Shown here in pieces: positions 1 through 64,000 of a stretch of 64,000 nucleotides of DNA; the stretch's first letter is position 1, and each line of letters opens with the position of its first letter. Made by a program: the position numbers and the translations under genes. The stretch comes from Flavobacterium lacustre (GTDB lineage Bacteria; Bacteroidota; Bacteroidia; Flavobacteriales; Flavobacteriaceae), in the NCBI RefSeq assembly GCF_027474525.2, contig NZ_CP114882.2, positions 2,728,001 to 2,792,000 of the forward strand, written 5' to 3'. The notes under the pieces were generated by a model. The model did no database searches. It was not told the origin of the DNA and saw only the letters and a program-made list of their open reading frames with translations.

Positions 1-1
1 G

Positions 2-160
2 AGTTTTAGCTTGGCGCATATTGTAAGTTCAAAAACCGGTATGGATATTATTAGTCATTTTGGTTATCAATCTAATTGGTTTTTGATGGGAATCTTTGGA
101 ATTACAGCACTGCTTTGCTGTATCTGGTTGCAAAAAATATTACATAGCGAGAACAAATAA
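2..160 (+). CDS. C-terminal end of a membrane protein (partial)
   Basis: Only the last 52 codons are in the window. The frame is open from base 2 to a TAA at 158-160. The visible part contains one strongly hydrophobic stretch (from WFLMGIFGIT through LLCCIWL) followed by a short charged tail ending HSENK. That looks like the last transmembrane helix and cytoplasmic tail of a multi-pass transporter, possibly of the major facilitator superfamily, but too little is present to name it. A gene-free stretch of about 120 bp with the promoter of the next gene follows. Confidence 0.6.
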   Translation, partial: SFSLAHIVSSKTGMDIISHFGYQSNWFLMGIFGITALLCCIWLQKILHSENK

Positions 161-236
161 TCTTTAACTTCTACCCTTTTCTTTTTTTATGTATTAAAAG
201 CAAAACTTAAAAAATAGTTAAATAACTGCTTTTTTA

Positions 237-268
237 GTTTGTAAACCATAAATATAGTTGTATGTTTG
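237..268 (+). promoter_or_regulatory. Promoter of the blaI-like gene with overlapping inverted repeat
   Basis: TTTG at 238-241 and TATGTTTG at 261-268 match the Bacteroidota -33 and -7 elements with a 19-bp spacer. The perfect inverted repeat GTTT-GT-AAAC at 237-246 lies on the -33 element. BlaI-family repressors usually bind dyads in their own promoter, so this is a candidate autoregulatory operator (inference). Confidence 0.65.
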
Positions 269-285
269 ATTCAAATTAGAAAATC

Positions 286-654
286 ATGCAAAAACTAACG
301 AACAAAGAAGAAGAAATCATGCATATTTTATGGAAGCTCAAAAAAGCATTTGTAAAAGAAGTCATGGCCGAAATCACAGAAGAACAGCCACATTATAACA
401 CACTTTCCACCATTGTTCGGAATCTTGAAGAAAAGGGTTTTGTATCACATAATGCCTTTGGAAACACACATCAATACTTCCCAATTGTAAGTATTGAAGA
501 TTACAGAAAACGTTTCATGAATACAGCTATTGATAATTATTTTAATAGTTCCTATAAAAATATGGTATCCTTTTTTGCCAAAGAAGAAAAAATTTCAGCT
601 CAAGAATTGCGCGAGATTTTGGCTATGATTGAAAATCAAAATGAAAGTAAGTAA
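286..654 (+). CDS. BlaI/MecI family transcriptional repressor
   Basis: A 122-residue protein of the usual BlaI/MecI/CopY length. The N-terminal 75 residues form a winged helix-turn-helix (LTNKEEEIMHILWKL, then the recognition segment NTLSTIVRNLEEKGFV). The C-terminal part is the helical dimerisation region. Family members repress a neighbouring operon and are released when the partner membrane metalloprotease cleaves them. That partner is encoded 23 bp downstream, which supports the assignment. The gene has its own promoter about 20 bp upstream of the ATG, leaving a very short leader. The signal sensed is not shown by the sequence. In Bacteroidota such pairs are widespread and need not control a beta-lactamase, and none is present here. 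Confidence 0.9.
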   Translation: MQKLTNKEEEIMHILWKLKKAFVKEVMAEITEEQPHYNTLSTIVRNLEEKGFVSHNAFGNTHQYFPIVSIEDYRKRFMNTAIDNYFNSSYKNMVSFFAKEEKISAQELREILAMIENQNESK

Positions 655-677
655 TCAATAATATACTTCAAATAGTT

Positions 678-2555
678 ATGGAAGCACTGTATATTTATCT
701 CATAAAATCCAGCGGATTAATAGGTCTTTTTTATTTAGGCTATCATTTAATGTTGCGAAAAGAAACATTTTTCACCACAAATCGTTGGTTTTTATTGGCC
801 GGTTTATTTACCTCTGTAGCTTTACCTCTTTTTGTTATTACCAAAATAATTTGGGTTGCACCTACACCAACAGCAATTGATTGGTCAAATGTTCCTATGA
901 CAACTGTTGTACAAGAAAAGACATTTGAAGATTATTTGCCTATACTCATTGGCGTTTCCTATGGAATGGGAATAGCAATTTTACTCGGAAAATTTGCTTT
1001 CGATTTTTATAGTTTAAATACGGTTTTAAGAGGAAAATTGATTCAACGACAAGCCGATTTTAAATTTATAGATATTGCTGAAAACGTAGCTCCTTTTTCT
1101 TATTTTAATACGATTGTTTATAATTCGTCTTTATACAATCCTTCAGAATTAGAAAGTATTTTAGAGCATGAAAAAGTGCATAGTGACCAAAATCATACTA
1201 TTGACGTATTAATTTCAAGGTTATTTTGTGTTGTTTTTTGGTTCAATCCCTTTATTTGGTTGTACAAAAAAGCAATTCTGCAAAACCTGGAATTCATTGC
1301 AGACAGTGAAGCTTCCAAAAAAATATCAGACAAAAAAGCCTATCAAATCACTCTTTTAAAAATAACAACACAAGAAAATTGTGTTGCCATTACCAATCAT
1401 TTTTATCAATCATTAATCAAAAAACGAATCGTTATGTTAAACAAAAATCAATCAAAAAAGTGGAATTCCTGGAAGTATGTTTTAATCCTTCCTGCATTAA
1501 TTGCCTTTGTATTTTTATTTCAAATTGAAACCATTGCACAGGAAAAAAAATCGGAACAAATCACCGCAGAATCTTCAAAAAAGAATGAAGTTTCAGTCGA
1601 TGTGTACAAAATAAATAAAAACACAACCGATGATGAATTAAAAGAAAAGACGAAAGCTTTAAAAGAAAACTATGCCATAAAAGCTGTTTTTTCGAATATT
1701 AAAAGAAACTCAAAAAACGAAATAACATCAATTTCTGTTAATTTAAAAAAGGGAGACGAAAAGACTCAGGAAATGGAAATCAAAGGAACTGAAGCTATCA
1801 AAACATTTGGAATCATTATTTCTAAAAATGAAAATGGAATCCTTACCATAGATTTTGCTGAAGATGATATTCAATTGAATAAAAAAAGTGTTTTAATTTC
1901 ACCTAATGCGCCTTTGTCAACAGATAAAGAAATTTTTATCAATGGGGCAAAAGTAACTCAAAAAGATTTAGATGAGTTAAATCCTAATGAAATTGAAAGA
2001 ATGGATGTCAATAAAAATCAAAATCAACATGAAATTAGAATAATTACAAAAGATTATTCAAAAATTCTTAATGAGAATGACATTTATATTGACGGTGAAA
2101 AAGTAGACCCAAGTGAATTGTCCAGAATAGACCAAAATACAATTGACAGAATGGATGTGAATAAAAACGAAAAAACAATTAGAATCATAACTAAGCATTC
2201 TAATTCTATCATTAATGGCTCTGATTTACCGATGCCTCCAACACCTCCTACGCCACCTGTTTTTAAATTTAAAAGTCCAAAACCACCTGTTTTTCCTAAA
2301 GCACCAACTGCACCAAAAGGTGATCCAATAAACGGTGATAAGAAAGCATGGAAAGAATTTGAAGCCAAAATGGAAGCTTTTGAAGCTAAAATGAAAAAAC
2401 TCGAACCTCAAATGGAAGCTTTCGATAAACAAATGGAAGAATTTGATAAACAGATGGAACCGTTTAATAAAGAAATGGAAATTTTTGAAAAGAAAATGAA
2501 AGTTTATGAGCAACAAATGCAAGAATATCAATCTAAATTGAATAAGAAAAAATAA
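678..2555 (+). CDS. BlaR1/MecR1-like M56 membrane metalloprotease with TonB-plug-like repeats and heptad tail
   Basis: 625 residues. Residues 1-110 hold three hydrophobic segments. The zinc-protease motif HEKVH is at 164-168, and Glu205 in NLEFIADSEAS is the likely third ligand, as in peptidase family M56. A further membrane segment lies near 267-285. The exported part differs from classical BlaR1: there is no penicillin-binding sensor domain. It instead has two tandem copies of a short module with DRMDVNK/ERMDVNK and a RIITK end, resembling TonB receptor plug fragments, then a Pro-rich stretch near residues 520-550, then nine consecutive heptads of pattern xFxxxMx from about residue 560 to 622. 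It probably works with the BlaI-like repressor immediately upstream as a sensor-protease pair. The ligand is unknown. Confidence 0.85.
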   Translation: MEALYIYLIKSSGLIGLFYLGYHLMLRKETFFTTNRWFLLAGLFTSVALPLFVITKIIWVAPTPTAIDWSNVPMTTVVQEKTFEDYLPILIGVSYGMGIAILLGKFAFDFYSLNTVLRGKLIQRQADFKFIDIAENVAPFSYFNTIVYNSSLYNPSELESILEHEKVHSDQNHTIDVLISRLFCVVFWFNPFIWLYKKAILQNLEFIADSEASKKISDKKAYQITLLKITTQENCVAITNHFYQSLIKKRIVMLNKNQSKKWNSWKYVLILPALIAFVFLFQIETIAQEKKSEQITAESSKKNEVSVDVYKINKNTTDDELKEKTKALKENYAIKAVFSNIKRNSKNEITSISVNLKKGDEKTQEMEIKGTEAIKTFGIIISKNENGILTIDFAEDDIQLNKKSVLISPNAPLSTDKEIFINGAKVTQKDLDELNPNEIERMDVNKNQNQHEIRIITKDYSKILNENDIYIDGEKVDPSELSRIDQNTIDRMDVNKNEKTIRIITKHSNSIINGSDLPMPPTPPTPPVFKFKSPKPPVFPKAPTAPKGDPINGDKKAWKEFEAKMEAFEAKMKKLEPQMEAFDKQMEEFDKQMEPFNKEMEIFEKKMKVYEQQMQEYQSKLNKKK

Positions 2556-2570
2556 TTGCTATTTTTTACC

Positions 2571-2604
2571 AAAAAGACGGTCTCCATCAAGACCGTCTTT
2601 TTTT
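2571..2604 (+). terminator. Rho-independent terminator after the BlaR-like gene
   Basis: A perfect 13-bp stem (2571-2583 with 2590-2602) and a 6-nt loop, followed by a T-run. It lies 16 bp after the stop codon of the M56 gene. Confidence 0.85.
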
Positions 2605-2605
2605 A

Positions 2606-2613
2606 TATCTTTG
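2606..2613 (+). promoter_or_regulatory. Putative -7 element of the 46-residue protein gene
   Basis: TATCTTTG matches TAnnTTTG and begins right at the end of the preceding terminator T-run, 14 bp before the ATG at 2627. No clear -33 element was found, and the transcript would be almost leaderless. Confidence 0.4.
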
Positions 2614-2626
2614 AAAAAAAGTAGTT

Positions 2627-2767
2627 ATGTATAAAATTCTTGCTCAAATTAACAAAATTATTTTGCCCAGTTTTACCAAACAACGATTAGATTTGGCCAA
2701 AGCCAAAAAATGGCAAATAGCAATTATAGGTTACCGGTATTATGTTACTTGTCGTGCTATTGATTAA
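2627..2767 (+). CDS. Small conserved protein, 46 aa (often labelled SsrA-binding protein in relatives)
   Basis: ATG at 2627, TAA at 2765-2767. The product is basic and contains ILPSFTKQRLDLAKAKKWQ followed by a small hydrophobic segment (IAIIGYRYYVT) and ends CRAID. From memory, very similar peptides of 45-50 residues occur in many Flavobacteriaceae and are often annotated as SsrA-binding protein. They are far too short to be SmpB (about 150 residues), so I do not accept that function. The stop overlaps the stop of the convergent apt gene by 4 bp. A TAnnTTTG box sits just upstream. The real function is unknown. Confidence 0.7.
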   Translation: MYKILAQINKIILPSFTKQRLDLAKAKKWQIAIIGYRYYVTCRAID

Positions 2768-3276
2768 TAGGTTATTGCAGCAAATATTTCATTGCCTTTA
2801 ATTTTTTTCCTACCGTTAAGAAAAGCAAGCTCCATCAGGAAATTACACTGTACAATTTCTCCACCCAATCGTTCTACAAGTTCGCAAACCGCTTTTGCAG
2901 TACCTCCTGTGGCCAAAACATCATCGTGAATTAATATTTTATCACCTTTTTGAATGGCATCAATATGAATTTCTAAAGTATCAGTTCCGTATTCTAAATC
3001 ATACGTTGCAGAAATCGTTTTGTAAGGCAATTTATTGGGTTTTCTAACGGGAATAAACCCTACATTTAATTCTTGGGCAATCAGCATTCCGAAGAAAAAG
3101 CCACGACTTTCCACTCCTATTACTTTGTCTATTTTTTTATCTTTTAAAGTAGAAACTAATAGTTCCAAGCATTTATTTCTTGCTTCGGGGTTAATTAATA
3201 AAGGAGTTATATCTTTAAATAAAATTCCTTCTTTTGGAAAACCTTGAATATCACGTATATAATTCTTAAGGGCCAT
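2764..3276 (-). CDS. apt: Adenine phosphoribosyltransferase
   Basis: 170 residues, full length for Apt. It makes AMP from adenine and phosphoribosyl pyrophosphate in cytosolic purine salvage. Visible hallmarks are the N-terminal IRDIQGFPKEGILFKDITPLL, the VIGVESRGFFFG strand-loop at about 53-63, and the PRPP-binding signature ILIHDDVLATGGTAKA at about 114-129. It reads leftward and converges on the 46-residue protein gene with a 4-bp overlap. It is divergent from the tRNA-Arg gene. I saw no clear TAnnTTTG box for it. Confidence 0.96.
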   Translation of the reverse strand: MALKNYIRDIQGFPKEGILFKDITPLLINPEARNKCLELLVSTLKDKKIDKVIGVESRGFFFGMLIAQELNVGFIPVRKPNKLPYKTISATYDLEYGTDTLEIHIDAIQKGDKILIHDDVLATGGTAKAVCELVERLGGEIVQCNFLMELAFLNGRKKIKGNEIFAAITY

Positions 3277-3304
3277 ATTTTTTGATTTTTATATAAAATT
3301 TCAC

Positions 3305-3334
3305 TTGCAAGTTACACAATTATCCCTATATTTG
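3305..3334 (+). promoter_or_regulatory. Promoter of tRNA-Arg
   Basis: TTG at 3305-3307 and TATATTTG at 3327-3334, with a 19-bp spacer, match the Bacteroidota promoter consensus. The mature tRNA starts 43 bp downstream, leaving a short 5' leader for processing. Confidence 0.75.
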
Positions 3335-3376
3335 CACCCGCTAAGACGCTCAACAAGCAATATGTCTTACAAAAAT

Positions 3377-3450
3377 GGCCTTGTGGCGCAACTGAATAGC
3401 GCACTTGATTACGGCTCAAGAGGTTACTGGTTTGAATCCAGTCAAGGTCA
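3377..3450 (+). tRNA. tRNA-Arg (anticodon ACG)
   Basis: A 74-nt cloverleaf: acceptor stem GGCCTTG with CAAGGTC (one G-T pair), D arm GCGC...GCGC, anticodon stem CTTGA/TCAAG with loop TTACGGC giving anticodon ACG, and T arm ACTGG-TTTGAAT-CCAGT. The discriminator base is A3450. CCA is not encoded. ACG is normally edited to ICG by TadA to read CGU, CGC and CGA. It has its own promoter and terminator and is monocistronic. Confidence 0.96.
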
Positions 3451-3460
3451 CAAAATAAAA

Positions 3461-3497
3461 ACGCAATTATCTAATTATTTGATAATTGCGTTTTTTT
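3461..3497 (+). terminator. Terminator of the tRNA-Arg transcript
   Basis: A perfect 11-bp stem (3461-3471 with 3481-3491), a 9-nt loop and a T-run, 10 bp after the tRNA. Confidence 0.85.
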
Positions 3498-3586
3498 ATT
3501 TACCTCTTTTTATTATATTTAGTTCCTATTGATTTGAAAAGTTATTATAAATTTATTCTTTTTTTATTTTAATACATTAAAAACCA

Positions 3587-5677
3587 TTGAACAAAAACTT
3601 TCCTTTCATTTTCGTTGTATTTCTAATCCTATTTTGTTTTGAACCCATTTTTGGTCAAATACAAAAAGATACAACAGCGCTTTCTGAGATTATACTTGAA
3701 GCATCTCCCATCAAAACTACTTTACAAAATACAGCAGCATCAGTTTCATTCATTACTAAAAAAGATATTAATAGAAGCGATGGCGTTATACTTACCTCTG
3801 TTTTAAATAAAATACCGGGCGTTTCCATGCAACAAGGCGCCTTAAATACCAATAGAATTACTATTAGAGGAATTGGAGCCAGAACACAATACGGAACTGC
3901 CAAAATCAAAGCTTATTTCGAAAATATTCCGCTCACAAGTGGCGAAGGCGAAACTATCATTGAAGAAATTGATATGGAATCCATTGGAAGTATTGAGATA
4001 ATTAAGGGGCCAAATTCCACTAGTTTTGGTTCAGGATTAGGAGGCGTGATTCATTTGTTTCCGCAACAAACTACTTTACAGGAATCTTTTGTAAAATCAG
4101 CGACCACTTACGGTAGTTTTGGATTAATAAAACAGAATCTTTCTGCAGGTTATAGCAATGCAAAATCGAATCTGTTTTCCAGTTATACACATTTGCAAAA
4201 CGATGGTTTTAGAATCAATAGCGCTTACGACAGAAAATCGTTTAATTTACATGGAAAACAAAGAATAAATACAAAGGGGAATTTATCTTTTTTAGGCATT
4301 TTCACCCGTTTAAAAGCTTTTATTCCAAGTTCTATAAATGAAACTGATTTCTACAACAATCCCGAAAAAGCAGCTTCAAACTGGGCTGCTGCCAAAGGAA
4401 ACGAATCGTATGATAAATTGTTAATGGGAATGGGATACAGTCATCTGTTTTCTGAAAAATGGTCTTTCAAGACAAGTGTTTTTTTAAATATAAAAAAGGC
4501 AAATGAAGCAAGACCTTTTGATATTCTTAATGAAAAAACTAATTCTTTGGGATTTCGTTCTACAGTAAATTATAAATCTACATTGTTTTCAGTTCCATTT
4601 GAAGCAAGCCTTGGAACAGAAATGTTAGCTGAAAAATATCAATTTTCTCTGTTCGAAAATTTATATGCATCACAACCGGGACAAGGAAGTATAACCGGAA
4701 ATCAATTTAGTGGAATAAACCAAAATCGGGACTACATCAATTATTTTTTACAAATGGAGCTTCAATTACTCCAAAACCTCTATTTAGAAAGTGGATTGGC
4801 ATTAAACAAAACGAACTATTCTTTAAAAGATGTTTTTCAAAACAATGCTTTACCTCAAAAATCAGCTTACAGTTTTGGTTCCGTTTGGTCTCCCAGACTT
4901 GGTTTGTCATATAAAATTACTGATGGAAAAAACATATATACTTCAATTAGCAATGGATTTTCAGTACCTTCAGTAGCAGAATCAATGACTCCCGAAGGAG
5001 AAATAAATACCAATTTAAAACCAGAAATGGGTTGGAATTATGAATTGGGTTTCAAAGGGAATTGGTTAAATACCAAATTATACACAGAACTTGTACTTTA
5101 TAGCACTCAAATCTCAAACTTATTAGTTGCCCGACGCACTGCCGATGATCGATATGTTGGTATTAATGCGGGAGAAAGTTCTCATATTGGTATTGAATTT
5201 TCTATAAATTATTTACTTCTAAAAACTTCAAACTGGCAAATAAAACCTTATTTTTCAGGGACAATTAATACTTTCAAATTCAACCATTTTATAGATGGTG
5301 ATTCAGATTATTCTGGGAATGCACTCACGGGAGTTCCTGACTCACAATGGAATCTAGGAATAGATTTGAGTACCGAAAAGGGTTTTAGCTTAAACACATC
5401 TTTTAGCAGCGTAGGCAAAATTCCTATGAATGATCAAAATTCAAAATATACTAATGCATACCGTTTATTAGATATTAAAGCAACGTATCGTTTTAAAATG
5501 CTAAAAATCATAAAAACGGAATTATCTTCGGGAATTAATAATGCGTTTGATAAGTTATATGCCGCTAATATTTTGCCAAATGCCGTAGGTTTTGGTAATG
5601 CACTTCCCCGATATTATTATCCCGGAAATCCCAGAAATTATTATGGAGGAATTTCGATTGCTTATGTATTTGAATAA
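3587..5677 (+). CDS. TonB-dependent outer-membrane receptor (TTG start)
   Basis: 696 residues. A signal peptide covers about residues 1-23 (cleavage before QIQKD). The plug domain spans about 40-160 and includes LNKIPGVSMQQG, ITIRGIG and IEIIKGPNSTSFGSGLGGVI. The rest is a 22-strand-type barrel ending in GISIAYVFE. The start is TTG at 3587: an in-frame TAA lies at 3578-3580, and the first downstream ATG would remove the signal peptide and half the plug, so TTG is effectively forced. It lacks the N-terminal carboxypeptidase-regulatory-like domain of SusC proteins and has no SusD neighbour, so uptake of an iron chelate, vitamin or similar small ligand is more likely than glycan import. The substrate cannot be read from the sequence. 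Confidence 0.9.
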   Translation: MNKNFPFIFVVFLILFCFEPIFGQIQKDTTALSEIILEASPIKTTLQNTAASVSFITKKDINRSDGVILTSVLNKIPGVSMQQGALNTNRITIRGIGARTQYGTAKIKAYFENIPLTSGEGETIIEEIDMESIGSIEIIKGPNSTSFGSGLGGVIHLFPQQTTLQESFVKSATTYGSFGLIKQNLSAGYSNAKSNLFSSYTHLQNDGFRINSAYDRKSFNLHGKQRINTKGNLSFLGIFTRLKAFIPSSINETDFYNNPEKAASNWAAAKGNESYDKLLMGMGYSHLFSEKWSFKTSVFLNIKKANEARPFDILNEKTNSLGFRSTVNYKSTLFSVPFEASLGTEMLAEKYQFSLFENLYASQPGQGSITGNQFSGINQNRDYINYFLQMELQLLQNLYLESGLALNKTNYSLKDVFQNNALPQKSAYSFGSVWSPRLGLSYKITDGKNIYTSISNGFSVPSVAESMTPEGEINTNLKPEMGWNYELGFKGNWLNTKLYTELVLYSTQISNLLVARRTADDRYVGINAGESSHIGIEFSINYLLLKTSNWQIKPYFSGTINTFKFNHFIDGDSDYSGNALTGVPDSQWNLGIDLSTEKGFSLNTSFSSVGKIPMNDQNSKYTNAYRLLDIKATYRFKMLKIIKTELSSGINNAFDKLYAANILPNAVGFGNALPRYYYPGNPRNYYGGISIAYVFE

Positions 5678-5716
5678 CTGTTTCAATTTTTACTTTTACC
5701 AATTAAAAAAACTTAA

Positions 5717-6286
5717 ATGCCTGAATATTTTCTAGACATCAAATACGAAAACAGGACTTACACTGTTGAAGAATTAAATTTTAAGGAATTTGAGTGTTGT
5801 ACTTTTATAAACTGTAATTTTTCGGATTGTAATTTTATTGATGTCACTTTTATAGATTGCGTCTTCAATGATTGTATATTTAGCGGAGCCAAAATAAATC
5901 ATGTGGCTTTAAGAACTGTATTTTTTAATCGCTGCGAAATCAAAGATGTTAATTTTGCTATGTGTAACAAACTCATTTTTGAGGTTCATTTCAAAGATTG
6001 CATTTTAGATTTTTCTAAATTTTACACTTTAAAAATAAAAGGAACTTCATTTACCAACTGTAGTTTGGTAGCAATTGACTTTATGAGTACCGATTTGACA
6101 GAAGTAATTTTTGAAAATTGCGATTTATATCGTTCTGAATTTGCCAAAGCAATTGCTAATAAAGCGAACTTTAAAACAAGCTATAATTATACGATTGATC
6201 CTGTAAAAACTAAAATTAAGAAAGCTGTATTTGCTCTTGAAGGCATAAAAGGATTGCTTTTCAAGCATGATATTTTGGTAAAATAA
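5717..6286 (+). CDS. Pentapeptide-repeat protein
   Basis: 189 residues. From about residue 22 to 155 the protein is built from A(D/N)LXX-like pentapeptides, here mostly in the form C-x-F-x-x (CTFINCNFSDCNFIDVTF and onward), which fold as a right-handed quadrilateral beta-helix. It is unusually rich in Cys at the repeat positions. Some relatives mimic DNA and protect gyrase (Qnr, MfpA), but nothing here shows that activity. It starts 39 bp after the TonB receptor, so co-transcription is possible. It ends flush against the stop of the convergent acetyltransferase gene, with no intervening base. Confidence 0.85.
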   Translation: MPEYFLDIKYENRTYTVEELNFKEFECCTFINCNFSDCNFIDVTFIDCVFNDCIFSGAKINHVALRTVFFNRCEIKDVNFAMCNKLIFEVHFKDCILDFSKFYTLKIKGTSFTNCSLVAIDFMSTDLTEVIFENCDLYRSEFAKAIANKANFKTSYNYTIDPVKTKIKKAVFALEGIKGLLFKHDILVK

Positions 6287-6784
6287 TTAGAGTTTTTTCT
6301 CCATTTTATAATCTTCCATCAAATAACCATAATCTAATTCTATGTCTTCTTCACCTGTGATTTCAAAACCCATTTTTTGATAAAAAGTACACGCTTTATT
6401 AAATCGGTTTACATTCAAAGAAACTATTTTTGAATGATTTTCTTTCGCAGAATTTACTACTGCATCAATCAGCAACTTACCGGCTCCTTTGCCTTGAGCT
6501 TCCGGAAGTAAATATATCTTATGTAGTCGAGTGGTGTTTTGATTTAAATAATTATGCTGAAAAGATGCAAATCCAAGACAAAAATTAGCTTCATGAATCA
6601 ATATAAAAGAATGTCCTTTGTTTGTCATCAAATCAATTAAAGTTTCGGGCGCGTAGAATTTCTCCAACATATAATCCAATTGTTCTTTACTGAGAATAGT
6701 ACCATAAGTACTTGGCCAGGAATTATAAGCAATTTCCTGGATTATTTTCACATCAACTATTGAAGCTTTTTGAATCGTAATCAT
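6287..6784 (-). CDS. GNAT family N-acetyltransferase
   Basis: 165 residues. The acetyl-CoA binding motif A is visible as IYLLPEAQGKGAGKLLIDAV (about 90-109), followed by motif B (VNRFNKACTFYQKMGFEITG), which is characteristic of single-domain GNAT enzymes. The N-terminal half (IAYNSWPSTYGTILSKEQLDYML) matches the small acetyltransferases of the RimI/PhnO-like type. The acceptor substrate is unknown. It is transcribed leftward, with its start 25 bp after the miaE stop, so the two could be cotranscribed. Confidence 0.88.
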   Translation of the reverse strand: MITIQKASIVDVKIIQEIAYNSWPSTYGTILSKEQLDYMLEKFYAPETLIDLMTNKGHSFILIHEANFCLGFASFQHNYLNQNTTRLHKIYLLPEAQGKGAGKLLIDAVVNSAKENHSKIVSLNVNRFNKACTFYQKMGFEITGEEDIELDYGYLMEDYKMEKKL

Positions 6785-6809
6785 TCATATTATAAATTTG
6801 GACTTTAAT

Positions 6810-7403
6810 TTATCCGTGTATGGTTTCACTTTTTCCGTAATTAGCGATAACGGATTCTTCGAACTCCAGCCATTCTCTCCACCGTTTTTCGACATCGATT
6901 CCAGTTCCGTATTTTCGAGCATAGGTAATAAAAGTAGTGTAATGTCCGGCTTCACTTTCCATTAAATCTCTGTAAAAAACAGATAATTCTTCGTCTTGAA
7001 TATTTTCCGAAAGTACTTTAAAACGCTCACAACTTCGGGCTTCAATCATTGCCGAAAACAACAAACGTTCTACCAAACCGGAAACTCTGCTCCCGTCTCC
7101 GCTTTTTTTCATGTACAAATACAATTCATTGACATAATCGTCTTTGCGCTCCCGTCCCAATTTTAAACCACGTTTGATAATAATATTATGCACTTGCTCA
7201 AAATGATCAATTTCTTCTTTGGCCAAAGCCAATAAATCCTGAACTAAATCCTGATATTCTGAATTATTGGTGATAATGGTTATAGCATTTGTAGCTGCTT
7301 TTTGTTCGCACCACGCATGATCTGTCAAAATTTCTTCAATATTTTTTTCTACAATATTTACCCAGCGGGGATCGGTTGGTAATTTTAATCTTAGTACAGA
7401 CAT
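6810..7403 (-). CDS. miaE: tRNA-(ms2io6A)-hydroxylase
   Basis: 197 residues, the usual MiaE length. A ferritin-like four-helix diiron monooxygenase that hydroxylates the isopentenyl side chain of 2-methylthio-N6-isopentenyl-adenosine at tRNA position 37. Family markers visible are TDHAWCEQKAATNA, the diiron helix motif KEEIDHFEQVH (E-x-x-H) and the second set EARSCERF and ESEAGHYTTF. The enzyme acts after MiaA and MiaB, neither of which is in this window. It lies between glyA and the GNAT gene, all on the minus strand. The 115-bp gap to glyA holds a repeat-rich hairpin region. Confidence 0.93.
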   Translation of the reverse strand: MSVLRLKLPTDPRWVNIVEKNIEEILTDHAWCEQKAATNAITIITNNSEYQDLVQDLLALAKEEIDHFEQVHNIIIKRGLKLGRERKDDYVNELYLYMKKSGDGSRVSGLVERLLFSAMIEARSCERFKVLSENIQDEELSVFYRDLMESEAGHYTTFITYARKYGTGIDVEKRWREWLEFEESVIANYGKSETIHG

Positions 7404-7431
7404 AATTTTAGAGTTAGAAAGTCATAATATC

Positions 7432-7498
7432 AAAAGTCGAAAGCCAAAAGTAAGACAGAATATTAAATTCTATTCCAAGACTTTCGACTTTCGACTTT
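7432..7498 (-). repeat. Nested inverted repeats between glyA and miaE
   Basis: AAAAGTCGAAAG at 7432-7443 pairs with CTTTCGACTTT, which itself occurs twice overlapping (7481-7491 and 7488-7498). Inside lies a second small hairpin, AGAAT-ATTAA-ATTCT. The glyA transcript would fold here. No T-run follows, so it is not a standard terminator. Confidence 0.55.
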
Positions 7499-7518
7499 AA
7501 AAATTTAAGAAGTATTTA

Positions 7519-8793
7519 TTAATATACGAAAATAGCTCTTTCGCTCATCATTTCGTTAACTTCATTAGCTACTTCTTCAATAACATCTTCGTTAGTGTGG
7601 TTCATTAAAACTTTATCGATTAATGCCACAATAGTTTCCATGTCTTCTTCAAGTAAACCACGAGTTGTAATAGCTGCAGTTCCTACACGAATTCCTGAAG
7701 TTACAAACGGTGATTTATCATCAAAAGGAACCATGTTTTTATTTACGGTAATTTCTGCTTTTACTAATGCATTTTCAGCATCTTTTCCAGAAATATTTTT
7801 GTTTCTTAGATCAATCAACATCATATGGTTATCTGTCCCGCCAGAGATGATTTCATACCCTCTTTTTACAAAAGCATCAGCCATAGCATTTGCGTTTTTC
7901 TGTAATTGTAAAGCATATGTAAAGAATTCATCTTTTAATGCTTCTCCAAAAGCTACCGCTTTAGCAGCAATGATGTGCATCAAAGGTCCACCTTGATTTC
8001 CAGGGAAAACAGCTAAATCTAATAAAGAAGACATCATTCTGATTTCACCTTTTGGAGTAGTTAAACCAAATGGATTTTCGAAATCTTTACCCATCATTAT
8101 CAAACCACCACGAGGTCCACGTAATGTTTTGTGAGTTGTAGTTGTTACAATATGACAATGAGGTAATGGATCATTCATCAATCCTTTAGCAATAAGTCCT
8201 GCCGGATGAGAAATATCTGCTAATAAAATAGCACCAACGCTGTCAGCAATTACTCTGAAACGTGCAAAATCCATATCACGAGAATAAGCCGATGCTCCTG
8301 CAATGATTAATTTTGGTTGTTCTTTAGTGGCAATTTCTTGAATTTTATCATAATCTAATCTTCCGGTTTCCTTATCTACACCGTAGAAAGAAGGCGTATA
8401 TAAACGACCTGAAAAATTTACCGGAGAACCATGAGTTAAATGACCACCATGAGCTAAGTCAAAACCTAAAATTTTATCTCCAGGTTTAATACAAGCATGA
8501 TAAACAGCTGTATTAGCTTGTGAACCAGAGTGTGGTTGTACATTTGCATAAGCAGCACCAAATAATTCTTTGGCTCTGTCAATAGCAATTTGTTCGATAA
8601 CATCAACTACTTCGCAACCGCCGTAGTATCTTTTGCCTGGATAACCTTCGGCATATTTATTGGTTAAAACAGATCCTGCAGCTTCTAATACTTCGTCACT
8701 TACGAAGTTTTCTGAAGCGATAAGTTCTAATCCATGTATTTGTCTTTCTTGTTCTTCAAGAATAAGGTCAAAAATTTGTTCGTCGCGTTGCAT
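7519..8793 (-). CDS. glyA: Serine hydroxymethyltransferase
   Basis: 424 residues from the chosen ATG at 8793. The PLP enzyme interconverts serine plus tetrahydrofolate with glycine plus methylene-tetrahydrofolate and is the main source of one-carbon units. Visible are the N-terminal [26 protein letters not shown] and the PLP-lysine motif [15 protein letters not shown] longer frame reaches 8829, but the extra 12 residues do not belong to the family, and a TAnnTTTG box at 8819-8826 would place the transcript start inside that extension. The gene diverges from fahA across about 100 bp. Confidence 0.97.
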
Positions 8794-8818
8794 TTCTTTG
8801 AATTTGGTTAATTTGTTG

Positions 8819-8826
8819 CAAAAATA
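8819..8826 (-). promoter_or_regulatory. -7 element of glyA
   Basis: Read on the minus strand this is TATTTTTG, a match to TAnnTTTG, about 26 bp upstream of the glyA ATG at 8793. The -33 element is not recognisable. It supports the shorter glyA start. Confidence 0.5.
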
Positions 8827-8836
8827 CAAAAAAACG

Positions 8837-8867
8837 TTTGGTAAATAGTTAGATTATAATATATTTG
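8837..8867 (+). promoter_or_regulatory. Promoter of fahA
   Basis: TTTG at 8837-8840 and TATATTTG at 8860-8867 with a 19-bp spacer, a full match to the Bacteroidota consensus, 33 bp upstream of the ATG at 8901. Confidence 0.75.
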
Positions 8868-8900
8868 ATGAGTAATTTTCAACAAATTAATTAACAAAAC

Positions 8901-10184
8901 ATGCCAATATCCGCTAACAATACCAATAGAAAATCATGGTTAGAAGTTCCTGCCAACAGCGATTTTCCCATTCAAAACATTCCTTTTGGTGTTTTTTTAA
9001 CCAAAGAAAATGTGGTGACTGTAGGGACACGTATTGGTGATTTCGCTATAGATTTAGGCGCTTTACAACAACTTAACTACTTCGAAGGAATTGAGTTAAC
9101 TGATGATATGTTCATGCAAGACACGCTGAACGATTTTATTTCGGATGGAAAAAAAACTTGGCGATTGGTTCGAAATCGCATTGCAGATATTTTCGATGAA
9201 AAAAATCCAACATTACGCGACAATTCAAATCATCGTGATATCGTTATTTTTAAAATGGAAGATGTAGAAATGCAATTACCAGTTCTTATTGGTGATTATA
9301 CTGATTTTTATTCCAGTAGAGAACATGCAACAAACGTAGGAAAAATGTTTCGCGATCCGGAAAATGCATTATTGCCAAATTGGCTTCACATTCCTGTTGG
9401 GTATCACGGCAGAAGTTCAACTATAATTCCGTCTGGTATTCCAGTTCACAGACCTATGGGGCAAACATTGCCAAACGGAGAAAGTACACCTGTTTTTGGA
9501 CCTTCTCGTTCAGTAGATTTTGAACTAGAAACGGCTTTCATAACTACAGATGCTAATATAATGGGAGAAAACATTCCTGTATATGAAGCTGAGGATTATA
9601 TTTTTGGAATGGTTTTATTGAATGATTGGAGCGCACGAGATATTCAAAAATGGGAATACGTTCCGCTTGGACCGTTCTTGTCTAAAAACTTTGCCACTTC
9701 TATTTCTCCTTGGATTGTGACTATGGATGCGCTGGAACCTTTTAGAACTAAAGGTCCAAAACAAAATCCGGCACCGCTTCCCTATTTACAACTCAAAGGC
9801 AAAAATTCATTTGATATTAATCTTGAAGTAGCCATCACTCCTGAAAACGGAACTCCAAATGTTATTTCGAATTCAAACTTTAAATATATGTATTGGAATA
9901 TGAGCCAGCAATTAGCGCATCATACTTCCAATGGTTGCAGAGTAAATTCGGGCGATATGATGGGTTCAGGAACTATTTCAGGCCCAACTCCAGACAGCTT
10001 TGGTTCTATGTTAGAATTAACTTGGGGCGGAAAAAATCCAATACAATTAAATGATGGAACTGAACGTAAATTTATAAATGATGGTGATACAGTTACCATG
10101 AAAGGTTTTTGTAAAAACAATGAAGTTCGATTAGGATTTGGAGAAGTTTCAAGCCAATTGCTTCCTCCTTTTGTTCGAAAATAA
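8901..10184 (+). CDS. fahA: Fumarylacetoacetase
   Basis: 427 residues, the size of complete two-domain FAH enzymes. It hydrolyses fumarylacetoacetate to fumarate and acetoacetate, the last step of tyrosine and phenylalanine breakdown through homogentisate. Family features seen are the N-terminal SH3-like domain (about 1-120), DFYSSREHATNVGKMFR with the catalytic-site His, WLHIPVGYHGRSSTI, the metal-binding ELETAF segment and NDWSARDIQKWEYVPLGPF. No other homogentisate-pathway gene is adjacent, so it is a stand-alone unit with its own promoter and terminator. Confidence 0.96.
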   Translation: MPISANNTNRKSWLEVPANSDFPIQNIPFGVFLTKENVVTVGTRIGDFAIDLGALQQLNYFEGIELTDDMFMQDTLNDFISDGKKTWRLVRNRIADIFDEKNPTLRDNSNHRDIVIFKMEDVEMQLPVLIGDYTDFYSSREHATNVGKMFRDPENALLPNWLHIPVGYHGRSSTIIPSGIPVHRPMGQTLPNGESTPVFGPSRSVDFELETAFITTDANIMGENIPVYEAEDYIFGMVLLNDWSARDIQKWEYVPLGPFLSKNFATSISPWIVTMDALEPFRTKGPKQNPAPLPYLQLKGKNSFDINLEVAITPENGTPNVISNSNFKYMYWNMSQQLAHHTSNGCRVNSGDMMGSGTISGPTPDSFGSMLELTWGGKNPIQLNDGTERKFINDGDTVTMKGFCKNNEVRLGFGEVSSQLLPPFVRK

Positions 10185-10205
10185 AAGAGAATCAAGATAA
10201 TATAG

Positions 10206-10239
10206 TCCGACATTTTGTAAAACATGTCGGATTTTTTTT
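10206..10239 (+). terminator. Terminator of fahA
   Basis: TCCGACAT (10206-10213) pairs with ATGTCGGA (10224-10231) and is followed by eight Ts. It lies 21 bp after the fahA stop. Confidence 0.8.
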
Positions 10240-10298
10240 GGCATTATTTTTGGCTTTCAAAAATATAAAAGTCTTAAAAAAGTCAAAAAAATAAACAG

Positions 10299-10306
10299 TA
10301 AATTTG
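10299..10306 (+). promoter_or_regulatory. -7 element of the lipoprotein gene
   Basis: TAAATTTG matches TAnnTTTG, 15 bp before the ATG at 10322. No -33 element was recognised. Confidence 0.4.
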
Positions 10307-10321
10307 TAAAAATTTTATACC

Positions 10322-11503
10322 ATGAAAAAAATTACCCTTGTATTAGCATTGTTAATCGTTATTTCATCATGTGGAGTAAAACAAACTCAAAACTTATTGA
10401 GTTCGGGCAATTATGACGAAGCAATCAATAATGCCGTTTCAAACTTACGTACCAATAAAGATAAAAAAGGTAAACAAGAATACGTCTATTTACTTGAAGA
10501 AGCTTTTGCTAAAGCCAAAGAAAGAGATTTAAATACTATAAATCTTCTTGTAAAAGAATCAAATCCGGCGCAAATCGAAAAGCTGTATAATTTATACATT
10601 CAATTAAATGACCGTCAGGAAAAAATAAAACCAATTCTTCCGTTGCAATTAATTAAAGAAGGAAGAACTGCTATTTTTCCTTTTGAAAATTACAATGAGG
10701 AAATTGTTTCCAGCAAAAATGCCCTTTCCGGTTATTTATATGACAATGCAAAAGCTTTAATTCGTACCAAAATAAAAATGAACCAACGCAAAGCTTTTGA
10801 TGATTTGACTTATTTGAATCAACTTAATCCTAACTATAAGGATATTCAAAAACTAATGGAAGAAGCGCAGTTCAAGGGAACTGATTTTGTTTTAGTAAGT
10901 ACCAAAAACGAAACAAATATGATTATTCCGGTTCGTTTGCAGAATGATTTATTAGATTTTAATACCTACGGACTGAATGATAAATGGACCGTTTATCATA
11001 ATAATAAACAAAAAGGGATTGATTATGATTACAGCATGTTAATCCGTTTTAGAGGAATTTACATTTCGCCTGAGCAAATAAAAGAAAAAGAATTTGTAAA
11101 AGAACGCCAAATAAAAGACGGTCAAAAAAAATTAATTGATGCCAACGGAAAAGTAGTTTTGGATGAAAAAGGAAAAGAAATTTATGTTGATAATTATAAA
11201 AACGCTACCGTACGTATATTTGAATTTCGACAATTAAAATCTTGTCAAGTAACTGCTAAAGTGGAATATATCAATTTTAAAAACAACGAATTGATGCAAT
11301 CGTTTCCTTTAACTAGTGAATTTATATTCGAAAATAAGTACGCTACTTATAAAGGTGACAGACGTGCATCTGACGATAATTACTCTTCGTATTTTGATAA
11401 AAAGGCAGTTCCTTTTCCAAGTAATGAACAAATGGTTTATGACACAGGAGAAGATTTAAAAGCTAAAATCAAGAATATTTTGAATACAAATAGATTTAAA
11501 TAA
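10322..11503 (+). CDS. Lipoprotein of unknown function, 393 aa
   Basis: A lipoprotein signal peptide with lipobox ISSC (acylated Cys at about residue 17) is followed by a helical region (NLLSSGNYDEAINNAVSNL and the next 130 residues) that reads like two or three tetratricopeptide-type helical pairs. The C-terminal half is predicted beta-rich and lysine-rich, with no motif I recognise. It looks like a periplasm-facing outer- or inner-membrane lipoprotein conserved in flavobacteria. It has its own promoter box and strong terminator, so it is monocistronic. No function is assigned. Confidence 0.75.
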   Translation: MKKITLVLALLIVISSCGVKQTQNLLSSGNYDEAINNAVSNLRTNKDKKGKQEYVYLLEEAFAKAKERDLNTINLLVKESNPAQIEKLYNLYIQLNDRQEKIKPILPLQLIKEGRTAIFPFENYNEEIVSSKNALSGYLYDNAKALIRTKIKMNQRKAFDDLTYLNQLNPNYKDIQKLMEEAQFKGTDFVLVSTKNETNMIIPVRLQNDLLDFNTYGLNDKWTVYHNNKQKGIDYDYSMLIRFRGIYISPEQIKEKEFVKERQIKDGQKKLIDANGKVVLDEKGKEIYVDNYKNATVRIFEFRQLKSCQVTAKVEYINFKNNELMQSFPLTSEFIFENKYATYKGDRRASDDNYSSYFDKKAVPFPSNEQMVYDTGEDLKAKIKNILNTNRFK

Positions 11504-11547
11504 TATTGAAAAAGAAGTTCAAATTCATAATTTGACAAACAAACTAT

Positions 11548-11584
11548 AAAAAAAGTGATTTTGACTTTACAAAACACTTTTTTT
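11548..11584 (+). terminator. Terminator of the lipoprotein gene
   Basis: A 15-bp stem with one bulged A (11548-11563 with 11570-11584), a 6-nt loop and the 3' arm ending in seven Ts. It separates the lipoprotein gene from the arginine operon. Confidence 0.8.
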
Positions 11585-11631
11585 ATAGTGAAAAATAAAT
11601 TATTCGCAAAAATTTAGTTTTAAACTAAAAA

Positions 11632-11665
11632 TTGATTTTTTATTGCAAAATTAATTGTAATTTTG
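11632..11665 (+). promoter_or_regulatory. Promoter of the arginine-proline operon
   Basis: TTG at 11632-11634 and TAATTTTG at 11658-11665 (23-bp spacer). The predicted transcript start falls only a few bases before the ATG at 11671, so the first short frame could be translated nearly leaderless. The first structural gene is about 320 bp downstream, leaving a long leader. Confidence 0.6.
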
Positions 11666-11670
11666 CACCA

Positions 11671-11757
11671 ATGAATACGACAAGTTTACATATAACTTCA
11701 ATGTCACGGACAAACCTACCTACTACTTCTCCCGAAGTACGGATGCTATTAGTATAG
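11671..11757 (+). CDS. Possible leader peptide of the arginine operon, 28 codons
   Basis: An ATG at 11671 opens 28 codons ending TAG at 11755-11757. A second in-frame ATG is at 11701 (18 codons). Both arginine codons are CGG, the rare arginine codon in this AT-rich genome. The C-terminal part reads TNLPTTSPEVRMLLV. Within the frame TACTTC-TCCC-GAAGTA forms a 6-bp hairpin. The placement between an operon promoter and an amino-acid biosynthesis operon fits an attenuation leader, but no classical GC-rich terminator follows, so the mechanism is inference. It could also be a chance frame. Confidence 0.4.
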   Translation: MNTTSLHITSMSRTNLPTTSPEVRMLLV

Positions 11758-11991
11758 TCTCCAAATTAGTGTTTCGTTTTATTTTTATTCATTTTTCATT
11801 TTACCATTTTGAAATCACAAGCTTTTTTTATTGGATTTTCATATCCAAAAAATAACAAAACTATTTTATTAATCAATTATAATTCAATTTGTTGTATAAC
11901 AAACTGTAATTATTTTAATTCCTAGTTAATCGTGATTGCTTTTCAAAAAAAGAGACCAACTCAAGTTTTAACATCTAATTCGACTATTGAA
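11758..11991 (+). other. Untranslated leader region of the arginine operon
   Basis: About 230 bp, very AT-rich, between the short frame and the ATG at 11992. It holds one hairpin, TTGGAT-TTTCAT-ATCCAA (11831-11848), flanked by T-rich and A-rich arms that can extend the pairing. No known riboswitch was recognised. Confidence 0.45.
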
Positions 11992-12609
11992 ATGAATATT
12001 TCTATCGTAGTAGCACAAGAAGAACACTATAAATATTCGCAAGAAATATGCGAAACCATAGAATTATCGGCCTTATTGAGAGGAACGGGAATTGCCAAAA
12101 GAACACCGGAATACATCCAAAAAAAGATGGAAACCAGAGATGCCATGATTGCGTTGATTGATGGTAAATTTGCAGGTTTTTGTTATATCGAAAGCTGGCA
12201 ACACGGAAAATTCGTGGCGCATTCCGGATTAATTGTGCATCCTGATTTCAGGAATTTAGGTTTGGCAAAAAAAATCAAATCTAAAGTATTTGATTATTCT
12301 TTAGAAAAATATCCGGACGCTAAAGTTTTTGGAATCACAACAGGATTAGCCGTTATGAAAATTAACTCTGATTTAGGATACAAACCAGTACCTTTTTCAG
12401 AATTGACTACAGATCCAAGTTTTTGGAACGGATGTCAAACGTGTACCAATTTTGAAATTTTAAAAAGCAAAGAAAATAAAATGTGCCTGTGTACAGGAAT
12501 GCTTTATGACCCAAAAGAAAAAGTAAAAGATCCACCAAAACATCCATTTAACGTAAAAGTTCTCAACCGATTAAAGAAAATTAAAGAAGCATTGTTCTTA
12601 AAAAAATAA
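11992..12609 (+). CDS. GNAT acyltransferase, candidate N-acylglutamate synthase of arginine synthesis
   Basis: 205 residues from ATG 11992. A GTG at 11932 would add 20 low-complexity residues that do not look like the family. GNAT core motifs are visible: GKFAGFCYIESW, then VHPDFRNLGLAKKIKSKVF for the CoA-binding loop. The C-terminal part carries C-x2-C and C-x-C pairs (NGCQTC and MCLCTG), an unusual possible metal site. It is the first gene of an operon with every later arginine gene but no argA or argJ, so it is the obvious candidate for making N-acetyl- or N-succinyl-glutamate. From memory, genetics in Bacteroides points to a GNAT protein in this position as the missing synthase. The gap to argG is 4 bp. 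Confidence 0.8.
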   Translation: MNISIVVAQEEHYKYSQEICETIELSALLRGTGIAKRTPEYIQKKMETRDAMIALIDGKFAGFCYIESWQHGKFVAHSGLIVHPDFRNLGLAKKIKSKVFDYSLEKYPDAKVFGITTGLAVMKINSDLGYKPVPFSELTTDPSFWNGCQTCTNFEILKSKENKMCLCTGMLYDPKEKVKDPPKHPFNVKVLNRLKKIKEALFLKK

Positions 12610-12613
12610 TATC

Positions 12614-13807
12614 ATGAAAAAAGTAGTATTAGCATACAGCGGAGGTCTTGACACCTCATATTGTCTTAAATATTTAAAAAATGAAAAAGGATATGAAGTT
12701 CACACAGTATTAATCAATACAGGTGGATTTGATGAAGCAGAATTAACAGCAATCGAAGAAAGAGCCTATGAATTAGGAAGTGCAAAACATGCTAATTTGA
12801 CTATTGTTGATAAATATTATGACAAAGCGATTAAATATTTAATCTACGGTAATGTATTAAAAAACAATACATATCCTTTATCTGTAAGTGCTGAACGTGT
12901 TTTTCAGGCAATTGAAGCTATAAAATATGCTAAATCTGTAGGCGCAAGTGCTATTGCTCACGGAAGTACAGGTGCAGGAAATGACCAAATCCGTTTTGAT
13001 TTGATTTTTCAAACCATCGCTCCAGAAATTGAAATCATCACTCCTATCAGAGATTTGAAATTATCTCGTCAAGAAGAAGTAGATTATTTAGCAAAAAATG
13101 GCGTGCATTATTCTTGGGAAAAAGCACAATATTCTATCAATAAAGGACTTTGGGGAACCAGTGTTGGAGGAAAAGAAACATTAACTTCAAATCAATCTTT
13201 ACCAAGTGAAGCGTATCCTTCGCAGTTGCAAAAAGAAGGTGAAGAAAAAGTGACATTGCAATTTGAAAAAGGACAATTAGTAGGAATCAATGGCGTTTTA
13301 GATGCACCTACAAAAAACATAGTGCTTCTTGAAAAATTAGCGAATGCTTATGCCATTGGTAGAGATATTCATGTTGGCGATACCATCATCGGCATCAAAG
13401 GAAGAGTTGGTTTTGAAGCTGCTGCTCCTTTAATTATCATCAAAGCGCATCATTTATTAGAGAAACACACACTTGGTAAATGGCAACAATACTGGAAAGA
13501 ACAATTAGGAAACTGGTACGGAATGTTGTTTCATGAAGGTCAATTTTTAGATCCTGTGATGCGTAATATCGAATCATTCTTAGAGGATACTCAAAAAACA
13601 GTAAATGGAACGGTAATCGTATCTTTGAAACCATACCATTTTTCGCTTGACGGAATTGAATCTGAAAATGATTTGATGAACACCGGTTTTGGTCAATATG
13701 GAGAAATGAATAATGCTTGGACATCAGATGATGCGAAAGGATTTATTAAAATTTTAGGGAATGCCCAAAACATATTTTCATCTGTAAATAAATTGACTCA
13801 TGATTAA
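12614..13807 (+). CDS. argG: Argininosuccinate synthase
   Basis: 397 residues. It joins citrulline and aspartate with ATP to make argininosuccinate. The ATP pyrophosphatase P-loop VVLAYSGGLDTSYCLKYL is at about 4-21, and the citrulline/aspartate-binding segment AIAHGSTGAGNDQIRF is near residues 113-128. GLWGTSVGGKE is another family marker. It starts 4 bp after the GNAT gene and overlaps argC by 8 bp, which indicates translational coupling in the operon. Confidence 0.97.
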   Translation: MKKVVLAYSGGLDTSYCLKYLKNEKGYEVHTVLINTGGFDEAELTAIEERAYELGSAKHANLTIVDKYYDKAIKYLIYGNVLKNNTYPLSVSAERVFQAIEAIKYAKSVGASAIAHGSTGAGNDQIRFDLIFQTIAPEIEIITPIRDLKLSRQEEVDYLAKNGVHYSWEKAQYSINKGLWGTSVGGKETLTSNQSLPSEAYPSQLQKEGEEKVTLQFEKGQLVGINGVLDAPTKNIVLLEKLANAYAIGRDIHVGDTIIGIKGRVGFEAAAPLIIIKAHHLLEKHTLGKWQQYWKEQLGNWYGMLFHEGQFLDPVMRNIESFLEDTQKTVNGTVIVSLKPYHFSLDGIESENDLMNTGFGQYGEMNNAWTSDDAKGFIKILGNAQNIFSSVNKLTHD

Positions 13808-14777
13808 TATTGGAATAATTGGTGGTTCCGGCTATACAGCTGGTGAACTCATCAGAATATTAATGCATCATCCCAACGCCAAAATTGATTTTGTGTATAG
13901 TACCACAAATGCCGGGAAACCACTTTCAATTGCACACCATGATTTGTTGGGCGATATTGAAATGAATTTTACTGATACTGTAAATCCAAATGTAAATGTT
14001 GTTTTCTTATGTTTGGGTCACGGAAAATCGAAAGCATTTTTAGAACAAAATCAATTTGCAAATCATACTAAAATAATCGATTTAGGAAATGATTTCAGAT
14101 TGACTAAAGATAAAGTTTTTGACGGGAAATCATTTGTTTACGGATTACCGGAACTGAATAAATCAGCCATTAAAAACGCTCAATTCATAGCAAATCCAGG
14201 TTGTTTTGCAACAGCAATTCAACTGGCACTATTGCCATTGGCTAAAAACAAAATGCTTACAACTGACGTTCATATCAACGCTACAACAGGAAGCACAGGC
14301 GCTGGAGTTACACCTTCGGAAACCACGCATTTTAGTTGGAGAGCTAATAATATGTCACATTACAAAGCTTTTGAACACCAACATTTGGGAGAAATTAACC
14401 AAAGTGTAAATCAATTGCAAGCAGATTACGCAAACGAATTGATTTTTGTACCCAACAGAGGTGATTTTGCAAGAGGGATTTTTGCCACTTTATACACAAC
14501 AATCGATGAAAATCTGGAAGATGTTGTAGCAAAATACGAAGCTTTTTATAAAAACCAACCTTTTGTAACTGTTACTACTACCGGAATCAATATGAAACAA
14601 GTAGTACAAACTAATAAATGTATCATTAGTTTAATGAAAAAAGGAAACCGTCTTTTGATTACTTCAGTAATTGATAATTTAACAAAAGGTGCTTCGGGAC
14701 AAGCCATTCAAAATATGAATCTGCTATTTGGATTGGATGAAACTACCGGATTGCATTTGAAGCCAAGCGGGTTTTAG
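13800..14777 (+). CDS. argC: N-acyl-gamma-glutamyl-phosphate reductase
   Basis: 325 residues. The NADPH-dependent enzyme reduces N-acyl-glutamyl phosphate to the semialdehyde. Seen are the nucleotide-binding IGIIGGSGYTAGELIRIL at the N-terminus and the catalytic cysteine in FIANPGCFATAIQLAL (about residue 137). The genuine substrate here may be the succinylated form, because argF' downstream looks succinylornithine-specific. The start overlaps the argG end by 8 bp. Confidence 0.96.
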   Translation: MINIGIIGGSGYTAGELIRILMHHPNAKIDFVYSTTNAGKPLSIAHHDLLGDIEMNFTDTVNPNVNVVFLCLGHGKSKAFLEQNQFANHTKIIDLGNDFRLTKDKVFDGKSFVYGLPELNKSAIKNAQFIANPGCFATAIQLALLPLAKNKMLTTDVHINATTGSTGAGVTPSETTHFSWRANNMSHYKAFEHQHLGEINQSVNQLQADYANELIFVPNRGDFARGIFATLYTTIDENLEDVVAKYEAFYKNQPFVTVTTTGINMKQVVQTNKCIISLMKKGNRLLITSVIDNLTKGASGQAIQNMNLLFGLDETTGLHLKPSGF

Positions 14778-14851
14778 ATGTTTGTTTGGTTAATCGTTAA
14801 TTCGGTTAATCGATTAAACAAATAACCCATTAACAGATTAAACTAAAAAAA

Positions 14852-15991
14852 ATGAACTTATTTGACGTTTATCCTTTATACCCAATCACGCCTGTAAAGG
14901 CGCTTGATTATACCATTACAGATGAGAATGGTATAGAATATTTAGATCTATATGGTGGTCATGGTGTAATTTCTATTGGCCATACACACCCGGAATATGT
15001 TGCTAAACTTAAAAATCAATTGGATAATATTGGTTTTTATTCGAATGCCATCCAAAACCCTTTACAAGTAGAATTAGCTGAAAAGTTAGGAAGACTTTCA
15101 GGATATGAGGATTTCTCCTTGTTTTTATGTAGTTCTGGAGCTGAAGCCAATGAAAACGCATTAAAATTAGCCTCTTTTCATACCGGAAAATCACGTGTAA
15201 TTTCTTTTGACAATGCCTTTCACGGAAGAACATCTGCTGCTGTAGCCACTACTGATAATAAAAAAATTGTTGCACCAATCAATGCACAACAAATTGTTAC
15301 CTTTTTGCCTCTAAATGAGATTGATTTGGTTGAAGCCGAATTGAAAAAAGAAGATGTTTGTTGCGTTATTATTGAAGGAATTCAAGGAGTTGGTGGTTTA
15401 GACGAAGGAACAACTGAATTTTTTCAGGCTTTAGAAAAAATATGTGACCAATATAATGTTGTTTTGATTTTGGACGAAGTTCAGTCAGGATACGGAAGAA
15501 GCGGTAAATTTTTCGCTCATCAATACCACGGAATTAAACCGGATATTATTTGTCTGGCAAAAGGAATGGGCAACGGATTCCCTATTGGCGGAATTATGAT
15601 TTCTCCAAAATTTACTGCAAGTTATGGATTACTGGGAACTACTTTTGGCGGAAGCCATTTAGCTTGTGCGGCAGGAATTGCAGTTTTGGACGTTATGGAA
15701 AACCAAAAATTAATGGATAATGTACATGAGGTTCACGCTTATTTTATTGAAGCCATCAAGCAAGTTCCTGAAGTTATTAAGGTAAAAGGAAAAGGATTAA
15801 TGTTAGGAGTTGAATTTTCTTTTGACGTAAGTGCTTTGCGCAAAAAGATGATTGTTGATAAACATATTTTTACAGGAAATGCCAATAATAAAAACTTACT
15901 AAGAATTCTTCCTCCATTGACAATCAAGAAAGAAGCCATTGACACCTTTATTATTGCTTTAAAAGAATCACTTGTTGAAATACAATCTTAA
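14852..15991 (+). CDS. argD: N-acylornithine aminotransferase
   Basis: 379 residues, class-III PLP aminotransferase. It converts N-acylglutamate semialdehyde to N-acylornithine. Visible are the N-terminal DENGIEYLDLYGGHGVISIGH, SSGAEANENALKLA for phosphate binding, LILDEVQSGYGRSG and the PLP-lysine motif ICLAKGMGNGFPIGG. It sits between argC and proA with a 3-bp gap to proA. The 74-bp gap before it contains two copies of GGTTAATCG. Its position makes an arginine role more likely than a plain ornithine aminotransferase. Confidence 0.93.
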   Translation: MNLFDVYPLYPITPVKALDYTITDENGIEYLDLYGGHGVISIGHTHPEYVAKLKNQLDNIGFYSNAIQNPLQVELAEKLGRLSGYEDFSLFLCSSGAEANENALKLASFHTGKSRVISFDNAFHGRTSAAVATTDNKKIVAPINAQQIVTFLPLNEIDLVEAELKKEDVCCVIIEGIQGVGGLDEGTTEFFQALEKICDQYNVVLILDEVQSGYGRSGKFFAHQYHGIKPDIICLAKGMGNGFPIGGIMISPKFTASYGLLGTTFGGSHLACAAGIAVLDVMENQKLMDNVHEVHAYFIEAIKQVPEVIKVKGKGLMLGVEFSFDVSALRKKMIVDKHIFTGNANNKNLLRILPPLTIKKEAIDTFIIALKESLVEIQS

Positions 15992-15994
15992 ATT

Positions 15995-17191
15995 ATGAGC
16001 CTATTGCTACCCATAGAAAAAAGAAACGCTGTTTTGAACCGAATGGCAGAACTTCTTGAACAAGAAAGAGCCACTATTAAAACGGTGAATCAACAGGATT
16101 TAAACAATTATTCTGGAGATGATTTAGCTATGGAAAAAAGGCTTTTGGTTGACGATACCAAGATTGACGGAATGATTCTTTCTTTGCAACAACTGTTCAC
16201 TCAAGAAGATCCTGTAGGCAAAGTTCGTTTTGATTTCACCCATGATAATGGTTTAAAAATCTACAATAAAACAGCCGCTTTTGGATCGATTCTAATTATA
16301 TATGAATCCAGACCTGATGTTACGGTTGAAGCGGGCGGAATTGCTTTTAAATCTGGAAATAAAATTTTACTTAAAGGCGGAAAAGAATCGTTACAATCAA
16401 ATTTGAAAATTGTTGCGCTTTGGCATCAAGCCTTAAAAGAAAATGAAGTTGATACAAAATGGGTTGAATACTTAAATTATAACCGAGAGGAAACGCAGGC
16501 TTTTCTGGAAAGACCAACTCAAAAAGTAGATTTAATTGTACCTAGAGGCGGTGAAAACTTAATCAACTTTGTTAAGAAACACGCCACTTGTCCGGTAATT
16601 GTCAGCGGGCGTGGAAACAATTTTGTGTATGTAAATGCCGAAGCTGATTTAGACAAAGCTCTTGCTATAATTATAAACGGAAAAACCTCAAATATATCAG
16701 TTTGCAATGCTTTAGATAAAGTTTTAATTGATACTAATCTTGATAATTGGGAAGTATTTGCACAGAAAGTTGTTTCGGAATTGCAACAAAAAAACGTTAT
16801 GGTTTTAGGTGATGAAACTATTTCAAAAACCACAAATATTCCCCAAATTGAATCAGATTCGGTTTGGTACGAGGAATTTTTAGATTATAAAATTGTAATT
16901 GGTACAACCAATTCTGACCAAGATGCAATTGATAAAATCAATAAATATTGTGGCGGACATTCGGCTTCAATAATAACAAAGAATGATAGTATTGCACAAG
17001 AATTTATGGAAAACGTAGATACTGCTGCAGTTTATCAAAATGCTTCTACCCGATTTACAGATGGCGGACAATTTGGACTTGGAGGAGAATTGGCGATAAG
17101 TACCGATAAATTACACCAAAGAGGACCAATTGGTTTACAACATTTAGTAACCAATAAATGGTATATTTACGGAGACGGACAAATCAGATAA
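15995..17191 (+). CDS. proA: Glutamate-5-semialdehyde dehydrogenase
   Basis: 398 residues. It reduces gamma-glutamyl phosphate to glutamate-5-semialdehyde for proline synthesis. The aldehyde-dehydrogenase-like catalytic cysteine is visible in NGKTSNISVCNALDKV, and YESRPDVTVEAGGIAFKSGN is a strong ProA marker. It starts 3 bp after argD and is followed by proB, so proline genes are inside the arginine operon. That coordinates two pathways which share glutamate as precursor. Confidence 0.95.
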   Translation: MSLLLPIEKRNAVLNRMAELLEQERATIKTVNQQDLNNYSGDDLAMEKRLLVDDTKIDGMILSLQQLFTQEDPVGKVRFDFTHDNGLKIYNKTAAFGSILIIYESRPDVTVEAGGIAFKSGNKILLKGGKESLQSNLKIVALWHQALKENEVDTKWVEYLNYNREETQAFLERPTQKVDLIVPRGGENLINFVKKHATCPVIVSGRGNNFVYVNAEADLDKALAIIINGKTSNISVCNALDKVLIDTNLDNWEVFAQKVVSELQQKNVMVLGDETISKTTNIPQIESDSVWYEEFLDYKIVIGTTNSDQDAIDKINKYCGGHSASIITKNDSIAQEFMENVDTAAVYQNASTRFTDGGQFGLGGELAISTDKLHQRGPIGLQHLVTNKWYIYGDGQIR

Positions 17192-17269
17192 TTTTATTGG
17201 ATTTCAGATTAAATACGTAAAGAATTAAGAATATTAACAGAACAGTTTGCGCCCTTTGCGGTTAAAAAA

Positions 17270-18031
17270 ATGGCTAAAAAAAGAATTTTATTAAAAATTG
17301 GAAGTAATACGTTAACCAAAGAAACCAATCATATTTCGAGAGGAAAGATAGAAGATATTGGTATGCAAATTGCCGCGCTGAAAGAAGATTATGAATTTGT
17401 AATTGTAAGCTCAGGAGCAATTGCTGCAGCGAAACAATTTGTAAAACTAGAATCTCCGGATAACGAAATTTTTGTAAAACAAGCTTTGGCTTCTATCGGT
17501 CAGCCTCATTTGATGCGGATTTTTCATGAAAATTTTAGTGATTTAGGATTGCATACGTCACAATGCTTGCTGTCCTATTCTGATTTTGAAAAAAAACAAA
17601 CTAAAGTAAATATTGTAAATACTATAAATGTATTAGTCAAAAACAATTATATTCCAATTATTAACGAAAACGATACGGTTGCAACCGACGAAATTAAGTT
17701 TGGTGATAACGATAAATTAGCTGCACTAACAGCAGTTTTGTTGGACGTTGATATTTTGATTATTGCCACTAATACTAATGGAATTTACACTAAAGCTTCT
17801 ATCAAAAACACTATTCCTGAAACCATTTCTTTGGTAACTGATTTAGATTCCCTTCAAAATGAAATTGGTGATTCAAAATCTTCCCATGGAACTGGTGGAA
17901 TGCAATCTAAAATTGATTCGGCTGCTATTGCCAAAGCCGCTAACATTGAAACTTGGATTGTTAATGGATTAGAAGATAACTTTATATTGAAAGCATTAAA
18001 TAACGAAATACCTTTTACTAAAATAATTTAA
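17270..18031 (+). CDS. proB: Glutamate 5-kinase, catalytic domain only
   Basis: 253 residues. An amino-acid kinase fold enzyme that phosphorylates glutamate to gamma-glutamyl phosphate. The lysine-rich start KKRILLKIGSNTLT, VSSGAIAAA, INENDTVATDEIKFGDNDKLAA and GTGGMQSKIDSA motifs match ProB. It is about 110 residues shorter than Escherichia coli ProB because the C-terminal PUA domain is absent. PUA-less forms are known and remain active. A 78-bp gap precedes it. Confidence 0.94.
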   Translation: MAKKRILLKIGSNTLTKETNHISRGKIEDIGMQIAALKEDYEFVIVSSGAIAAAKQFVKLESPDNEIFVKQALASIGQPHLMRIFHENFSDLGLHTSQCLLSYSDFEKKQTKVNIVNTINVLVKNNYIPIINENDTVATDEIKFGDNDKLAALTAVLLDVDILIIATNTNGIYTKASIKNTIPETISLVTDLDSLQNEIGDSKSSHGTGGMQSKIDSAAIAKAANIETWIVNGLEDNFILKALNNEIPFTKII

Positions 18032-18089
18032 TTCGAATATTGAATTGCCAGATTTTCACACAATTCATGATTCATAATTCATAATTACA

Positions 18090-19037
18090 ATGAACTACAT
18101 CTCCATAGAAAATATAGATTCCCTTCAAAAATGGGTGAAACAGGCTTTAAAAATCAAGAAAAATCCACTTAAAAATAAAAAACTAGGGAAGAATAAAACC
18201 TTAGGAATGTTATTTTTTAATCCAAGCTTAAGAACTCGTTTGAGTACACAAAAAGCGGCTCTAAATTTGGGGATGAATGTGATGGTAATGAATTTTACAA
18301 ATGAAGGTTGGACGCTGGAGTTTGGTGATGGAGCAATTATGGATCAAGGTGCTTCAGAACATATCAAAGAAGCAGCTGCAGTGGTTTCGCAATATTGTGA
18401 CATTATTGCTATCAGAGCATTCGCAGGATTGACAGACAAAGAAAAAGACAATGCCGAGACTGTTCTTACTGGTTTCTTAAAATATGCAACTGTTCCCGTT
18501 GTTAATATGGAAAGTGCAACCGGACATCCTTTGCAATCGCTTGCAGATGCGATAACTATGGAAGAACACAAAACAACTCACCGACCAAAAGTAGTCTTGA
18601 CTTGGGCACCACATCCTAAAGCATTACCTCAGGCTGTAGCAAATTCATTTGTACAAATGATGCAATTACAAGAGGCTGATTTTGTGATTACACATCCAAA
18701 AGGTTACGAATTGAATCCAGAAATAACGAAAGATTCAACAATTGAATATGATCAAAATAAAGCTTTTGAAAATGCTGATTTTATTTATGCCAAAAACTGG
18801 AGTAATTATAACGATTACGGAAAAATAACAAATTCAGATCCTAATTGGACTGTGAATGCCGCAAAAATGGCACTTACGAATAACGCAAAATTCATGCATT
18901 GTTTACCCGTAAGACGTAATGTAATTGTCTCTGACGAAGTGATTGACAGCGAAAATTCTATTGTTATAGAGCAAGCCAATAACAGAACCTATTCGGCACA
19001 ATTAGTGTTGCAAAAAATATTAGAAAATGGAAAATAA
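18090..19037 (+). CDS. argF': N-succinylornithine carbamoyltransferase (ArgF'-type)
   Basis: 315 residues. It carbamoylates N-acylornithine to N-acylcitrulline instead of using free ornithine. The carbamoyl-phosphate loop reads FFNPSLRTRLSTQKAALNLG (about 42-61) and the C-terminal motif is MHCLPVRRN. It is very close in pattern to the Bacteroides fragilis succinylornithine enzyme and clearly not a classical OTCase. The residue just before the EH of the 80s loop is Ser89. The equivalent position is Pro90 in the B. fragilis succinyl enzyme and Glu92 in the Xanthomonas acetyl enzyme, where published swaps at this site change substrate preference. Ser therefore predicts succinylornithine. It overlaps argB by 11 bp. 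Confidence 0.92.
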   Translation: MNYISIENIDSLQKWVKQALKIKKNPLKNKKLGKNKTLGMLFFNPSLRTRLSTQKAALNLGMNVMVMNFTNEGWTLEFGDGAIMDQGASEHIKEAAAVVSQYCDIIAIRAFAGLTDKEKDNAETVLTGFLKYATVPVVNMESATGHPLQSLADAITMEEHKTTHRPKVVLTWAPHPKALPQAVANSFVQMMQLQEADFVITHPKGYELNPEITKDSTIEYDQNKAFENADFIYAKNWSNYNDYGKITNSDPNWTVNAAKMALTNNAKFMHCLPVRRNVIVSDEVIDSENSIVIEQANNRTYSAQLVLQKILENGK

Positions 19038-19812
19038 AAAACCATTAACCCTAATAAAAATTGGAGGAAATATCATTGACAATCCAATCGAATTAGCACA
19101 GTTTTTATCTGATTTTTCTAAAATTGAAGGATACAAAGTGCTTGTTCACGGCGGTGGAAAATCAGCAACGAAAATGGCAACAAGTATTGGTCTGGTTCCC
19201 CAAATGATTGATGGGCGACGTATCACAGATGCTGCAATGCTTGATGTAGTAGTGATGATTTATGCGGGACAAATCAACAAAGATATCGTTGCGCAATTAC
19301 AGGCAAATGAGACTAATGCCATGGGATTTTCCGGAGCTGATGGAAATCTAATCCAATCGGAAAAAAGAAACCATCCAACAATAGATTATGGTTTTGTAGG
19401 CGATGTGAAAAAAGTAAATACTTCTTTATTAGAAACTTTACTTATCAACGGAATCACTCCTGTTTTTTGTGCCATAACGCACGATAAAAAAGGACAATTA
19501 TTGAACACTAATGCTGATACAATTGCAAGTGAATTATCCATTGCCCTATCGGAAGTTTTTGAAGTAACTTTGAATTATTGTTTCGAAAAACAAGGCGTAT
19601 TATATGATGCCGAAGATGATTCGTCAGTAATCACGTCTATAAATCAAGAATTATATGCTAAATTAAAAGCCGAAAAAGCGATACATTCAGGTATGATTCC
19701 AAAATTAGACAACTGTTTTAATAGTTTGTCTAAAGGAGTTCAAAAAATAAAAATTGGGCATCACCGAATGTTGCAAGACAAGAAGGCATTGTATACCACT
19801 ATCACTTTATGA
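19027..19812 (+). CDS. argB: N-acylglutamate kinase
   Basis: 261 residues, amino-acid kinase family. It phosphorylates N-acylglutamate, the second step of arginine synthesis. N-terminal TLIKIGGNIID and LVHGGGKSATKMATSIG are the substrate and phosphate loops, and LNTNADTIASELSIAL the ATP-site region. Substrate may be N-succinylglutamate in this lineage. It starts within argF' (11-bp overlap) and overlaps argE by 4 bp (ATGA), so the three genes are translationally coupled. Confidence 0.94.
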   Translation: MENKKPLTLIKIGGNIIDNPIELAQFLSDFSKIEGYKVLVHGGGKSATKMATSIGLVPQMIDGRRITDAAMLDVVVMIYAGQINKDIVAQLQANETNAMGFSGADGNLIQSEKRNHPTIDYGFVGDVKKVNTSLLETLLINGITPVFCAITHDKKGQLLNTNADTIASELSIALSEVFEVTLNYCFEKQGVLYDAEDDSSVITSINQELYAKLKAEKAIHSGMIPKLDNCFNSLSKGVQKIKIGHHRMLQDKKALYTTITL

Positions 19813-20879
19813 AAAATATAGAAACTCTTACACAAGAAGCCATTACGTTACTAAAAGCACTGATTGAGACTCCTTCCTTTTCGAGCGAAGAAGCTCAAAC
19901 AGCACTTTTGATTGAAAAATGGTTTATACAAAATGACATCCCTTTCAAAAGAGAAAATAATAATATTTGGGCTTTCAATGAACATTTTGATGCCAACAAA
20001 CCAACGCTTTTACTAAATTCTCACCACGATACTGTAAAACCAAATCAAGGTTATACCAACAATCCATTTGAAGCCATTGTAAAAGATGGTAAATTATTTG
20101 GATTAGGTAGTAATGATGCCGGCGGTTGTTTAGTTTCACTTTTGGCTACTTTTGTTCATTTTTATTCCAATGAAAATTTGCCTTACAATATTGTAATGGT
20201 CGCTTCTGCGGAAGAAGAAAGTAGCGGTAAAAATGGACTAAACAGCGTTTTGAAACAGTTACCGGAACTCGAATGTGCCATTGTTGGAGAACCTACTTTA
20301 ATGCAATTAGCTGTTGCCGAAAAAGGATTATTGGTATTGGATGTAATCGTAAAAGGAACTGCAAGTCATGCTGCGCACAATAATCCTGATAATCCTATTT
20401 ACAATGCGATGTCTGTAATTGAATGGTTCAAAACTTTTCAATTCGAAAAAATATCTGATGTTTTAGGACCTGTAAAAATGACCGTAACGCAAGTAACTGC
20501 AGGGAAACAGCACAATGTTGTTCCAGCTGAATGCCATTTGGTTGTTGATATAAGAGTCAATGATTGTTACAACAATACCGAAATTTTAGAAACGGTAAGA
20601 AAGCATCTGACAGCCGAAATCAATCCGCGTTCCATGCATTTAAACGCATCTTCAATTCCACTTAATCATGGATTAGTTCAAGCCGGAATCGCATTAGGAA
20701 GAACAACTTATGGTTCTCCTACCCTTTCTGACCAATCAGTTTTGAGCTGTAAATCATTAAAATTAGGACCTGGCGAAACCCTGCGGTCCCACTCTGCTGA
20801 CGAATTTATATTTATAAACGAAATTGAAGAAGGAATTCAATTGTATATCAAAATTCTAACTAACTTTTTCAAACAATAA
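19809..20879 (+). CDS. argE: N-acylornithine/N-acylcitrulline deacylase (M20 family)
   Basis: 356 residues, metallopeptidase family M20. Metal ligands and catalytic residues are visible: LLNSHHDTVKP (His and catalytic Asp), GLGSNDAGG (bridging Asp), ASAEEESSG (catalytic Glu and ligand Glu) and AIVGEPT. With an acylornithine carbamoyltransferase in the same operon, the deacylation substrate is expected to be N-succinylcitrulline (inference). It begins with a 4-bp overlap on argB. A short inverted repeat separates it from argH. Confidence 0.9.
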   Translation: MKNIETLTQEAITLLKALIETPSFSSEEAQTALLIEKWFIQNDIPFKRENNNIWAFNEHFDANKPTLLLNSHHDTVKPNQGYTNNPFEAIVKDGKLFGLGSNDAGGCLVSLLATFVHFYSNENLPYNIVMVASAEEESSGKNGLNSVLKQLPELECAIVGEPTLMQLAVAEKGLLVLDVIVKGTASHAAHNNPDNPIYNAMSVIEWFKTFQFEKISDVLGPVKMTVTQVTAGKQHNVVPAECHLVVDIRVNDCYNNTEILETVRKHLTAEINPRSMHLNASSIPLNHGLVQAGIALGRTTYGSPTLSDQSVLSCKSLKLGPGETLRSHSADEFIFINEIEEGIQLYIKILTNFFKQ

Positions 20880-20886
20880 TATGTAC

Positions 20887-20906
20887 GGACAAGTCAAAAC
20901 TTGTCC
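20887..20906 (+). repeat. 8-bp inverted repeat between argE and argH
   Basis: GGACAAGT-CAAA-ACTTGTCC is a perfect hairpin with a 4-nt loop in the 58-bp gap, with no T-run after it. It could be an mRNA processing or stability element, or an operator. Only one copy was seen in the window. Confidence 0.6.
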
Positions 20907-20937
20907 TTGATATAATACGATACAAAAAAATACACCT

Positions 20938-22218
20938 ATGAAACTTTGGGAAAAAGGAATACCAACAGATAAGCAAATTGAACATTTTACAGTAGGAAAT
21001 GACCGAGAATTAGATTTGGTCTTAGCTAAATATGATGCTTTAGGTTCTATTGCTCACGCAAAAATGCTTGGCACAATTGGACTTCTGACTGATTCAGAAA
21101 CGGTTTCTTTGGTTTTGGCTTTAGAAGAAATTATTGCAGATGTAGAGAAAGGGAATTTTGAAATAGAAGACAGTTTTGAGGACGTACATTCTAAAATCGA
21201 ATATTTACTGACAGTGAAATTAGGAGATGCTGGAAAAAAAATTCATACTGCCCGTTCCCGCAACGATCAAGTTTTAGTTGACGTTAATTTATATCTTAAA
21301 GATGTTGTTAAAGAACTAAAAGAGCAAGTAAAAACGTTGTTCGATTTACTTATGGAATCGGCAGATAAACATCAGAATGTTTTATTGCCAGGATATACTC
21401 ATCTTCAAATTGCAATGCCATCTTCATTCGGTATGTGGTTTTCTGCTTATGCTGAAACTTTAATTGATGATGTAACGATGTTGAATGCCGCTTTAAAAAT
21501 TGTGGACCAAAATCCATTAGGTTCAGCTGCGGGTTACGGAAGTTCATTTCCTATCAACAGAACATTCACAACAGAGGAATTAGGTTTTGAAACCTTAAAA
21601 TTTAATTCGGTAGCCGCTCAAATGAGCCGTGGAAAGTCTGAAAAAACGGTTGCTTTTGCCATGAGCAGTGTTGCAGCTACACTGTCAAAATTTGCAATGG
21701 ATGTATGTTTGTATATGAGTCAGAATTTTGATTTTATCAGTTTACCGGCTCACCTTACAACTGGTTCCAGTATTATGCCACACAAGAAAAACCCTGATGT
21801 TTTTGAATTGATTCGTGGTAAATGCAATAAAATTCAAGCTTTGCCTTATGAAATCACTTTGATTACTAATAACCTTCCAAGTGGCTACCACAGAGATTTA
21901 CAATTGTTGAAAGAAGGGCTGTTTCCTGCAATACAAAATCTAAAAGCCTGTTTAGATATTGCTATTTTTTCTATCAAGGATATCAAAGTAAAAGATAATA
22001 TACTAGCAGATAAAAAATACAATTACCTTTTTACTGTAGACACACTAAACGAAATGGTTGTTGCCGGAATTCCTTTCAGAGACGCTTACAAAGCAGTAGC
22101 AGAGCAATTAGAAAATGGTAGTTTTCAGTCTCCAAAAGAGACCAAACATACACACGAAGGAAGCATCAATAACTTATGCTTAGAAGCTATAAAGGAAAAA
22201 ATGAAGCGGTCTTATTAA
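20938..22218 (+). CDS. argH: Argininosuccinate lyase
   Basis: 426 residues, fumarase/aspartase superfamily. It splits argininosuccinate into arginine and fumarate, the last step of the pathway. Visible are EDVHSKIEYLLT, HTARSRNDQVLVDVNLYLK, LPGYTHLQIAMPSS and the superfamily signature GSSIMPHKKNPDVFELIRG. It is the last gene of the operon and is followed by a strong terminator. Confidence 0.97.
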   Translation: MKLWEKGIPTDKQIEHFTVGNDRELDLVLAKYDALGSIAHAKMLGTIGLLTDSETVSLVLALEEIIADVEKGNFEIEDSFEDVHSKIEYLLTVKLGDAGKKIHTARSRNDQVLVDVNLYLKDVVKELKEQVKTLFDLLMESADKHQNVLLPGYTHLQIAMPSSFGMWFSAYAETLIDDVTMLNAALKIVDQNPLGSAAGYGSSFPINRTFTTEELGFETLKFNSVAAQMSRGKSEKTVAFAMSSVAATLSKFAMDVCLYMSQNFDFISLPAHLTTGSSIMPHKKNPDVFELIRGKCNKIQALPYEITLITNNLPSGYHRDLQLLKEGLFPAIQNLKACLDIAIFSIKDIKVKDNILADKKYNYLFTVDTLNEMVVAGIPFRDAYKAVAEQLENGSFQSPKETKHTHEGSINNLCLEAIKEKMKRSY

Positions 22219-22240
22219 TTCAAAATAAATCCCATTTATA

Positions 22241-22271
22241 AAAATCCATTCCATGTTGAATGGATTTTTTT
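22241..22271 (+). terminator. Terminator of the arginine operon
   Basis: A perfect 11-bp stem (22241-22251 with 22258-22268), a 6-nt loop and a T-run, 22 bp after argH. Confidence 0.88.
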
Positions 22272-22290
22272 ATATTCTAAAATTTTAAAT

Positions 22291-22318
22291 AAAAAAAGCT
22301 CTGATTTCTCAGAGCTTT
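22291..22318 (-). terminator. Terminator of the two-component operon
   Basis: A 10-bp stem (22295-22304 with 22309-22318) and 4-nt loop. On the minus strand it is followed by a run of Ts. It lies 11 bp beyond the response-regulator stop. Confidence 0.85.
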
Positions 22319-22329
22319 CGTTTTTGTTT

Positions 22330-23043
22330 TTATGCAACTTTATTTTTTACAACCAATCTAAATCCTTCACCATGAATATTTAAGATTTCTACATCTTCGT
22401 CTAATTTAAGATACTTTCTTAATTTAGCGATATAAACATCCATACTTCGTGATGTAAAATAGTTGTCATCTCTCCAAATTTTTGTCAATGCTAATTCTCT
22501 TGGCATCAAGTCATTTTCATGAAGAATCAACATTTTCAATAATTCATTTTCTTTAGGAGATAACTTTATAGGCTCTTCGTCACCAAAAGTTAAAAATCTC
22601 AATTTAGAGTTTAAATGAAACTTACCGATGTTAAACTCAAATTGTACTTGCTCCGCTTTAGTATCAGATGATTTTCTTTGAATGATAGCTTTAATTTTCA
22701 TCAATAATACTTCTGAATCAAAAGGTTTATTAAGATAATCATCAGCTCCGGCTTTATATCCTTTTAACACATCTTCTTTCATAGATTTTGCTGTTAAAAA
22801 AATGATAGGCACTTCGTTGTTTTTCTCTCTTATTTCTTTTGCTAAAGTATATCCATCTTTATAAGGCATCATTACATCTAAAATACATAAGTCGTAGGAA
22901 TCTTTTTTGAATTTTTCAAAACCTTCCATACCGTTTTTCGCCAAAACAACATCAAAATCGTTCAGCATTAAATAGTCTTTTAGTACAGCACCAAAATTAA
23001 GGTCATCTTCAACTAAAAGTATTTTTTTATTTACATTTTCCAT
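22330..23043 (-). CDS. OmpR/PhoB-type response regulator
   Basis: 237 residues. The receiver domain (about 6-122) has the acidic pair VEDD at 11-14, the phosphoacceptor Asp56 in CILDVMMP and the conserved Lys106 in LNKPFD. The C-terminal winged-helix domain (about 135-232) includes LTKIWRDDNYFTSRSMDVYIAKLRKYL written over two helices. The kinase gene ends 3 bp upstream. The pair resembles RprY/RprX of Bacteroides, which is essential or stress-linked in some species. Target genes cannot be read from the sequence. Confidence 0.93.
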   Translation of the reverse strand: MENVNKKILLVEDDLNFGAVLKDYLMLNDFDVVLAKNGMEGFEKFKKDSYDLCILDVMMPYKDGYTLAKEIREKNNEVPIIFLTAKSMKEDVLKGYKAGADDYLNKPFDSEVLLMKIKAIIQRKSSDTKAEQVQFEFNIGKFHLNSKLRFLTFGDEEPIKLSPKENELLKMLILHENDLMPRELALTKIWRDDNYFTSRSMDVYIAKLRKYLKLDEDVEILNIHGEGFRLVVKNKVA

Positions 23044-23046
23044 ATT

Positions 23047-24633
23047 TTAATTTATTAGTGGTATTTTTATTATGAAGGTACTTCCTTTTCCCTTTTCACT
23101 TTCTACATAAACTTGACCATTATGGTCTTCTACAATTCTTTTAACATAGGCTAAACCTAATCCATGTCCTTTTACGTTATGAATGTCGCCTGTATGTTCT
23201 CTGTAAAATTTTTCAAAAATTCTTTTCTGAGCCACCTTACTCATTCCCAAACCATTATCTTTTACTTTTATGAGAACCATATCTTTAATATTCTCCGTGT
23301 AAATATCAATCTTTGGAGTATTGGGTGAATACTTAATCGCATTTTCCAATATATTCACAATCACATTGGTAAAATGTACATCATTGATTAAAACTGAAGT
23401 TCTGGCAGCATCAAAATGTGTTGTTATAGAACCTTCTCTGTCTTCAAGAATCAAATTTACATGCTCGATAGCATCATAAATAATATCCTCAATATTGCTG
23501 GATTCTTTTTCAATATCCAATTCTTTTTTCTCTAATTTTGAAATGCGTAACACATTCTCAACTTGGGCATGCATTCTTTTATTCTCGTCCCTTATCATTT
23601 GCAGATATCGCAATACCTTCTCTTTATCATCAATTATTTTCGGGTTTCTTATTGCATCAAGAGCCAAATTGATAGTGGCAATTGGTGTTTTAAACTCATG
23701 GGTCATATTATTAATAAAATCATTTTTGATTTCAGAAATTTGACGTTGACGAATCAATTGACTTAACGCACTTGAATAAGCTATAATAATAATAAGCGTA
23801 AAAATGATAGACAATATTGTTATACTAACGAGTTCTGACAATAAAAATTTCTTTTTATGCGGAAATGTAACTAGTAATTTATATTTTTCATTCCCTTCAT
23901 TATCTGTAAAAATAGGAATGGAATATGTTGCATTTTTATCGTATTTAAAATCACTAGATCGTATTTTAGTCTGAATACCATTGTTTAATATTCCAAACTC
24001 AAATTTAGTTTTCACACCATATTCTTCTAATTCTTTTTTTATCAGTTTTTGCAAAACATCTCTCGAAACACGTTCTTCTAAAGGCATTGCAGACAAAACA
24101 TCTTTTGCTGAAATTTCAAAAAGCGCATTATCCAAAATGTCCAGATTCCCTGATTTTTCAACCCTTACGTCTGGTATTAAACTTTGACTGGTTCCGGAAT
24201 TATCAACTATATTATTATTGTTATAAACTTCAGTTACACGTTTAGAACTAAAACTTTTAAATTTTTCACTATCAAATTTTTTATCAAAGAACGAAGGCGA
24301 TATATTGTAATCTTCAGAAATAATACTGTTAGAATAAATAATTGTTTTATTCGTTCTTGGATTTTTTTGAACATAATAAAATTCCAATAAATCATCTTTT
24401 TTTGGAACTTTTCCCGTACTGTCTTTATAATGATTTATCTTATCATAAAAACTGTAAGCTTCTTGTTTTTGAAGTTTGTCGGCGACATTACCAATAACCT
24501 GTTTTACATGAAATTTAAACTGTTCGTCATTATTTTTAAACGAGGTATTAAACCAATATACTTGGACAAGAATTATCCCTATTAAGGACAGACTCATCAA
24601 TAAAACTAACAATCTAAAAAAAAGTTTATTCAT
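23047..24633 (-). CDS. Membrane sensor histidine kinase (RprX-like)
   Basis: 528 residues. Transmembrane helices lie at about 6-27 and 266-288 and enclose a 240-residue periplasmic sensor without a domain I recognise. The H-box NNMTHEFKTPIATINLALD has His312. N-box (NILENAIKYSPN), G1 (VKDNGLGMS) and G2 (GHGLGLAYVKRIVEDHNG) motifs of the ATPase domain are intact. There is no HAMP domain: only about 20 residues separate the second helix from the H-box helix. It is cotranscribed with the response regulator 3 bp downstream. Confidence 0.93.
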   Translation of the reverse strand: MNKLFFRLLVLLMSLSLIGIILVQVYWFNTSFKNNDEQFKFHVKQVIGNVADKLQKQEAYSFYDKINHYKDSTGKVPKKDDLLEFYYVQKNPRTNKTIIYSNSIISEDYNISPSFFDKKFDSEKFKSFSSKRVTEVYNNNNIVDNSGTSQSLIPDVRVEKSGNLDILDNALFEISAKDVLSAMPLEERVSRDVLQKLIKKELEEYGVKTKFEFGILNNGIQTKIRSSDFKYDKNATYSIPIFTDNEGNEKYKLLVTFPHKKKFLLSELVSITILSIIFTLIIIIAYSSALSQLIRQRQISEIKNDFINNMTHEFKTPIATINLALDAIRNPKIIDDKEKVLRYLQMIRDENKRMHAQVENVLRISKLEKKELDIEKESSNIEDIIYDAIEHVNLILEDREGSITTHFDAARTSVLINDVHFTNVIVNILENAIKYSPNTPKIDIYTENIKDMVLIKVKDNGLGMSKVAQKRIFEKFYREHTGDIHNVKGHGLGLAYVKRIVEDHNGQVYVESEKGKGSTFIIKIPLIN

Positions 24634-24638
24634 CGAAA

Positions 24639-24646
24639 CAAAATTA
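24639..24646 (-). promoter_or_regulatory. -7 element of the two-component operon
   Basis: TAATTTTG on the minus strand matches TAnnTTTG and is 5 bp upstream of the kinase ATG, implying a nearly leaderless mRNA. No -33 element was recognised. Confidence 0.35.
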
Positions 24647-24692
24647 GTATTTTAACAATATATTAAATAATAGATTAACCAAATATTAACAT

Positions 24693-25289
24693 CTAACCTT
24701 CATTTTGTTGAATATTTAAAATTTTAAGAATTTCTTCTGCTTTCAGTTTTGCAGTTTCAATATTTCTATTATCAATTATAAAGTTACTTTTTGAAATGCG
24801 TTGTTCATCATTCCATTGTGCGTTTATTCTTTTTAAAACCTGTTCTCGGTTTGTTTTATCTCTTTCAATAACTCTTTGAATTCTAGACTCTAAAGGTGCC
24901 GTTACTGTTATTATATAATCGCAGTTTTTATAATTGCCACTTTCAAATAAAATTGCAGCTTCATAAATAACAAACGGAGAGGCTTTATGGTTTAGCAACC
25001 ATTTTTCAAAATGATTTCGTACTGCCGGATGAACAATCGCGTTGAGTTGATCTAATTTCTCTGAATCTGCAAAAACAATCTCCGCTAGTTTTGCCCTGTT
25101 CAAAATAGTATTGTCAAAAATACTTTCTCCAAATTTTTCTTTAATTGAATCTTTGACCTCCGAGGATTCCATCAGCTTTTTTGCCTCATCATCGGCTATA
25201 TATACTGGGATTCCCAAAGTTGAAAAATAATTGGCAATCGTAGTTTTACCACTTCCAATACCACCTGTCAACCCAATTATTTTTGTCAT
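24693..25289 (-). CDS. coaE: Dephospho-CoA kinase
   Basis: 198 residues. It phosphorylates dephospho-CoA, the last step of coenzyme A synthesis. The Walker A motif GLTGGIGSGKTT is at about 6-17, then VYIADDEAKKLM, and the lid region VIERDKTNREQVLKRINAQW. A 1-bp gap follows the glycosyltransferase stop, so it is probably cotranscribed from the promoter upstream of that gene. coaBC, the earlier step of the same pathway, lies 5 kb upstream on the same strand. Confidence 0.95.
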   Translation of the reverse strand: MTKIIGLTGGIGSGKTTIANYFSTLGIPVYIADDEAKKLMESSEVKDSIKEKFGESIFDNTILNRAKLAEIVFADSEKLDQLNAIVHPAVRNHFEKWLLNHKASPFVIYEAAILFESGNYKNCDYIITVTAPLESRIQRVIERDKTNREQVLKRINAQWNDEQRISKSNFIIDNRNIETAKLKAEEILKILNIQQNEG

Positions 25290-25290
25290 A

Positions 25291-26289
25291 TTAAATTTTG
25301 AAAAATAATTCCGGAAAAGCTTCTTGAGGTTTTTGTTTCATAATAATTACTTTGATATACGATTTCAAAAAACCCAAACCATAACCATAAAACTGTTTCC
25401 AAACTGCAATTAGAGATAAATATCCTATTTTTAGACTTTTATTTTGATAAGTAGACACCAAAAACAATACCAAAAAATATAGAATATACAATTGAAGTAA
25501 AGTATCCTGATTAAAAAGAAGCAATACTATTGAAAGAAAAAATCCAATTATAAATACCGTAGGAAAGAAAAAAGTCAGTTTATTATATTGTGGATACCAA
25601 CTGTTTAAAATAGGTCTTGCTTTACCAAATTTATTCACTTGAACCGAAAATTTATCCCAATCAATTCTTCTTTTGTGATAAACGAATGCTTTTGTAAAAA
25701 GTTTGGTTTCGAAACCTAAATTCCACAACCGTATTGATAAATCAGGATCTTCTCCGGGATGAATATTTCCAAAACCTTTTGATGCTTCAAAAGCTTTTCT
25801 GGACATTCCCATATTAAAACTTCTAGGTTGGAATTTGTCAATTTTCTCAGAACCACCACGAATTCCTCCTGTTGTCAAAAAAGAAGTCATAGCAAAATTA
25901 ATCGCTTTCTGTATATCCGAAAAACTATCTAATGCCTTATCCGGCCCACCAAAACAATCGACATAATTTTGTTTTAAAGCTTTATCAACTTCGGATAAAT
26001 AGTGATTTGGAATTATACAATCAGAATCAAAAATGATGAAATAATCTCCATTTGCTTTTTTCATTCCATAATTCCTTGAATCTCCCGGACCTGAATTTTC
26101 TTTATAACAATATGACAAATGCAATTTACCCGCATACTTGCGCACCACATCATCACACCGCAACGAAGAACCGTCTTCAACTATTACAACTTCAAAATTT
26201 TTGGTATAATCTTGTTGTGACAAACTTTCTAATAGTTCATCAACTTCATCTGGACGATTGTAAACAGGTATAATTAGAGAAAAAAGCAT
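25291..26289 (-). CDS. Family 2 glycosyltransferase with C-terminal membrane anchor
   Basis: 332 residues. The GT-A domain (about 1-230) starts LFSLIIPVYNRPDEVDELLE. The metal- and nucleotide-binding DxD is in IIFDSDCIIPNHYL, and the acceptor-side acidic motif is HPGEDPDLSIRLW. Two hydrophobic helices at about 245-285 anchor it in the inner membrane. The donor and acceptor sugars are unknown; it probably decorates a lipid-linked glycan or lipid. It is the promoter-proximal gene of a pair with coaE. Confidence 0.88.
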   Translation of the reverse strand: MLFSLIIPVYNRPDEVDELLESLSQQDYTKNFEVVIVEDGSSLRCDDVVRKYAGKLHLSYCYKENSGPGDSRNYGMKKANGDYFIIFDSDCIIPNHYLSEVDKALKQNYVDCFGGPDKALDSFSDIQKAINFAMTSFLTTGGIRGGSEKIDKFQPRSFNMGMSRKAFEASKGFGNIHPGEDPDLSIRLWNLGFETKLFTKAFVYHKRRIDWDKFSVQVNKFGKARPILNSWYPQYNKLTFFFPTVFIIGFFLSIVLLLFNQDTLLQLYILYFLVLFLVSTYQNKSLKIGYLSLIAVWKQFYGYGLGFLKSYIKVIIMKQKPQEAFPELFFKI

Positions 26290-26337
26290 AATTATTAATA
26301 CGTATTATGGTGTGTATTTTGTGATTTTAAATTTTAA

Positions 26338-26371
26338 CAAATATACTCTTTATCCATAAAAAAACCATCAA
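26338..26371 (-). promoter_or_regulatory. Promoter of the glycosyltransferase-coaE operon
   Basis: On the minus strand TTG (26371-26369) and TATATTTG (26345-26338) with a 23-bp spacer. The -33 element is inside the fabV terminator stem, so terminator and promoter interlock. Confidence 0.5.
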
Positions 26372-26388
26372 TTATTCATTGATGGTTT
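26358..26388 (-). terminator. Terminator of fabV
   Basis: A perfect 11-bp stem (26362-26372 with 26378-26388) and 5-nt loop, followed on the minus strand by a T-run. It is 24 bp beyond the fabV stop. Confidence 0.85.
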
Positions 26389-26411
26389 AGTATGATATGA
26401 GGATAAATTAA

Positions 26412-27602
26412 TTAAGCTATACTTGAAATTCTTACTACTTCATTTGTATCTGCTAAATAATCTACTCCTTCGAATCCAAATCCAAAAAGATTAAGAAAAT
26501 CTTGTTTGTATCCAGCTAAATCTCCTAATTGTGGTAAAGTTTCTGTAGTTGCTTCTAACCATAATTTTGCTACCTTAGCCTGTACATCTTCTCTCATCTC
26601 CCAATCGTCAATACGGATTCTTCCATTTTCATCAACTGGAATTTCATTTCCAGAATACAATCTGTCTTGATACAAACGCTGAATTTGCTCAATACATCCT
26701 TCATGAATTCCCTCTTCTTTCATTATTTTATATAACAATGAAATATACAATGGAATTACAGGAATTGCAGAACTTGCTTGTGTTACCAAAGCTTTATTTA
26801 CAGAAACAAAAGCTTTTCCTTTAATGTCTTTCAAACTGTCCGAAATAGAAAATGCAGTAGCTTCAAGATGATCTTTGGCACGACCAATTGTTCCTTTTCT
26901 ATACACCGCCTCCGTTAATGATGGCCCAATATAAGAATAAGCAACAGTCGTAGCTCCTGGAGCTAATAGATTTTCTGATTTTAAAGCATCAATCCACATT
27001 GCCCAATCTTCACCACCCATTACAGCAACAGTATTTGCAATATCTTCTTCATTACATGGCTCTATCGAAATTTCAGAAACAATTCCAGTATGAAAATCAA
27101 CTGTTTTGTTAGTAAAAGTAGATCCAATCGGTTTCAAAACAGAACGGTGCAAAACACCTGTAACCGGATGAATACGAACTGGCGAAGCTAGACTGTAAAT
27201 GATTAAATCTATTTGACCTAAATCAGCTTTGATTAAGTCTAAAGTTTGTTTTTTTATTTCATTAGAAAAAGCATCTCCATTGATACTTTTTGCATACAAT
27301 CCTGCTTTATGAGCTTCTTTTTCAAAAGCTGCAGAATTATACCAACCTGGAGATCCCGGTTTTCCTTCCAAAGGAGGTTTTTCAAAAAACACGCCAATTG
27401 TAGCGGCATCAGATCCAAAAGCACTTGTAATCCTCGAAGCCAGACCAAAACCGGTTGAAGCTCCAATTACCAATACTTTTTTAGCACCATCGATTGGTCC
27501 TTTAGATTGTACATATGCAATTTGATTTTTAACATTTTGTTCGCATCCTTCTGGGTGAGATGTCAAACAAATAAATCCTCTCATTCTAGGTTCTATAATC
27601 AT
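26412..27602 (-). CDS. fabV: Trans-2-enoyl-ACP/CoA reductase FabV
   Basis: 396 residues, the size of FabV. It reduces the trans-2 double bond of enoyl-ACP (or enoyl-CoA) with NADH, closing the fatty acid elongation cycle. Visible are the N-terminal MIIEPRMRGFICLTSHP, the nucleotide loop VLVIGASTGFGLASR and the active-site pair Tyr-x8-Lys in VYRKGTIGRAK (Tyr234, Lys243). FabV enzymes are typically insensitive to triclosan, unlike FabI. It has its own promoter and terminator. Confidence 0.96.
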   Translation of the reverse strand: MIIEPRMRGFICLTSHPEGCEQNVKNQIAYVQSKGPIDGAKKVLVIGASTGFGLASRITSAFGSDAATIGVFFEKPPLEGKPGSPGWYNSAAFEKEAHKAGLYAKSINGDAFSNEIKKQTLDLIKADLGQIDLIIYSLASPVRIHPVTGVLHRSVLKPIGSTFTNKTVDFHTGIVSEISIEPCNEEDIANTVAVMGGEDWAMWIDALKSENLLAPGATTVAYSYIGPSLTEAVYRKGTIGRAKDHLEATAFSISDSLKDIKGKAFVSVNKALVTQASSAIPVIPLYISLLYKIMKEEGIHEGCIEQIQRLYQDRLYSGNEIPVDENGRIRIDDWEMREDVQAKVAKLWLEATTETLPQLGDLAGYKQDFLNLFGFGFEGVDYLADTNEVVRISSIA

Positions 27603-27696
27603 ATCAGGCTATTCGTTAATTTATTTTGTTAATCGGAGCTCTTTAAATCCGAAAATATTTTTTAATTTTTAACTAAATTTTATTGAATTTGAATGG

Positions 27697-27726
27697 CAAA
27701 TATAGCTCATTTTTTTAGTTCAGCAA
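27697..27726 (-). promoter_or_regulatory. Promoter of fabV
   Basis: On the minus strand TTG (27726-27724) and TATATTTG (27704-27697), 19-bp spacer. The -33 element lies inside the last codons of recN, so fabV can be expressed independently of recN. The transcript leader is about 90 nt. Confidence 0.7.
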
Positions 27727-29367
27727 GGCTTTAGCATGATTTAAGGCTGAATCCGAAACAACAGTTCCAGATAACATTTGTGCTATTTCCACAACCCTTT
27801 CATCAGTATTCAACAACTTTAATTCGGATTGAGTATCATCGCCAACCGTAGACTTATAGACCTTGAAATGTGCGGTTCCTTTAGCTGCGATTTGTGGTAA
27901 ATGTGTGATAGCAAAAATCTGCATTGAAGTACTCATTTCTTTCATGATTTCACCCATTCGAATAGCAATTTCTCCAGAAACTCCCGTATCAATTTCATCA
28001 AAAATTAAAGTTGGTAATTTTGAATATTGCGCTAAAATTGCCTTAACAGCCAGCATAATCCTTGACATTTCTCCGCCCGAAGCCACTTTTTTCAACAATC
28101 CAAAATCAGTTCCTTTGTTCGCCGAAAACAAAAATTGAATTTCATCTTTTCCATTTGCATAATAGTTTGGAGTAGCATTAATATCAATGTTAAAGCGCAC
28201 ATTAGGCATTCCTAATGTTTCTAAAATCGCAATTAATTTTTGAGATAAAACAGGAATTGATCCTACTCTATTTTCATGAATTACGGTAGATAAAGCATCT
28301 AATGCAATGGTTTTTTCTTGAATAGTATGCGATAGTTCTGAAATTTCCTCTTCTAAATTTCCAATCTCTAAAATAGAATTTTCTAATTTAGTTTGGATTT
28401 CCAATAACTCATCTACTGTAGTAACCTGATGCTTCTTTTGCAAATTAAAAATCAACTGTAACTTCTGACTGATTAATTCTAATTGTTCCGGATCATTTAT
28501 TAATTTCTCTGAACATCGGTTTAGTTCATCTGAAATATCATCAAATTCTATCGTAATACTTGTTATTCTTTTTAATAAGGAATGATAATCCGGTGAAAAA
28601 GAAGCAATTTTTTGTAAAGAAACTTTAATTTCTTTCAAATGATCCAAAACCCCAATTTGTTCTTCATTGGCAATAGCCAAGGATTTATCAATTGATTCTT
28701 TTATTATTTCGACATTATTGAGTTTCTCAAAATCTGCTTCAAGCACTTCTTGTTCTCCTGATTTCAGTTGTGCCGATACCAATTCTTCTAATAAAAAGGT
28801 ATTGTATTCTTGTTCTTTTATCGAATCGCCTTGTCTTTTGAGCAATATATTTAAATGCGATTTATCCGCTTTATAACTTTTTAAAAGAGTTTGATACTGC
28901 AAAATATCGTGTTGATTATTCGCAATAGCGTCAATAATTTTAAATTGAACATTTTCATCCGAAAGTTCCTGAGTTTGTTGTTGCGAATGAATGTCAATCA
29001 AATACAAACTTAATTCCTGCAATTCCTGAAGGTTTACAGGACTGTCATTTATAAATGCTCTTGATTTTCCCGAAGGCAAGATTTCACGTCGAATAATTGT
29101 ATCCTCTTCATAATCTAAATCATTTGCCTCAAAAAATGGAAGTAAGTTATATTTTGAAATCTCAAAGTGCGCTTCAATAATACACTTTTCTTCTTTGTTT
29201 TTCAATGAAGTTAAATCGGCTCTTTTTCCTAAAACGAGTCCTAAAGCTCCTAATATTATCGATTTACCGGCACCTGTTTCTCCTGTAATAATTGAAAAAC
29301 CTTTAGAAAAATCAATAGATAATTTTTCTATTAAGGCATAGTTTTTTATCGATAGTGATGTAATCAT
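27715..29367 (-). CDS. recN: DNA repair protein RecN
   Basis: 550 residues, SMC-like ATPase for double-strand break repair. The Walker A motif FSIITGETGAGKSIILGALG is at about 23-42. The middle 160-370 is a coiled-coil arm. The ABC signature and Walker B are VASGGEMSRIMLAVKAIL and PTLIFDEIDTGVSGEIA near residues 430-480. It is in a leftward run with porD, coaBC, rpoZ and bamD, 53 bp after the porD stop. Confidence 0.96.
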   Translation of the reverse strand: MITSLSIKNYALIEKLSIDFSKGFSIITGETGAGKSIILGALGLVLGKRADLTSLKNKEEKCIIEAHFEISKYNLLPFFEANDLDYEEDTIIRREILPSGKSRAFINDSPVNLQELQELSLYLIDIHSQQQTQELSDENVQFKIIDAIANNQHDILQYQTLLKSYKADKSHLNILLKRQGDSIKEQEYNTFLLEELVSAQLKSGEQEVLEADFEKLNNVEIIKESIDKSLAIANEEQIGVLDHLKEIKVSLQKIASFSPDYHSLLKRITSITIEFDDISDELNRCSEKLINDPEQLELISQKLQLIFNLQKKHQVTTVDELLEIQTKLENSILEIGNLEEEISELSHTIQEKTIALDALSTVIHENRVGSIPVLSQKLIAILETLGMPNVRFNIDINATPNYYANGKDEIQFLFSANKGTDFGLLKKVASGGEMSRIMLAVKAILAQYSKLPTLIFDEIDTGVSGEIAIRMGEIMKEMSTSMQIFAITHLPQIAAKGTAHFKVYKSTVGDDTQSELKLLNTDERVVEIAQMLSGTVVSDSALNHAKALLN

Positions 29368-29420
29368 TTATATATATTTTGTAATGAAAAACTAGGTTTT
29401 GTACTGATAAAAGAAAACAA

Positions 29421-30305
29421 CTAATACTTAATTGATGCCCATTTACTGGAATTCAAAGGGGAAATTTTATTCAAATTCTCAACTAAGTCTGTTATAGAAA
29501 TACTTGGGCCACCAGAAAAAACAGAAACAATTTCGTCGTATTTAGCATCAAAAAATACACGGGTCAAAAATGCATTTGGTCGTAATACGTTTACTTTATT
29601 AAGATTAAGTACCGCTGTTTTTATCTTTTCTTTAGCTGATTTTAAATCTTGGTGCATTATATCCAATCCAGCATGATAATTTAAAGAAGTCTGTCTAATC
29701 TCTACAAAAGTTGGAGATAGCATATCATTTATTAAAAAATACCTGTTTTGATTTCCATCCGATTGACTCCAACCTTTATAACCGCCTTGTTGTGCTACAT
29801 TAGCAATATTTTGGGCAGAATCAAAATAAGGATTACCCGCTAGTGGCAAAAAAGTATCAGCATCCATACCTAAAATCATATAACTGTAAAAAGATACTAC
29901 AGAAACCAAATTAGATTCGAAAACCGAAGGATTATAAAGTAAATTTTCAAACTCTGTGTAGGTAAAACTAAAGTCTTTATCATTAAAATTTAAAACCGGT
30001 GAAGAATAAGACGAATTAAAAATTAGCCTTGAAGACTGCACTTGGATAGTTCCTGTAAATTGGTCTGAATTATTTGATGACAACGTAATGTACATCGAAC
30101 AGTTTATTTTTTCGTTTTGCTTCAGGGCTTGCCCCGTCCAATCTGTTTTATTTACAAACTCAGTTAATGAAGATTGCAAGGTTTTAAAAACTTGTTGATT
30201 AGCATTAGAAAGCCTTTGTGCATTAACGGTAACCGTACAATTCAACTGTTGTGCTTGTGATAGTGAACAAACAAAAAAGAAGAAAAAAGCAATTATTTTA
30301 TTCAT
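29421..30305 (-). CDS. porD: DUF4835 family protein (PorD-like)
   Basis: 294 residues with a clear Sec signal peptide (about 1-19, ending SLSQAQ). The mature part opens with LNCTVTVNAQRLSNANQQVF, typical of DUF4835, a Bacteroidota family found next to coaBC and recN and named PorD in some annotations because of a reported link to type IX secretion. It is expected in the periplasm. The biochemical role is not established. Its start overlaps the end of coaBC by 8 bp, so the two are coupled. Confidence 0.85.
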   Translation of the reverse strand: MNKIIAFFFFFVCSLSQAQQLNCTVTVNAQRLSNANQQVFKTLQSSLTEFVNKTDWTGQALKQNEKINCSMYITLSSNNSDQFTGTIQVQSSRLIFNSSYSSPVLNFNDKDFSFTYTEFENLLYNPSVFESNLVSVVSFYSYMILGMDADTFLPLAGNPYFDSAQNIANVAQQGGYKGWSQSDGNQNRYFLINDMLSPTFVEIRQTSLNYHAGLDIMHQDLKSAKEKIKTAVLNLNKVNVLRPNAFLTRVFFDAKYDEIVSVFSGGPSISITDLVENLNKISPLNSSKWASIKY

Positions 30306-31512
30306 AAAAAAAGGCTATTACTTTGTTTAGTATATCATCCGCAACTGCTTCTTTCGATTTTAATTCCATAGGTTCAATATGGAAAGATTTATCGATAAAA
30401 GTAATTTTATTTGTGTCTTTTCCAAAACCTGCCCCTTTATCCTGCAAAGAATTTAAGACTATCAAATCTAAGTTTTTTTTCTGAATTTTTAACTTCGCAT
30501 TTTCAATTTCATTTTCGGTTTCCAAAGCAAATCCAATCAAAAACTGATTTTTTTTATTTGCTCCAAAAGAAGCCAGTATATCTTTTGTTCTTTCGAGTTC
30601 AATTGTAAACTCGTCAGCCGCTTTTTTTATTTTTTGGGTGGCAACATTCTTTGGCTTATAATCAGCAACTGCAGCTGCTGCAATCGCAACATCTACATCT
30701 GCGTAATGCTCATGACAGGCATCGTACATTTCCTGAGCCGAAACAACGGGAATAACTTCTATCAAAGAATTATGAACTTTGCAATTTGTAGGACCGGAAA
30801 CTAGTATTACCGAAGCTCCTAAATTTGCTGCGCTCAATGCAATATCAAATCCCATTTTTCCCGAAGAATGATTCCCTATAAAACGCACAGGATCTATTGC
30901 TTCGTATGTAGGCCCCGCAGTTATCAGTATTTTTTTTCCTTTAAGTGGTAGTTTGCTTTCTAAATCGGCTTCCAAAAAGGCAATTATATTTTCCGGTTCC
31001 GCCATTCTTCCCTCTCCTGATAAACCACTGGCTAACTCGCCGTTTTCAGCAGGAATCAATGTATTCCCAAATTGAGTTAAAGCACTAAAATTAGCAATTG
31101 TAGTAGGATGTTTGTACATATCCAAGTCCATTGCCGGGGCAAAATAAACAGGACATTTTGCAGATAAATACACTGCCATCAGAAGATTATCACAAGTGCC
31201 GTTAGCCATTTTTGATAATGTATTGGCAGTTGCAGGAGCAATAAGCATCAAATCAGCCCAAAGTGCTAATTCGACATGATTATTCCAAGTTCCGTTGTTT
31301 TCTTCTTCTTGATTGTAAAAAGTGGAATGTACAGGATTTTTTGATAACGTAGATAACGTTAGAGGAGTTATAAAATCCTTAGAAGCAGGTGTCATGATCA
31401 CTTGGACATGTGCACCTGCTTTTATGAAAAGGCGTACCAATGAAGCTGTTTTATAGGCAGCAATTCCACCAGAAATACCTAGTAAAATTTTCTTACCGTT
31501 TAAAACTGACAT
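30298..31512 (-). CDS. coaBC: Bifunctional phosphopantothenoylcysteine decarboxylase/synthase
   Basis: 404 residues. The CoaC half (about 1-180) is a flavoprotein with GISGGIAAYKTASLVR, the catalytic His in NHVELALWADLMLIAPATAN and the substrate-clamp Cys in NGTCDNLL. The CoaB half (about 190-400) begins KKILITAGPTYEAIDPVRF and contains NHSSGKMG. It makes 4'-phosphopantetheine from phosphopantothenate, cysteine and CTP (or ATP). It is 9 bp after rpoZ in the bamD-rpoZ-coaBC-porD-recN run. Confidence 0.96.
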   Translation of the reverse strand: MSVLNGKKILLGISGGIAAYKTASLVRLFIKAGAHVQVIMTPASKDFITPLTLSTLSKNPVHSTFYNQEEENNGTWNNHVELALWADLMLIAPATANTLSKMANGTCDNLLMAVYLSAKCPVYFAPAMDLDMYKHPTTIANFSALTQFGNTLIPAENGELASGLSGEGRMAEPENIIAFLEADLESKLPLKGKKILITAGPTYEAIDPVRFIGNHSSGKMGFDIALSAANLGASVILVSGPTNCKVHNSLIEVIPVVSAQEMYDACHEHYADVDVAIAAAAVADYKPKNVATQKIKKAADEFTIELERTKDILASFGANKKNQFLIGFALETENEIENAKLKIQKKNLDLIVLNSLQDKGAGFGKDTNKITFIDKSFHIEPMELKSKEAVADDILNKVIAFFYE

Positions 31513-31521
31513 TGTTGTAGC

Positions 31522-31839
31522 TTATTTATTTGAATCTCTGTGGTAAATTTTACCGTCTAACCATTCTTGAACGGCTAAAGCATGTGGCTTAGGCAATTTT
31601 TCGTAAAACTTTGAAACCTCAATTTGCTCTTTGTTTTCAAAAACTTCTTCAAGACTGTCATTATATGTAGCAAATTCTTCCAATTTCTCAGTCAATTCTT
31701 TTTTGATTTCAGAATTGATTTGGTTTGCTCTTTTAGCCATAATGGTTATCGCTTCATACACATTACCAGTAGGTTCTTCAATAACAGTTTTGTTGTATGT
31801 TATTGTATTTACTGGAGCATTCGTCTTTTTTAAATCCAT
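31522..31839 (-). CDS. rpoZ: RNA polymerase omega subunit
   Basis: 105 residues. Divergent Bacteroidota omega: the core helix is NVYEAITIMAKRANQINSEI, which matches the conserved omega segment (x-E-A-x-x-x-x-A-x-R-A-x-Q-I). The C-terminal region ends in AVQEWLDGKIYHRD, usual for this phylum. Position between bamD and coaBC is the conserved flavobacterial order and is strong support. It is 8 bp downstream of bamD. Confidence 0.92.
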   Translation of the reverse strand: MDLKKTNAPVNTITYNKTVIEEPTGNVYEAITIMAKRANQINSEIKKELTEKLEEFATYNDSLEEVFENKEQIEVSKFYEKLPKPHALAVQEWLDGKIYHRDSNK

Positions 31840-31847
31840 GACTTTTT

Positions 31848-32642
31848 TTATTTAGTAAATTTTTGTAAATCTTTTTCTATTCGGGCAAACATGTCACCCG
31901 CTTTTTCTTTGTATTGAGTTTCAGCATTAAATTTTATCAAGTTAGAATACGCTGTTTTAGCTACATTCAATCGATCTTCCATTTTTGCAGGAACGCTGTT
32001 GATTGCTAATTGATACGCTGAATCTAATTTGTAAAACAAAGCATCTTCTTTAAAAGGTGTTCCAGGATAATCTGCTATAAAATTATCAAAAGCAACTAAG
32101 GCTGATTTATAATCGGAAATCGTATTATATCCTTTTGCATTTTCATAAACCTTTTTCTCTATTTTTTCATTTAATACTTTTACAATTGCATTGGCTTCTG
32201 CTAAATATTCTGAATTTGGATAATTATCAATAAATGACTGTAATTTATCAATTGCTTTTATCGTATCAACTTGATCTAAACTGTAAACTGGAGACAACAT
32301 CGAGTAGCTTTTGGCCCCTAAAAAGGAAGCTTCTTGTAACTTTTCGCTTTTTGGATAACTTGAAACAAAGCTTTCGAATTGGTAACCGGCTAAATAATAT
32401 TGTTTGGTCTTAAAATAGGATTGTGAAAACATGTAGAACAATTTTTCCGCCTGAGGTTTCCCTCTGTAAGCAGGCGCAATTTGTTCAAAAATACGAATGG
32501 CTTTTGAATACTTTCCAGCATCATATAATTTACTGGCCATATCGAATTTAACAGCAACATCTTCGGATTTTAATGCTTTTTGGTATTCGTTACAAGAACC
32601 CAAAAAAAGAACAACAAGCAATAAAGATACTATTTTTTTCAT
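31848..32642 (-). CDS. bamD: Outer membrane assembly lipoprotein BamD
   Basis: 264 residues from ATG 32642, where a lipoprotein signal with lipobox LGSC (Cys about 17) begins. A frame-compatible ATG at 32669 would add nine hydrophilic residues before the signal. The mature protein is made of tetratricopeptide-like repeats (LYDAGKYSKAIRIFEQIAP, and YYLAGYQFESFVSSYPKSEK), as in BamD/YfiO, part of the BAM complex that inserts beta-barrels. It has a full promoter 70-100 bp upstream and leads the rpoZ-coaBC-porD-recN run. Confidence 0.93.
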   Translation of the reverse strand: MKKIVSLLLVVLFLGSCNEYQKALKSEDVAVKFDMASKLYDAGKYSKAIRIFEQIAPAYRGKPQAEKLFYMFSQSYFKTKQYYLAGYQFESFVSSYPKSEKLQEASFLGAKSYSMLSPVYSLDQVDTIKAIDKLQSFIDNYPNSEYLAEANAIVKVLNEKIEKKVYENAKGYNTISDYKSALVAFDNFIADYPGTPFKEDALFYKLDSAYQLAINSVPAKMEDRLNVAKTAYSNLIKFNAETQYKEKAGDMFARIEKDLQKFTK

Positions 32643-32710
32643 TTTTTTACTTTTATTATGATTTTTCAATCGAATTCAACCTATAAAAAATCATACCGAA
32701 GTTTCGGTGG

Positions 32711-32740
32711 CAAATTTAGGTATTAATTTAGCTACTACAA
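32711..32740 (-). promoter_or_regulatory. Promoter of the bamD-rpoZ-coaBC run
   Basis: On the minus strand TTG (32740-32738) and TAAATTTG (32718-32711), 19-bp spacer. The leader is about 65 nt. Confidence 0.7.
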
Positions 32741-32779
32741 AATATTTTTTTGCTTAAAAAAAAGCGGTATTTATTGGGC

Positions 32780-33661
32780 TTATTTATCGATATTCTTGAT
32801 AAACTGGTTGATTCGATTCGCTAATGATTCGTCAACTGTAACCAATGGTAAACGAACGGTATTCTCCGCTATTCCCAATGACAGAAACACTTGTTTGATT
32901 CCTGCAGGATTTCCTTGCTCAAAAATCATGTCGATACATTCATCTAAAAGGTACTGCGATTTGAATGCTTCATCTACTTTTCGGTTAAGTCCTAATCGAA
33001 TCATTTCTGAAAACTCTTTTGGGAAACCTTGTCCAATTACGGATATAACGCCAGATCCTCCTGCTAAAACCATAGGTAAAGCAATCATATCATCTCCGGA
33101 AATAACCATAAAATCGTTAGGTTTATTCTTCAACAATTGCATCGCTTGAACTAAATCTCCTGCTGCTTCTTTGATAGCAACTACATTTTTAAAATCATTC
33201 GCTAATCTCAGAACGGTTGCCGGTAACATATTACTCCCGGTTCTTCCAGGTACATTGTACAAAATTACAGGTATTGGAGAAGCTTCGGCAACTGCTTTAA
33301 AATGCTGATATATTCCTTCTTGAGTTGGTTTATTATAATATGGAGAAACAGAAAGTATCGCTGTAAATGCTGAAAAGTCTCTCGTTTTTAATTCTTCAAC
33401 AACTTTTAAAGTATTATTCCCTCCTACTCCAAGGACTAAAGGCAATCTGCCATTATTAGCCTCAATTACGGAATCAATAACTAATTCTTTTTCTTCTTGT
33501 GATAAAGTTGCATTTTCGGCTGTGGTGCCCAATACCACAAGATATTCAATTCCGCCGTCAATAGAAAAATTTACAATTCTTTTTAATGCTTCTGTATCAA
33601 TTGAAAAATCTTGTTTGAAAGGAGTTACTAGAGCAACACCAGTTCCTATTAATGATTGCAT
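32780..33661 (-). CDS. dapA: 4-hydroxy-tetrahydrodipicolinate synthase
   Basis: 293 residues, TIM-barrel class I aldolase. It condenses pyruvate with aspartate semialdehyde on the lysine and diaminopimelate pathway. N-terminal [26 protein letters not shown], the Tyr of the catalytic triad in [13 protein letters not shown], and the Schiff-base lysine in [11 protein letters not shown] (about 160) are present. It begins 6 bp after the DUF6913-like gene and probably shares its transcript. Confidence 0.96.
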
Positions 33662-33667
33662 ATTAGA

Positions 33668-34186
33668 TTATATTTTGTTTAATATTTTTAAATATCTGAA
33701 TAATTCATGCACAAAAACTTTGTAATTTTCGGCATTGGTATTAATCATCAAATGATTCAGTCGCTTGTCTATTGAGGAAAATCCAACTTTGAATTGGGCT
33801 TTTGAATTATGGGTGATAAACAACAAAGTTGCTTTTTCGACATCATAATAACTAATCAACAAATCGAACTTTTCCTTAATAAAATCATTTATTACAGGAT
33901 CCGAAACAGTTCCGTTCCAATTAAGGTGTTTTGCACCAAAAGTAGGTTGAATGTACTGCTCATTCTTTTTAATTTTATCCCTGTAAACTATAATTTTGAT
34001 GTTTTTCTCTTCAATTCCATTGGTAACTAATTCTTTTACCAAGTCTTCTTTATCCGAAAAATAACTCTCATCTACAAGTAAACCAACTGTTTGTATACCA
34101 TCAGAAGCAGCATTTGTTTTTACATTATGCAACCTGTTTTTTAATGTTTTTTTTACAATAAAATCCTTTATATAATTTAAAAACAT
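33668..34186 (-). CDS. Conserved flavobacterial protein, DUF6913-like
   Basis: 172 residues, no signal peptide or membrane helix. It has a basic start (NYIKDFIVKKTLKNRLHNVK) and a Rossmann-like alternation of strands and helices (TVGLLVDESYFSDKEDLVKEL, then FDLLISYYDVEKATLLFITH, then the end FVHELFRYLKILNKI). It occurs immediately upstream of dapA in flavobacteria, as I recall. The family designation is from memory and the function is unknown. Codon use does not differ from its neighbours. Confidence 0.7.
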   Translation of the reverse strand: MFLNYIKDFIVKKTLKNRLHNVKTNAASDGIQTVGLLVDESYFSDKEDLVKELVTNGIEEKNIKIIVYRDKIKKNEQYIQPTFGAKHLNWNGTVSDPVINDFIKEKFDLLISYYDVEKATLLFITHNSKAQFKVGFSSIDKRLNHLMINTNAENYKVFVHELFRYLKILNKI

Positions 34187-34204
34187 ACTACTTTTACTTG
34201 TTTA

Positions 34205-34212
34205 CAAAATTA
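34205..34212 (-). promoter_or_regulatory. -7 element for the DUF6913-dapA pair
   Basis: TAATTTTG on the minus strand, 18 bp upstream of the ATG at 34186. No -33 element was recognised. Confidence 0.35.
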
Positions 34213-34233
34213 ATTAATTAAGTCACATTTAAA

Positions 34234-35013
34234 ATGGTAAATCTAAAAAAGTATAACGGTGTTTTAAAACTTTTTGTTATATTCTTAACACTTTTTTTTG
34301 TTATTTCCTGCAGCAAGCAACCCTATTATGTTTCTAAAATAGAGGGGAAACGAATTCCGATTACCGAAAAGCAAAATCAAGTCCCTGAAATTGAAAACTT
34401 TATTAAACCGTATCGAGAACATATCAACAAAGATTTAGACAGTGTTTTAGCGTATTGCCCGGAAACATTAGATAAAAGTTCTGGAGAATGGCAAACTACA
34501 ATTGGTAATTTGATGGCTGATGTTACTTTACAGAGAGGAAATCTTGTATTTAATGCCAGAGAAAAAAAGAATATCGATATCTGCTTACTCAACAACGGCG
34601 GGATTCGTTCAATTCTTCCAAAGGGGAATGTAACTTCCAGAACCGCTTTTGAAATCATGCCATTTGAAAACAGCCTTGTTGTTATTGCATTGAAAGGAGA
34701 ACAAATTTTAGAATTGGTTGACTATTTTATAGTAACTAAAAAAGCCCATCCATTAGCTGGAATGTCATTTACTATTGACAAAAATAATCAACCAAAAAAC
34801 GTACTTGTGCACGGAAAAACGGTTGAAAAAGAAGCTATTTATTATGTGGCAACAAATGATTATTTATCTAATGGCGGAGATAATATGAACTTCTTCAAAA
34901 AAGGGATTCAGAAATTTGATTTAGATTATAAGCTAAGAAACATTCTGATTGATTATTTCAAAGAAGTGGATACTATTCCTGTTACAAAAGATGTCCGAAT
35001 TACTGTTGAGTAA
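34234..35013 (+). CDS. Lipoprotein with 5'-nucleotidase C-terminal domain
   Basis: 259 residues. Lipoprotein signal with lipobox VISC (Cys26). The mature part is the 5'-nucleotidase C-terminal (substrate-binding) domain alone: NLMADVTLQRGN, ICLLNNGGIRSILPKGNVT and NDYLSNGGDNMNFF are domain hallmarks. The catalytic metallophosphatase domain is missing here but is encoded by the next gene, 130 bp downstream. In UshA and related enzymes both domains are in one chain, so these two proteins probably act together in the periplasm or on the membrane surface. Confidence 0.88.
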   Translation: MVNLKKYNGVLKLFVIFLTLFFVISCSKQPYYVSKIEGKRIPITEKQNQVPEIENFIKPYREHINKDLDSVLAYCPETLDKSSGEWQTTIGNLMADVTLQRGNLVFNAREKKNIDICLLNNGGIRSILPKGNVTSRTAFEIMPFENSLVVIALKGEQILELVDYFIVTKKAHPLAGMSFTIDKNNQPKNVLVHGKTVEKEAIYYVATNDYLSNGGDNMNFFKKGIQKFDLDYKLRNILIDYFKEVDTIPVTKDVRITVE

Positions 35014-35061
35014 AATTTTAATGTCCCGCTAAAAAAAATAGTCCTGAAAAAATAGAATGCC

Positions 35062-35130
35062 TAGCCCCGATTGCAGAGAAAATCCCACGCTTTTTTGCGT
35101 GGATTGAAACGGAAAGCTGGATTAAGCTCC
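35062..35130 (+). repeat. Dispersed intergenic hairpin element, copy 1
   Basis: TAGCCCCGATTGCAGAGAA (35062-35080), then a hairpin AATC-[C]-CACGC / TTTTTT / GCGTG-GATT with a bulged C at 35085, then a right flank with AGCTGGATTAAGCTCC. A second copy at 44452-44530 shares both flanks and the bulged C but has a different stem. It sits between the two 5'-nucleotidase genes and ends 13 bp before the second start codon. Confidence 0.75.
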
Positions 35131-35143
35131 AAAAAATAAAAAA

Positions 35144-36055
35144 ATGAAAAGAAGAGATTTTATAGAAAAAACAGCTGCAGGTACAGCATTGCTTGGTTTA
35201 GGTGTTTCGATGAGCAGTTTTAAATCTGTTGATATAAAACACTTAACGATTTTGCATACTAATGATGTTCACAGTTATATCGATCCTTTTCCGGCGGATC
35301 ATCCCAGAAATCCGAATATGGGTGGCGTGGTTCGCAGAGCGGCTTTGATTGAAACGATTCGAAAAGAAAACCCCAATCTTTTACTGCTTGATGCTGGTGA
35401 TATTTTTCAAGGAACTCCTTATTTTAACTATTATGGTGGTGAATTGGAATTTAAATTGATGAGCATGATGCAATATGATTTGTCAACCATTGGGAATCAT
35501 GATTTTGATAACGCTGTAGAAGGTTTGCGCGCTCAAATGCCTCACGCCACTTTTGAATTTGTTTCTGCGAATTATGATTTTAAAAATACCGCAATGGATG
35601 GTTTTGTTAAACCGTATAAAATCTTCCATAAAAACGGAATAAAAGTAGGTGTTTTTGGTCTTGGAATTGAACTTGAAGGTTTGGTCGATAAGAGAATGTA
35701 CAAAGAAACGGTTTGGAATAATCCTGTTGAGACAGCGCAAGACATGGTTCGTATTTTAAAGAAAGAACAAAAATGTGATTTAGTAATTTGTTTGTCACAT
35801 TTGGGATACAAATACAAAGAGGAGCCAACAAAAATTTGTGATTTGAAATTAGCGGAATTAACTCAGGATATTGATTTGATAATTGGTGGTCATACTCATA
35901 CTTTCCTGGATAAACCAACGATTGTGAAAAACAGTGTTGGGAGAGAGGTTTTAGTGAATCAAGTTGGTTGTTACGGTATCAATCTGGGTAGAATTGATTT
36001 TTACTTAGACAATGACAAAGCTAAATCTCATGAAGCAAAATCTATTATTGTATAA
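35144..36055 (+). CDS. Exported 5'-nucleotidase/metallophosphatase, catalytic domain
   Basis: 303 residues. It begins with a twin-arginine-like signal (KRRDFIEKTAAGTALLGLG). The calcineurin-like dimetal phosphoesterase motifs follow in order: LHTNDVHSY, DAGDIFQGTPYF, TIGNHDFDNA, ICLSHLGY and GGHTHTF. This is the catalytic half of a 5'-nucleotidase with no C-terminal substrate domain, which is provided by the lipoprotein gene just upstream. Likely role: releasing nucleosides and phosphate from extracellular nucleotides. Its 3' end overlaps the convergent gene by 11 bp. Confidence 0.92.
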   Translation: MKRRDFIEKTAAGTALLGLGVSMSSFKSVDIKHLTILHTNDVHSYIDPFPADHPRNPNMGGVVRRAALIETIRKENPNLLLLDAGDIFQGTPYFNYYGGELEFKLMSMMQYDLSTIGNHDFDNAVEGLRAQMPHATFEFVSANYDFKNTAMDGFVKPYKIFHKNGIKVGVFGLGIELEGLVDKRMYKETVWNNPVETAQDMVRILKKEQKCDLVICLSHLGYKYKEEPTKICDLKLAELTQDIDLIIGGHTHTFLDKPTIVKNSVGREVLVNQVGCYGINLGRIDFYLDNDKAKSHEAKSIIV

Positions 36056-36761
36056 TTTTATTTGGGTCTAAAGCAAAATTAGAATTTTCAACATCGATTA
36101 CATATTTATAAAAAATGTAATAGACCGCAATATTTAAAGTCATAGCCAATGGTCTAAAAATAGTTGGCGCTAATGATGAAAGATAATATTTTTCAATAAA
36201 AACTATAAAATATTGAGTAACCGATACTAATCCAAAAATCAATAGTAGCGGACTTTTTTTGACATCATTCATCACATAATTAGATACGGCAATTCCTCCG
36301 ATAATAGAAATTAATATATTTTGAATTATCAAAATAAAATAACTTTTTGAAGTGATTCCCGTAGAAATAGATAATAAATAAAAAAAGAGAAAAATAAACG
36401 GAAGAACTGCTATACATAAAGGAATGTAATCTCTTAATTTAATTAATTTTACAATATAATAAATCATCAAGATTCGATGTACAAAAAAGAAAAGCAATCC
36501 TATAAATAGCATTTTCTCAGTATTAGGAATAAAGAATGCATTCGTAATTAATGAAAATAGTATTGCAACAAAAAAAAGCGGATTTTTTTGGGCTGAAGTG
36601 TTCCAATACAGAATCATCAATAGTATTGAAATTAGTGGTTTAAAAACAAATAGCAGTGGTTTGTTAGCCAATGATTCAACTGTAACCTCAATGGCTGCTA
36701 CAGCAAAAAACAAAATTGTAAGCCATTTTTCAGTGCTGTTTTTATCTTTAGAAACTAACAT
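36045..36761 (-). CDS. Multi-pass membrane protein, degenerate YhhN/TMEM86-like
   Basis: 238 residues with about eight hydrophobic helices. The order and spacing of helices and the start of the core (KPLISILLMILYW, then a segment aligned to the YhhN GD motif) resemble lysoplasmalogenase-like YhhN proteins. A second, canonical member is at 62588-63259. Here both conserved acidic positions are lost: the GD of the third helix aligns with Thr-Asn74, and the later SSD aligns with a VSVT segment. If the kinship is right, it is a non-catalytic relative. The assignment is tentative. It converges on the 5'-nucleotidase gene with an 11-bp overlap and is 15 bp beyond ligA. Confidence 0.55.
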   Translation of the reverse strand: MLVSKDKNSTEKWLTILFFAVAAIEVTVESLANKPLLFVFKPLISILLMILYWNTSAQKNPLFFVAILFSLITNAFFIPNTEKMLFIGLLFFFVHRILMIYYIVKLIKLRDYIPLCIAVLPFIFLFFYLLSISTGITSKSYFILIIQNILISIIGGIAVSNYVMNDVKKSPLLLIFGLVSVTQYFIVFIEKYYLSSLAPTIFRPLAMTLNIAVYYIFYKYVIDVENSNFALDPNKIIQ

Positions 36762-36776
36762 ATACGGTATTTATTT

Positions 36777-38792
<2,016 letters not shown>

Positions 38793-38852
38793 CTATTATA
38801 ATGCTTTAAATAATGCACTAAAATAACCAAATTAAAAGAAATAACGATAAAA

Positions 38853-39326
38853 TTACGATTCAATAATCGAATTTATTTGTTGATATAATTGTCCGTCACT
38901 TAAGAAAGCACCTTGTTGTATCAATCCAAAAATGGACACATTGCGTTCGTCAGTAAATTCTTTTTTACCTACTTTCATTTCAATAGTATCCGTAAACATA
39001 TTATCACTAAGCCATTGTAAGCCTTCACGGGTCAAAAAATCAGTTTCAGGAACTAATGATTTCAAAACAATAGACTTCACATAAGTATCAAAACAATGAA
39101 AAAGAAAAATATGATTTTTAGAAAAATGCTCTAAATACACAGCTTTTGTCAGAACGCCTTCCCAAATTAAATCTGAAAACACATCTAATTCCTGCTCTGC
39201 TATTTCCGGTTTTTCGGTTTTAATCACATCCCATTCGGCTTGATCAATTGCCTGAGTAGCCAGAAAAGTACTGAATTCCTGATTCAATTCTTCAAATTGC
39301 TCTTTTGTTAATCTTGAGTATTTCAT
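38853..39326 (-). CDS. Conserved protein, DUF6495-like
   Basis: 157 residues, acidic and helix-rich, no signal peptide. The start MKYSRLTKEQFEELNQEFS, the motif AEQELDVFSDLIWEGVL and the end LIQQGAFLSDGQLY match a Bacteroidota-specific family that I recall as DUF6495. No catalytic motif is visible. It lies between ligA and the ribosomal protein operon, with about 80 bp on the ligA side and 140 bp on the other. Function unknown. Confidence 0.7.
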   Translation of the reverse strand: MKYSRLTKEQFEELNQEFSTFLATQAIDQAEWDVIKTEKPEIAEQELDVFSDLIWEGVLTKAVYLEHFSKNHIFLFHCFDTYVKSIVLKSLVPETDFLTREGLQWLSDNMFTDTIEMKVGKKEFTDERNVSIFGLIQQGAFLSDGQLYQQINSIIES

Positions 39327-39418
39327 TTCTACTGAATTTATCTCAGCACCTTTTTAAATAAGGAGCTCAATGTGTTATAATTTAGGATTAAATAATCTGA
39401 AATGAGTTCAGATTAAAC

Positions 39419-39447
39419 AAAAAAAATCCCGATTTACATCGGGATTT
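39419..39447 (-). terminator. Terminator of rpsF-rpsR-rplI
   Basis: A 10-bp stem (39424-39433 with 39438-39447), a 4-nt loop and, on the minus strand, a T-run. It is 20 bp after the rplI stop. Confidence 0.85.
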
Positions 39448-39466
39448 AGTAGTATGAATTAAGAAA

Positions 39467-39910
39467 TTATGCTTTTTCAGCAACAATTTCGTAAGCTAAT
39501 TCTACGATTACATCTCTGTGTAAACGAACGCTTGCAGCGTATTTACCAGTACGTTTAACGATACCGCTAGTGATGAATTTTCTGTCAATTACTTGACCTC
39601 CTTTAGCTAAAGCTTCAGCGATATCAATATTCGTGATTGAACCGAATAATTTTTCACCACCTGCTTTTGCAAAGATTTTAATTTCGATAGCTTTCAAAGC
39701 TTCAGCTAATGCTTTTGCATCTGCTACAACTTTAGCTTCTTTGTGCGCTCTTTGTTTTAGGTTTTCAGCTAATACTTTCTTTGCAGAAGGAGTTGCTAAT
39801 TGTGCGTGACCTTGTGGAATCAAAAAGTTACGACCGTAACCATTTTTCACAGTTACTACATCATCTTTAAATCCTAAATTTTGAACGTCTTTCTTTAAAA
39901 TAAGTTCCAT
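39467..39910 (-). CDS. rplI: 50S ribosomal protein L9
   Basis: 147 residues. The N-terminal RNA-binding domain carries the L9 signature ELILKKDVQNLGFKDDVV and GYGRNFLIPQGHA. The long connecting helix and C-terminal domain follow (KLFGSITNIDIAEAL). It binds domain V of 23S rRNA near the L1 stalk. It is the last gene of the rpsF-rpsR-rplI operon, 64 bp after rpsR. Confidence 0.97.
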   Translation of the reverse strand: MELILKKDVQNLGFKDDVVTVKNGYGRNFLIPQGHAQLATPSAKKVLAENLKQRAHKEAKVVADAKALAEALKAIEIKIFAKAGGEKLFGSITNIDIAEALAKGGQVIDRKFITSGIVKRTGKYAASVRLHRDVIVELAYEIVAEKA

Positions 39911-39974
39911 GTTGTTGTCCTTTATTATAGAAGTTAGGTTTCATGTTTCAGAAAACCAACAACTGAGTTAAATA

Positions 39975-40271
39975 TTATTTTAGTAAATCAGCCACATATG
40001 GCATTAAAGCTAAGTGACGAGCTCTTTTTACAGCTACAGACACTTTTCTTTGGTATTTTAATGAAGTTCCAGTTAAACGACGTGGAAGAATTTTCCCTTG
40101 TTCGTTTACGAATTTCAATAAGAAATCAGCATCTTTATAATCAATATATTTGATACCTGATTTTTTGAAACGACAATACTTTTTAGTTTTGTTAGTTTCT
40201 ATGTTCAAAGGCGTAAGATATCTGATATCTCCGTCTTTTTTTCCTGAAGCAGATTGTTGTAATGTTGCCAT
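39975..40271 (-). CDS. rpsR: 30S ribosomal protein S18
   Basis: 98 residues. The S18 core is present ([21 protein letters not shown], and [31 protein letters not shown] in two parts). The N-terminal 22-residue extension is usual in this phylum. It partners S6 on the platform of the small subunit, and the S6 gene ends 5 bp upstream. Confidence 0.97.
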
Positions 40272-40276
40272 GATAA

Positions 40277-40618
40277 TTAAGCTTTTTGAGATTTAAGTTT
40301 TGCTCTTCTTCTTTCAGCCCAAGAGATAGCATGTTTGTCAAGACTTACAGTTAAGAAACGCATAACTCTTTCGTCACGTCTGAATTCAGTTTCAAAAGCA
40401 ATAAGAACTTCTCCTGATACTTTAAATTCGAACAAATGGTAAAAACCACTTTTCTTGTTTTGGATTTCGTAAGCCATCTTTTTAAGACCCCAGTCTTCTT
40501 TAGATACCATTTCAGCTCCTCTACTAGTAAGAAAATCTTCAAATTTGCTTACTGTTTCCTTTACCTGAACTTCAGATAAAACGGGATTTAAAATGAAAAC
40601 AGTTTCATAATGATTCAT
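40277..40618 (-). CDS. rpsF: 30S ribosomal protein S6
   Basis: 113 residues, S6 family: [18 protein letters not shown] at the N-terminus, [24 protein letters not shown] in the middle (shown only in outline) and [16 protein letters not shown] at the end. It opens the rpsF-rpsR-rplI operon. The promoter upstream has both consensus elements. No autoregulatory S6:S18 motif was checked in the short leader. Confidence 0.97.
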
Positions 40619-40648
40619 AAATAATGTATTTATTTGTTAATTTGGGTG

Positions 40649-40679
40649 CAAAAGTAATGATAATTTTTTAATGCACAAA
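40649..40679 (-). promoter_or_regulatory. Promoter of the rpsF-rpsR-rplI operon
   Basis: On the minus strand TTTG (40679-40676) and TACTTTTG (40656-40649) with a 19-bp spacer, a complete match. It sits in the 166-bp region divergent to the LytTR gene. Confidence 0.8.
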
Positions 40680-40784
40680 GAAATTTTGGCTTTATTCGTT
40701 GTACTACGAAAAAAACCGATAAAAATTAGTTTTTCTAATTATTTCGTGGTATATTTACTTTATATTATTAATAAATATACTATT

Positions 40785-41480
40785 ATGAAACTAAATTGTG
40801 TTGTTGTAGATGATAGCTCCATACAAAGGATGATCATTGCAAAGTTAGTGAATAATCACCCAAATTTACATTTAATTGGTGATTTTTCTAATGCAATTGA
40901 AGCAAGAAGTTGTATGTCTATTCACACCGTGGATTTAATATTTTTAGATGTTGAAATGCCGGTAATAAGCGGATTTGACTTTTTGGATGGTTTGAAAATA
41001 AAACCTCAAATTGTTTTTATCACTTCTAAGGCCGAATATGCAATGAAAGCCTTTGATTATGATGCCACAGACTATCTCCAAAAACCAATTGCCATAGATC
41101 GATTTAATGCTTCTGTAAAAAGAGTAATGGATTTGTATATGCTTAAAAAAGAGAATAAAGAAGACGAAGGCGAACATATTTTTATCAAAAGTAATTTGAA
41201 AAAATTAAAAATTTTCACTTCCAAAATAAAATGGATTGAAGCTTTTGGTGATTATGTAAGAGTCGTAACCGAAGAAGACAGCAATCTGGTTCTTTCTACT
41301 ATGAAATCTTTCGAAAATGATTTGTCCAAAGAGAAGTTTATACGCGTACACAAATCATATATTATCAATATTGATAAAGTAGAACGTTTCAACAGTAAAT
41401 TTGCCGAAATCGGTCTGACAAAAATTCCATTAAGCAGAAACAAAAAAGAAGATTTAGTAAAAGCACTAACTTTTGCATAA
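40785..41480 (+). CDS. LytTR-type response regulator
   Basis: 231 residues from ATG 40785. A frame-compatible ATG at 40671 would add 38 residues that are not family-like and lie on the rpsF promoter. Receiver domain (about 1-120): acidic Asp9-Asp10, phosphoacceptor Asp55 in LIFLDVEMP, Lys in YLQKPI. The LytTR DNA-binding domain covers about 130-230 (IKWIEAFGDYVRVVTE, KFIRVHKSYIIN). No histidine kinase gene is adjacent, so it is an orphan regulator; its partner, often a LytS-type kinase, is elsewhere. It converges on priA with 14 bp between stops. Confidence 0.92.
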   Translation: MKLNCVVVDDSSIQRMIIAKLVNNHPNLHLIGDFSNAIEARSCMSIHTVDLIFLDVEMPVISGFDFLDGLKIKPQIVFITSKAEYAMKAFDYDATDYLQKPIAIDRFNASVKRVMDLYMLKKENKEDEGEHIFIKSNLKKLKIFTSKIKWIEAFGDYVRVVTEEDSNLVLSTMKSFENDLSKEKFIRVHKSYIINIDKVERFNSKFAEIGLTKIPLSRNKKEDLVKALTFA

Positions 41481-41494
41481 GCAATATTAGTACT

Positions 41495-43960
41495 TTAATA
41501 AAAATCGACGTTTAACGTAACTTTAATTGCTCTGTAAAGCGCAACAGCCTCAAAACTATTCAATATTTTTTGAATAGTTTTTTTTGTGCTTCCTATCGGC
41601 GTATTTTGCGGTATCTTAATCAATATTGTTCGAATATATTCATTTCTGATTCGGCTGATGGCGGGTTCTTCCGGCCCCAAAACCGGCATATTCAGATTTT
41701 GACTCATTACTTGATACAACCACATCGCTCCTTCTTTTAATTTATCAAAATCACGGTGTTTGAGCGTCACTTTTATAATTCTGAAATAAGGCGGATATTT
41801 ATAAATTTGTCGGTCGTACAATTGCTCCTTGTACATACCAAAATAATCATTATTTGTAACCTGCTGAATTGTATTATGATTGGGATTATAAGTCTGAATA
41901 ATCACTTTTCCTTGCTTCTCTGAACGACCTGCACGACCTGCAACCTGCGTCATCATTTGAAAACTTCGTTCGAAAGCTCTAAAATCAGGATGATACAACA
42001 TCGTATCGGCATTCATTATTCCTACTAAACTCACGTTGTCAAAATCTAATCCTTTTGCAAGCATTTGAGTGCCCACCAAAATATCTACTTCCCTATTTTT
42101 GAAACTGTCGATAATTTTCTCGAAACCAAATTTCCCTCGCGTTGTGTCCTGATCCATTCGACCAGTTTTTGCCAATGGAAAAATAGAAATCAATTCTTGC
42201 TCGATTTGTTCGGTTCCAAAACCCTTAGTCGTCAAATCAATACTGGAACACGAATGACAGTTTGTAGGTTTTGCCATCGAGTAGCCACAATAATGACAAC
42301 GCAATTGATTCTTATGCTTGTGATAGGTCAAACTAACATCACATTGCTGGCATTGTGGCACGTGTCCGCAAGTCATGCATTCTATAATAGGAGAATATCC
42401 TCTCCTGTTTTGAAATAAAATTACTTGTTCTCCCAATGACAAAGCCAAAGTAATATCGTCTATCAAAGTATCACTAAAATGTCCCGTCATTCGTTTACGG
42501 AAGTATTTATCTTTCAAATCAACCAATTCAATTAGGGGCATTTGTACGTTCCCAAAGCGTTCTGAAATTTCGACTAAACCATATTTTTCTGATTGTGCAT
42601 TAAAATAGGTTTCTAAACTAGGTGTTGCCGAACCCAAAAGTACTTTTGCCTGATGCGAATGTGCCAAAACAATCGCTGCATCACGCGCATGATAACGTGG
42701 CGCAGGATCTACCTGCTTAAAGGTCTGCTCGTGCTCTTCATCGACGATGATAAAACCAAGCTGATAAAAAGGCAAAAATAAGGCCGACCTCGCTCCTATT
42801 ACGATTTGAGCTTTTGGCGAATTCTCTAGAACCTGTTTCCAGACTTCAACTCGCTCGTTGTTGTTGTATTTAGAATGAAATACGGCTACTTTATCTCCAA
42901 AATAAGCTCGCAAACGACCTACTAATTGTGTCGTCAAAGCGATTTCGGGTAACAAATACAAAACTTGTTTGCCTGTAACCAAGTATTCTTCAATAAGCTT
43001 GATATATATTTCTGTTTTTCCACTGGAAGTTACGCCGTGTAACAAACAAACTTCTTTTTGAGTGAAACTGTCTTTTATTCCGTTAAAAGCCGTTTGCTGT
43101 GCCTGACTCAATAACAAGGCTTTTTCTTGTGCCTTTCCGGCAAAATTTACTCGGTCTTCCTGAATAAAATATTCCTCGAATATTTCTTTTTCAATTAATG
43201 CTTTAACTACCGCCGAGGAAGAATTAGCAACTTCTATTAATTTTTTTACAGTAATGGGTTTAGCTTCGCCTCGGGTCTTTTCGGAAGCGCTGAGTTGAAA
43301 ATAACTCATCACAATTTCCCTTTGCTTATTAGCATTTTTCAAGGTTTCAATCAATTCGCTTAAACCGGTATTCGATTCGTATTTAGAGTGCAAACGCACA
43401 TAACGAACCAGTTTGGGTTTATAACTTTCTTGAATTTCTTCTTCGAGTACCAATATATTTTTGTCTATCAATTTTTGAAGAACAGGAACTATATTTTTCT
43501 TGTTTAAAATGGAAATGATATCATGTACTTTCAACGAACTCTGCTGTTGCAACGCCTGATATACCAAAAATTCATCATCCGAAAGCTGACTTTCATCTAC
43601 AAACACATCCTGTTTATGAGTAATAACCGTTTCACTTTCTAATAGCAAAGCACTGGGCATGGCACCACGATATACATCACCGATAGCACACATATAATAG
43701 GTCGAAATCCATTGCCAATGTGCAATTTGTATTTCGGTTACAATGGGTTTTTCATCCAGAATTTGATGAATTTCTTTGGCTTCGTATAAAGTGGGTTGGT
43801 TTTGATGTGTTGCTATAACCAGAGCCGTGTACATTTTGCTTTTACCAAATGGCACTGCCACGCGCATTCCTTTTTTGATATAATGGAATTCGGTTTCCGA
43901 AATACGGTACGTAAAGGTTTTGGCTAGAGAAAGTGGTAAAATTACTTCGACAAAATACAT
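41495..43960 (-). CDS. priA: Primosomal protein N' (replication restart helicase)
   Basis: 821 residues. N-terminal DNA-binding domain (about 1-190), superfamily 2 helicase core with Walker A LLHGVTSSGKTEIYIKLIEE, the DEEH box (IIVDEEHEQTFKQ), and the PriA zinc-binding region with paired cysteines (CMTCGHVPQCQQC, RCHYCG, NCHSCS). It reloads the replisome at stalled forks. It is a single gene flanked by the LytTR gene and a DUF2147 gene. Confidence 0.96.
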   Translation of the reverse strand: MYFVEVILPLSLAKTFTYRISETEFHYIKKGMRVAVPFGKSKMYTALVIATHQNQPTLYEAKEIHQILDEKPIVTEIQIAHWQWISTYYMCAIGDVYRGAMPSALLLESETVITHKQDVFVDESQLSDDEFLVYQALQQQSSLKVHDIISILNKKNIVPVLQKLIDKNILVLEEEIQESYKPKLVRYVRLHSKYESNTGLSELIETLKNANKQREIVMSYFQLSASEKTRGEAKPITVKKLIEVANSSSAVVKALIEKEIFEEYFIQEDRVNFAGKAQEKALLLSQAQQTAFNGIKDSFTQKEVCLLHGVTSSGKTEIYIKLIEEYLVTGKQVLYLLPEIALTTQLVGRLRAYFGDKVAVFHSKYNNNERVEVWKQVLENSPKAQIVIGARSALFLPFYQLGFIIVDEEHEQTFKQVDPAPRYHARDAAIVLAHSHQAKVLLGSATPSLETYFNAQSEKYGLVEISERFGNVQMPLIELVDLKDKYFRKRMTGHFSDTLIDDITLALSLGEQVILFQNRRGYSPIIECMTCGHVPQCQQCDVSLTYHKHKNQLRCHYCGYSMAKPTNCHSCSSIDLTTKGFGTEQIEQELISIFPLAKTGRMDQDTTRGKFGFEKIIDSFKNREVDILVGTQMLAKGLDFDNVSLVGIMNADTMLYHPDFRAFERSFQMMTQVAGRAGRSEKQGKVIIQTYNPNHNTIQQVTNNDYFGMYKEQLYDRQIYKYPPYFRIIKVTLKHRDFDKLKEGAMWLYQVMSQNLNMPVLGPEEPAISRIRNEYIRTILIKIPQNTPIGSTKKTIQKILNSFEAVALYRAIKVTLNVDFY

Positions 43961-44001
43961 GGAAAGAGATTCAGGTTACAGGACAAATTTACGATTCTAT
44001 T

Positions 44002-44436
44002 TTAATTTTTTACCCGATACCAATATTGGGTTCTTCCAAACAATGAAACCCCAATATAACCGCGCACTTTGAGTTTATCTTTGGATTCTAAAGTGATGTA
44101 GCATTTATAAAGCTTTCCGTTTTTGGGGTCCAGGATTTTACCTGAGCTATATTCGGATCCTTCTTTGGTTAATCCTTTGATGATAATCATACCAAGAATG
44201 GGTTTGTTTCTATCTTCACCTGAACAATTTAAACAAACTTTGTCGCGGTGTTCGGCTTCTAAAATCGCCGCTACTTTGCCATAGATTTTTCCTGATTTCT
44301 CGTAAATTTCTACAATTGATTTGGCTTTTCCGGTTTCATCATCGATGGTTTTCCATTTTCCGATGACGGTAGGTTGTTGCGCATGAAAAAGTATTGTAAA
44401 AAATAAAGTCGAAAGGTAAACAATCCATTTGTTCAT
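44002..44436 (-). CDS. DUF2147 family secreted protein
   Basis: 144 residues from ATG 44436, at which a Sec signal peptide begins (about 1-20, ending FHAQ). The extended frame to 44496 reads into the intergenic repeat element and is rejected. The mature part is DUF2147: IGKWKTIDDETGKAKSIVEIYE, then ILDPKNGKLYKCYITLE and LKVRGYIGVSLFGRTQYW. This small lipocalin-like beta-barrel family has no clear function. A Cys pair (CLNC) is unusual. It lies 42 bp from priA. Confidence 0.85.
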   Translation of the reverse strand: MNKWIVYLSTLFFTILFHAQQPTVIGKWKTIDDETGKAKSIVEIYEKSGKIYGKVAAILEAEHRDKVCLNCSGEDRNKPILGMIIIKGLTKEGSEYSSGKILDPKNGKLYKCYITLESKDKLKVRGYIGVSLFGRTQYWYRVKN

Positions 44437-44451
44437 AATTGAGTGGTGTTT

Positions 44452-44530
44452 TAGCCCAGATAGTAGTGAAAATCCTTGTGTGCCGGCGTTCGGCACATAA
44501 GATTGTAACGTATAGCTGGATTAGCTTCTG
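44452..44530. repeat. Dispersed intergenic hairpin element, copy 2
   Basis: TAGCCCAGATAGTAGTGAA (44452-44470), then AATC-[C]-TTGTGTGCCG / GCGTT / CGGCACATAA-GATT with the bulged C at 44475, then a right flank with AGCTGGATTAGCTTCT. It shares flanks of equal length with copy 1 at 35062-35130, but the inner stem is 10 bp instead of 5 and unrelated in sequence. It fills the gap between the YihY-like gene and the DUF2147 gene. Confidence 0.75.
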
Positions 44531-44535
44531 AAAAA

Positions 44536-45459
44536 TTAAACGGTATTTTTCTTTTTTAATTTGTTGATGGTAGCATTCAATTCGAAGCCCAAAAGCAGAA
44601 TCATGCAGTTAATCCAAATGTAAAACATCAGGATAAGCAGGGTTCCGATGGAGCCGTAAAGTTCGTTGTATTTAGAGAATTTCACTACCCAAATTCCGAA
44701 GAAATAGGAAGAAATAATAATCAGAATGGTTGTAAAAACAGAACCAATACTGATGAATTTTGGTCGATGAACTTGCTTCGTTCCAAAGCGCAACAAAACC
44801 GAAGAAGTCACCAAAATCATCAAAATAACAAATGCATATCGCCCGAGAATAATCAACGGAATACGGTCGCTTAATACATCCTGAATGATGGTTCTCTGGA
44901 TGAAAACCTCAAAGACTACAATGATTGCCACGGTAACCAAGAGTATAAAAGACAGGACTAATGACATGCCTAAAGCAACTAAATATTGATGAAAAAAACC
45001 ACGTTTGATTAATACATGTTTTGAGGATTCGAAACCGCCGAGTATGCCCGATAATCCGTTGGCCATTAAAAAAATGGACAAGATAAATCCGGACGATAAT
45101 AAGCCGGAATGACTGTTGTTCAGGATATCGCTGATGATTTTATAAATCGCATCATAGGTATTGGGCGGAACTCCTTCCTTGACAAATTCGAGAAAATCAT
45201 CCTGAAAACCTACTATTGGTATGTATGGAATAAGATTTAAAATAAAAAGCGCAAAGGGAAACAACGCCATAAAAAAACTGAAGGCAACGGCGCTGGCATG
45301 GTACGAAAAAGCCCCTTCGATAATGCCCAAAATATACAATTCAAGCAAATCATAAAGGGATAATCCTTGCAGCCATGGCAGTTTTATCTTCTTGAGTACG
45401 TTTGCGATGTTGCGTACTATGGGGATTTTTTGGAGCTTTACTTCTATTTCCGCTGACAT
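44536..45459 (-). CDS. YihY/BrkB family membrane protein
   Basis: 307 residues with six hydrophobic helices. Family signature residues are visible in SYHASAVAFSFFMALFPFAL (about 54-73), and GSIGTLLILMFYIWINCMILLLGFELNA in two parts at the C-terminus. The function is not known. The older ribonuclease BN name is a historical misassignment. It begins 3 bp after nadC, so the two are probably cotranscribed. Confidence 0.9.
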   Translation of the reverse strand: MSAEIEVKLQKIPIVRNIANVLKKIKLPWLQGLSLYDLLELYILGIIEGAFSYHASAVAFSFFMALFPFALFILNLIPYIPIVGFQDDFLEFVKEGVPPNTYDAIYKIISDILNNSHSGLLSSGFILSIFLMANGLSGILGGFESSKHVLIKRGFFHQYLVALGMSLVLSFILLVTVAIIVVFEVFIQRTIIQDVLSDRIPLIILGRYAFVILMILVTSSVLLRFGTKQVHRPKFISIGSVFTTILIIISSYFFGIWVVKFSKYNELYGSIGTLLILMFYIWINCMILLLGFELNATINKLKKKNTV

Positions 45460-45462
45460 GAT

Positions 45463-46320
45463 TTATATCGCTTTTAGACTTAAATCCATATTAGAAACAG
45501 AGTGTGTTAAAGCCCCTGAGGATATGTAATTTACACCACATTCAGCATACAATCGTATCGTGTCCTCATTGATGTTACCGGAGGATTCTGTTTGGCATTT
45601 GTCCCCTATTAAAGCTACGGCGGTACGAGTATCTTCGTAGTTAAAATTGTCTATTAGGATTCGGTGAATGCCTTCGCTTTGCAGGATTTCTTTGATTTCG
45701 TCGAGGTTTCTGGCTTCGACTATGATTTTTAAATCTAGATTATTTTCTTGTAAAAAAGCTTTGGTTTTGGCTATTGCCAAAGTGATGCCGCCAGCAAAAT
45801 CATTATGATTGTCCTTGAGCATAATCATGTCATAGAGGGCAAAACGGTGGTTTTCGCCTCCTCCTATTTTCACTGCCCATTTTTCGGCAGCACGGAAACC
45901 GGGTGTGGTTTTACGGGTATCTAATATTTGGGTTTGGGTTCCTTCGAGTAGCTTAACGTATTCCTGAGTTTTTGTAGCAATAGCAGACATGCGTTGCATG
46001 GAGTTTAATACTACGCGTTCCGATTTTAAAATAGATTGTGAACTTCCCGAAACGTGAAAAACTACATCACCATATTGTACGGCAGTTCCGTCGTTGATAA
46101 AAGTCTCTATTTGCAAACTTGGATCGACATATTCGAATATCATTTTGGCCAAAGCGACACCGGCAATGATACCGTTTTCTTTGACTAACAATTTGGCTTT
46201 TCCGTTAGCAGTAGCAGGAATACATGCCAATGAGCTGTAATCTCCAGGACCTACATCTTCGCGGATGGCATTAGCAATTAAGATTTGTAATTCGTTTTGA
46301 AACTGGGATTCGCTAATCAT
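45463..46320 (-). CDS. nadC: Nicotinate-nucleotide pyrophosphorylase (carboxylating)
   Basis: 285 residues. It converts quinolinate and PRPP to nicotinate mononucleotide, CO2 and pyrophosphate in NAD synthesis. Markers: REDVGPGDYSSLACIPA, LNSMQRMSAIATKT, ILDTRKTTPGFRAAEKWAVK (the substrate-binding loop), GGGENHRFALYDMIMLKDNH. It is divergent from the amylase gene over the 690-bp intergenic region that holds the palindrome array. nadA and nadB are not in the window. Confidence 0.96.
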   Translation of the reverse strand: MISESQFQNELQILIANAIREDVGPGDYSSLACIPATANGKAKLLVKENGIIAGVALAKMIFEYVDPSLQIETFINDGTAVQYGDVVFHVSGSSQSILKSERVVLNSMQRMSAIATKTQEYVKLLEGTQTQILDTRKTTPGFRAAEKWAVKIGGGENHRFALYDMIMLKDNHNDFAGGITLAIAKTKAFLQENNLDLKIIVEARNLDEIKEILQSEGIHRILIDNFNYEDTRTAVALIGDKCQTESSGNINEDTIRLYAECGVNYISSGALTHSVSNMDLSLKAI

Positions 46321-47008
46321 TTGGTTGCTTTTTTTAGAACTGCTAAAGTAAGATTTATTTTGCGGACTTGAAAATTTGAAGGTTTGATAATTTAGGTGCG
46401 TTTGAAATTATAATGAAATAATATAGCCGTTGTGTGTAATTCATTTTAACACATAGAAACAGAGTAAAAAAGGCATTCCATGTAAAATAAAATGCATAGT
46501 GCCATTTGAAAAAGATATTTTGAAAAAGTAATTAAACATAAATGTATGCTTTTCGTTCCATTCTATTTTTTATTATTTGAGGCTCTAAAATAAGTAGCTA
46601 AACGTAAACCTTTACCCTTTTGACCTAAAATTTTACGTACAGTAGCGTAAAATTTTACGCTGTACCACCTAAAATTTTACCTTGCCAACCTAAAATTTTA
46701 GGTTCAAGACGTAAAATTTTACGTAGGGATACGTAAAAACTTAGATTCTTGACGCAAAATTTTAGGTTATTTTTGAGTTTTTATTGAAAAAATCAACACT
46801 TGTTTTTACAACTTATAAATGAAATACTACTAATTCTTTTTTATACCTAATTTTTGAAAATAGCACAAATTATTATTGGAAAATAATCACCCTTTCAGGA
46901 ATTTATTAACACTACAACGTTTTCCTAAAAACAAAAAAATAGGACACTCTCGTTTTAAAAAGTGTTTTACCTACATTTAACCAACTACAATAATTAATTT
47001 CTAAATAA
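46321..47008. other. 690-bp intergenic region between nadC and the amylase gene
   Basis: No coding frame that I can support. 46321-46600 is AT-rich with nothing recognised. 46602-46767 is the phased palindrome array. 46768-47008 is again AT-rich. A near match to a -7 element (TA, three bases, TTTTG) occurs near 46850, but the spacing is off by one. No operator for a known Sus or Mal regulator was recognised. Confidence 0.6.
46602..46767. repeat. Helically phased array of eight 16-bp palindromic units
   Basis: Units start at 46602, 46623, 46645, 46667, 46688, 46709, 46731 and 46752 (steps 21, 22, 22, 21, 21, 22, 21). Consensus ACGTAAAATTTTACGT. The units at 46645 (GCGTAAAATTTTACGC), 46688 (ACCTAAAATTTTAGGT) and 46709 (ACGTAAAATTTTACGT) are perfect palindromes with different arms. 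The first and seventh units are degenerate in the core (AAACCTTT, AAAAACTT). The spacers are 5 or 6 bp and unrelated. Two helical turns per step places all dyads on one face. Confidence 0.9.
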
Positions 47009-48805
47009 ATGAAAAAAATACTTTTTTATGTACCGCTTTTGGTGACTTTCTTTGCTTCGGCTCAAAAGGATTTCACACCCAATTGGAGTAAAGGCGTGGT
47101 TTGGTACCAAATTTTCCCAGAGCGTTTCAGCAATGGTGATTTTACAAATGACCCTAAAGGCAGTGATCAGGAAGGTGCTTATCCGTTTGACAGCACTTCG
47201 GAATTCCAAGTACATCCTTGGTCAAGTGACTGGTATGAATTACAGCCGTATGAACAAAAAAACGGGAAAGACATTTGGCATAATATTCAACGTCGTCGTT
47301 ATGGTGGCGATATTCAAGGTATTATTAACAAACTCGATTATCTGAAATCTTTGGGGATAACCTCTCTTTATTTGTGTCCGGTTTTCTGGTCGCCATCTTC
47401 ACATAAATACGATGCGTTGACGTACCATCATATCGACCCTGCCTTTGGGCCTGACCCAGAAGGAGATAAAAAACTAATTGCTGCGGAAGATCCGTTAAAT
47501 CCAGAAAAATGGGTTTGGACCAAAGCAGATCTTTTAGCTGTAAAACTGATTGAAGAAGTCCACAAACGCGATATGCACATTATTTTTGACGGAGTTTTTA
47601 ACCATTTAGGAATTAATAGTTTTGCCTTTAAAGATGTGATTAAAAATCAGGAAGCTTCGGCTTACAAAGACTGGTTTATGGTCGACAGCTGGGACAATGC
47701 GGCCAAAAAAACCAAGTTTGAGTACAAAGGTTGGTTTGGCGTAACCACATTACCCGAATTAAAGGAAGATGCCAACGGAATTGTGGAAGGTCCTAAAAAC
47801 TATATTTTCAATGCTACAAAACGATGGATGAATCCAATGAATAAAGGCAGTCAATACGGTATTGACGGTTGGCGATTAGATGTGGCGTATTGCGTGGCGC
47901 ATCCGTTCTGGAAAGACTGGAGAAAATGGGTGAAAAGCATTAACAGCGAAGCGTATTTAACCGCAGAATTAGTAGATCCTATTGCTAAAACCCTGCCTTA
48001 CTTGAGCGGAGATGAATTTGATGCTTCTATGAATTATAATTTTGCTTTTATTACGCACGACTTTTTTGTACAAGATACAACAGGCAGTTCGGTAACCGAA
48101 TTTGACCAAAAACTGAAAGAATTACGAGATGGTTTTGGCGAAGGTGTTGCACAAAACATGCAAAATTTAGTAGGCAGTCACGATGCAACACGTATTAGTA
48201 GTGCGGTGGCCAATCCTGACGGAAAGAAATTTGGAGATTGGGGCGCGTATTTTAATTGGAGTCAAAAGAGCGGTAACAAAACATACAATACTCAAAAACC
48301 AACGCCTGTACAACTACAAAAACAAAAATTGATTGCGGCATTCCAAATTTTGTATTTGGGTTCACCAATGATTTATTATGGAGACGAAGCTGGAATGTGG
48401 GGAAGTAACGATCCTGATTGTCGCAAGCCTATGGTTTGGGACGACATTAAGTATGACCCGGAAACTACTAATCCGGATCAAAGTAAACATGAGCCAGACC
48501 TTGTAGGTTTTAATACCGAACTGTTTCAATGGTACCAAAAATTCTTAGCGGTACGCAATCAATACGATGCGGTTAAAAAAGGAAATTACACCACCATCTT
48601 GACAAATGATGCTGAAAAAGTGTATGGTTTCAGTCGTAAATATGAAAATCAGGAAGTATTAGTGTTCATCAATCGAGGTGCTACAACTGCAACGATTACG
48701 TTGCCAATCCTCAATAAAGGAAAATACAAAGACGTATTTACCCAAAAGCGCGTAAAGAAACTTTCTGTCTCACCAATGGATATTGTGGTTTTAACTGGAA
48801 TTTAA
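47009..48805 (+). CDS. Secreted GH13 alpha-amylase/cyclomaltodextrinase-like enzyme
   Basis: 598 residues with a signal peptide (about 1-18, ending FASAQ). The GH13 catalytic barrel begins GVVWYQIFPERFSNGD, as in neopullulanase and cyclomaltodextrinase types. Conserved regions: I, DGVFNH at 194-199; II, GWRLDVAY with nucleophile Asp291; III, AYLTAELVDP with acid/base Glu320; IV, GSHDAT with His391-Asp392. It is likely periplasmic (no lipobox, no type IX secretion tail), hydrolysing alpha-1,4-glucans or maltodextrins. No sus-type neighbours. It is followed by a terminator and preceded by the palindrome array. Confidence 0.92.
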   Translation: MKKILFYVPLLVTFFASAQKDFTPNWSKGVVWYQIFPERFSNGDFTNDPKGSDQEGAYPFDSTSEFQVHPWSSDWYELQPYEQKNGKDIWHNIQRRRYGGDIQGIINKLDYLKSLGITSLYLCPVFWSPSSHKYDALTYHHIDPAFGPDPEGDKKLIAAEDPLNPEKWVWTKADLLAVKLIEEVHKRDMHIIFDGVFNHLGINSFAFKDVIKNQEASAYKDWFMVDSWDNAAKKTKFEYKGWFGVTTLPELKEDANGIVEGPKNYIFNATKRWMNPMNKGSQYGIDGWRLDVAYCVAHPFWKDWRKWVKSINSEAYLTAELVDPIAKTLPYLSGDEFDASMNYNFAFITHDFFVQDTTGSSVTEFDQKLKELRDGFGEGVAQNMQNLVGSHDATRISSAVANPDGKKFGDWGAYFNWSQKSGNKTYNTQKPTPVQLQKQKLIAAFQILYLGSPMIYYGDEAGMWGSNDPDCRKPMVWDDIKYDPETTNPDQSKHEPDLVGFNTELFQWYQKFLAVRNQYDAVKKGNYTTILTNDAEKVYGFSRKYENQEVLVFINRGATTATITLPILNKGKYKDVFTQKRVKKLSVSPMDIVVLTGI

Positions 48806-48823
48806 ACCGTAAAAATCAAATCG

Positions 48824-48863
48824 AAAAAGGGCAACATTTCAATTGGAATGTTGCCCTTTTTTT
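48824..48863. terminator. Terminator of the amylase gene (duplicate A)
   Basis: A 15-bp perfect stem (48824-48838 with 48847-48861), loop TCAATTGG, A-run before and T-run after, so it can act in both directions. It is identical over 39 bp to the terminator after mgtA at 51637-51675. Confidence 0.9.
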
Positions 48864-49091
48864 ATTGTACATGATTTTCAATTCAGGCTAAAATATATTG
48901 AAAATTATTTCGTTTTGTAAAATCAACAATAAACAACGCATACCACTGATTATTAATAAATTATCAATATATTTAATACCTGTAAAAGTCCCCGATATTT
49001 TAACTGAAAATCATTTTAAATTCGTTAAAAAAACAAAATAAACCTACCAAAAGAAGCTTTTAGAAGATCATTCATAAACGCAAAAAATGGT

Positions 49092-51611
49092 ATGCAACCC
49101 ACATCTACAGATAACTTTTGGCAGTTTGACACTGACTATTGGTTTAAAAAGCTAAAGAGTTCCAGACAAGGAATAACAAAATTAGAAGCGGAAAAAATCT
49201 TACTTCATGCAGGACTGCATCCCAAAAGTAAATCGATACTAAAAAAAGATTTTTTACTTTTTATCCGTCAATTTAAAAGTCCAATTATGTTATTGTTGAT
49301 AGGAGCAATATTTCTTTCTGCATTTCTAGGCGACACCTCTGATATGTTTATTATTATATTTATTGTGACATCATCGGGACTGCTTAGTTTTTTTCAGGAA
49401 AGAAACGCCAGCAGAATTGTAACGCAATTGCAATCGATGATTTCTATAAAAAGTAGCGTGTTGCGCGATGGAATTGTAACAGAAATTATTTCGAAACATA
49501 TTGTGGCCGGCGACGTACTACTTTTGAATGCCGGTGATTTGTTACCCGCAGATTGCAGAATCATCGAAGCCACTGAACTCTATGCGAATGAATCCAGTTT
49601 AACCGGAGAATCGTTTCCGGTGAGAAAAGAAGTTGGAATTCTGGAAGAGTTGACAGAACTTTCCCAAAGAAAAAATTGCCTTTGGGAAGGAACTAATATT
49701 GTTAGTGGCAATGCCAAAGCTTTAGTGATACAAACTGGAGACCAAACTGTTTTTGGTTCTATTGCCCAAAGCGTAACTAATGTAGTGGAAACCTCTTTTG
49801 AAAAAGGAATTAAGGACTTTGGTTTTTTTTTATTAAAAATAACATTGCTACTCGCCGTTTTTATTTTGGTAGTTAATTTATTAAATCATAAAAACCCAAT
49901 TGAATCTGCATTATTTGCATTAGCGTTAGCTGTTGGTATGGCTCCTGAACTACTTCCTGCTATTTCAACTATTGCCATGAGTGCCGGTGCAAGACGAATG
50001 CTGGATAAAAAAGTAATTGTAAAAAAATTATCTTCAATTCAAAACCTTGGAGAAGTAAACTTATTATGTACTGATAAAACGGGTACTATAACGGAAGGTA
50101 ACATCAAAATATCAGGTTTAATTGATGGTTTTGGACAAGAAAGTGATTTTGTACAACAACTAGCGTATTGGAATGCCACTTTTGAAACTGGCTACTCTAA
50201 TGCTATTGATGACGCCTTACGACAATTGAAATTAAAAACCGGAGAAAATGCACAAAAAATTGGAGAAGTTCCTTATGATTTCATCAGAAAACGATTAAGC
50301 ATTGCCATAATAACCAACTCCCAAAAGCTATTAATCAGTAAAGGTGCTTTTCTACCTATTCTCAGCATTTGTACCAAAATAAAATTAGGAGATGGAACTC
50401 ATGATGATATTGCTCTGTACAAAGAGGAATTAGAAAATAAATTTGAACACTTTGGTTCCGATGGTTTTCGTGCCATTGGAATTTGTTACAAAGAGATATC
50501 ATCCGAAAATATTTCTAAAGAAATGGAAACCGAAATGGTTTTTGCCGGTTTTATTCTGTTAAATGATCCCGTAAAAGCTGATATAATTGCAACCATTATC
50601 GAATTACATAAACTGAATGTAGGTTTAAAAATTATAACCGGAGACAATAAAAATGTAGCGAAATCAATTGCACAACATATTGGTATAAAAAATCCTGTAG
50701 TGCTGACTGGAAAAGAACTTTTCAACATTAATCCGGAAGGCCTAAAACAGCTCGTAAAGAAAACACATATTTTTGCCGAAGTAGAACCGCAACAAAAAGA
50801 ACGCATCATTTTAGCTTTACGAAAAACCTACACAGTTGCTTATATGGGTGATGGAATCAATGATGTTTCGGCAATTACAGCAGCCGATGTGGGAATATCT
50901 GTAGAAAATGCTGTTGATGTGACCAGAGAAGCCGCAGATTTTGTATTAATGGAAAAAAATTTAATGGTTATCGTTGACGGAATCAAAGAAGGAAGAAAGA
51001 CCTTTGCGAATACGCTCAAATATTTATATATCAGCACCGGTTCTACCTTTGGAAACATGTGCAGTGTTGCTGCAGCTTCCTTAATATTGCCTTTTTTACC
51101 CATGCTCCCAAAACAGATACTATTAACTAATTTTCTAACCGATTTTCCTTTTCTCACCGTAACATCAGACAATGTGGATGCGGAACAAATAGTAAGACCC
51201 GGAAAATGGAACCTAAATTTAATTCGTAATTATATGGTTATTTTTGGAATTCATAGTGCGCTGTTTGACGTTATTACTTTTATCACTCTTTTGTTTGTCT
51301 TAAAAGTTAAAGAATCCGAATTTCAAACTGGCTGGTTCATAGAATCTGTATTATCTGAACTCTTTATTCTTTTCATCATTAGAACCCATAAAAGCTTTTT
51401 CAGAAGCAAACCCGGAACATATCTTTTTATATTGAGCAGTATTGCCTTATTAACAACAATTGGACTACCCTATTTACCTATTGCTAAAGAAATTGGCCTA
51501 AGTCCTTTACCTCTAATCAATCTTTTTGCTATGCTGCTTATTGTAATACTTTATATCATTACGGCAGATATTTTGAAAGTTTGGTTTTTCAAAAAATACC
51601 ATCGTGCCTGA
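49092..51611 (+). CDS. mgtA: Magnesium-importing P-type ATPase
   Basis: 839 residues, P3B-type ATPase of the MgtA/MgtB family. Actuator motif TGES at 171-174. Membrane helix 4 carries GMAPELLPAI, as in Mg importers. The phosphorylated Asp328 is in CTDKTGTITEG. The hinge motif is MGDGINDVSAI. There are about ten membrane helices. It imports Mg2+ (possibly Ni2+ or Zn2+). The 230-bp leader upstream is AT-rich, and I recognised no M-box or similar riboswitch there. The gene is bracketed by two identical terminators. Confidence 0.93.
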   Translation: MQPTSTDNFWQFDTDYWFKKLKSSRQGITKLEAEKILLHAGLHPKSKSILKKDFLLFIRQFKSPIMLLLIGAIFLSAFLGDTSDMFIIIFIVTSSGLLSFFQERNASRIVTQLQSMISIKSSVLRDGIVTEIISKHIVAGDVLLLNAGDLLPADCRIIEATELYANESSLTGESFPVRKEVGILEELTELSQRKNCLWEGTNIVSGNAKALVIQTGDQTVFGSIAQSVTNVVETSFEKGIKDFGFFLLKITLLLAVFILVVNLLNHKNPIESALFALALAVGMAPELLPAISTIAMSAGARRMLDKKVIVKKLSSIQNLGEVNLLCTDKTGTITEGNIKISGLIDGFGQESDFVQQLAYWNATFETGYSNAIDDALRQLKLKTGENAQKIGEVPYDFIRKRLSIAIITNSQKLLISKGAFLPILSICTKIKLGDGTHDDIALYKEELENKFEHFGSDGFRAIGICYKEISSENISKEMETEMVFAGFILLNDPVKADIIATIIELHKLNVGLKIITGDNKNVAKSIAQHIGIKNPVVLTGKELFNINPEGLKQLVKKTHIFAEVEPQQKERIILALRKTYTVAYMGDGINDVSAITAADVGISVENAVDVTREAADFVLMEKNLMVIVDGIKEGRKTFANTLKYLYISTGSTFGNMCSVAAASLILPFLPMLPKQILLTNFLTDFPFLTVTSDNVDAEQIVRPGKWNLNLIRNYMVIFGIHSALFDVITFITLLFVLKVKESEFQTGWFIESVLSELFILFIIRTHKSFFRSKPGTYLFILSSIALLTTIGLPYLPIAKEIGLSPLPLINLFAMLLIVILYIITADILKVWFFKKYHRA

Positions 51612-51635
51612 AGTAATATAAGTGAATCTATTTAT

Positions 51636-51675
51636 AAAAAAGGGCAACATTTCAATTGGAATGTTGCCCTTTTTT
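51636..51675. terminator. Terminator between mgtA and amt (duplicate B)
   Basis: A 15-bp perfect stem (51637-51651 with 51660-51674), the same loop as duplicate A, and A- and T-runs on both sides. It lies between convergent mgtA and amt and should stop transcription from both. Identity with 48824-48862 is 39 of 39 bases; the flanks differ. Confidence 0.9.
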
Positions 51676-51693
51676 ATGATCTAAAAGTAGTTT

Positions 51694-52932
51694 TTAAGAG
51701 TTGCTTTGTCTTGCTACTTCTCCGTGATGTAAAATATCTAATCCTACCGTTTGATCCTCTTCGTTGATGCGAACCGGAATAAATCGGTTGATAATTTTAA
51801 ATAATAACACCGTAAAGAAAAAAGCATAACTGGTAGCAAACAAAATTGCTATACATTCTTTGAACAGTAACATTCCGTCACCACCGTAGAATAAACCATT
51901 TGGAATTGCTTCATTAATTGTGCTGTTCGCAAAGAAACCCATACAAATTGTTCCAATGATACCTCCCATCCCGTGAACGCCCCATACATCAAGCGCATCA
52001 TCCCAACCTTTGTGTTCTTTGAATTTAACCGCTGCAAAACATCCAAAAGCAGCGATAATACCAATAATAGCCGATGAATAAATATCGACATAACCGGCAG
52101 CTGGAGTAATTGTTGCTAATCCGGCTACTGCACCAGTCATTAAACCAATAAACGTTGGTTTCTTTTTACCGGTATTCCATTCGATTAGTAACCAAGTCAC
52201 AGCGGCAAATGAAGCGGCAGTATCGGTGTTAAGAAAGGACGAAATAGTAATTGAATTCACAGCCAATTCACTTCCCGCGTTAAAACCGTACCAACCAAAC
52301 CAAAGCAAGGCGGTTCCAATTGCCACCAACGGAATATTATTAGGTTCGTGTTTCGTTTGTCTTTTCCCTACAAAATATACAGATGCCAAAGCAGCAAAAC
52401 CTGCAGTAGCATGAACGGTAATTCCACCTGCGAAATCAAAAACACCCCATTCAGCAAGCAATCCGCCACCCCAAACCATATGAACGAATGGATAATAAAC
52501 GAATATTTGCCACAAAATAAGGAAAACAACATATGATTTAAACGAAACTCTATTGATAAAAGCACCTGTAATTAAGGCTGGCGTAATGATGGCAAACATC
52601 ATTTGGTATGCAATAAATATATATTCCGGAAAACGTTTGTCAGCAGAATATAAAGTAGAAGGTGTAATTCCGTGATAAAAGGCTTTATCAAAATTCCCTA
52701 TGATTCCAAAAAAATCAGTTCCGGAGTCCACATTTCCACTAAAACAAAGCGAGTAACCGAAAGCAAACCAAAGTACTGTTCCTATTCCCATAGAAACAAA
52801 GCTTTGCATCATAATACTCAAAATATTTTTATTACAACCCAATCCGCCATAAAAAAAAGCAAGACCAGGTGTCATCAACATTACCAAACTAGTGGCAAGA
52901 ATCATAAAGGTGGTTAATCCAACATCTAACAT
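51694..52932 (-). CDS. amt: Ammonium transporter (Amt)
   Basis: 412 residues from ATG 52932. A frame-compatible ATG at 52956 adds eight residues rich in Lys before the first helix and overlaps the -7 promoter element. Eleven membrane helices; family markers FYGGLGCNKN, the ADKRFPEYIFIAYQMMFA segment, FAGGITVHATAGFAAL and DVWGVHGMGGIIGTICMG (the second pore His). It conducts ammonium across the inner membrane. No glnB-type (PII) gene is adjacent, which is unusual, since amt and glnK are often paired. Confidence 0.94.
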   Translation of the reverse strand: MLDVGLTTFMILATSLVMLMTPGLAFFYGGLGCNKNILSIMMQSFVSMGIGTVLWFAFGYSLCFSGNVDSGTDFFGIIGNFDKAFYHGITPSTLYSADKRFPEYIFIAYQMMFAIITPALITGAFINRVSFKSYVVFLILWQIFVYYPFVHMVWGGGLLAEWGVFDFAGGITVHATAGFAALASVYFVGKRQTKHEPNNIPLVAIGTALLWFGWYGFNAGSELAVNSITISSFLNTDTAASFAAVTWLLIEWNTGKKKPTFIGLMTGAVAGLATITPAAGYVDIYSSAIIGIIAAFGCFAAVKFKEHKGWDDALDVWGVHGMGGIIGTICMGFFANSTINEAIPNGLFYGGDGMLLFKECIAILFATSYAFFFTVLLFKIINRFIPVRINEEDQTVGLDILHHGEVARQSNS

Positions 52933-52953
52933 AATATTTTTTTTAGTTTTGCG

Positions 52954-52961
52954 CAAAATTA
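52954..52961 (-). promoter_or_regulatory. -7 element of amt
   Basis: TAATTTTG on the minus strand, 21 bp upstream of the ATG at 52932. The -33 element is not clear. The position supports the shorter amt start. Confidence 0.4.
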
Positions 52962-53044
52962 TACAAATCCGCTAATATTTTTACGCCATTTTTATATCAT
53001 TTTTTATAAAAATTGTTAATTTTATATAAAACGAGGTGGTACAG

Positions 53045-53093
53045 ACTGCTATTTTACATTATTAAAGATTATTACCCCCTAAAAATTAGCAGT
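53045..53093. repeat. Inverted repeat in the amt-adenosine deaminase intergenic region
   Basis: ACTGCTATTTTA (53045-53056) pairs with TAAAAATTAGCAGT (53080-53093), with two bulged bases in the right arm, around a 23-nt loop. It lies in the 314-bp divergent region between amt and the deaminase gene. It could be a regulatory dyad or RNA structure. The rest of that region is AT-rich and shows nothing else. Confidence 0.45.
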
Positions 53094-53246
53094 GTATAAT
53101 TAAAATAAATGAATTATTTTAATTTTTTCAGGATTTGACTTCATTTTTTTAAGTCTACCAAATCATTTATATTTACACCCGATTTAGTCTCTTATGAAGC
53201 CCTTATTTTATGGTGACTAATGCTTTTTAGACCTAAAATAACTCCT

Positions 53247-54665
53247 ATGAAATTACACTATACTCTTATTTTTTCAATAGTTATGCAGCTTGGTTTTGCG
53301 CAATCTGCCAGCCTTTATTTTGACAAAATAAGAACCAATGAAGCCGCTTTGACCGCATTCTTTTCTCAAATGCCCAAAGGAGGCGATTTACACCACCACT
53401 ATTCCGGTTCTATATATGCGGAACCCGTTTTAAACTATGCCATTACCGAAAATTTTTATTTAAATACCGAAACAATGGTCGTTGCCAGAGAAAAGCCGAC
53501 CAAAGGAAATTGGGTTCTTTTTTCGGATTTAAAAAATGAAAATCAATTAGACCGTTACAAACAACAGATTATGCAAAAATGGTCTGTCAAGGATTACAAT
53601 CACGTGGATTATCCATCGGATAAATTATTTTTTGAGTCTTTTGAAAAGTTCATGCCCGCTGCAGACGAAATGTTTAAATCAGGTTTATTAGAATTGAAAA
53701 ACAGAGCTATAAAAGAAAATTTGAGCTACATAGAAACCCAATTGTCTACCATTCCGGCGCCAATAAATCTGGAGAATTGGACAAAATTTAATGTCCAATT
53801 GCGGGAAATGGCAGCCAAAAAAGACGAAAAAGCAATTTTGGCTTTATTAGACAAACTGTATATTGCTTTGCAGGAAAAGAATGTTTCAGGCTACGCCAAA
53901 GATTTTAATACCAATTTTGTCGCAAAATTACATACTGATTTAAAGATTGACGATGAACGTTTCACGATGCGTTACCAGAATTTTGTATTGCGTTTTATGG
54001 AACCGACTGAGTTATTCAAGAATTTGGTTGTGGCTTTTATATCAGCTGATACGAGCCCTTTAATGGCGGGTGTAAACATTGTTTCTCCCGAAGATGGGGA
54101 AACTTCAATGAAAGATTATTGGTTGCATATGCTGATGTTTAAATATTGCCATTCTCGTTTTCCAAATGTAAAATATACATTGCATGCGGGCGAATTGACT
54201 TTAGGATTGGTTCAACCGGAAGAATTAACTTGGCATATAAACTCCGCAGTTTATGATGCAGGTGCCAATAGAATTGGCCATGGAGTTGACATGGCGTATG
54301 AAGCAAAATCATATGAGTTGTTGCAATACATGGCTAAAAACAAAATTGTTATCGAAATTAATTTGGTTAGCAATGAGTTTATTTTGAAAGTAAAAGAAAA
54401 CCGTCATCCTATAAGTTTGTACAAAGAATTTGGTGTTCCCATTGTTATCAGTACGGACGATGCGGGGATTTTAAGAACAAATATGACTGAACAATACGTT
54501 TTATTGGCCAAGCGCTATACAGACATTTCATACTCAGACATCAAAGAATTTGTATACAACAGCATCAATTACAGCTTTATCAAAGACGCATCGGTAAAGA
54601 AAGAATTATTGCGAAATCTGGATGCCCGATTCAAAACTTTTGAGAAAAATTTTGAAAAGAAGTAA
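53247..54665 (+). CDS. Exported adenosine deaminase-like protein
   Basis: 472 residues from ATG 53247, which starts a signal peptide (about 1-18, ending LGFAQ). The longer frame from 53220 adds nine residues that disrupt it. Metal-dependent deaminase motifs: GGDLHHHYSGSIY (zinc ligands), TLHAGELTLG (catalytic Glu), IGHGVDMAY and STDDAGILRT (Asp pair). It resembles extracellular ADA/ADGF-type enzymes, longer than cytosolic ADA (about 330). It would convert adenosine to inosine in the periplasm, complementing the split 5'-nucleotidase elsewhere in the window. Confidence 0.88.
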   Translation: MKLHYTLIFSIVMQLGFAQSASLYFDKIRTNEAALTAFFSQMPKGGDLHHHYSGSIYAEPVLNYAITENFYLNTETMVVAREKPTKGNWVLFSDLKNENQLDRYKQQIMQKWSVKDYNHVDYPSDKLFFESFEKFMPAADEMFKSGLLELKNRAIKENLSYIETQLSTIPAPINLENWTKFNVQLREMAAKKDEKAILALLDKLYIALQEKNVSGYAKDFNTNFVAKLHTDLKIDDERFTMRYQNFVLRFMEPTELFKNLVVAFISADTSPLMAGVNIVSPEDGETSMKDYWLHMLMFKYCHSRFPNVKYTLHAGELTLGLVQPEELTWHINSAVYDAGANRIGHGVDMAYEAKSYELLQYMAKNKIVIEINLVSNEFILKVKENRHPISLYKEFGVPIVISTDDAGILRTNMTEQYVLLAKRYTDISYSDIKEFVYNSINYSFIKDASVKKELLRNLDARFKTFEKNFEKK

Positions 54666-54724
54666 TTCTTTTTTCTAATTATTTTATTTCAATTCTAAAT
54701 TTCCACCTTTGAAATTATAATCAA

Positions 54725-55198
54725 ATGAACATTAAACTCATCGCAATTGGCAAAACGGATAATAAAGCATTACAATCTTTAATTGATGATTATACCAAGC
54801 GTTTATCTTTTTATATCAAATTTGAACTGGATATTATTCCTGATATTAAGAATGTGAAAAATCTGTCTGAAGATCAGCAAAAAGAAAAAGAAGGCGAATT
54901 GATTTTGGCAAAAATAACTCCGACGGACCAACTTATTTTATTAGATGAAAACGGAAAAAACTTCTCCAGCGTAGGTTTTTCAGCCGAATTACAGAAGAAA
55001 ATGAATTCAGGTGTAAAAACATTGGTTTTTGTAATTGGTGGTCCTTACGGTTTTTCGGATGCCGTTTATGCTAAAGCGCAAGGAAAAATTTCACTCTCAC
55101 TTATGACATTTTCTCATCAAATGGTTCGTTTGTTTTTTATAGAGCAAGTATATCGTGGCTTTACAATTTTGAAAAACGAACCGTATCATCATCAGTAA
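54725..55198 (+). CDS. rlmH: 23S rRNA (pseudouridine-1915-N3)-methyltransferase
   Basis: 157 residues, SPOUT family. The C-terminal knot is seen in FVIGGPYGFSDAVYA and LSLMTFSHQMVRLFFIEQVYR, ending with the YHH Q tail of the family. It methylates pseudouridine at position 1915 in helix 69 of 23S rRNA. It starts 59 bp after the deaminase gene and converges on a lipoprotein gene. Confidence 0.96.
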   Translation: MNIKLIAIGKTDNKALQSLIDDYTKRLSFYIKFELDIIPDIKNVKNLSEDQQKEKEGELILAKITPTDQLILLDENGKNFSSVGFSAELQKKMNSGVKTLVFVIGGPYGFSDAVYAKAQGKISLSLMTFSHQMVRLFFIEQVYRGFTILKNEPYHHQ

Positions 55199-55222
55199 AT
55201 TTCAGTTGGCAGATGATGAGAT

Positions 55223-55840
55223 TTAGTAAATGAATTCTTCAATACTATCCGATTGTTTTTCTAAGGATTCCATCAGAATTTTATTTTGAATGTACATTCC
55301 GTAACTCATATTGGCATCAAAAGCAAAACGGATTGTGTCCGAATTGATTTTTACATTTTTGAAAAATGCATTAAAATAAGCTCTTTTTACAGCTAAATCA
55401 TTTACCCAAATTTCATTATTTTTATTAAAAAAGACAATAGTTCCAGATTTTGGTTTCCCCATTTTATAATATACTTCCGTGAAAGGAATAAAAGCCATGT
55501 TTTTACCAATACTGTCTGCGTAGGAATAATAATTCAGTGCTGCTTCGTTCTTATGTGCTTTTTCTTCCCGCTTTTTTTGTTGCAATTTCATGACTTCTAG
55601 AATTACTAATCGCAAAGGCAAACGCTTGTCGATATTCAAAATCCAATTAGTCGTAATAATGCTGTTTTTTCGGTTTACATCGGCTACCGTATCTTTACCA
55701 TTTATTTTAAAAAAAATGTAAATCGGCGAATGATCCTGAATATCTTTTACCAGAGTTACATTTGATTTTGGCAACAAAATATCTTTTTTATTTCCACAGG
55801 AAAAGAAAATAAAAAGAAAAATCAGCATGGAGTATTTCAT
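55223..55840 (-). CDS. Small lipoprotein of unknown function, 205 aa
   Basis: Lipoprotein signal with lipobox FFSC (Cys about 15, then GNKKD). The mature part is mixed alpha/beta with a basic helix (VMKLQQKKREEKAHKNEAAL). No motif I recognise. It is 4 bp after folP on the same strand, so it is probably cotranscribed with it. No relation to folate synthesis can be seen. Confidence 0.7.
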   Translation of the reverse strand: MKYSMLIFLFIFFSCGNKKDILLPKSNVTLVKDIQDHSPIYIFFKINGKDTVADVNRKNSIITTNWILNIDKRLPLRLVILEVMKLQQKKREEKAHKNEAALNYYSYADSIGKNMAFIPFTEVYYKMGKPKSGTIVFFNKNNEIWVNDLAVKRAYFNAFFKNVKINSDTIRFAFDANMSYGMYIQNKILMESLEKQSDSIEEFIY

Positions 55841-55844
55841 AATT

Positions 55845-56666
55845 TTAGTAGATTTTATTGAATAAAGTCACACATTCCATCGCTTCTTTCACATCATGAA
55901 CCCGAAGGATTTTTGCGCCTTTTGTCAATGCAATTGTATTTAAAACAGTAGTTCCGTTTAAAGCTTCTTCTGCATTAGAATTCAGTGTTTTATAAATCAT
56001 TGATTTTCTGGAAACACCGATCAACAAGGGTAATTCTAACAAGTTGAATAAATCTAGTTTTTGAAACACTTCGTAATTTTGCTCTACTGTTTTTGCAAAG
56101 CCAAATCCAGGATCTGTAATCAAATCATTAATGCCAAAACTTCGTGCTTTTGCAATTCGTTCCGAAAAATAAAAAAGCATTTCTTTCACAATATCGTCAT
56201 ACTGAGTCAATGTTTGCATCGTTTGTGGCGTTCCTTTCATGTGCATCATAATATACGGAACGCTGTATTTTGCAACTGTTTCCAACATTTTTTCGTCAAG
56301 ATGCCCGGCAGAAATATCGTTGATAATTGCAGCGCCACTTTCGATACTGGCTTTGGCTACTTCGGCACGAAAGGTATCAATAGAAAGAATGGTTTCCGGA
56401 AAATGTTTAAGTATCAAATTCACCACAGGGATGATTCTCGAAATTTCTTCTTGTTCTGATACAAACTCGGCGCTTGGCTTGCTGGAATATGCACCAACAT
56501 CAATAAACGTGGCACCTTCTGAACTCATTCTTTCAACTCTGGAAAGGATTTCACTTTCGTTTTTATATTTTCCACCATCAAAAAAAGAATTCGGGGTAAC
56601 ATTCAAAATCCCCATTATTTTGGGAATGGTCAAATCGATGAGTTGTCCTTTACAATTTATTGTCAT
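55845..56666 (-). CDS. folP: Dihydropteroate synthase
   Basis: 273 residues from ATG 56666. The frame extends to 56735, but those 23 residues are not family-like. It condenses pterin pyrophosphate with p-aminobenzoate and is the sulfonamide target. Markers: IMGILNVTPNSFFDGG, FIDVGAYSSKPSA, IINDISAGHLD, DPGFGFAKT and the phosphate-binding GVSRKSMIY. It is divergent from the DUF1599 gene, with a lipoprotein gene 4 bp downstream. Confidence 0.95.
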   Translation of the reverse strand: MTINCKGQLIDLTIPKIMGILNVTPNSFFDGGKYKNESEILSRVERMSSEGATFIDVGAYSSKPSAEFVSEQEEISRIIPVVNLILKHFPETILSIDTFRAEVAKASIESGAAIINDISAGHLDEKMLETVAKYSVPYIMMHMKGTPQTMQTLTQYDDIVKEMLFYFSERIAKARSFGINDLITDPGFGFAKTVEQNYEVFQKLDLFNLLELPLLIGVSRKSMIYKTLNSNAEEALNGTTVLNTIALTKGAKILRVHDVKEAMECVTLFNKIY

Positions 56667-56724
56667 TCGTTTTCGGTATTCTGTTAAAAAAATTGTGGCA
56701 CTCAAAATTCGAAAATCTTCAATC

Positions 56725-56758
56725 TTGAATTTCAATCAAAAAATAATCCTTATTTTTG
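56725..56758 (+). promoter_or_regulatory. Promoter of the DUF1599 gene
   Basis: TTG at 56725-56727 and TATTTTTG at 56751-56758 with a 23-bp spacer, 29 bp before the ATG at 56788. Confidence 0.55.
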
Positions 56759-56787
56759 AGCAAATTTACACAAATAAACAGCATTAA

Positions 56788-57330
56788 ATGAAGAATACTT
56801 CACAAGAATATGATAGCGTAATTGCGATTTGCCGCACTTTATTTATCAACAAAATGAAAGATTACGGTAGTGCTTGGCGCATCTTAAGACTACCTTCTTT
56901 AACGGATCAAATTTTCATAAAAGCACAACGGATCAGAAGTTTACAAGAAAACGAAATTCGAAAAGTTGATGAAGATGAAACCGGAGAATTCATTGGAATC
57001 ATCAATTATTCAATCATGGCTTTAATTCAATTGGAATTAGGCGTTGTAGATCAACCTGATTTAGACGTAGAAAAAGCAACAGCATTATACGATTCAAAAA
57101 TCAAACTTACCAAAGATTTAATGGAAGCTAAAAACCATGATTATGGTGAAGCTTGGCGCGAAATGCGAGTAAGTTCTTTGACTGATTTGATTCTGCAAAA
57201 ACTCCTTCGCGTAAAACAAATTGAAGACAATAAAGGAAAAACTTTAGTCTCTGAAGGAATTGATGCTAATTATCAGGATATGATTAATTATTCTGTTTTT
57301 GCCTTGATTTTGATGGGAGAAAACAAATAA
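56788..57330 (+). CDS. DUF1599 protein with internal duplication
   Basis: 180 residues. Two halves repeat the same pattern: KMKDYGSAWRILRLPSLTDQ in the first and KNHDYGEAWREMRVSSLTDL in the second, about 90 residues apart, each followed by a helix with R/K-rich sequence and an INYS motif. The family is all-alpha and cytosolic with no known biochemical role. It opens a rightward run that leads to a DoxX-type protein, a thioredoxin-like protein and tpiA, an order usual in flavobacteria. Confidence 0.9.
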   Translation: MKNTSQEYDSVIAICRTLFINKMKDYGSAWRILRLPSLTDQIFIKAQRIRSLQENEIRKVDEDETGEFIGIINYSIMALIQLELGVVDQPDLDVEKATALYDSKIKLTKDLMEAKNHDYGEAWREMRVSSLTDLILQKLLRVKQIEDNKGKTLVSEGIDANYQDMINYSVFALILMGENK

Positions 57331-57392
57331 CTCCTTTTTTGATTTAGTAATTACACTTTCAAAATAAATCCTAAAAATACAAATCAAATAAT

Positions 57393-58502
57393 ATGATTTC
57401 TCTAAAAAATGCCCTCACTCAATTCTCACGAATTTTCGTTGGAATTTTATTTATCATTTCTGGTTTAATTAAACTAAATGACCCGCTTGGATTCTCTTAT
57501 AAACTGGCCGAATATTTTAGTGAACCCGTTTTTAATCTGCCGGTTTTTATTCCGTTTGCTTTGGCTATAGCCTTATTCTTAGTTATTCTTGAAGTGATTT
57601 TAGGTGTTATGTTGCTTATTGGTTACCAATCAAAATTGACGATTTGTAGCCTGTTGTTACTCATTATCATGTTCACATTTCTCACTTTTTATTCCGCTTA
57701 TTTTGATGTGGTTAAAGATTGTGGCTGTTTTGGTGATGCGTTACATTTAACACCTTGGCAATCGTTTACAAAAGACATTATACTATTGTTTTTTATTCTG
57801 ATTTTGTTTTTTAATCAAAAATTGGTTAAGCCTTTATTTAGCAATCGTGTCCAAAATAGTTTAGCGATTATAAGTTTTATTTTGTGTGCTTTTATGGGCT
57901 ATTGGGTCATAAATCATTTGCCTTTAAAGGATTTTCGTCCGTTTCAAGTGGGAAATAACATCCAGAAAGGAATGCGAATTCCGGATAATGCGCCAAAAAG
58001 CATAGTCGAAATGGTTTTCATTTATAAAGTAAATGGCGTGGATAAAGAGTTTACAGAGAAAGATTTAATGTCAATTCCGGAAGGCGCGACCTTTGTAGAC
58101 CGAAAAGATAAAGTAATCGTAGAAGGATACGTTCCTCCTATTCATGATTTCGGTATGGAAAAAGATGGTTCTGATTATAAAGAAGAATTCTTGGACAAGC
58201 CAAAACTAATGCTTTTTGTAGCCTATGATTTAACGCTTTCAGATAAAAAAGGAATGTCAGAATTAGAGAAATTAAAACAAACTGCTTCCGCAAAAGGGTA
58301 TACCGTTATTGGAATGACAGGATCATCACCGGAAGAAATTGCCAAAACTAAAAAACAATTTGGTTTTACCTTTGATTTTTATTTCTGTGACGCTATTGCT
58401 TTAAAAACTATCGAAAGAGCCAATCCAAGTGTTGTAATTCTTGAAAAAGGAACTGTGAAACAGAAAGTGCATTACAATGATATTGAAGATTTGAAATTGT
58501 AA
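57393..58502 (+). CDS. BT_3928/DoxX-type membrane protein
   Basis: 369 residues. Residues 1-160 contain four to five hydrophobic helices with the DoxX/MauE-type start RIFVGILFIISGLIKLNDP and a KDCGCFGDAL motif (Cys pair) between helices. The C-terminal half is a soluble domain with no thioredoxin CxxC that I can see. In Bacteroidota the family is named BT_3928 and is often beside a TlpA-type protein, suggesting a membrane redox role (inference). The TlpA-type gene follows 150 bp downstream. Confidence 0.85.
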   Translation: MISLKNALTQFSRIFVGILFIISGLIKLNDPLGFSYKLAEYFSEPVFNLPVFIPFALAIALFLVILEVILGVMLLIGYQSKLTICSLLLLIIMFTFLTFYSAYFDVVKDCGCFGDALHLTPWQSFTKDIILLFFILILFFNQKLVKPLFSNRVQNSLAIISFILCAFMGYWVINHLPLKDFRPFQVGNNIQKGMRIPDNAPKSIVEMVFIYKVNGVDKEFTEKDLMSIPEGATFVDRKDKVIVEGYVPPIHDFGMEKDGSDYKEEFLDKPKLMLFVAYDLTLSDKKGMSELEKLKQTASAKGYTVIGMTGSSPEEIAKTKKQFGFTFDFYFCDAIALKTIERANPSVVILEKGTVKQKVHYNDIEDLKL

Positions 58503-58628
58503 AACACAAAGAGTAAAACCTTAAGTGTTAGTATTAATTTTTTATTAACTATATCGATATTGCTTGTTATTTTTAGGATTCTGCTCTCAAAATTCTTAAA
58601 ACTACCAACTGCTTTCCATTTCTTTGAT

Positions 58629-58636
58629 TAACTTTG
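58629..58636 (+). promoter_or_regulatory. -7 element of the TlpA-like gene
   Basis: TAACTTTG matches TAnnTTTG, 16 bp before the ATG at 58653. The -33 element was not found. Confidence 0.4.
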
Positions 58637-58652
58637 TGAAAATTATAAATAA

Positions 58653-59147
58653 ATGAAAAAAATAATTATTTTACTAATCGCTTTTGCCACTTTTTCTTGT
58701 TCCAATGCTCAAAAAACTTCCTTTTCAAAAGAAGCTTTATCAGAAACTTTATTGGCAACTGACGGAAGTCAGGTAGCTTTTCAAGATATCTTAAAAAAAT
58801 ATGAAGGTAAAACTTTAGTAATTGAAATTTGGGCTTCTTGGTGTGGTGATTGTGTAAAAGCAATGCCAAAAATTAAAGAACTGCAAGCCAATAATCCAGA
58901 AGTGGCTTATCTGTTTATTTCGATGGATAAAACTGCCGACAAATGGAAAACTGGAATTGAAAAACACGAATTGAAAGGCGATCACTTTATGGCCAATGAC
59001 CAAATGAAAGGTGTTTTTGCCAAAGCAATGGATGTAAATTGGATTCCAAGATATATCATAGTTGACAAAACGGGTAAAATTGCTCTTTATAAAGCCATCG
59101 AAACTGATTTTGATATCATAAATGAAACGTTGAAAAAGTTGAAATAA
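58653..59147 (+). CDS. TlpA-like thioredoxin-fold lipoprotein
   Basis: 164 residues. Lipoprotein signal (lipobox TFSC, Cys about 16, then SNAQK). The thioredoxin fold has active-site motif WASWCGDCVKAMPKI, a C-x-x-C variant of the TlpA/ResA class, and the cis-Pro in NWIPRYIIVDKTG. It is a periplasmic thiol reductase or oxidoreductase, membrane-anchored. The neighbouring DoxX-type protein may be its membrane partner (inference). Confidence 0.9.
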   Translation: MKKIIILLIAFATFSCSNAQKTSFSKEALSETLLATDGSQVAFQDILKKYEGKTLVIEIWASWCGDCVKAMPKIKELQANNPEVAYLFISMDKTADKWKTGIEKHELKGDHFMANDQMKGVFAKAMDVNWIPRYIIVDKTGKIALYKAIETDFDIINETLKKLK

Positions 59148-59201
59148 TCACTTTTTACATAAAAACAAAAACACGAATACCTTAATATAAATACAATTAA
59201 A

Positions 59202-59957
59202 ATGAGAAAGAAGATTGTTGCAGGAAACTGGAAAATGCATAAAAATGCAGAACAAACTGAAGATTTATTAAACGAATTAATAGCACAAATCCCAACCGAA
59301 ACAACTGCACAAGTAATTGTAGCACCTACATTTGTTAACTTGGCATCTGCTGTTGATCATTTAGAATTCACAAATATTGCTGTTGCAGCACAAAACGTAC
59401 ATCAAGCAGAAAGCGGAGCTTTTACAGGTGAGATTTCAGCTGATATGCTTAAAAGTGTTGGTGTAAATACTGTAATTCTTGGACATTCAGAGCGTAGAGC
59501 CATTTTCCATGAAACAGATGCATTAATTGCGAGTAAAGTAAATACTGCTTTGAAACATGAAATGACTGTTATTTTCTGTTTTGGAGAAGAATTAAAAGAC
59601 CGTCAATCTGCTAATCATTTTAACATTGTTGAAAACCAATTGAAAGATGGTTTATTCCATATCGAAGCAAAAGCTTGGGAAAACATTGTTTTGGCTTACG
59701 AGCCAGTTTGGGCAATTGGAACCGGAGAAACAGCTTCACCGGAACAAGCACAAGAAATGCACGAATTCATCAGAGAAACTGTTCGTAAAGCATTTGGAAG
59801 TGACGTTGCCGAAGATGTTTCTATCCTTTACGGTGGAAGTGTAAAACCAGATAACGCAAAAGAAATTTTCTCTAAACCAGATGTAGACGGAGGTCTTATT
59901 GGTGGAGCAGCACTTAACGCAAAAGATTTTGTTGCGATTATTAACGCAGCAGTTTAA
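59202..59957 (+). CDS. tpiA: Triosephosphate isomerase
   Basis: 251 residues. Catalytic residues seen: AGNWKMHK (Lys), LGHSERR (electrophilic His) and AYEPVWAIGTG (general base Glu), plus the phosphate-binding GGSVKPDNAKEI. It interconverts dihydroxyacetone phosphate and glyceraldehyde-3-phosphate. A terminator lies 18 bp after the stop, so prmA downstream has its own promoter. Confidence 0.97.
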   Translation: MRKKIVAGNWKMHKNAEQTEDLLNELIAQIPTETTAQVIVAPTFVNLASAVDHLEFTNIAVAAQNVHQAESGAFTGEISADMLKSVGVNTVILGHSERRAIFHETDALIASKVNTALKHEMTVIFCFGEELKDRQSANHFNIVENQLKDGLFHIEAKAWENIVLAYEPVWAIGTGETASPEQAQEMHEFIRETVRKAFGSDVAEDVSILYGGSVKPDNAKEIFSKPDVDGGLIGGAALNAKDFVAIINAAV

Positions 59958-59974
59958 AATTTTATACACAAATC

Positions 59975-60009
59975 AAAAAGCGGTAATTCCAGAATTACCG
60001 CTTTTTTTT
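59975..60009 (+). terminator. Terminator of tpiA
   Basis: A near-continuous 15-bp stem (59975-59989 with 59992-60006), tiny loop and T-run. It probably forms a shorter stem with a larger loop in practice. Confidence 0.85.
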
Positions 60010-60039
60010 GTTTTTAATTCTTCTGTAAAAAGATAATGT

Positions 60040-60047
60040 TACCTTTG
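60040..60047 (+). promoter_or_regulatory. -7 element of prmA
   Basis: TACCTTTG matches TAnnTTTG, 15 bp before the ATG at 60063. No -33 element at proper spacing. It supports the shorter start of prmA. Confidence 0.45.
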
Positions 60048-60062
60048 CAAAAAAAATTAAAC

Positions 60063-60896
60063 ATGTCAAACATTTATATCGGATATCATTTTACCATTGA
60101 ACCTAAAGAACTGGGTTCAGAAATATTAATTGCAGAGTTAGGCGAAAAAGCATTCGAAAGTTTTACCGAGACGGAAACGGGCATTTCTGCTTATGTTCAA
60201 AAAGATTTATGGGACGAAATGATTTTAGAAGATATTCACATTTTACAATCAGAGGAATTCGAAATTGATTATACTTTTGAAGAAATCGAACAAGTAAATT
60301 GGAATGAAGAATGGGAAAAGAATTTTGAACCTATCGACGTCGATGGGAATTGTCATGTTCGCGCCCCATTTCATCCCCAAACAAATGCCGAGTTTGACAT
60401 TGTAATTGAACCAAAAATGAGTTTCGGAACCGGTCATCATGAAACAACTCACATGATGATTCAGCATTTATTAGAAATAGATGTAAACGGATTAAAAACA
60501 CTTGATATGGGCTGCGGAACAGCTATTTTGGCAATTCTTGCCGAAATGAAAGGGGCTCAACCAATCGATGCTATTGATATTGACAATTGGTGTTACCTCA
60601 ATTCCATCGAAAATGCAGAACGCAACAATTGCAAGCAAATAACAGTTTACGAAGGTGATGCGAGTTTATTGAAAGATAAAAAATACGATTTAATCATCGC
60701 TAATATCAATAGAAATATTTTGTTAAACGACATGCAAAGTTATGTTGATTGTCTAAATCCAAAAGGGACATTACTATTGAGTGGTTTTTATGAAGAAGAC
60801 ATCCCTTACATTGATGCTTCTTGCACAGAGAAGGGCTTAACTTATGTTAAAAAATTTCAAAGAAACAATTGGGTTTCTTTAAAATACGTAAATTAG
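60063..60896 (+). CDS. prmA: Ribosomal protein L11 methyltransferase
   Basis: 277 residues from ATG 60063. The frame extends to 60036, but those residues lie on the -7 promoter element. SAM-binding motif TLDMGCGTAILAILA at about 150-164 and the substrate-side MSFGTGHHETTHM motif of PrmA. It trimethylates lysines of L11. A 41-bp gap leads to clpS. Confidence 0.95.
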   Translation: MSNIYIGYHFTIEPKELGSEILIAELGEKAFESFTETETGISAYVQKDLWDEMILEDIHILQSEEFEIDYTFEEIEQVNWNEEWEKNFEPIDVDGNCHVRAPFHPQTNAEFDIVIEPKMSFGTGHHETTHMMIQHLLEIDVNGLKTLDMGCGTAILAILAEMKGAQPIDAIDIDNWCYLNSIENAERNNCKQITVYEGDASLLKDKKYDLIIANINRNILLNDMQSYVDCLNPKGTLLLSGFYEEDIPYIDASCTEKGLTYVKKFQRNNWVSLKYVN

Positions 60897-60937
60897 TATT
60901 ATTTTTTATTAATTACGAAAGTACAAAAACCTACCAA

Positions 60938-61213
60938 ATGAGTACTAAAGAAAAAGTAAGAGAAAGAGTAAGTGTCAAAGAAATTACAAGTCTGGATAAT
61001 GAAATTGTAGTTTATAATGACGACGTAAATACATTTGACCATGTAATTGACACCTTAATCCGTGTTTGTAGTCATACCGCGGAACAGGCCGAACAATGTT
61101 CGCTAATTGTTCATTATAATGGAAAATGTACCGTAAAAACGGGTCCTTATGACAAATTAAAACCCCAATGCACCCAATTACTCGAAGCTGGCCTGAGTGC
61201 CGAAATAGTTTAA
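60938..61213 (+). CDS. clpS: ClpS adaptor protein
   Basis: 91 residues from ATG 60938. The frame extends upstream into prmA, but those 23 residues are not ClpS-like. The ClpS fold is recognised by VVYNDDVNTFDHVIDTLIRV (the N-degron binding loop) and EQAEQCSLIVHYNGKC. It hands N-end-rule substrates to the ClpAP/ClpCP protease. The family's typical long disordered N-terminus is short here. Confidence 0.93.
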   Translation: MSTKEKVRERVSVKEITSLDNEIVVYNDDVNTFDHVIDTLIRVCSHTAEQAEQCSLIVHYNGKCTVKTGPYDKLKPQCTQLLEAGLSAEIV

Positions 61214-61281
61214 TATAGAAATTGGCTTTACATCACTAAATTAATTATTGTTAATAATTCAAAAAATAAGTGCTTTTATTT

Positions 61282-61289
61282 TATATTTG
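61282..61289 (+). promoter_or_regulatory. -7 element of the hydroxylase gene
   Basis: TATATTTG, 18 bp before the ATG at 61308. A -33 element at the expected distance is missing. It fits the ATG start and not the TTG at 61248. Confidence 0.45.
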
Positions 61290-61307
61290 AATAAAAATAC
61301 TTGCTTT

Positions 61308-62573
61308 ATGGAACAATACGGTAAAATTTTAGTTTTTGTAATGCCAATTTTTTTAATATTAATTCTATTAGAAAAAGCATACGGTCATTACAAAGGGGAA
61401 GATACTGCCCCAAATATGGATTCAGTGGCAAGTGTGAGTTCCGGAATGGTCAATTCTGTAAAAGATGTTCTTGGACTTAGCATCACCCTAATTTCTTACG
61501 ATTGGATTGTTTCCAAAATAGCAATTTATAATTTGGAAGCTTCTGTTACAGCCTATATAATTGGTTTTATAGTAATCGATTTTTACGGATATTGGTCTCA
61601 CCGTTTGTCTCATCAAATCAATTTTTTATGGAACAAACATGCCATTCATCACAGTAGTGAGGAATTTAATTTGGCTTGTGCTTTGCGGCAACCCGTTTCC
61701 AGTTTTGTAAACTTATTTACATTTTTATTAATTCCTGCGGCTTTTTTGGGAGTGCCCGCCAAAGTGATTGCGGTTACACTTCCTATTCATTTATTTTTAC
61801 AATTCTGGTACCACACCAAACACATTAAGAAAATTGGTTTCTTAGAAAAAATTCTGGTTTCTCCTTCCCATCATCGCGTACATCATGCGATTAATCCGGA
61901 GTATATGGACAAGAATCATTCGCAAATATTCATTTTTTGGGATAAGCTGTTTGGCACATTTCAGGAAGAATTAGAAACAGTACCTCCTGTTTTTGGCATA
62001 ACAAGACCCGCAAATACCTGGAATCCGATTCGGATTAATTTTCAACATCTTTGGTTACTGATTACTGATGCTTGGCGAGCCGAAAACTGGAAAGATAAAT
62101 GTACTATCTGGTTCAAACCAACCGGTTGGCGCCCAGAAAATTTTGAAGAAAAATATCCGGTTTATAAGATTACAAACGTATATGATTTTAAGAAATATGG
62201 TACCCAACATTCAAATAAATTAATGTATTGGTCTCTATTTCAAGCAATCATTACGTTGTTGTTTATCAGCTATTTGTACAGCTCTATTGCAATTATTGGC
62301 ATTCCTAATGTGTTTCTGTTTGGAGCCTTTATATTCATTACCGTTTACAGCTACACAGAATTAATGGACACCCGAAAATTTTCTTTACTGTGGGAAAGCA
62401 TCCGCTTTTTATTTGGCATCACTTTAATCCTTTATTTTGGTGATTGGTTTGGAATGAGTCAATGGTTTCCTTTTGCTAATTATATCATTATTGGGTACTT
62501 AATACTTTCGCTTTTGGTCAATATTTACTTTGTAAGTATCAATTTTGAAAAAGAAAAAATAGCTTTAGCTTAA
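61308..62573 (+). CDS. Fatty acid hydroxylase/sterol desaturase superfamily membrane protein
   Basis: 421 residues from ATG 61308. A TTG at 61248 in frame would add 20 residues, but a promoter box lies between. Multi-helix integral membrane diiron protein: the histidine clusters are HRLSH, HAIHH and SHHRVHHA, the typical eight-His set. Overall layout resembles bacterial relatives of alkylglycerol monooxygenase (TMEM195). A role in lipid hydroxylation or ether-lipid breakdown is plausible. It is 14 bp before the YhhN-type gene, whose family acts on ether lipids, which adds support. Confidence 0.88.
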   Translation: MEQYGKILVFVMPIFLILILLEKAYGHYKGEDTAPNMDSVASVSSGMVNSVKDVLGLSITLISYDWIVSKIAIYNLEASVTAYIIGFIVIDFYGYWSHRLSHQINFLWNKHAIHHSSEEFNLACALRQPVSSFVNLFTFLLIPAAFLGVPAKVIAVTLPIHLFLQFWYHTKHIKKIGFLEKILVSPSHHRVHHAINPEYMDKNHSQIFIFWDKLFGTFQEELETVPPVFGITRPANTWNPIRINFQHLWLLITDAWRAENWKDKCTIWFKPTGWRPENFEEKYPVYKITNVYDFKKYGTQHSNKLMYWSLFQAIITLLFISYLYSSIAIIGIPNVFLFGAFIFITVYSYTELMDTRKFSLLWESIRFLFGITLILYFGDWFGMSQWFPFANYIIIGYLILSLLVNIYFVSINFEKEKIALA

Positions 62574-62587
62574 CTTAAAATCACTTC

Positions 62588-63259
62588 ATGAAAGACAAAT
62601 TATTATTGAAAAGTTATATTGGTTTCAGTGCACTCTATCTTTTGATTATTCTTATGGACCGGGACGATTTAGCGTGGTTTATGAAACCTTTTTTGCTTCC
62701 TTTTTTAGGATTAGCCGTTTTGTTTTCTGAAGGATTTTCGACAAAAAAAGTGTTGTTATCGGCCTTGATATTTTCATGGATTGGCGATATTATTTTAATG
62801 TTTGCTGACAAAGGGGAATTGTATTTCATCTTTGGATTAGTAGCATTCCTGATTTCCCATATTATTTATATTACATTGTTTTACAAACAGAAAAATACCA
62901 GGACAAACGAAAAAACAGCTCTTTATTGGACGGGCATTTTTGTAATTCTTGTGTATTTTGCAATGATGATATTTTTGTTATTTCCTAAATTAGGTCCTTT
63001 AAAAATTCCCGTTTTAGTTTATGCAACTGTCATTACAACCATGCTTTATTTTGCTTTTAAAGGCAGTTTAATATGGGAAAAATCAGCTGCTAATGCTGTT
63101 TTATCGGGAGCGATATTCTTTGTGAGTTCGGATAGCATATTAGCGTTCAACAAGTTTTATGCTCCTGTCCCACTCGCTTCGTTTTTAATAATGATTACGT
63201 ATCTGGTAGCACAATATTTAATTACAGTAGGGATTTTAAAATTAAACCAAAAAAAATAG
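62588..63259 (+). CDS. YhhN family protein (lysoplasmalogenase-like)
   Basis: 223 residues with about eight membrane helices. YhhN/TMEM86 motifs are present: MKPFLLPFLGLAVLFSEGF, FSWIGDIILMF (conserved Asp67) and the later FVSSDSILAFNKF (second Asp). Family members hydrolyse the vinyl ether bond of lysoplasmalogen. Bacterial substrates are unclear. Its gene directly follows the ether-lipid-monooxygenase-like gene, probably in one operon. A degenerate relative is at 36045-36761. Confidence 0.87.
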   Translation: MKDKLLLKSYIGFSALYLLIILMDRDDLAWFMKPFLLPFLGLAVLFSEGFSTKKVLLSALIFSWIGDIILMFADKGELYFIFGLVAFLISHIIYITLFYKQKNTRTNEKTALYWTGIFVILVYFAMMIFLLFPKLGPLKIPVLVYATVITTMLYFAFKGSLIWEKSAANAVLSGAIFFVSSDSILAFNKFYAPVPLASFLIMITYLVAQYLITVGILKLNQKK

Positions 63260-63285
63260 CATCTTCTTTTTTTAAGAAAATGCTA
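63257..63285. terminator. Hairpin between the YhhN-type and YeeE-type genes
   Basis: TAGCATcTTCTT (63257-63268) pairs with AAGAAaATGCTA (63274-63285), one mismatch, 5-nt loop. The left arm includes the stop codon of the YhhN-type gene. An A-run before and T-rich sequence after suggest a bidirectional terminator for the convergent genes. Confidence 0.6.
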
Positions 63286-63312
63286 TATTATATTTTTGAT
63301 TTTTTTTAAAAT

Positions 63313-63726
63313 TTAATGAGGTAGTTTATCTTTCAATAATCCGTAGATAAAAGTACCTACCAAGGCGCCAAAAAGGACCAAAATCACAGGAAAAAAACCT
63401 GCACCTAATAGAATAAATATAGGTCCCGGACAAGAGCCAACCAATGCCCAGCCCAATCCGAAAAATAATCCGCCAATCCAATAACGGGTGGATCCTTTCT
63501 CTTTATCCAATATTTCAATGGGAAGTCCCTTGATGTCTTTTATATTTTTTCTTTTTATAATTTGAATCCCAATTACACCAGTTATAATGGCAACGCCAAT
63601 GATTCCATACATATGAAACGATTGAAATTGAAACATTTCATAAATTCGATACCAGGAAACAGCTTCCGATTTTGTGAGTACAATTCCAAAAACTAATCCG
63701 ACCAAAAAATATTTTAATACATTCAT
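63313..63726 (-). CDS. YeeE/YedE-type transporter half, DUF6691-like
   Basis: 137 residues with four helices. The core motif is FGLGWALVGSCPGPIFILLGAG, the C-terminal half-family signature with the conserved Cys in the GSCPGP turn. Pairs of such short proteins together form a thiosulfate-type or sulfur-compound channel in many bacteria. The partner half is encoded 3 bp upstream on the same strand, and the two are expected to be translated together. Confidence 0.9.
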   Translation of the reverse strand: MNVLKYFLVGLVFGIVLTKSEAVSWYRIYEMFQFQSFHMYGIIGVAIITGVIGIQIIKRKNIKDIKGLPIEILDKEKGSTRYWIGGLFFGLGWALVGSCPGPIFILLGAGFFPVILVLFGALVGTFIYGLLKDKLPH

Positions 63727-63729
63727 CTG

Positions 63730-64000
63730 CTAAAAAATTAAGGGTAATAAATAATGAGACATAATCAATCCGCCTACAAAAAATCCGATAACGGCTTTTA
63801 ATGAAGGAAGTTGTAAATTACTCAAACCTGATATGGCGTGTCCCGAAGTACAACCACCAGCGTATCGTGTTCCGAAACCTATTAAAATTCCACCAATAAT
63901 TAAAATGAGAATCATTTTTGGTGATTCAAAAACTTGATTGCCAAAAAGCATATCCGGAACTAATTTTCCGTTTGGAGCATCAATACCCAATTGAGCTAAT
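63730..64000 (-). CDS. YeeE/YedE-type transporter half (partial)
   Basis: The 5' end lies beyond the window; the frame is open to base 64000. The visible 90 residues contain DMLFGNQVFESPKMILI and the signature GFGTRYAGGCTSGHAISG with the conserved Cys in the GGCTSGH turn, the N-terminal partner of the pair with the previous gene. It probably mediates uptake of thiosulfate or another sulfur species. The preceding gene is not in view; in relatives it is often a metallo-beta-lactamase-fold sulfur dioxygenase. Confidence 0.9.
   Translation of the reverse strand, partial: LAQLGIDAPNGKLVPDMLFGNQVFESPKMILILIIGGILIGFGTRYAGGCTSGHAISGLSNLQLPSLKAVIGFFVGGLIMSHYLLPLIF

What the first reader, a model, noticed from the sequence alone, without database searches (positions are those of the whole stretch)
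46602..46767. Array of eight 16-bp palindromes phased at two helical turns
Between nadC and the GH13 amylase gene, eight copies of a 16-bp unit with an A4T4 core start at exactly 21 or 22 bp steps. Three are perfect palindromes with different arms (GCG/CGC, ACC/GGT, ACG/CGT around the same TAAAATTTTA), so the arms change together and dyad symmetry is maintained. The spacers share nothing. A4T4 tracts repeated in phase with the helix are known to bend DNA, and dyads two turns apart present all sites on one face. The array could be a multimer operator for a dimeric regulator of the amylase gene or nadC, a nucleoid-protein nucleation site, or a partition/origin-type site. It matches no repeat class I can name.
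Basis: partly seen in the sequence, partly recalled or inferred. Interest (0 to 1): 0.78.

Follow-up and report, generated by a model that had tools for sequence, protein, structure and literature searches.

The report
Helix-phased palindrome arrays beside orphan gene
This stretch is one of several scattered copies of a regularly phased, probably bent DNA array, and arrays of the same spacing but different sequence sit beside members of an uncharacterised small-protein gene family in many related bacteria, which points to an undescribed DNA-plus-protein module.

Summary
The array is real: eight 16-bp units at 46602-46767, steps 21 or 22 bp. It is not a private operator of nadC or the amylase: the genome holds at least eight more such arrays beside other genes.

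The bending idea is supported by a wedge-model calculation.

The unexpected result is linkage. In Flavobacterium and related genomes an unannotated ~160-aa, predicted all-helical protein family has a 21-22 (or 43) bp array within 1.5 kb in 34 of 45 loci, and in 8 of 11 loci of a distant branch; controls gave 3 of 30 nadC loci (one is the window's own array) and 1 of 20 random loci. Unit sequence differs greatly between loci; the two-turn spacing stays.

Best reading: a helically phased multi-site platform for cooperative protein assembly, bent in many types, belonging to a gene-plus-array module with scattered orphan arrays. Binding was not tested, and the linked acidic protein may not be the binder. 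A REP/BIME-like selfish repeat is the main rival.

The parts
46602..46767 (.). phased array of eight 16-bp units, steps 21/22 bp
46602..46617 (.). unit 1, ACGTAAACCTTTACCC
46623..46638 (.). unit 2, ACCTAAAATTTTACGT
46645..46660 (.). unit 3, perfect palindrome GCGTAAAATTTTACGC
46667..46682 (.). unit 4, ACCTAAAATTTTACCT
46688..46703 (.). unit 5, perfect palindrome ACCTAAAATTTTAGGT
46709..46724 (.). unit 6, perfect palindrome ACGTAAAATTTTACGT
46731..46746 (.). unit 7, degenerate ACGTAAAAACTTAGAT
46752..46767 (.). unit 8, ACGCAAAATTTTAGGT
46591..46597 (.). TAAGTAG just outside the array, shared by several arrays of this genome (L146, L147, L148; L152 in reverse)
   Evidence: sequence
46764..46771 (.). 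AGGTTATT at the other end, shared by many arrays of this genome and of G060
   Evidence: sequence

Best explanation
The feature is a helically phased multi-site DNA element. Sites of about 16 bp, in most types with a dyad-symmetric core, repeat every two helical turns, so that all sites face one side of the helix; many types, this one included, are also predicted to be curved. It is one of several orphan copies in this genome of an array class whose parent form is a gene-plus-array module: an array directly beside a gene for a ~160-aa, predicted all-helical, acidic protein. Shown: the architecture, the dispersal, in-phase length change, linkage to the gene family, and large sequence change between loci with the spacing kept. 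Inferred: that a protein assembles cooperatively on one face of the array and bends or wraps it, that this serves chromosome architecture or upkeep of the module, and that the linked helical protein is the binder or its partner. The confidence given is for this mechanism; that the window array belongs to the gene-linked class I hold at about 0.9.
For: Linkage: 34 of 45 gene loci and 8 of 11 distant-branch loci against 3 of 30 nadC loci (one the window's own array) and 1 of 20 random loci; 20 of 23 placed arrays lie 3' of the gene, 17 of them within 100 bp of the stop codon, and 3 lie upstream. Own genome: one of its nine known arrays, with the same core as the window's, lies just upstream of the gene. 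G012: arrays of the type beside its gene also occur at three other places. Spacing kept while sequence changes; commonest bases at core pairs 5/10 and 6/9 complementary in 18 of 19 arrays of other unit types. In-phase length changes. Arrays better conserved than their 100-bp flanks in 5 of 6 comparisons. Curvature z -8.4 for the window array, flanks ordinary. No RNA structure: RNAalifold predicts no pair, no Rfam family at threshold.
Against: No binding was tested. The linked protein is acidic (pI 4.8; median 4.9 in 41 homologs) and has no recognised DNA-binding domain. Proteins of 76-79% identity can have very different arrays. Within arrays of the other unit types no pair co-varies (z -1.7 to 0.6), and some lag-positive arrays show no clear dyad (L217, L276). 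The gene-linked pair L205/L263 has an array less conserved (79.3%) than its flanks (96.3%). 11 of 45 gene loci gave no array. G353 (99% complete) has an array but no gene.
Confidence: 0.5

Rival explanations
1. A selfish extragenic repeat that works like REP/BIME elements with their RAYT gene: the gene-plus-array unit is the parent, orphan arrays are non-autonomous copies, and the spacing is inherited by tandem duplication rather than selected.
For: Patchy distribution (strict A4T4 pattern in 8 of 398 genus genomes; gene in 22 of 121), several paralogs per genome, orphan arrays of the gene-linked type, gene-plus-array homology that ends at the unit while flanks differ, intergenic placement in 15 of 15 arrays.
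Against: The protein matches no transposase or other family. No recent move was seen: arrays in close species sit at corresponding places, and the G060 unit lies at the corresponding place in G316 amid changed neighbours. No target duplication or terminal inverted repeat was recognised at the unit ends shown.
Confidence: 0.27
2. A passive bent-DNA element: phased A-tracts curve the chromosome or attract general nucleoid proteins, without a dedicated partner.
For: 27 of 29 A4T4/A3T3 arrays have curvature z below -3; the window array has ratio 0.46 against 0.92 for shuffles.
Against: 8 of 22 arrays of other types do not reach z below -3, the GGT/ACC types among them, yet keep the spacing. The link to one gene family is unexplained.
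Confidence: 0.12
3. A local operator for nadC or the GH13 amylase gene.
For: Position in the divergent intergenic region.
Against: No match to the array around nadC in 17 relatives; the same arrays lie beside many unrelated genes.
Confidence: 0.04

Closest known systems
REP / BIME elements with RAYT genes (REPtrons)
   Same: Extragenic palindromic repeats in regularly spaced clusters, dispersed orphan copies, and a gene flanked by the repeats (PMC2817692 and PMC3733652, passages seen).
   Different: Strict two-turn spacing, 16-bp units whose sequence is rewritten between loci, no GTAG/CGTC end tag on every unit, and a partner protein that is not a recognised transposase.
Plasmid iterons and partition-site arrays
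   Same: Helically phased repeated sites next to a gene (general knowledge, recalled).
   Different: Found on chromosomes in several copies; neither the array nor the protein matched 72,556 plasmid records.
Phased A-tract curved DNA
   Same: A4T4 cores two turns apart, strong predicted curvature.
   Different: The spacing persists in types without predicted curvature, and there is a linked gene family.

Membership tests
REP/BIME with RAYT | extragenic palindromic repeats in clusters, dispersed in the genome | tested here: met
   15 of 15 arrays of G000 and G060 between genes (one overlapping ORF judged spurious); nine arrays in G000
REP/BIME with RAYT | GTAG or CGTC tag at one end of each repeat | tested here: not met
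   By reading: in the window array GTAG occurs at two unit-spacer junctions, not at one end of each of the 8 units; other arrays were not scanned for it
REP/BIME with RAYT | associated IS200/IS605-type tyrosine transposase | tested here: not met
   The linked protein has no Pfam, PHROG or NCBIfam match; it is predicted all-helical
Plasmid iteron or partition site | helically phased repeats beside a dedicated protein gene | tested here: met
Plasmid iteron or partition site | replication or partition function | not testable with these tools
   needs experiment; no plasmid match
CRISPR array | near-identical repeats with unique spacers of about 25-50 bp (recalled) | tested here: not met
   spacers are 5-6 bp and units differ
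Intrinsically curved A-tract DNA | curvature from A-tracts in phase with the helix | tested here: met
   model prediction for the window array only, with A4T4/T4A4 controls; no measurement
nadC or amylase operator | conserved in front of the target gene in relatives | tested here: not met
   17 nadC loci: similarity ends at or before 46393. One of them, L349, has a detector hit about 1.4 kb 5' of nadC. The array is kept only in the near relative L177
Structured RNA | conserved base pairing | tested here: not met
   RNAalifold on 33 three-unit pieces predicts no pair; no Rfam match at threshold

The most novel reading that the evidence does not exclude
A previously undescribed two-component chromosomal system of Flavobacteriales: a ~160-aa all-helical protein and its cognate, fast-evolving, helix-phased site array. 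Recognition would rest on spacing, dyad and bend more than on sequence, and orphan arrays elsewhere on the chromosome would be outlying assembly sites.
Probability: 0.35. Interest if true: 0.88.

Novelty: new variant of a known kind. Interest (0 to 1): 0.72.

Why it matters
An element that keeps a two-turn spacing while its sequence is rewritten from locus to locus is hard to explain by plain repeat turnover, and gives a direct test of DNA recognition by geometry. The linked protein family (596 homologs; 423 for a distant-branch member, the sets may overlap) has no function assigned in the libraries searched; the arrays give a handle on it.

Tried and rejected
Rejected: compensatory arm changes; RNA structure; nadC or amylase operator; array or gene present in the plasmid and phage collections at the sensitivities used (no match); a known defence protein (only one weak hit, E 0.022, for a distant member). 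Led nowhere: comparison of the linked protein's model with the PDB and viral models, no match at E 0.001 (the second look had one chain only); solved structures by sequence. Literature: seven searches listed no title or abstract describing these arrays; of PMC3733652, PMC12306157 and PMC2817692 I saw passages, of PMC3940949 only the listing. The library lacks most subscription papers. Empty-site test: the nadC-GH13 neighbourhood is not kept in the relatives, so no empty site could be read.

Limits and corrections. The first curvature run used a wrong sign convention and failed its A4T4/T4A4 control; its numbers are discarded and replaced. Wedge parameters are recalled. In some searches the rows L186 and L187 are chains that merged two neighbouring arrays. 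The detector rewards AC...GT edges, dyads and 21/22 steps, so percentages on these from it are biased upward; the lag test does not use them. A looser lag test gave 39 of 45 gene loci, but at the same threshold control lags gave 12 of 45, and 2 of 37 control loci passed: one a real orphan array (L293), one apparently a coding repeat in the window. Gene loci are not all independent (close relatives such as L205/L263; same-genome paralogs such as L208/L226). Loci L262 and L280 repeat L204 and L230 and were left out before the count of 45; 11 weak homologs were counted apart; one partial gene locus (L286) was left out of the 23. Only the best 30 loci per search were fetched. The model search of the family used strict filters: 11 of 249 genomes, the 10 besides G000 with weak matches only.

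Full report
The observation. The window (bases 2,728,001-2,792,000 of a 3.45-Mb single-contig genome) has eight 16-bp units between nadC and a GH13 gene, at 21/22-bp steps. Unit count, steps and the three perfect palindromes are as stated. That the arms change together is not borne out: over 154 units of 15 arrays the arm pair 2/13 is complementary in 65, against 61.3 +- 5.3 in within-array shuffles, and a filtered repeat agrees (102 of 258 against 98.2 +- 6.5). The array is far from chance: detector score 39.2, no score of 8 in 90 shuffles, nothing else above 12 in the window or in 1.0 Mb of viral loci.

A dispersed family. Two TAAAATTTTA cores at array spacing occur 14 times in the genome, the reversed control 0 times. 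With looser patterns I count nine arrays, a lower bound: seven with TAAAATTTTA cores (near 0.26, 0.52, 1.40, 1.89, 1.96, 2.04 and 2.77 Mb) and two with TCAAATTTGA cores (0.07 and 1.93 Mb). Read out, several share end motifs, and four are relatives over their length at 77-83% identity (L146, L147, L148, L152). Of the 15 arrays read in this genome and G060, all lie between genes (one overlapping ORF judged spurious): 7 between convergent genes, 6 tandem, 1 divergent (the window), 1 unclear. A looser pattern hit 7 of 100 relatives, five of them with one AT-rich match only. The stricter A4T4 pattern occurs in 8 of 398 genus genomes with 44 forward matches, against 4 reversed-control matches in 3 other genomes. 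In one-genome-per-species contigs 31 stretches matched, and in 27 of them an array of three or more units was called, in Flavobacterium, Chryseobacterium, Joostella, Chitinophagaceae and a few others.

How the arrays evolve. A MAG 96-97% identical over 6.9 kb keeps the window array in place. In close species pairs arrays differ in length by in-phase blocks of one or three units. Array identity against 100-bp flanks: 95.8 against 87.3% (window/L177), 97.6 against 86.3 and 92.7 against 83.2 (L186/L187), 92.6 against 89.3 (L156/L163), 87.2 against 85.3 (L173/L176), but 79.3 against 96.3 for the gene-linked pair L205/L263.

The gene link. One array of the own genome lies upstream of an unannotated 167-aa gene (L149), and arrays lie at that gene in related species too. 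Homologs in the genus (22 of 121 genomes) and the order (17 of 196) proved to have arrays of the same spacing but other unit sequences. A test by self-similarity at lags 21-22 and 42-44 (score at least 20 and 1.5 times control lags), or the detector, is positive in 34 of 45 gene loci and 8 of 11 loci of a distant branch, against 3 of 30 nadC loci of the same genomes (one is the window's own array) and 1 of 20 random loci, a real orphan array. Of 23 loci placed, 20 arrays are 3' of the gene (17 within 100 bp of the stop codon) and 3 are upstream. The distant branch is related to the first by profile comparison (probability 97.6). Of eight genomes with A4T4 arrays, six have the gene; G353 (99% complete) and G416 (75% complete) do not. 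In G012 arrays of the type beside its gene occur at three other places, where one search listed no copy of the gene.

What is kept and what changes. Unit interiors range over AAATTT, GGTnnACC, TATnnATA and TCCGGA types while the step stays 21/22. In 19 arrays of other unit types the commonest bases of core pairs 5/10 and 6/9 are complementary in 18 each, but within those arrays no pair co-varies; the detector mildly favours dyads, and some lag-positive arrays (L217, L276) show no clear dyad. Array profile similarity follows protein identity (Mantel r 0.50, 0 of 5000 permutations as high, 23 loci), yet proteins of 76-79% identity can have very different arrays: the array changes faster than the protein.

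Curvature. With a wedge model (parameters recalled; sign convention chosen so that A4T4 repeats curve and T4A4 repeats do not) the window array has an end-to-end/contour ratio of 0.46 against 0.92 +- 0.05 for shuffles, and its flanks are ordinary. 27 of 29 A4T4/A3T3 arrays and 14 of 22 others have z below -3; 23 of 29 and 11 of 22 are more curved than 95% of random tandem 43-mers of the same content. GGT/ACC types are mostly not curved, so bending is common, not universal.

The linked protein. It is acidic (pI 4.8), predicted all-helical with a long helix at 76-130 (mean pLDDT 86), without family match or fold match at E 0.001. Neighbouring genes are not conserved except in one subclade of six loci and a group of three.

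Interpretation. I favour a phased multi-site assembly platform that belongs to a gene-plus-array module with orphan arrays (0.5). The main rival is a REP/BIME-like selfish repeat (0.27). The binding protein is unknown; the linked protein is the obvious candidate, but its charge and the fast turnover of unit sequence speak against simple sequence recognition by it. In layout it works like a BIME or an iteron array; membership among REP/BIME elements fails on the partner protein and the end tag, and a replication or partition role could not be tested.

Noticed in passing
window 2370-2540: A 21/22-bp periodic stretch that reads like coding heptad repeats (lag score 64); a false positive of the lag test.
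   Followed up: no
L155:1930-2110, 3330-3500, 4180-4330 (G060): Repeated elements of about 60-150 bp between small genes in a region that is variable between G060 and G316; they might be gene-cassette recombination sites.
   Followed up: partly
L153, L154, L155:5900-6070, L187: A second dispersed repeat (around GTCACCCTGTAAGGGTCTCATAA) lies near several arrays in this clade.
   Followed up: no
L217, L218, L230, L231, L232, L271: A subclade of the linked protein keeps the same downstream gene of about 325 aa.
   Followed up: no
L276:1061-1469 (G815): A nearly perfect 43-bp tandem repeat beside a distant member of the gene family, without a clear dyad.
   Followed up: no
L179, L180, L181 (Chitinophagaceae MAGs): Arrays at the same spacing in another family, in L179 with some units carrying a different inner half (TACCCGTGC).
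   Followed up: no
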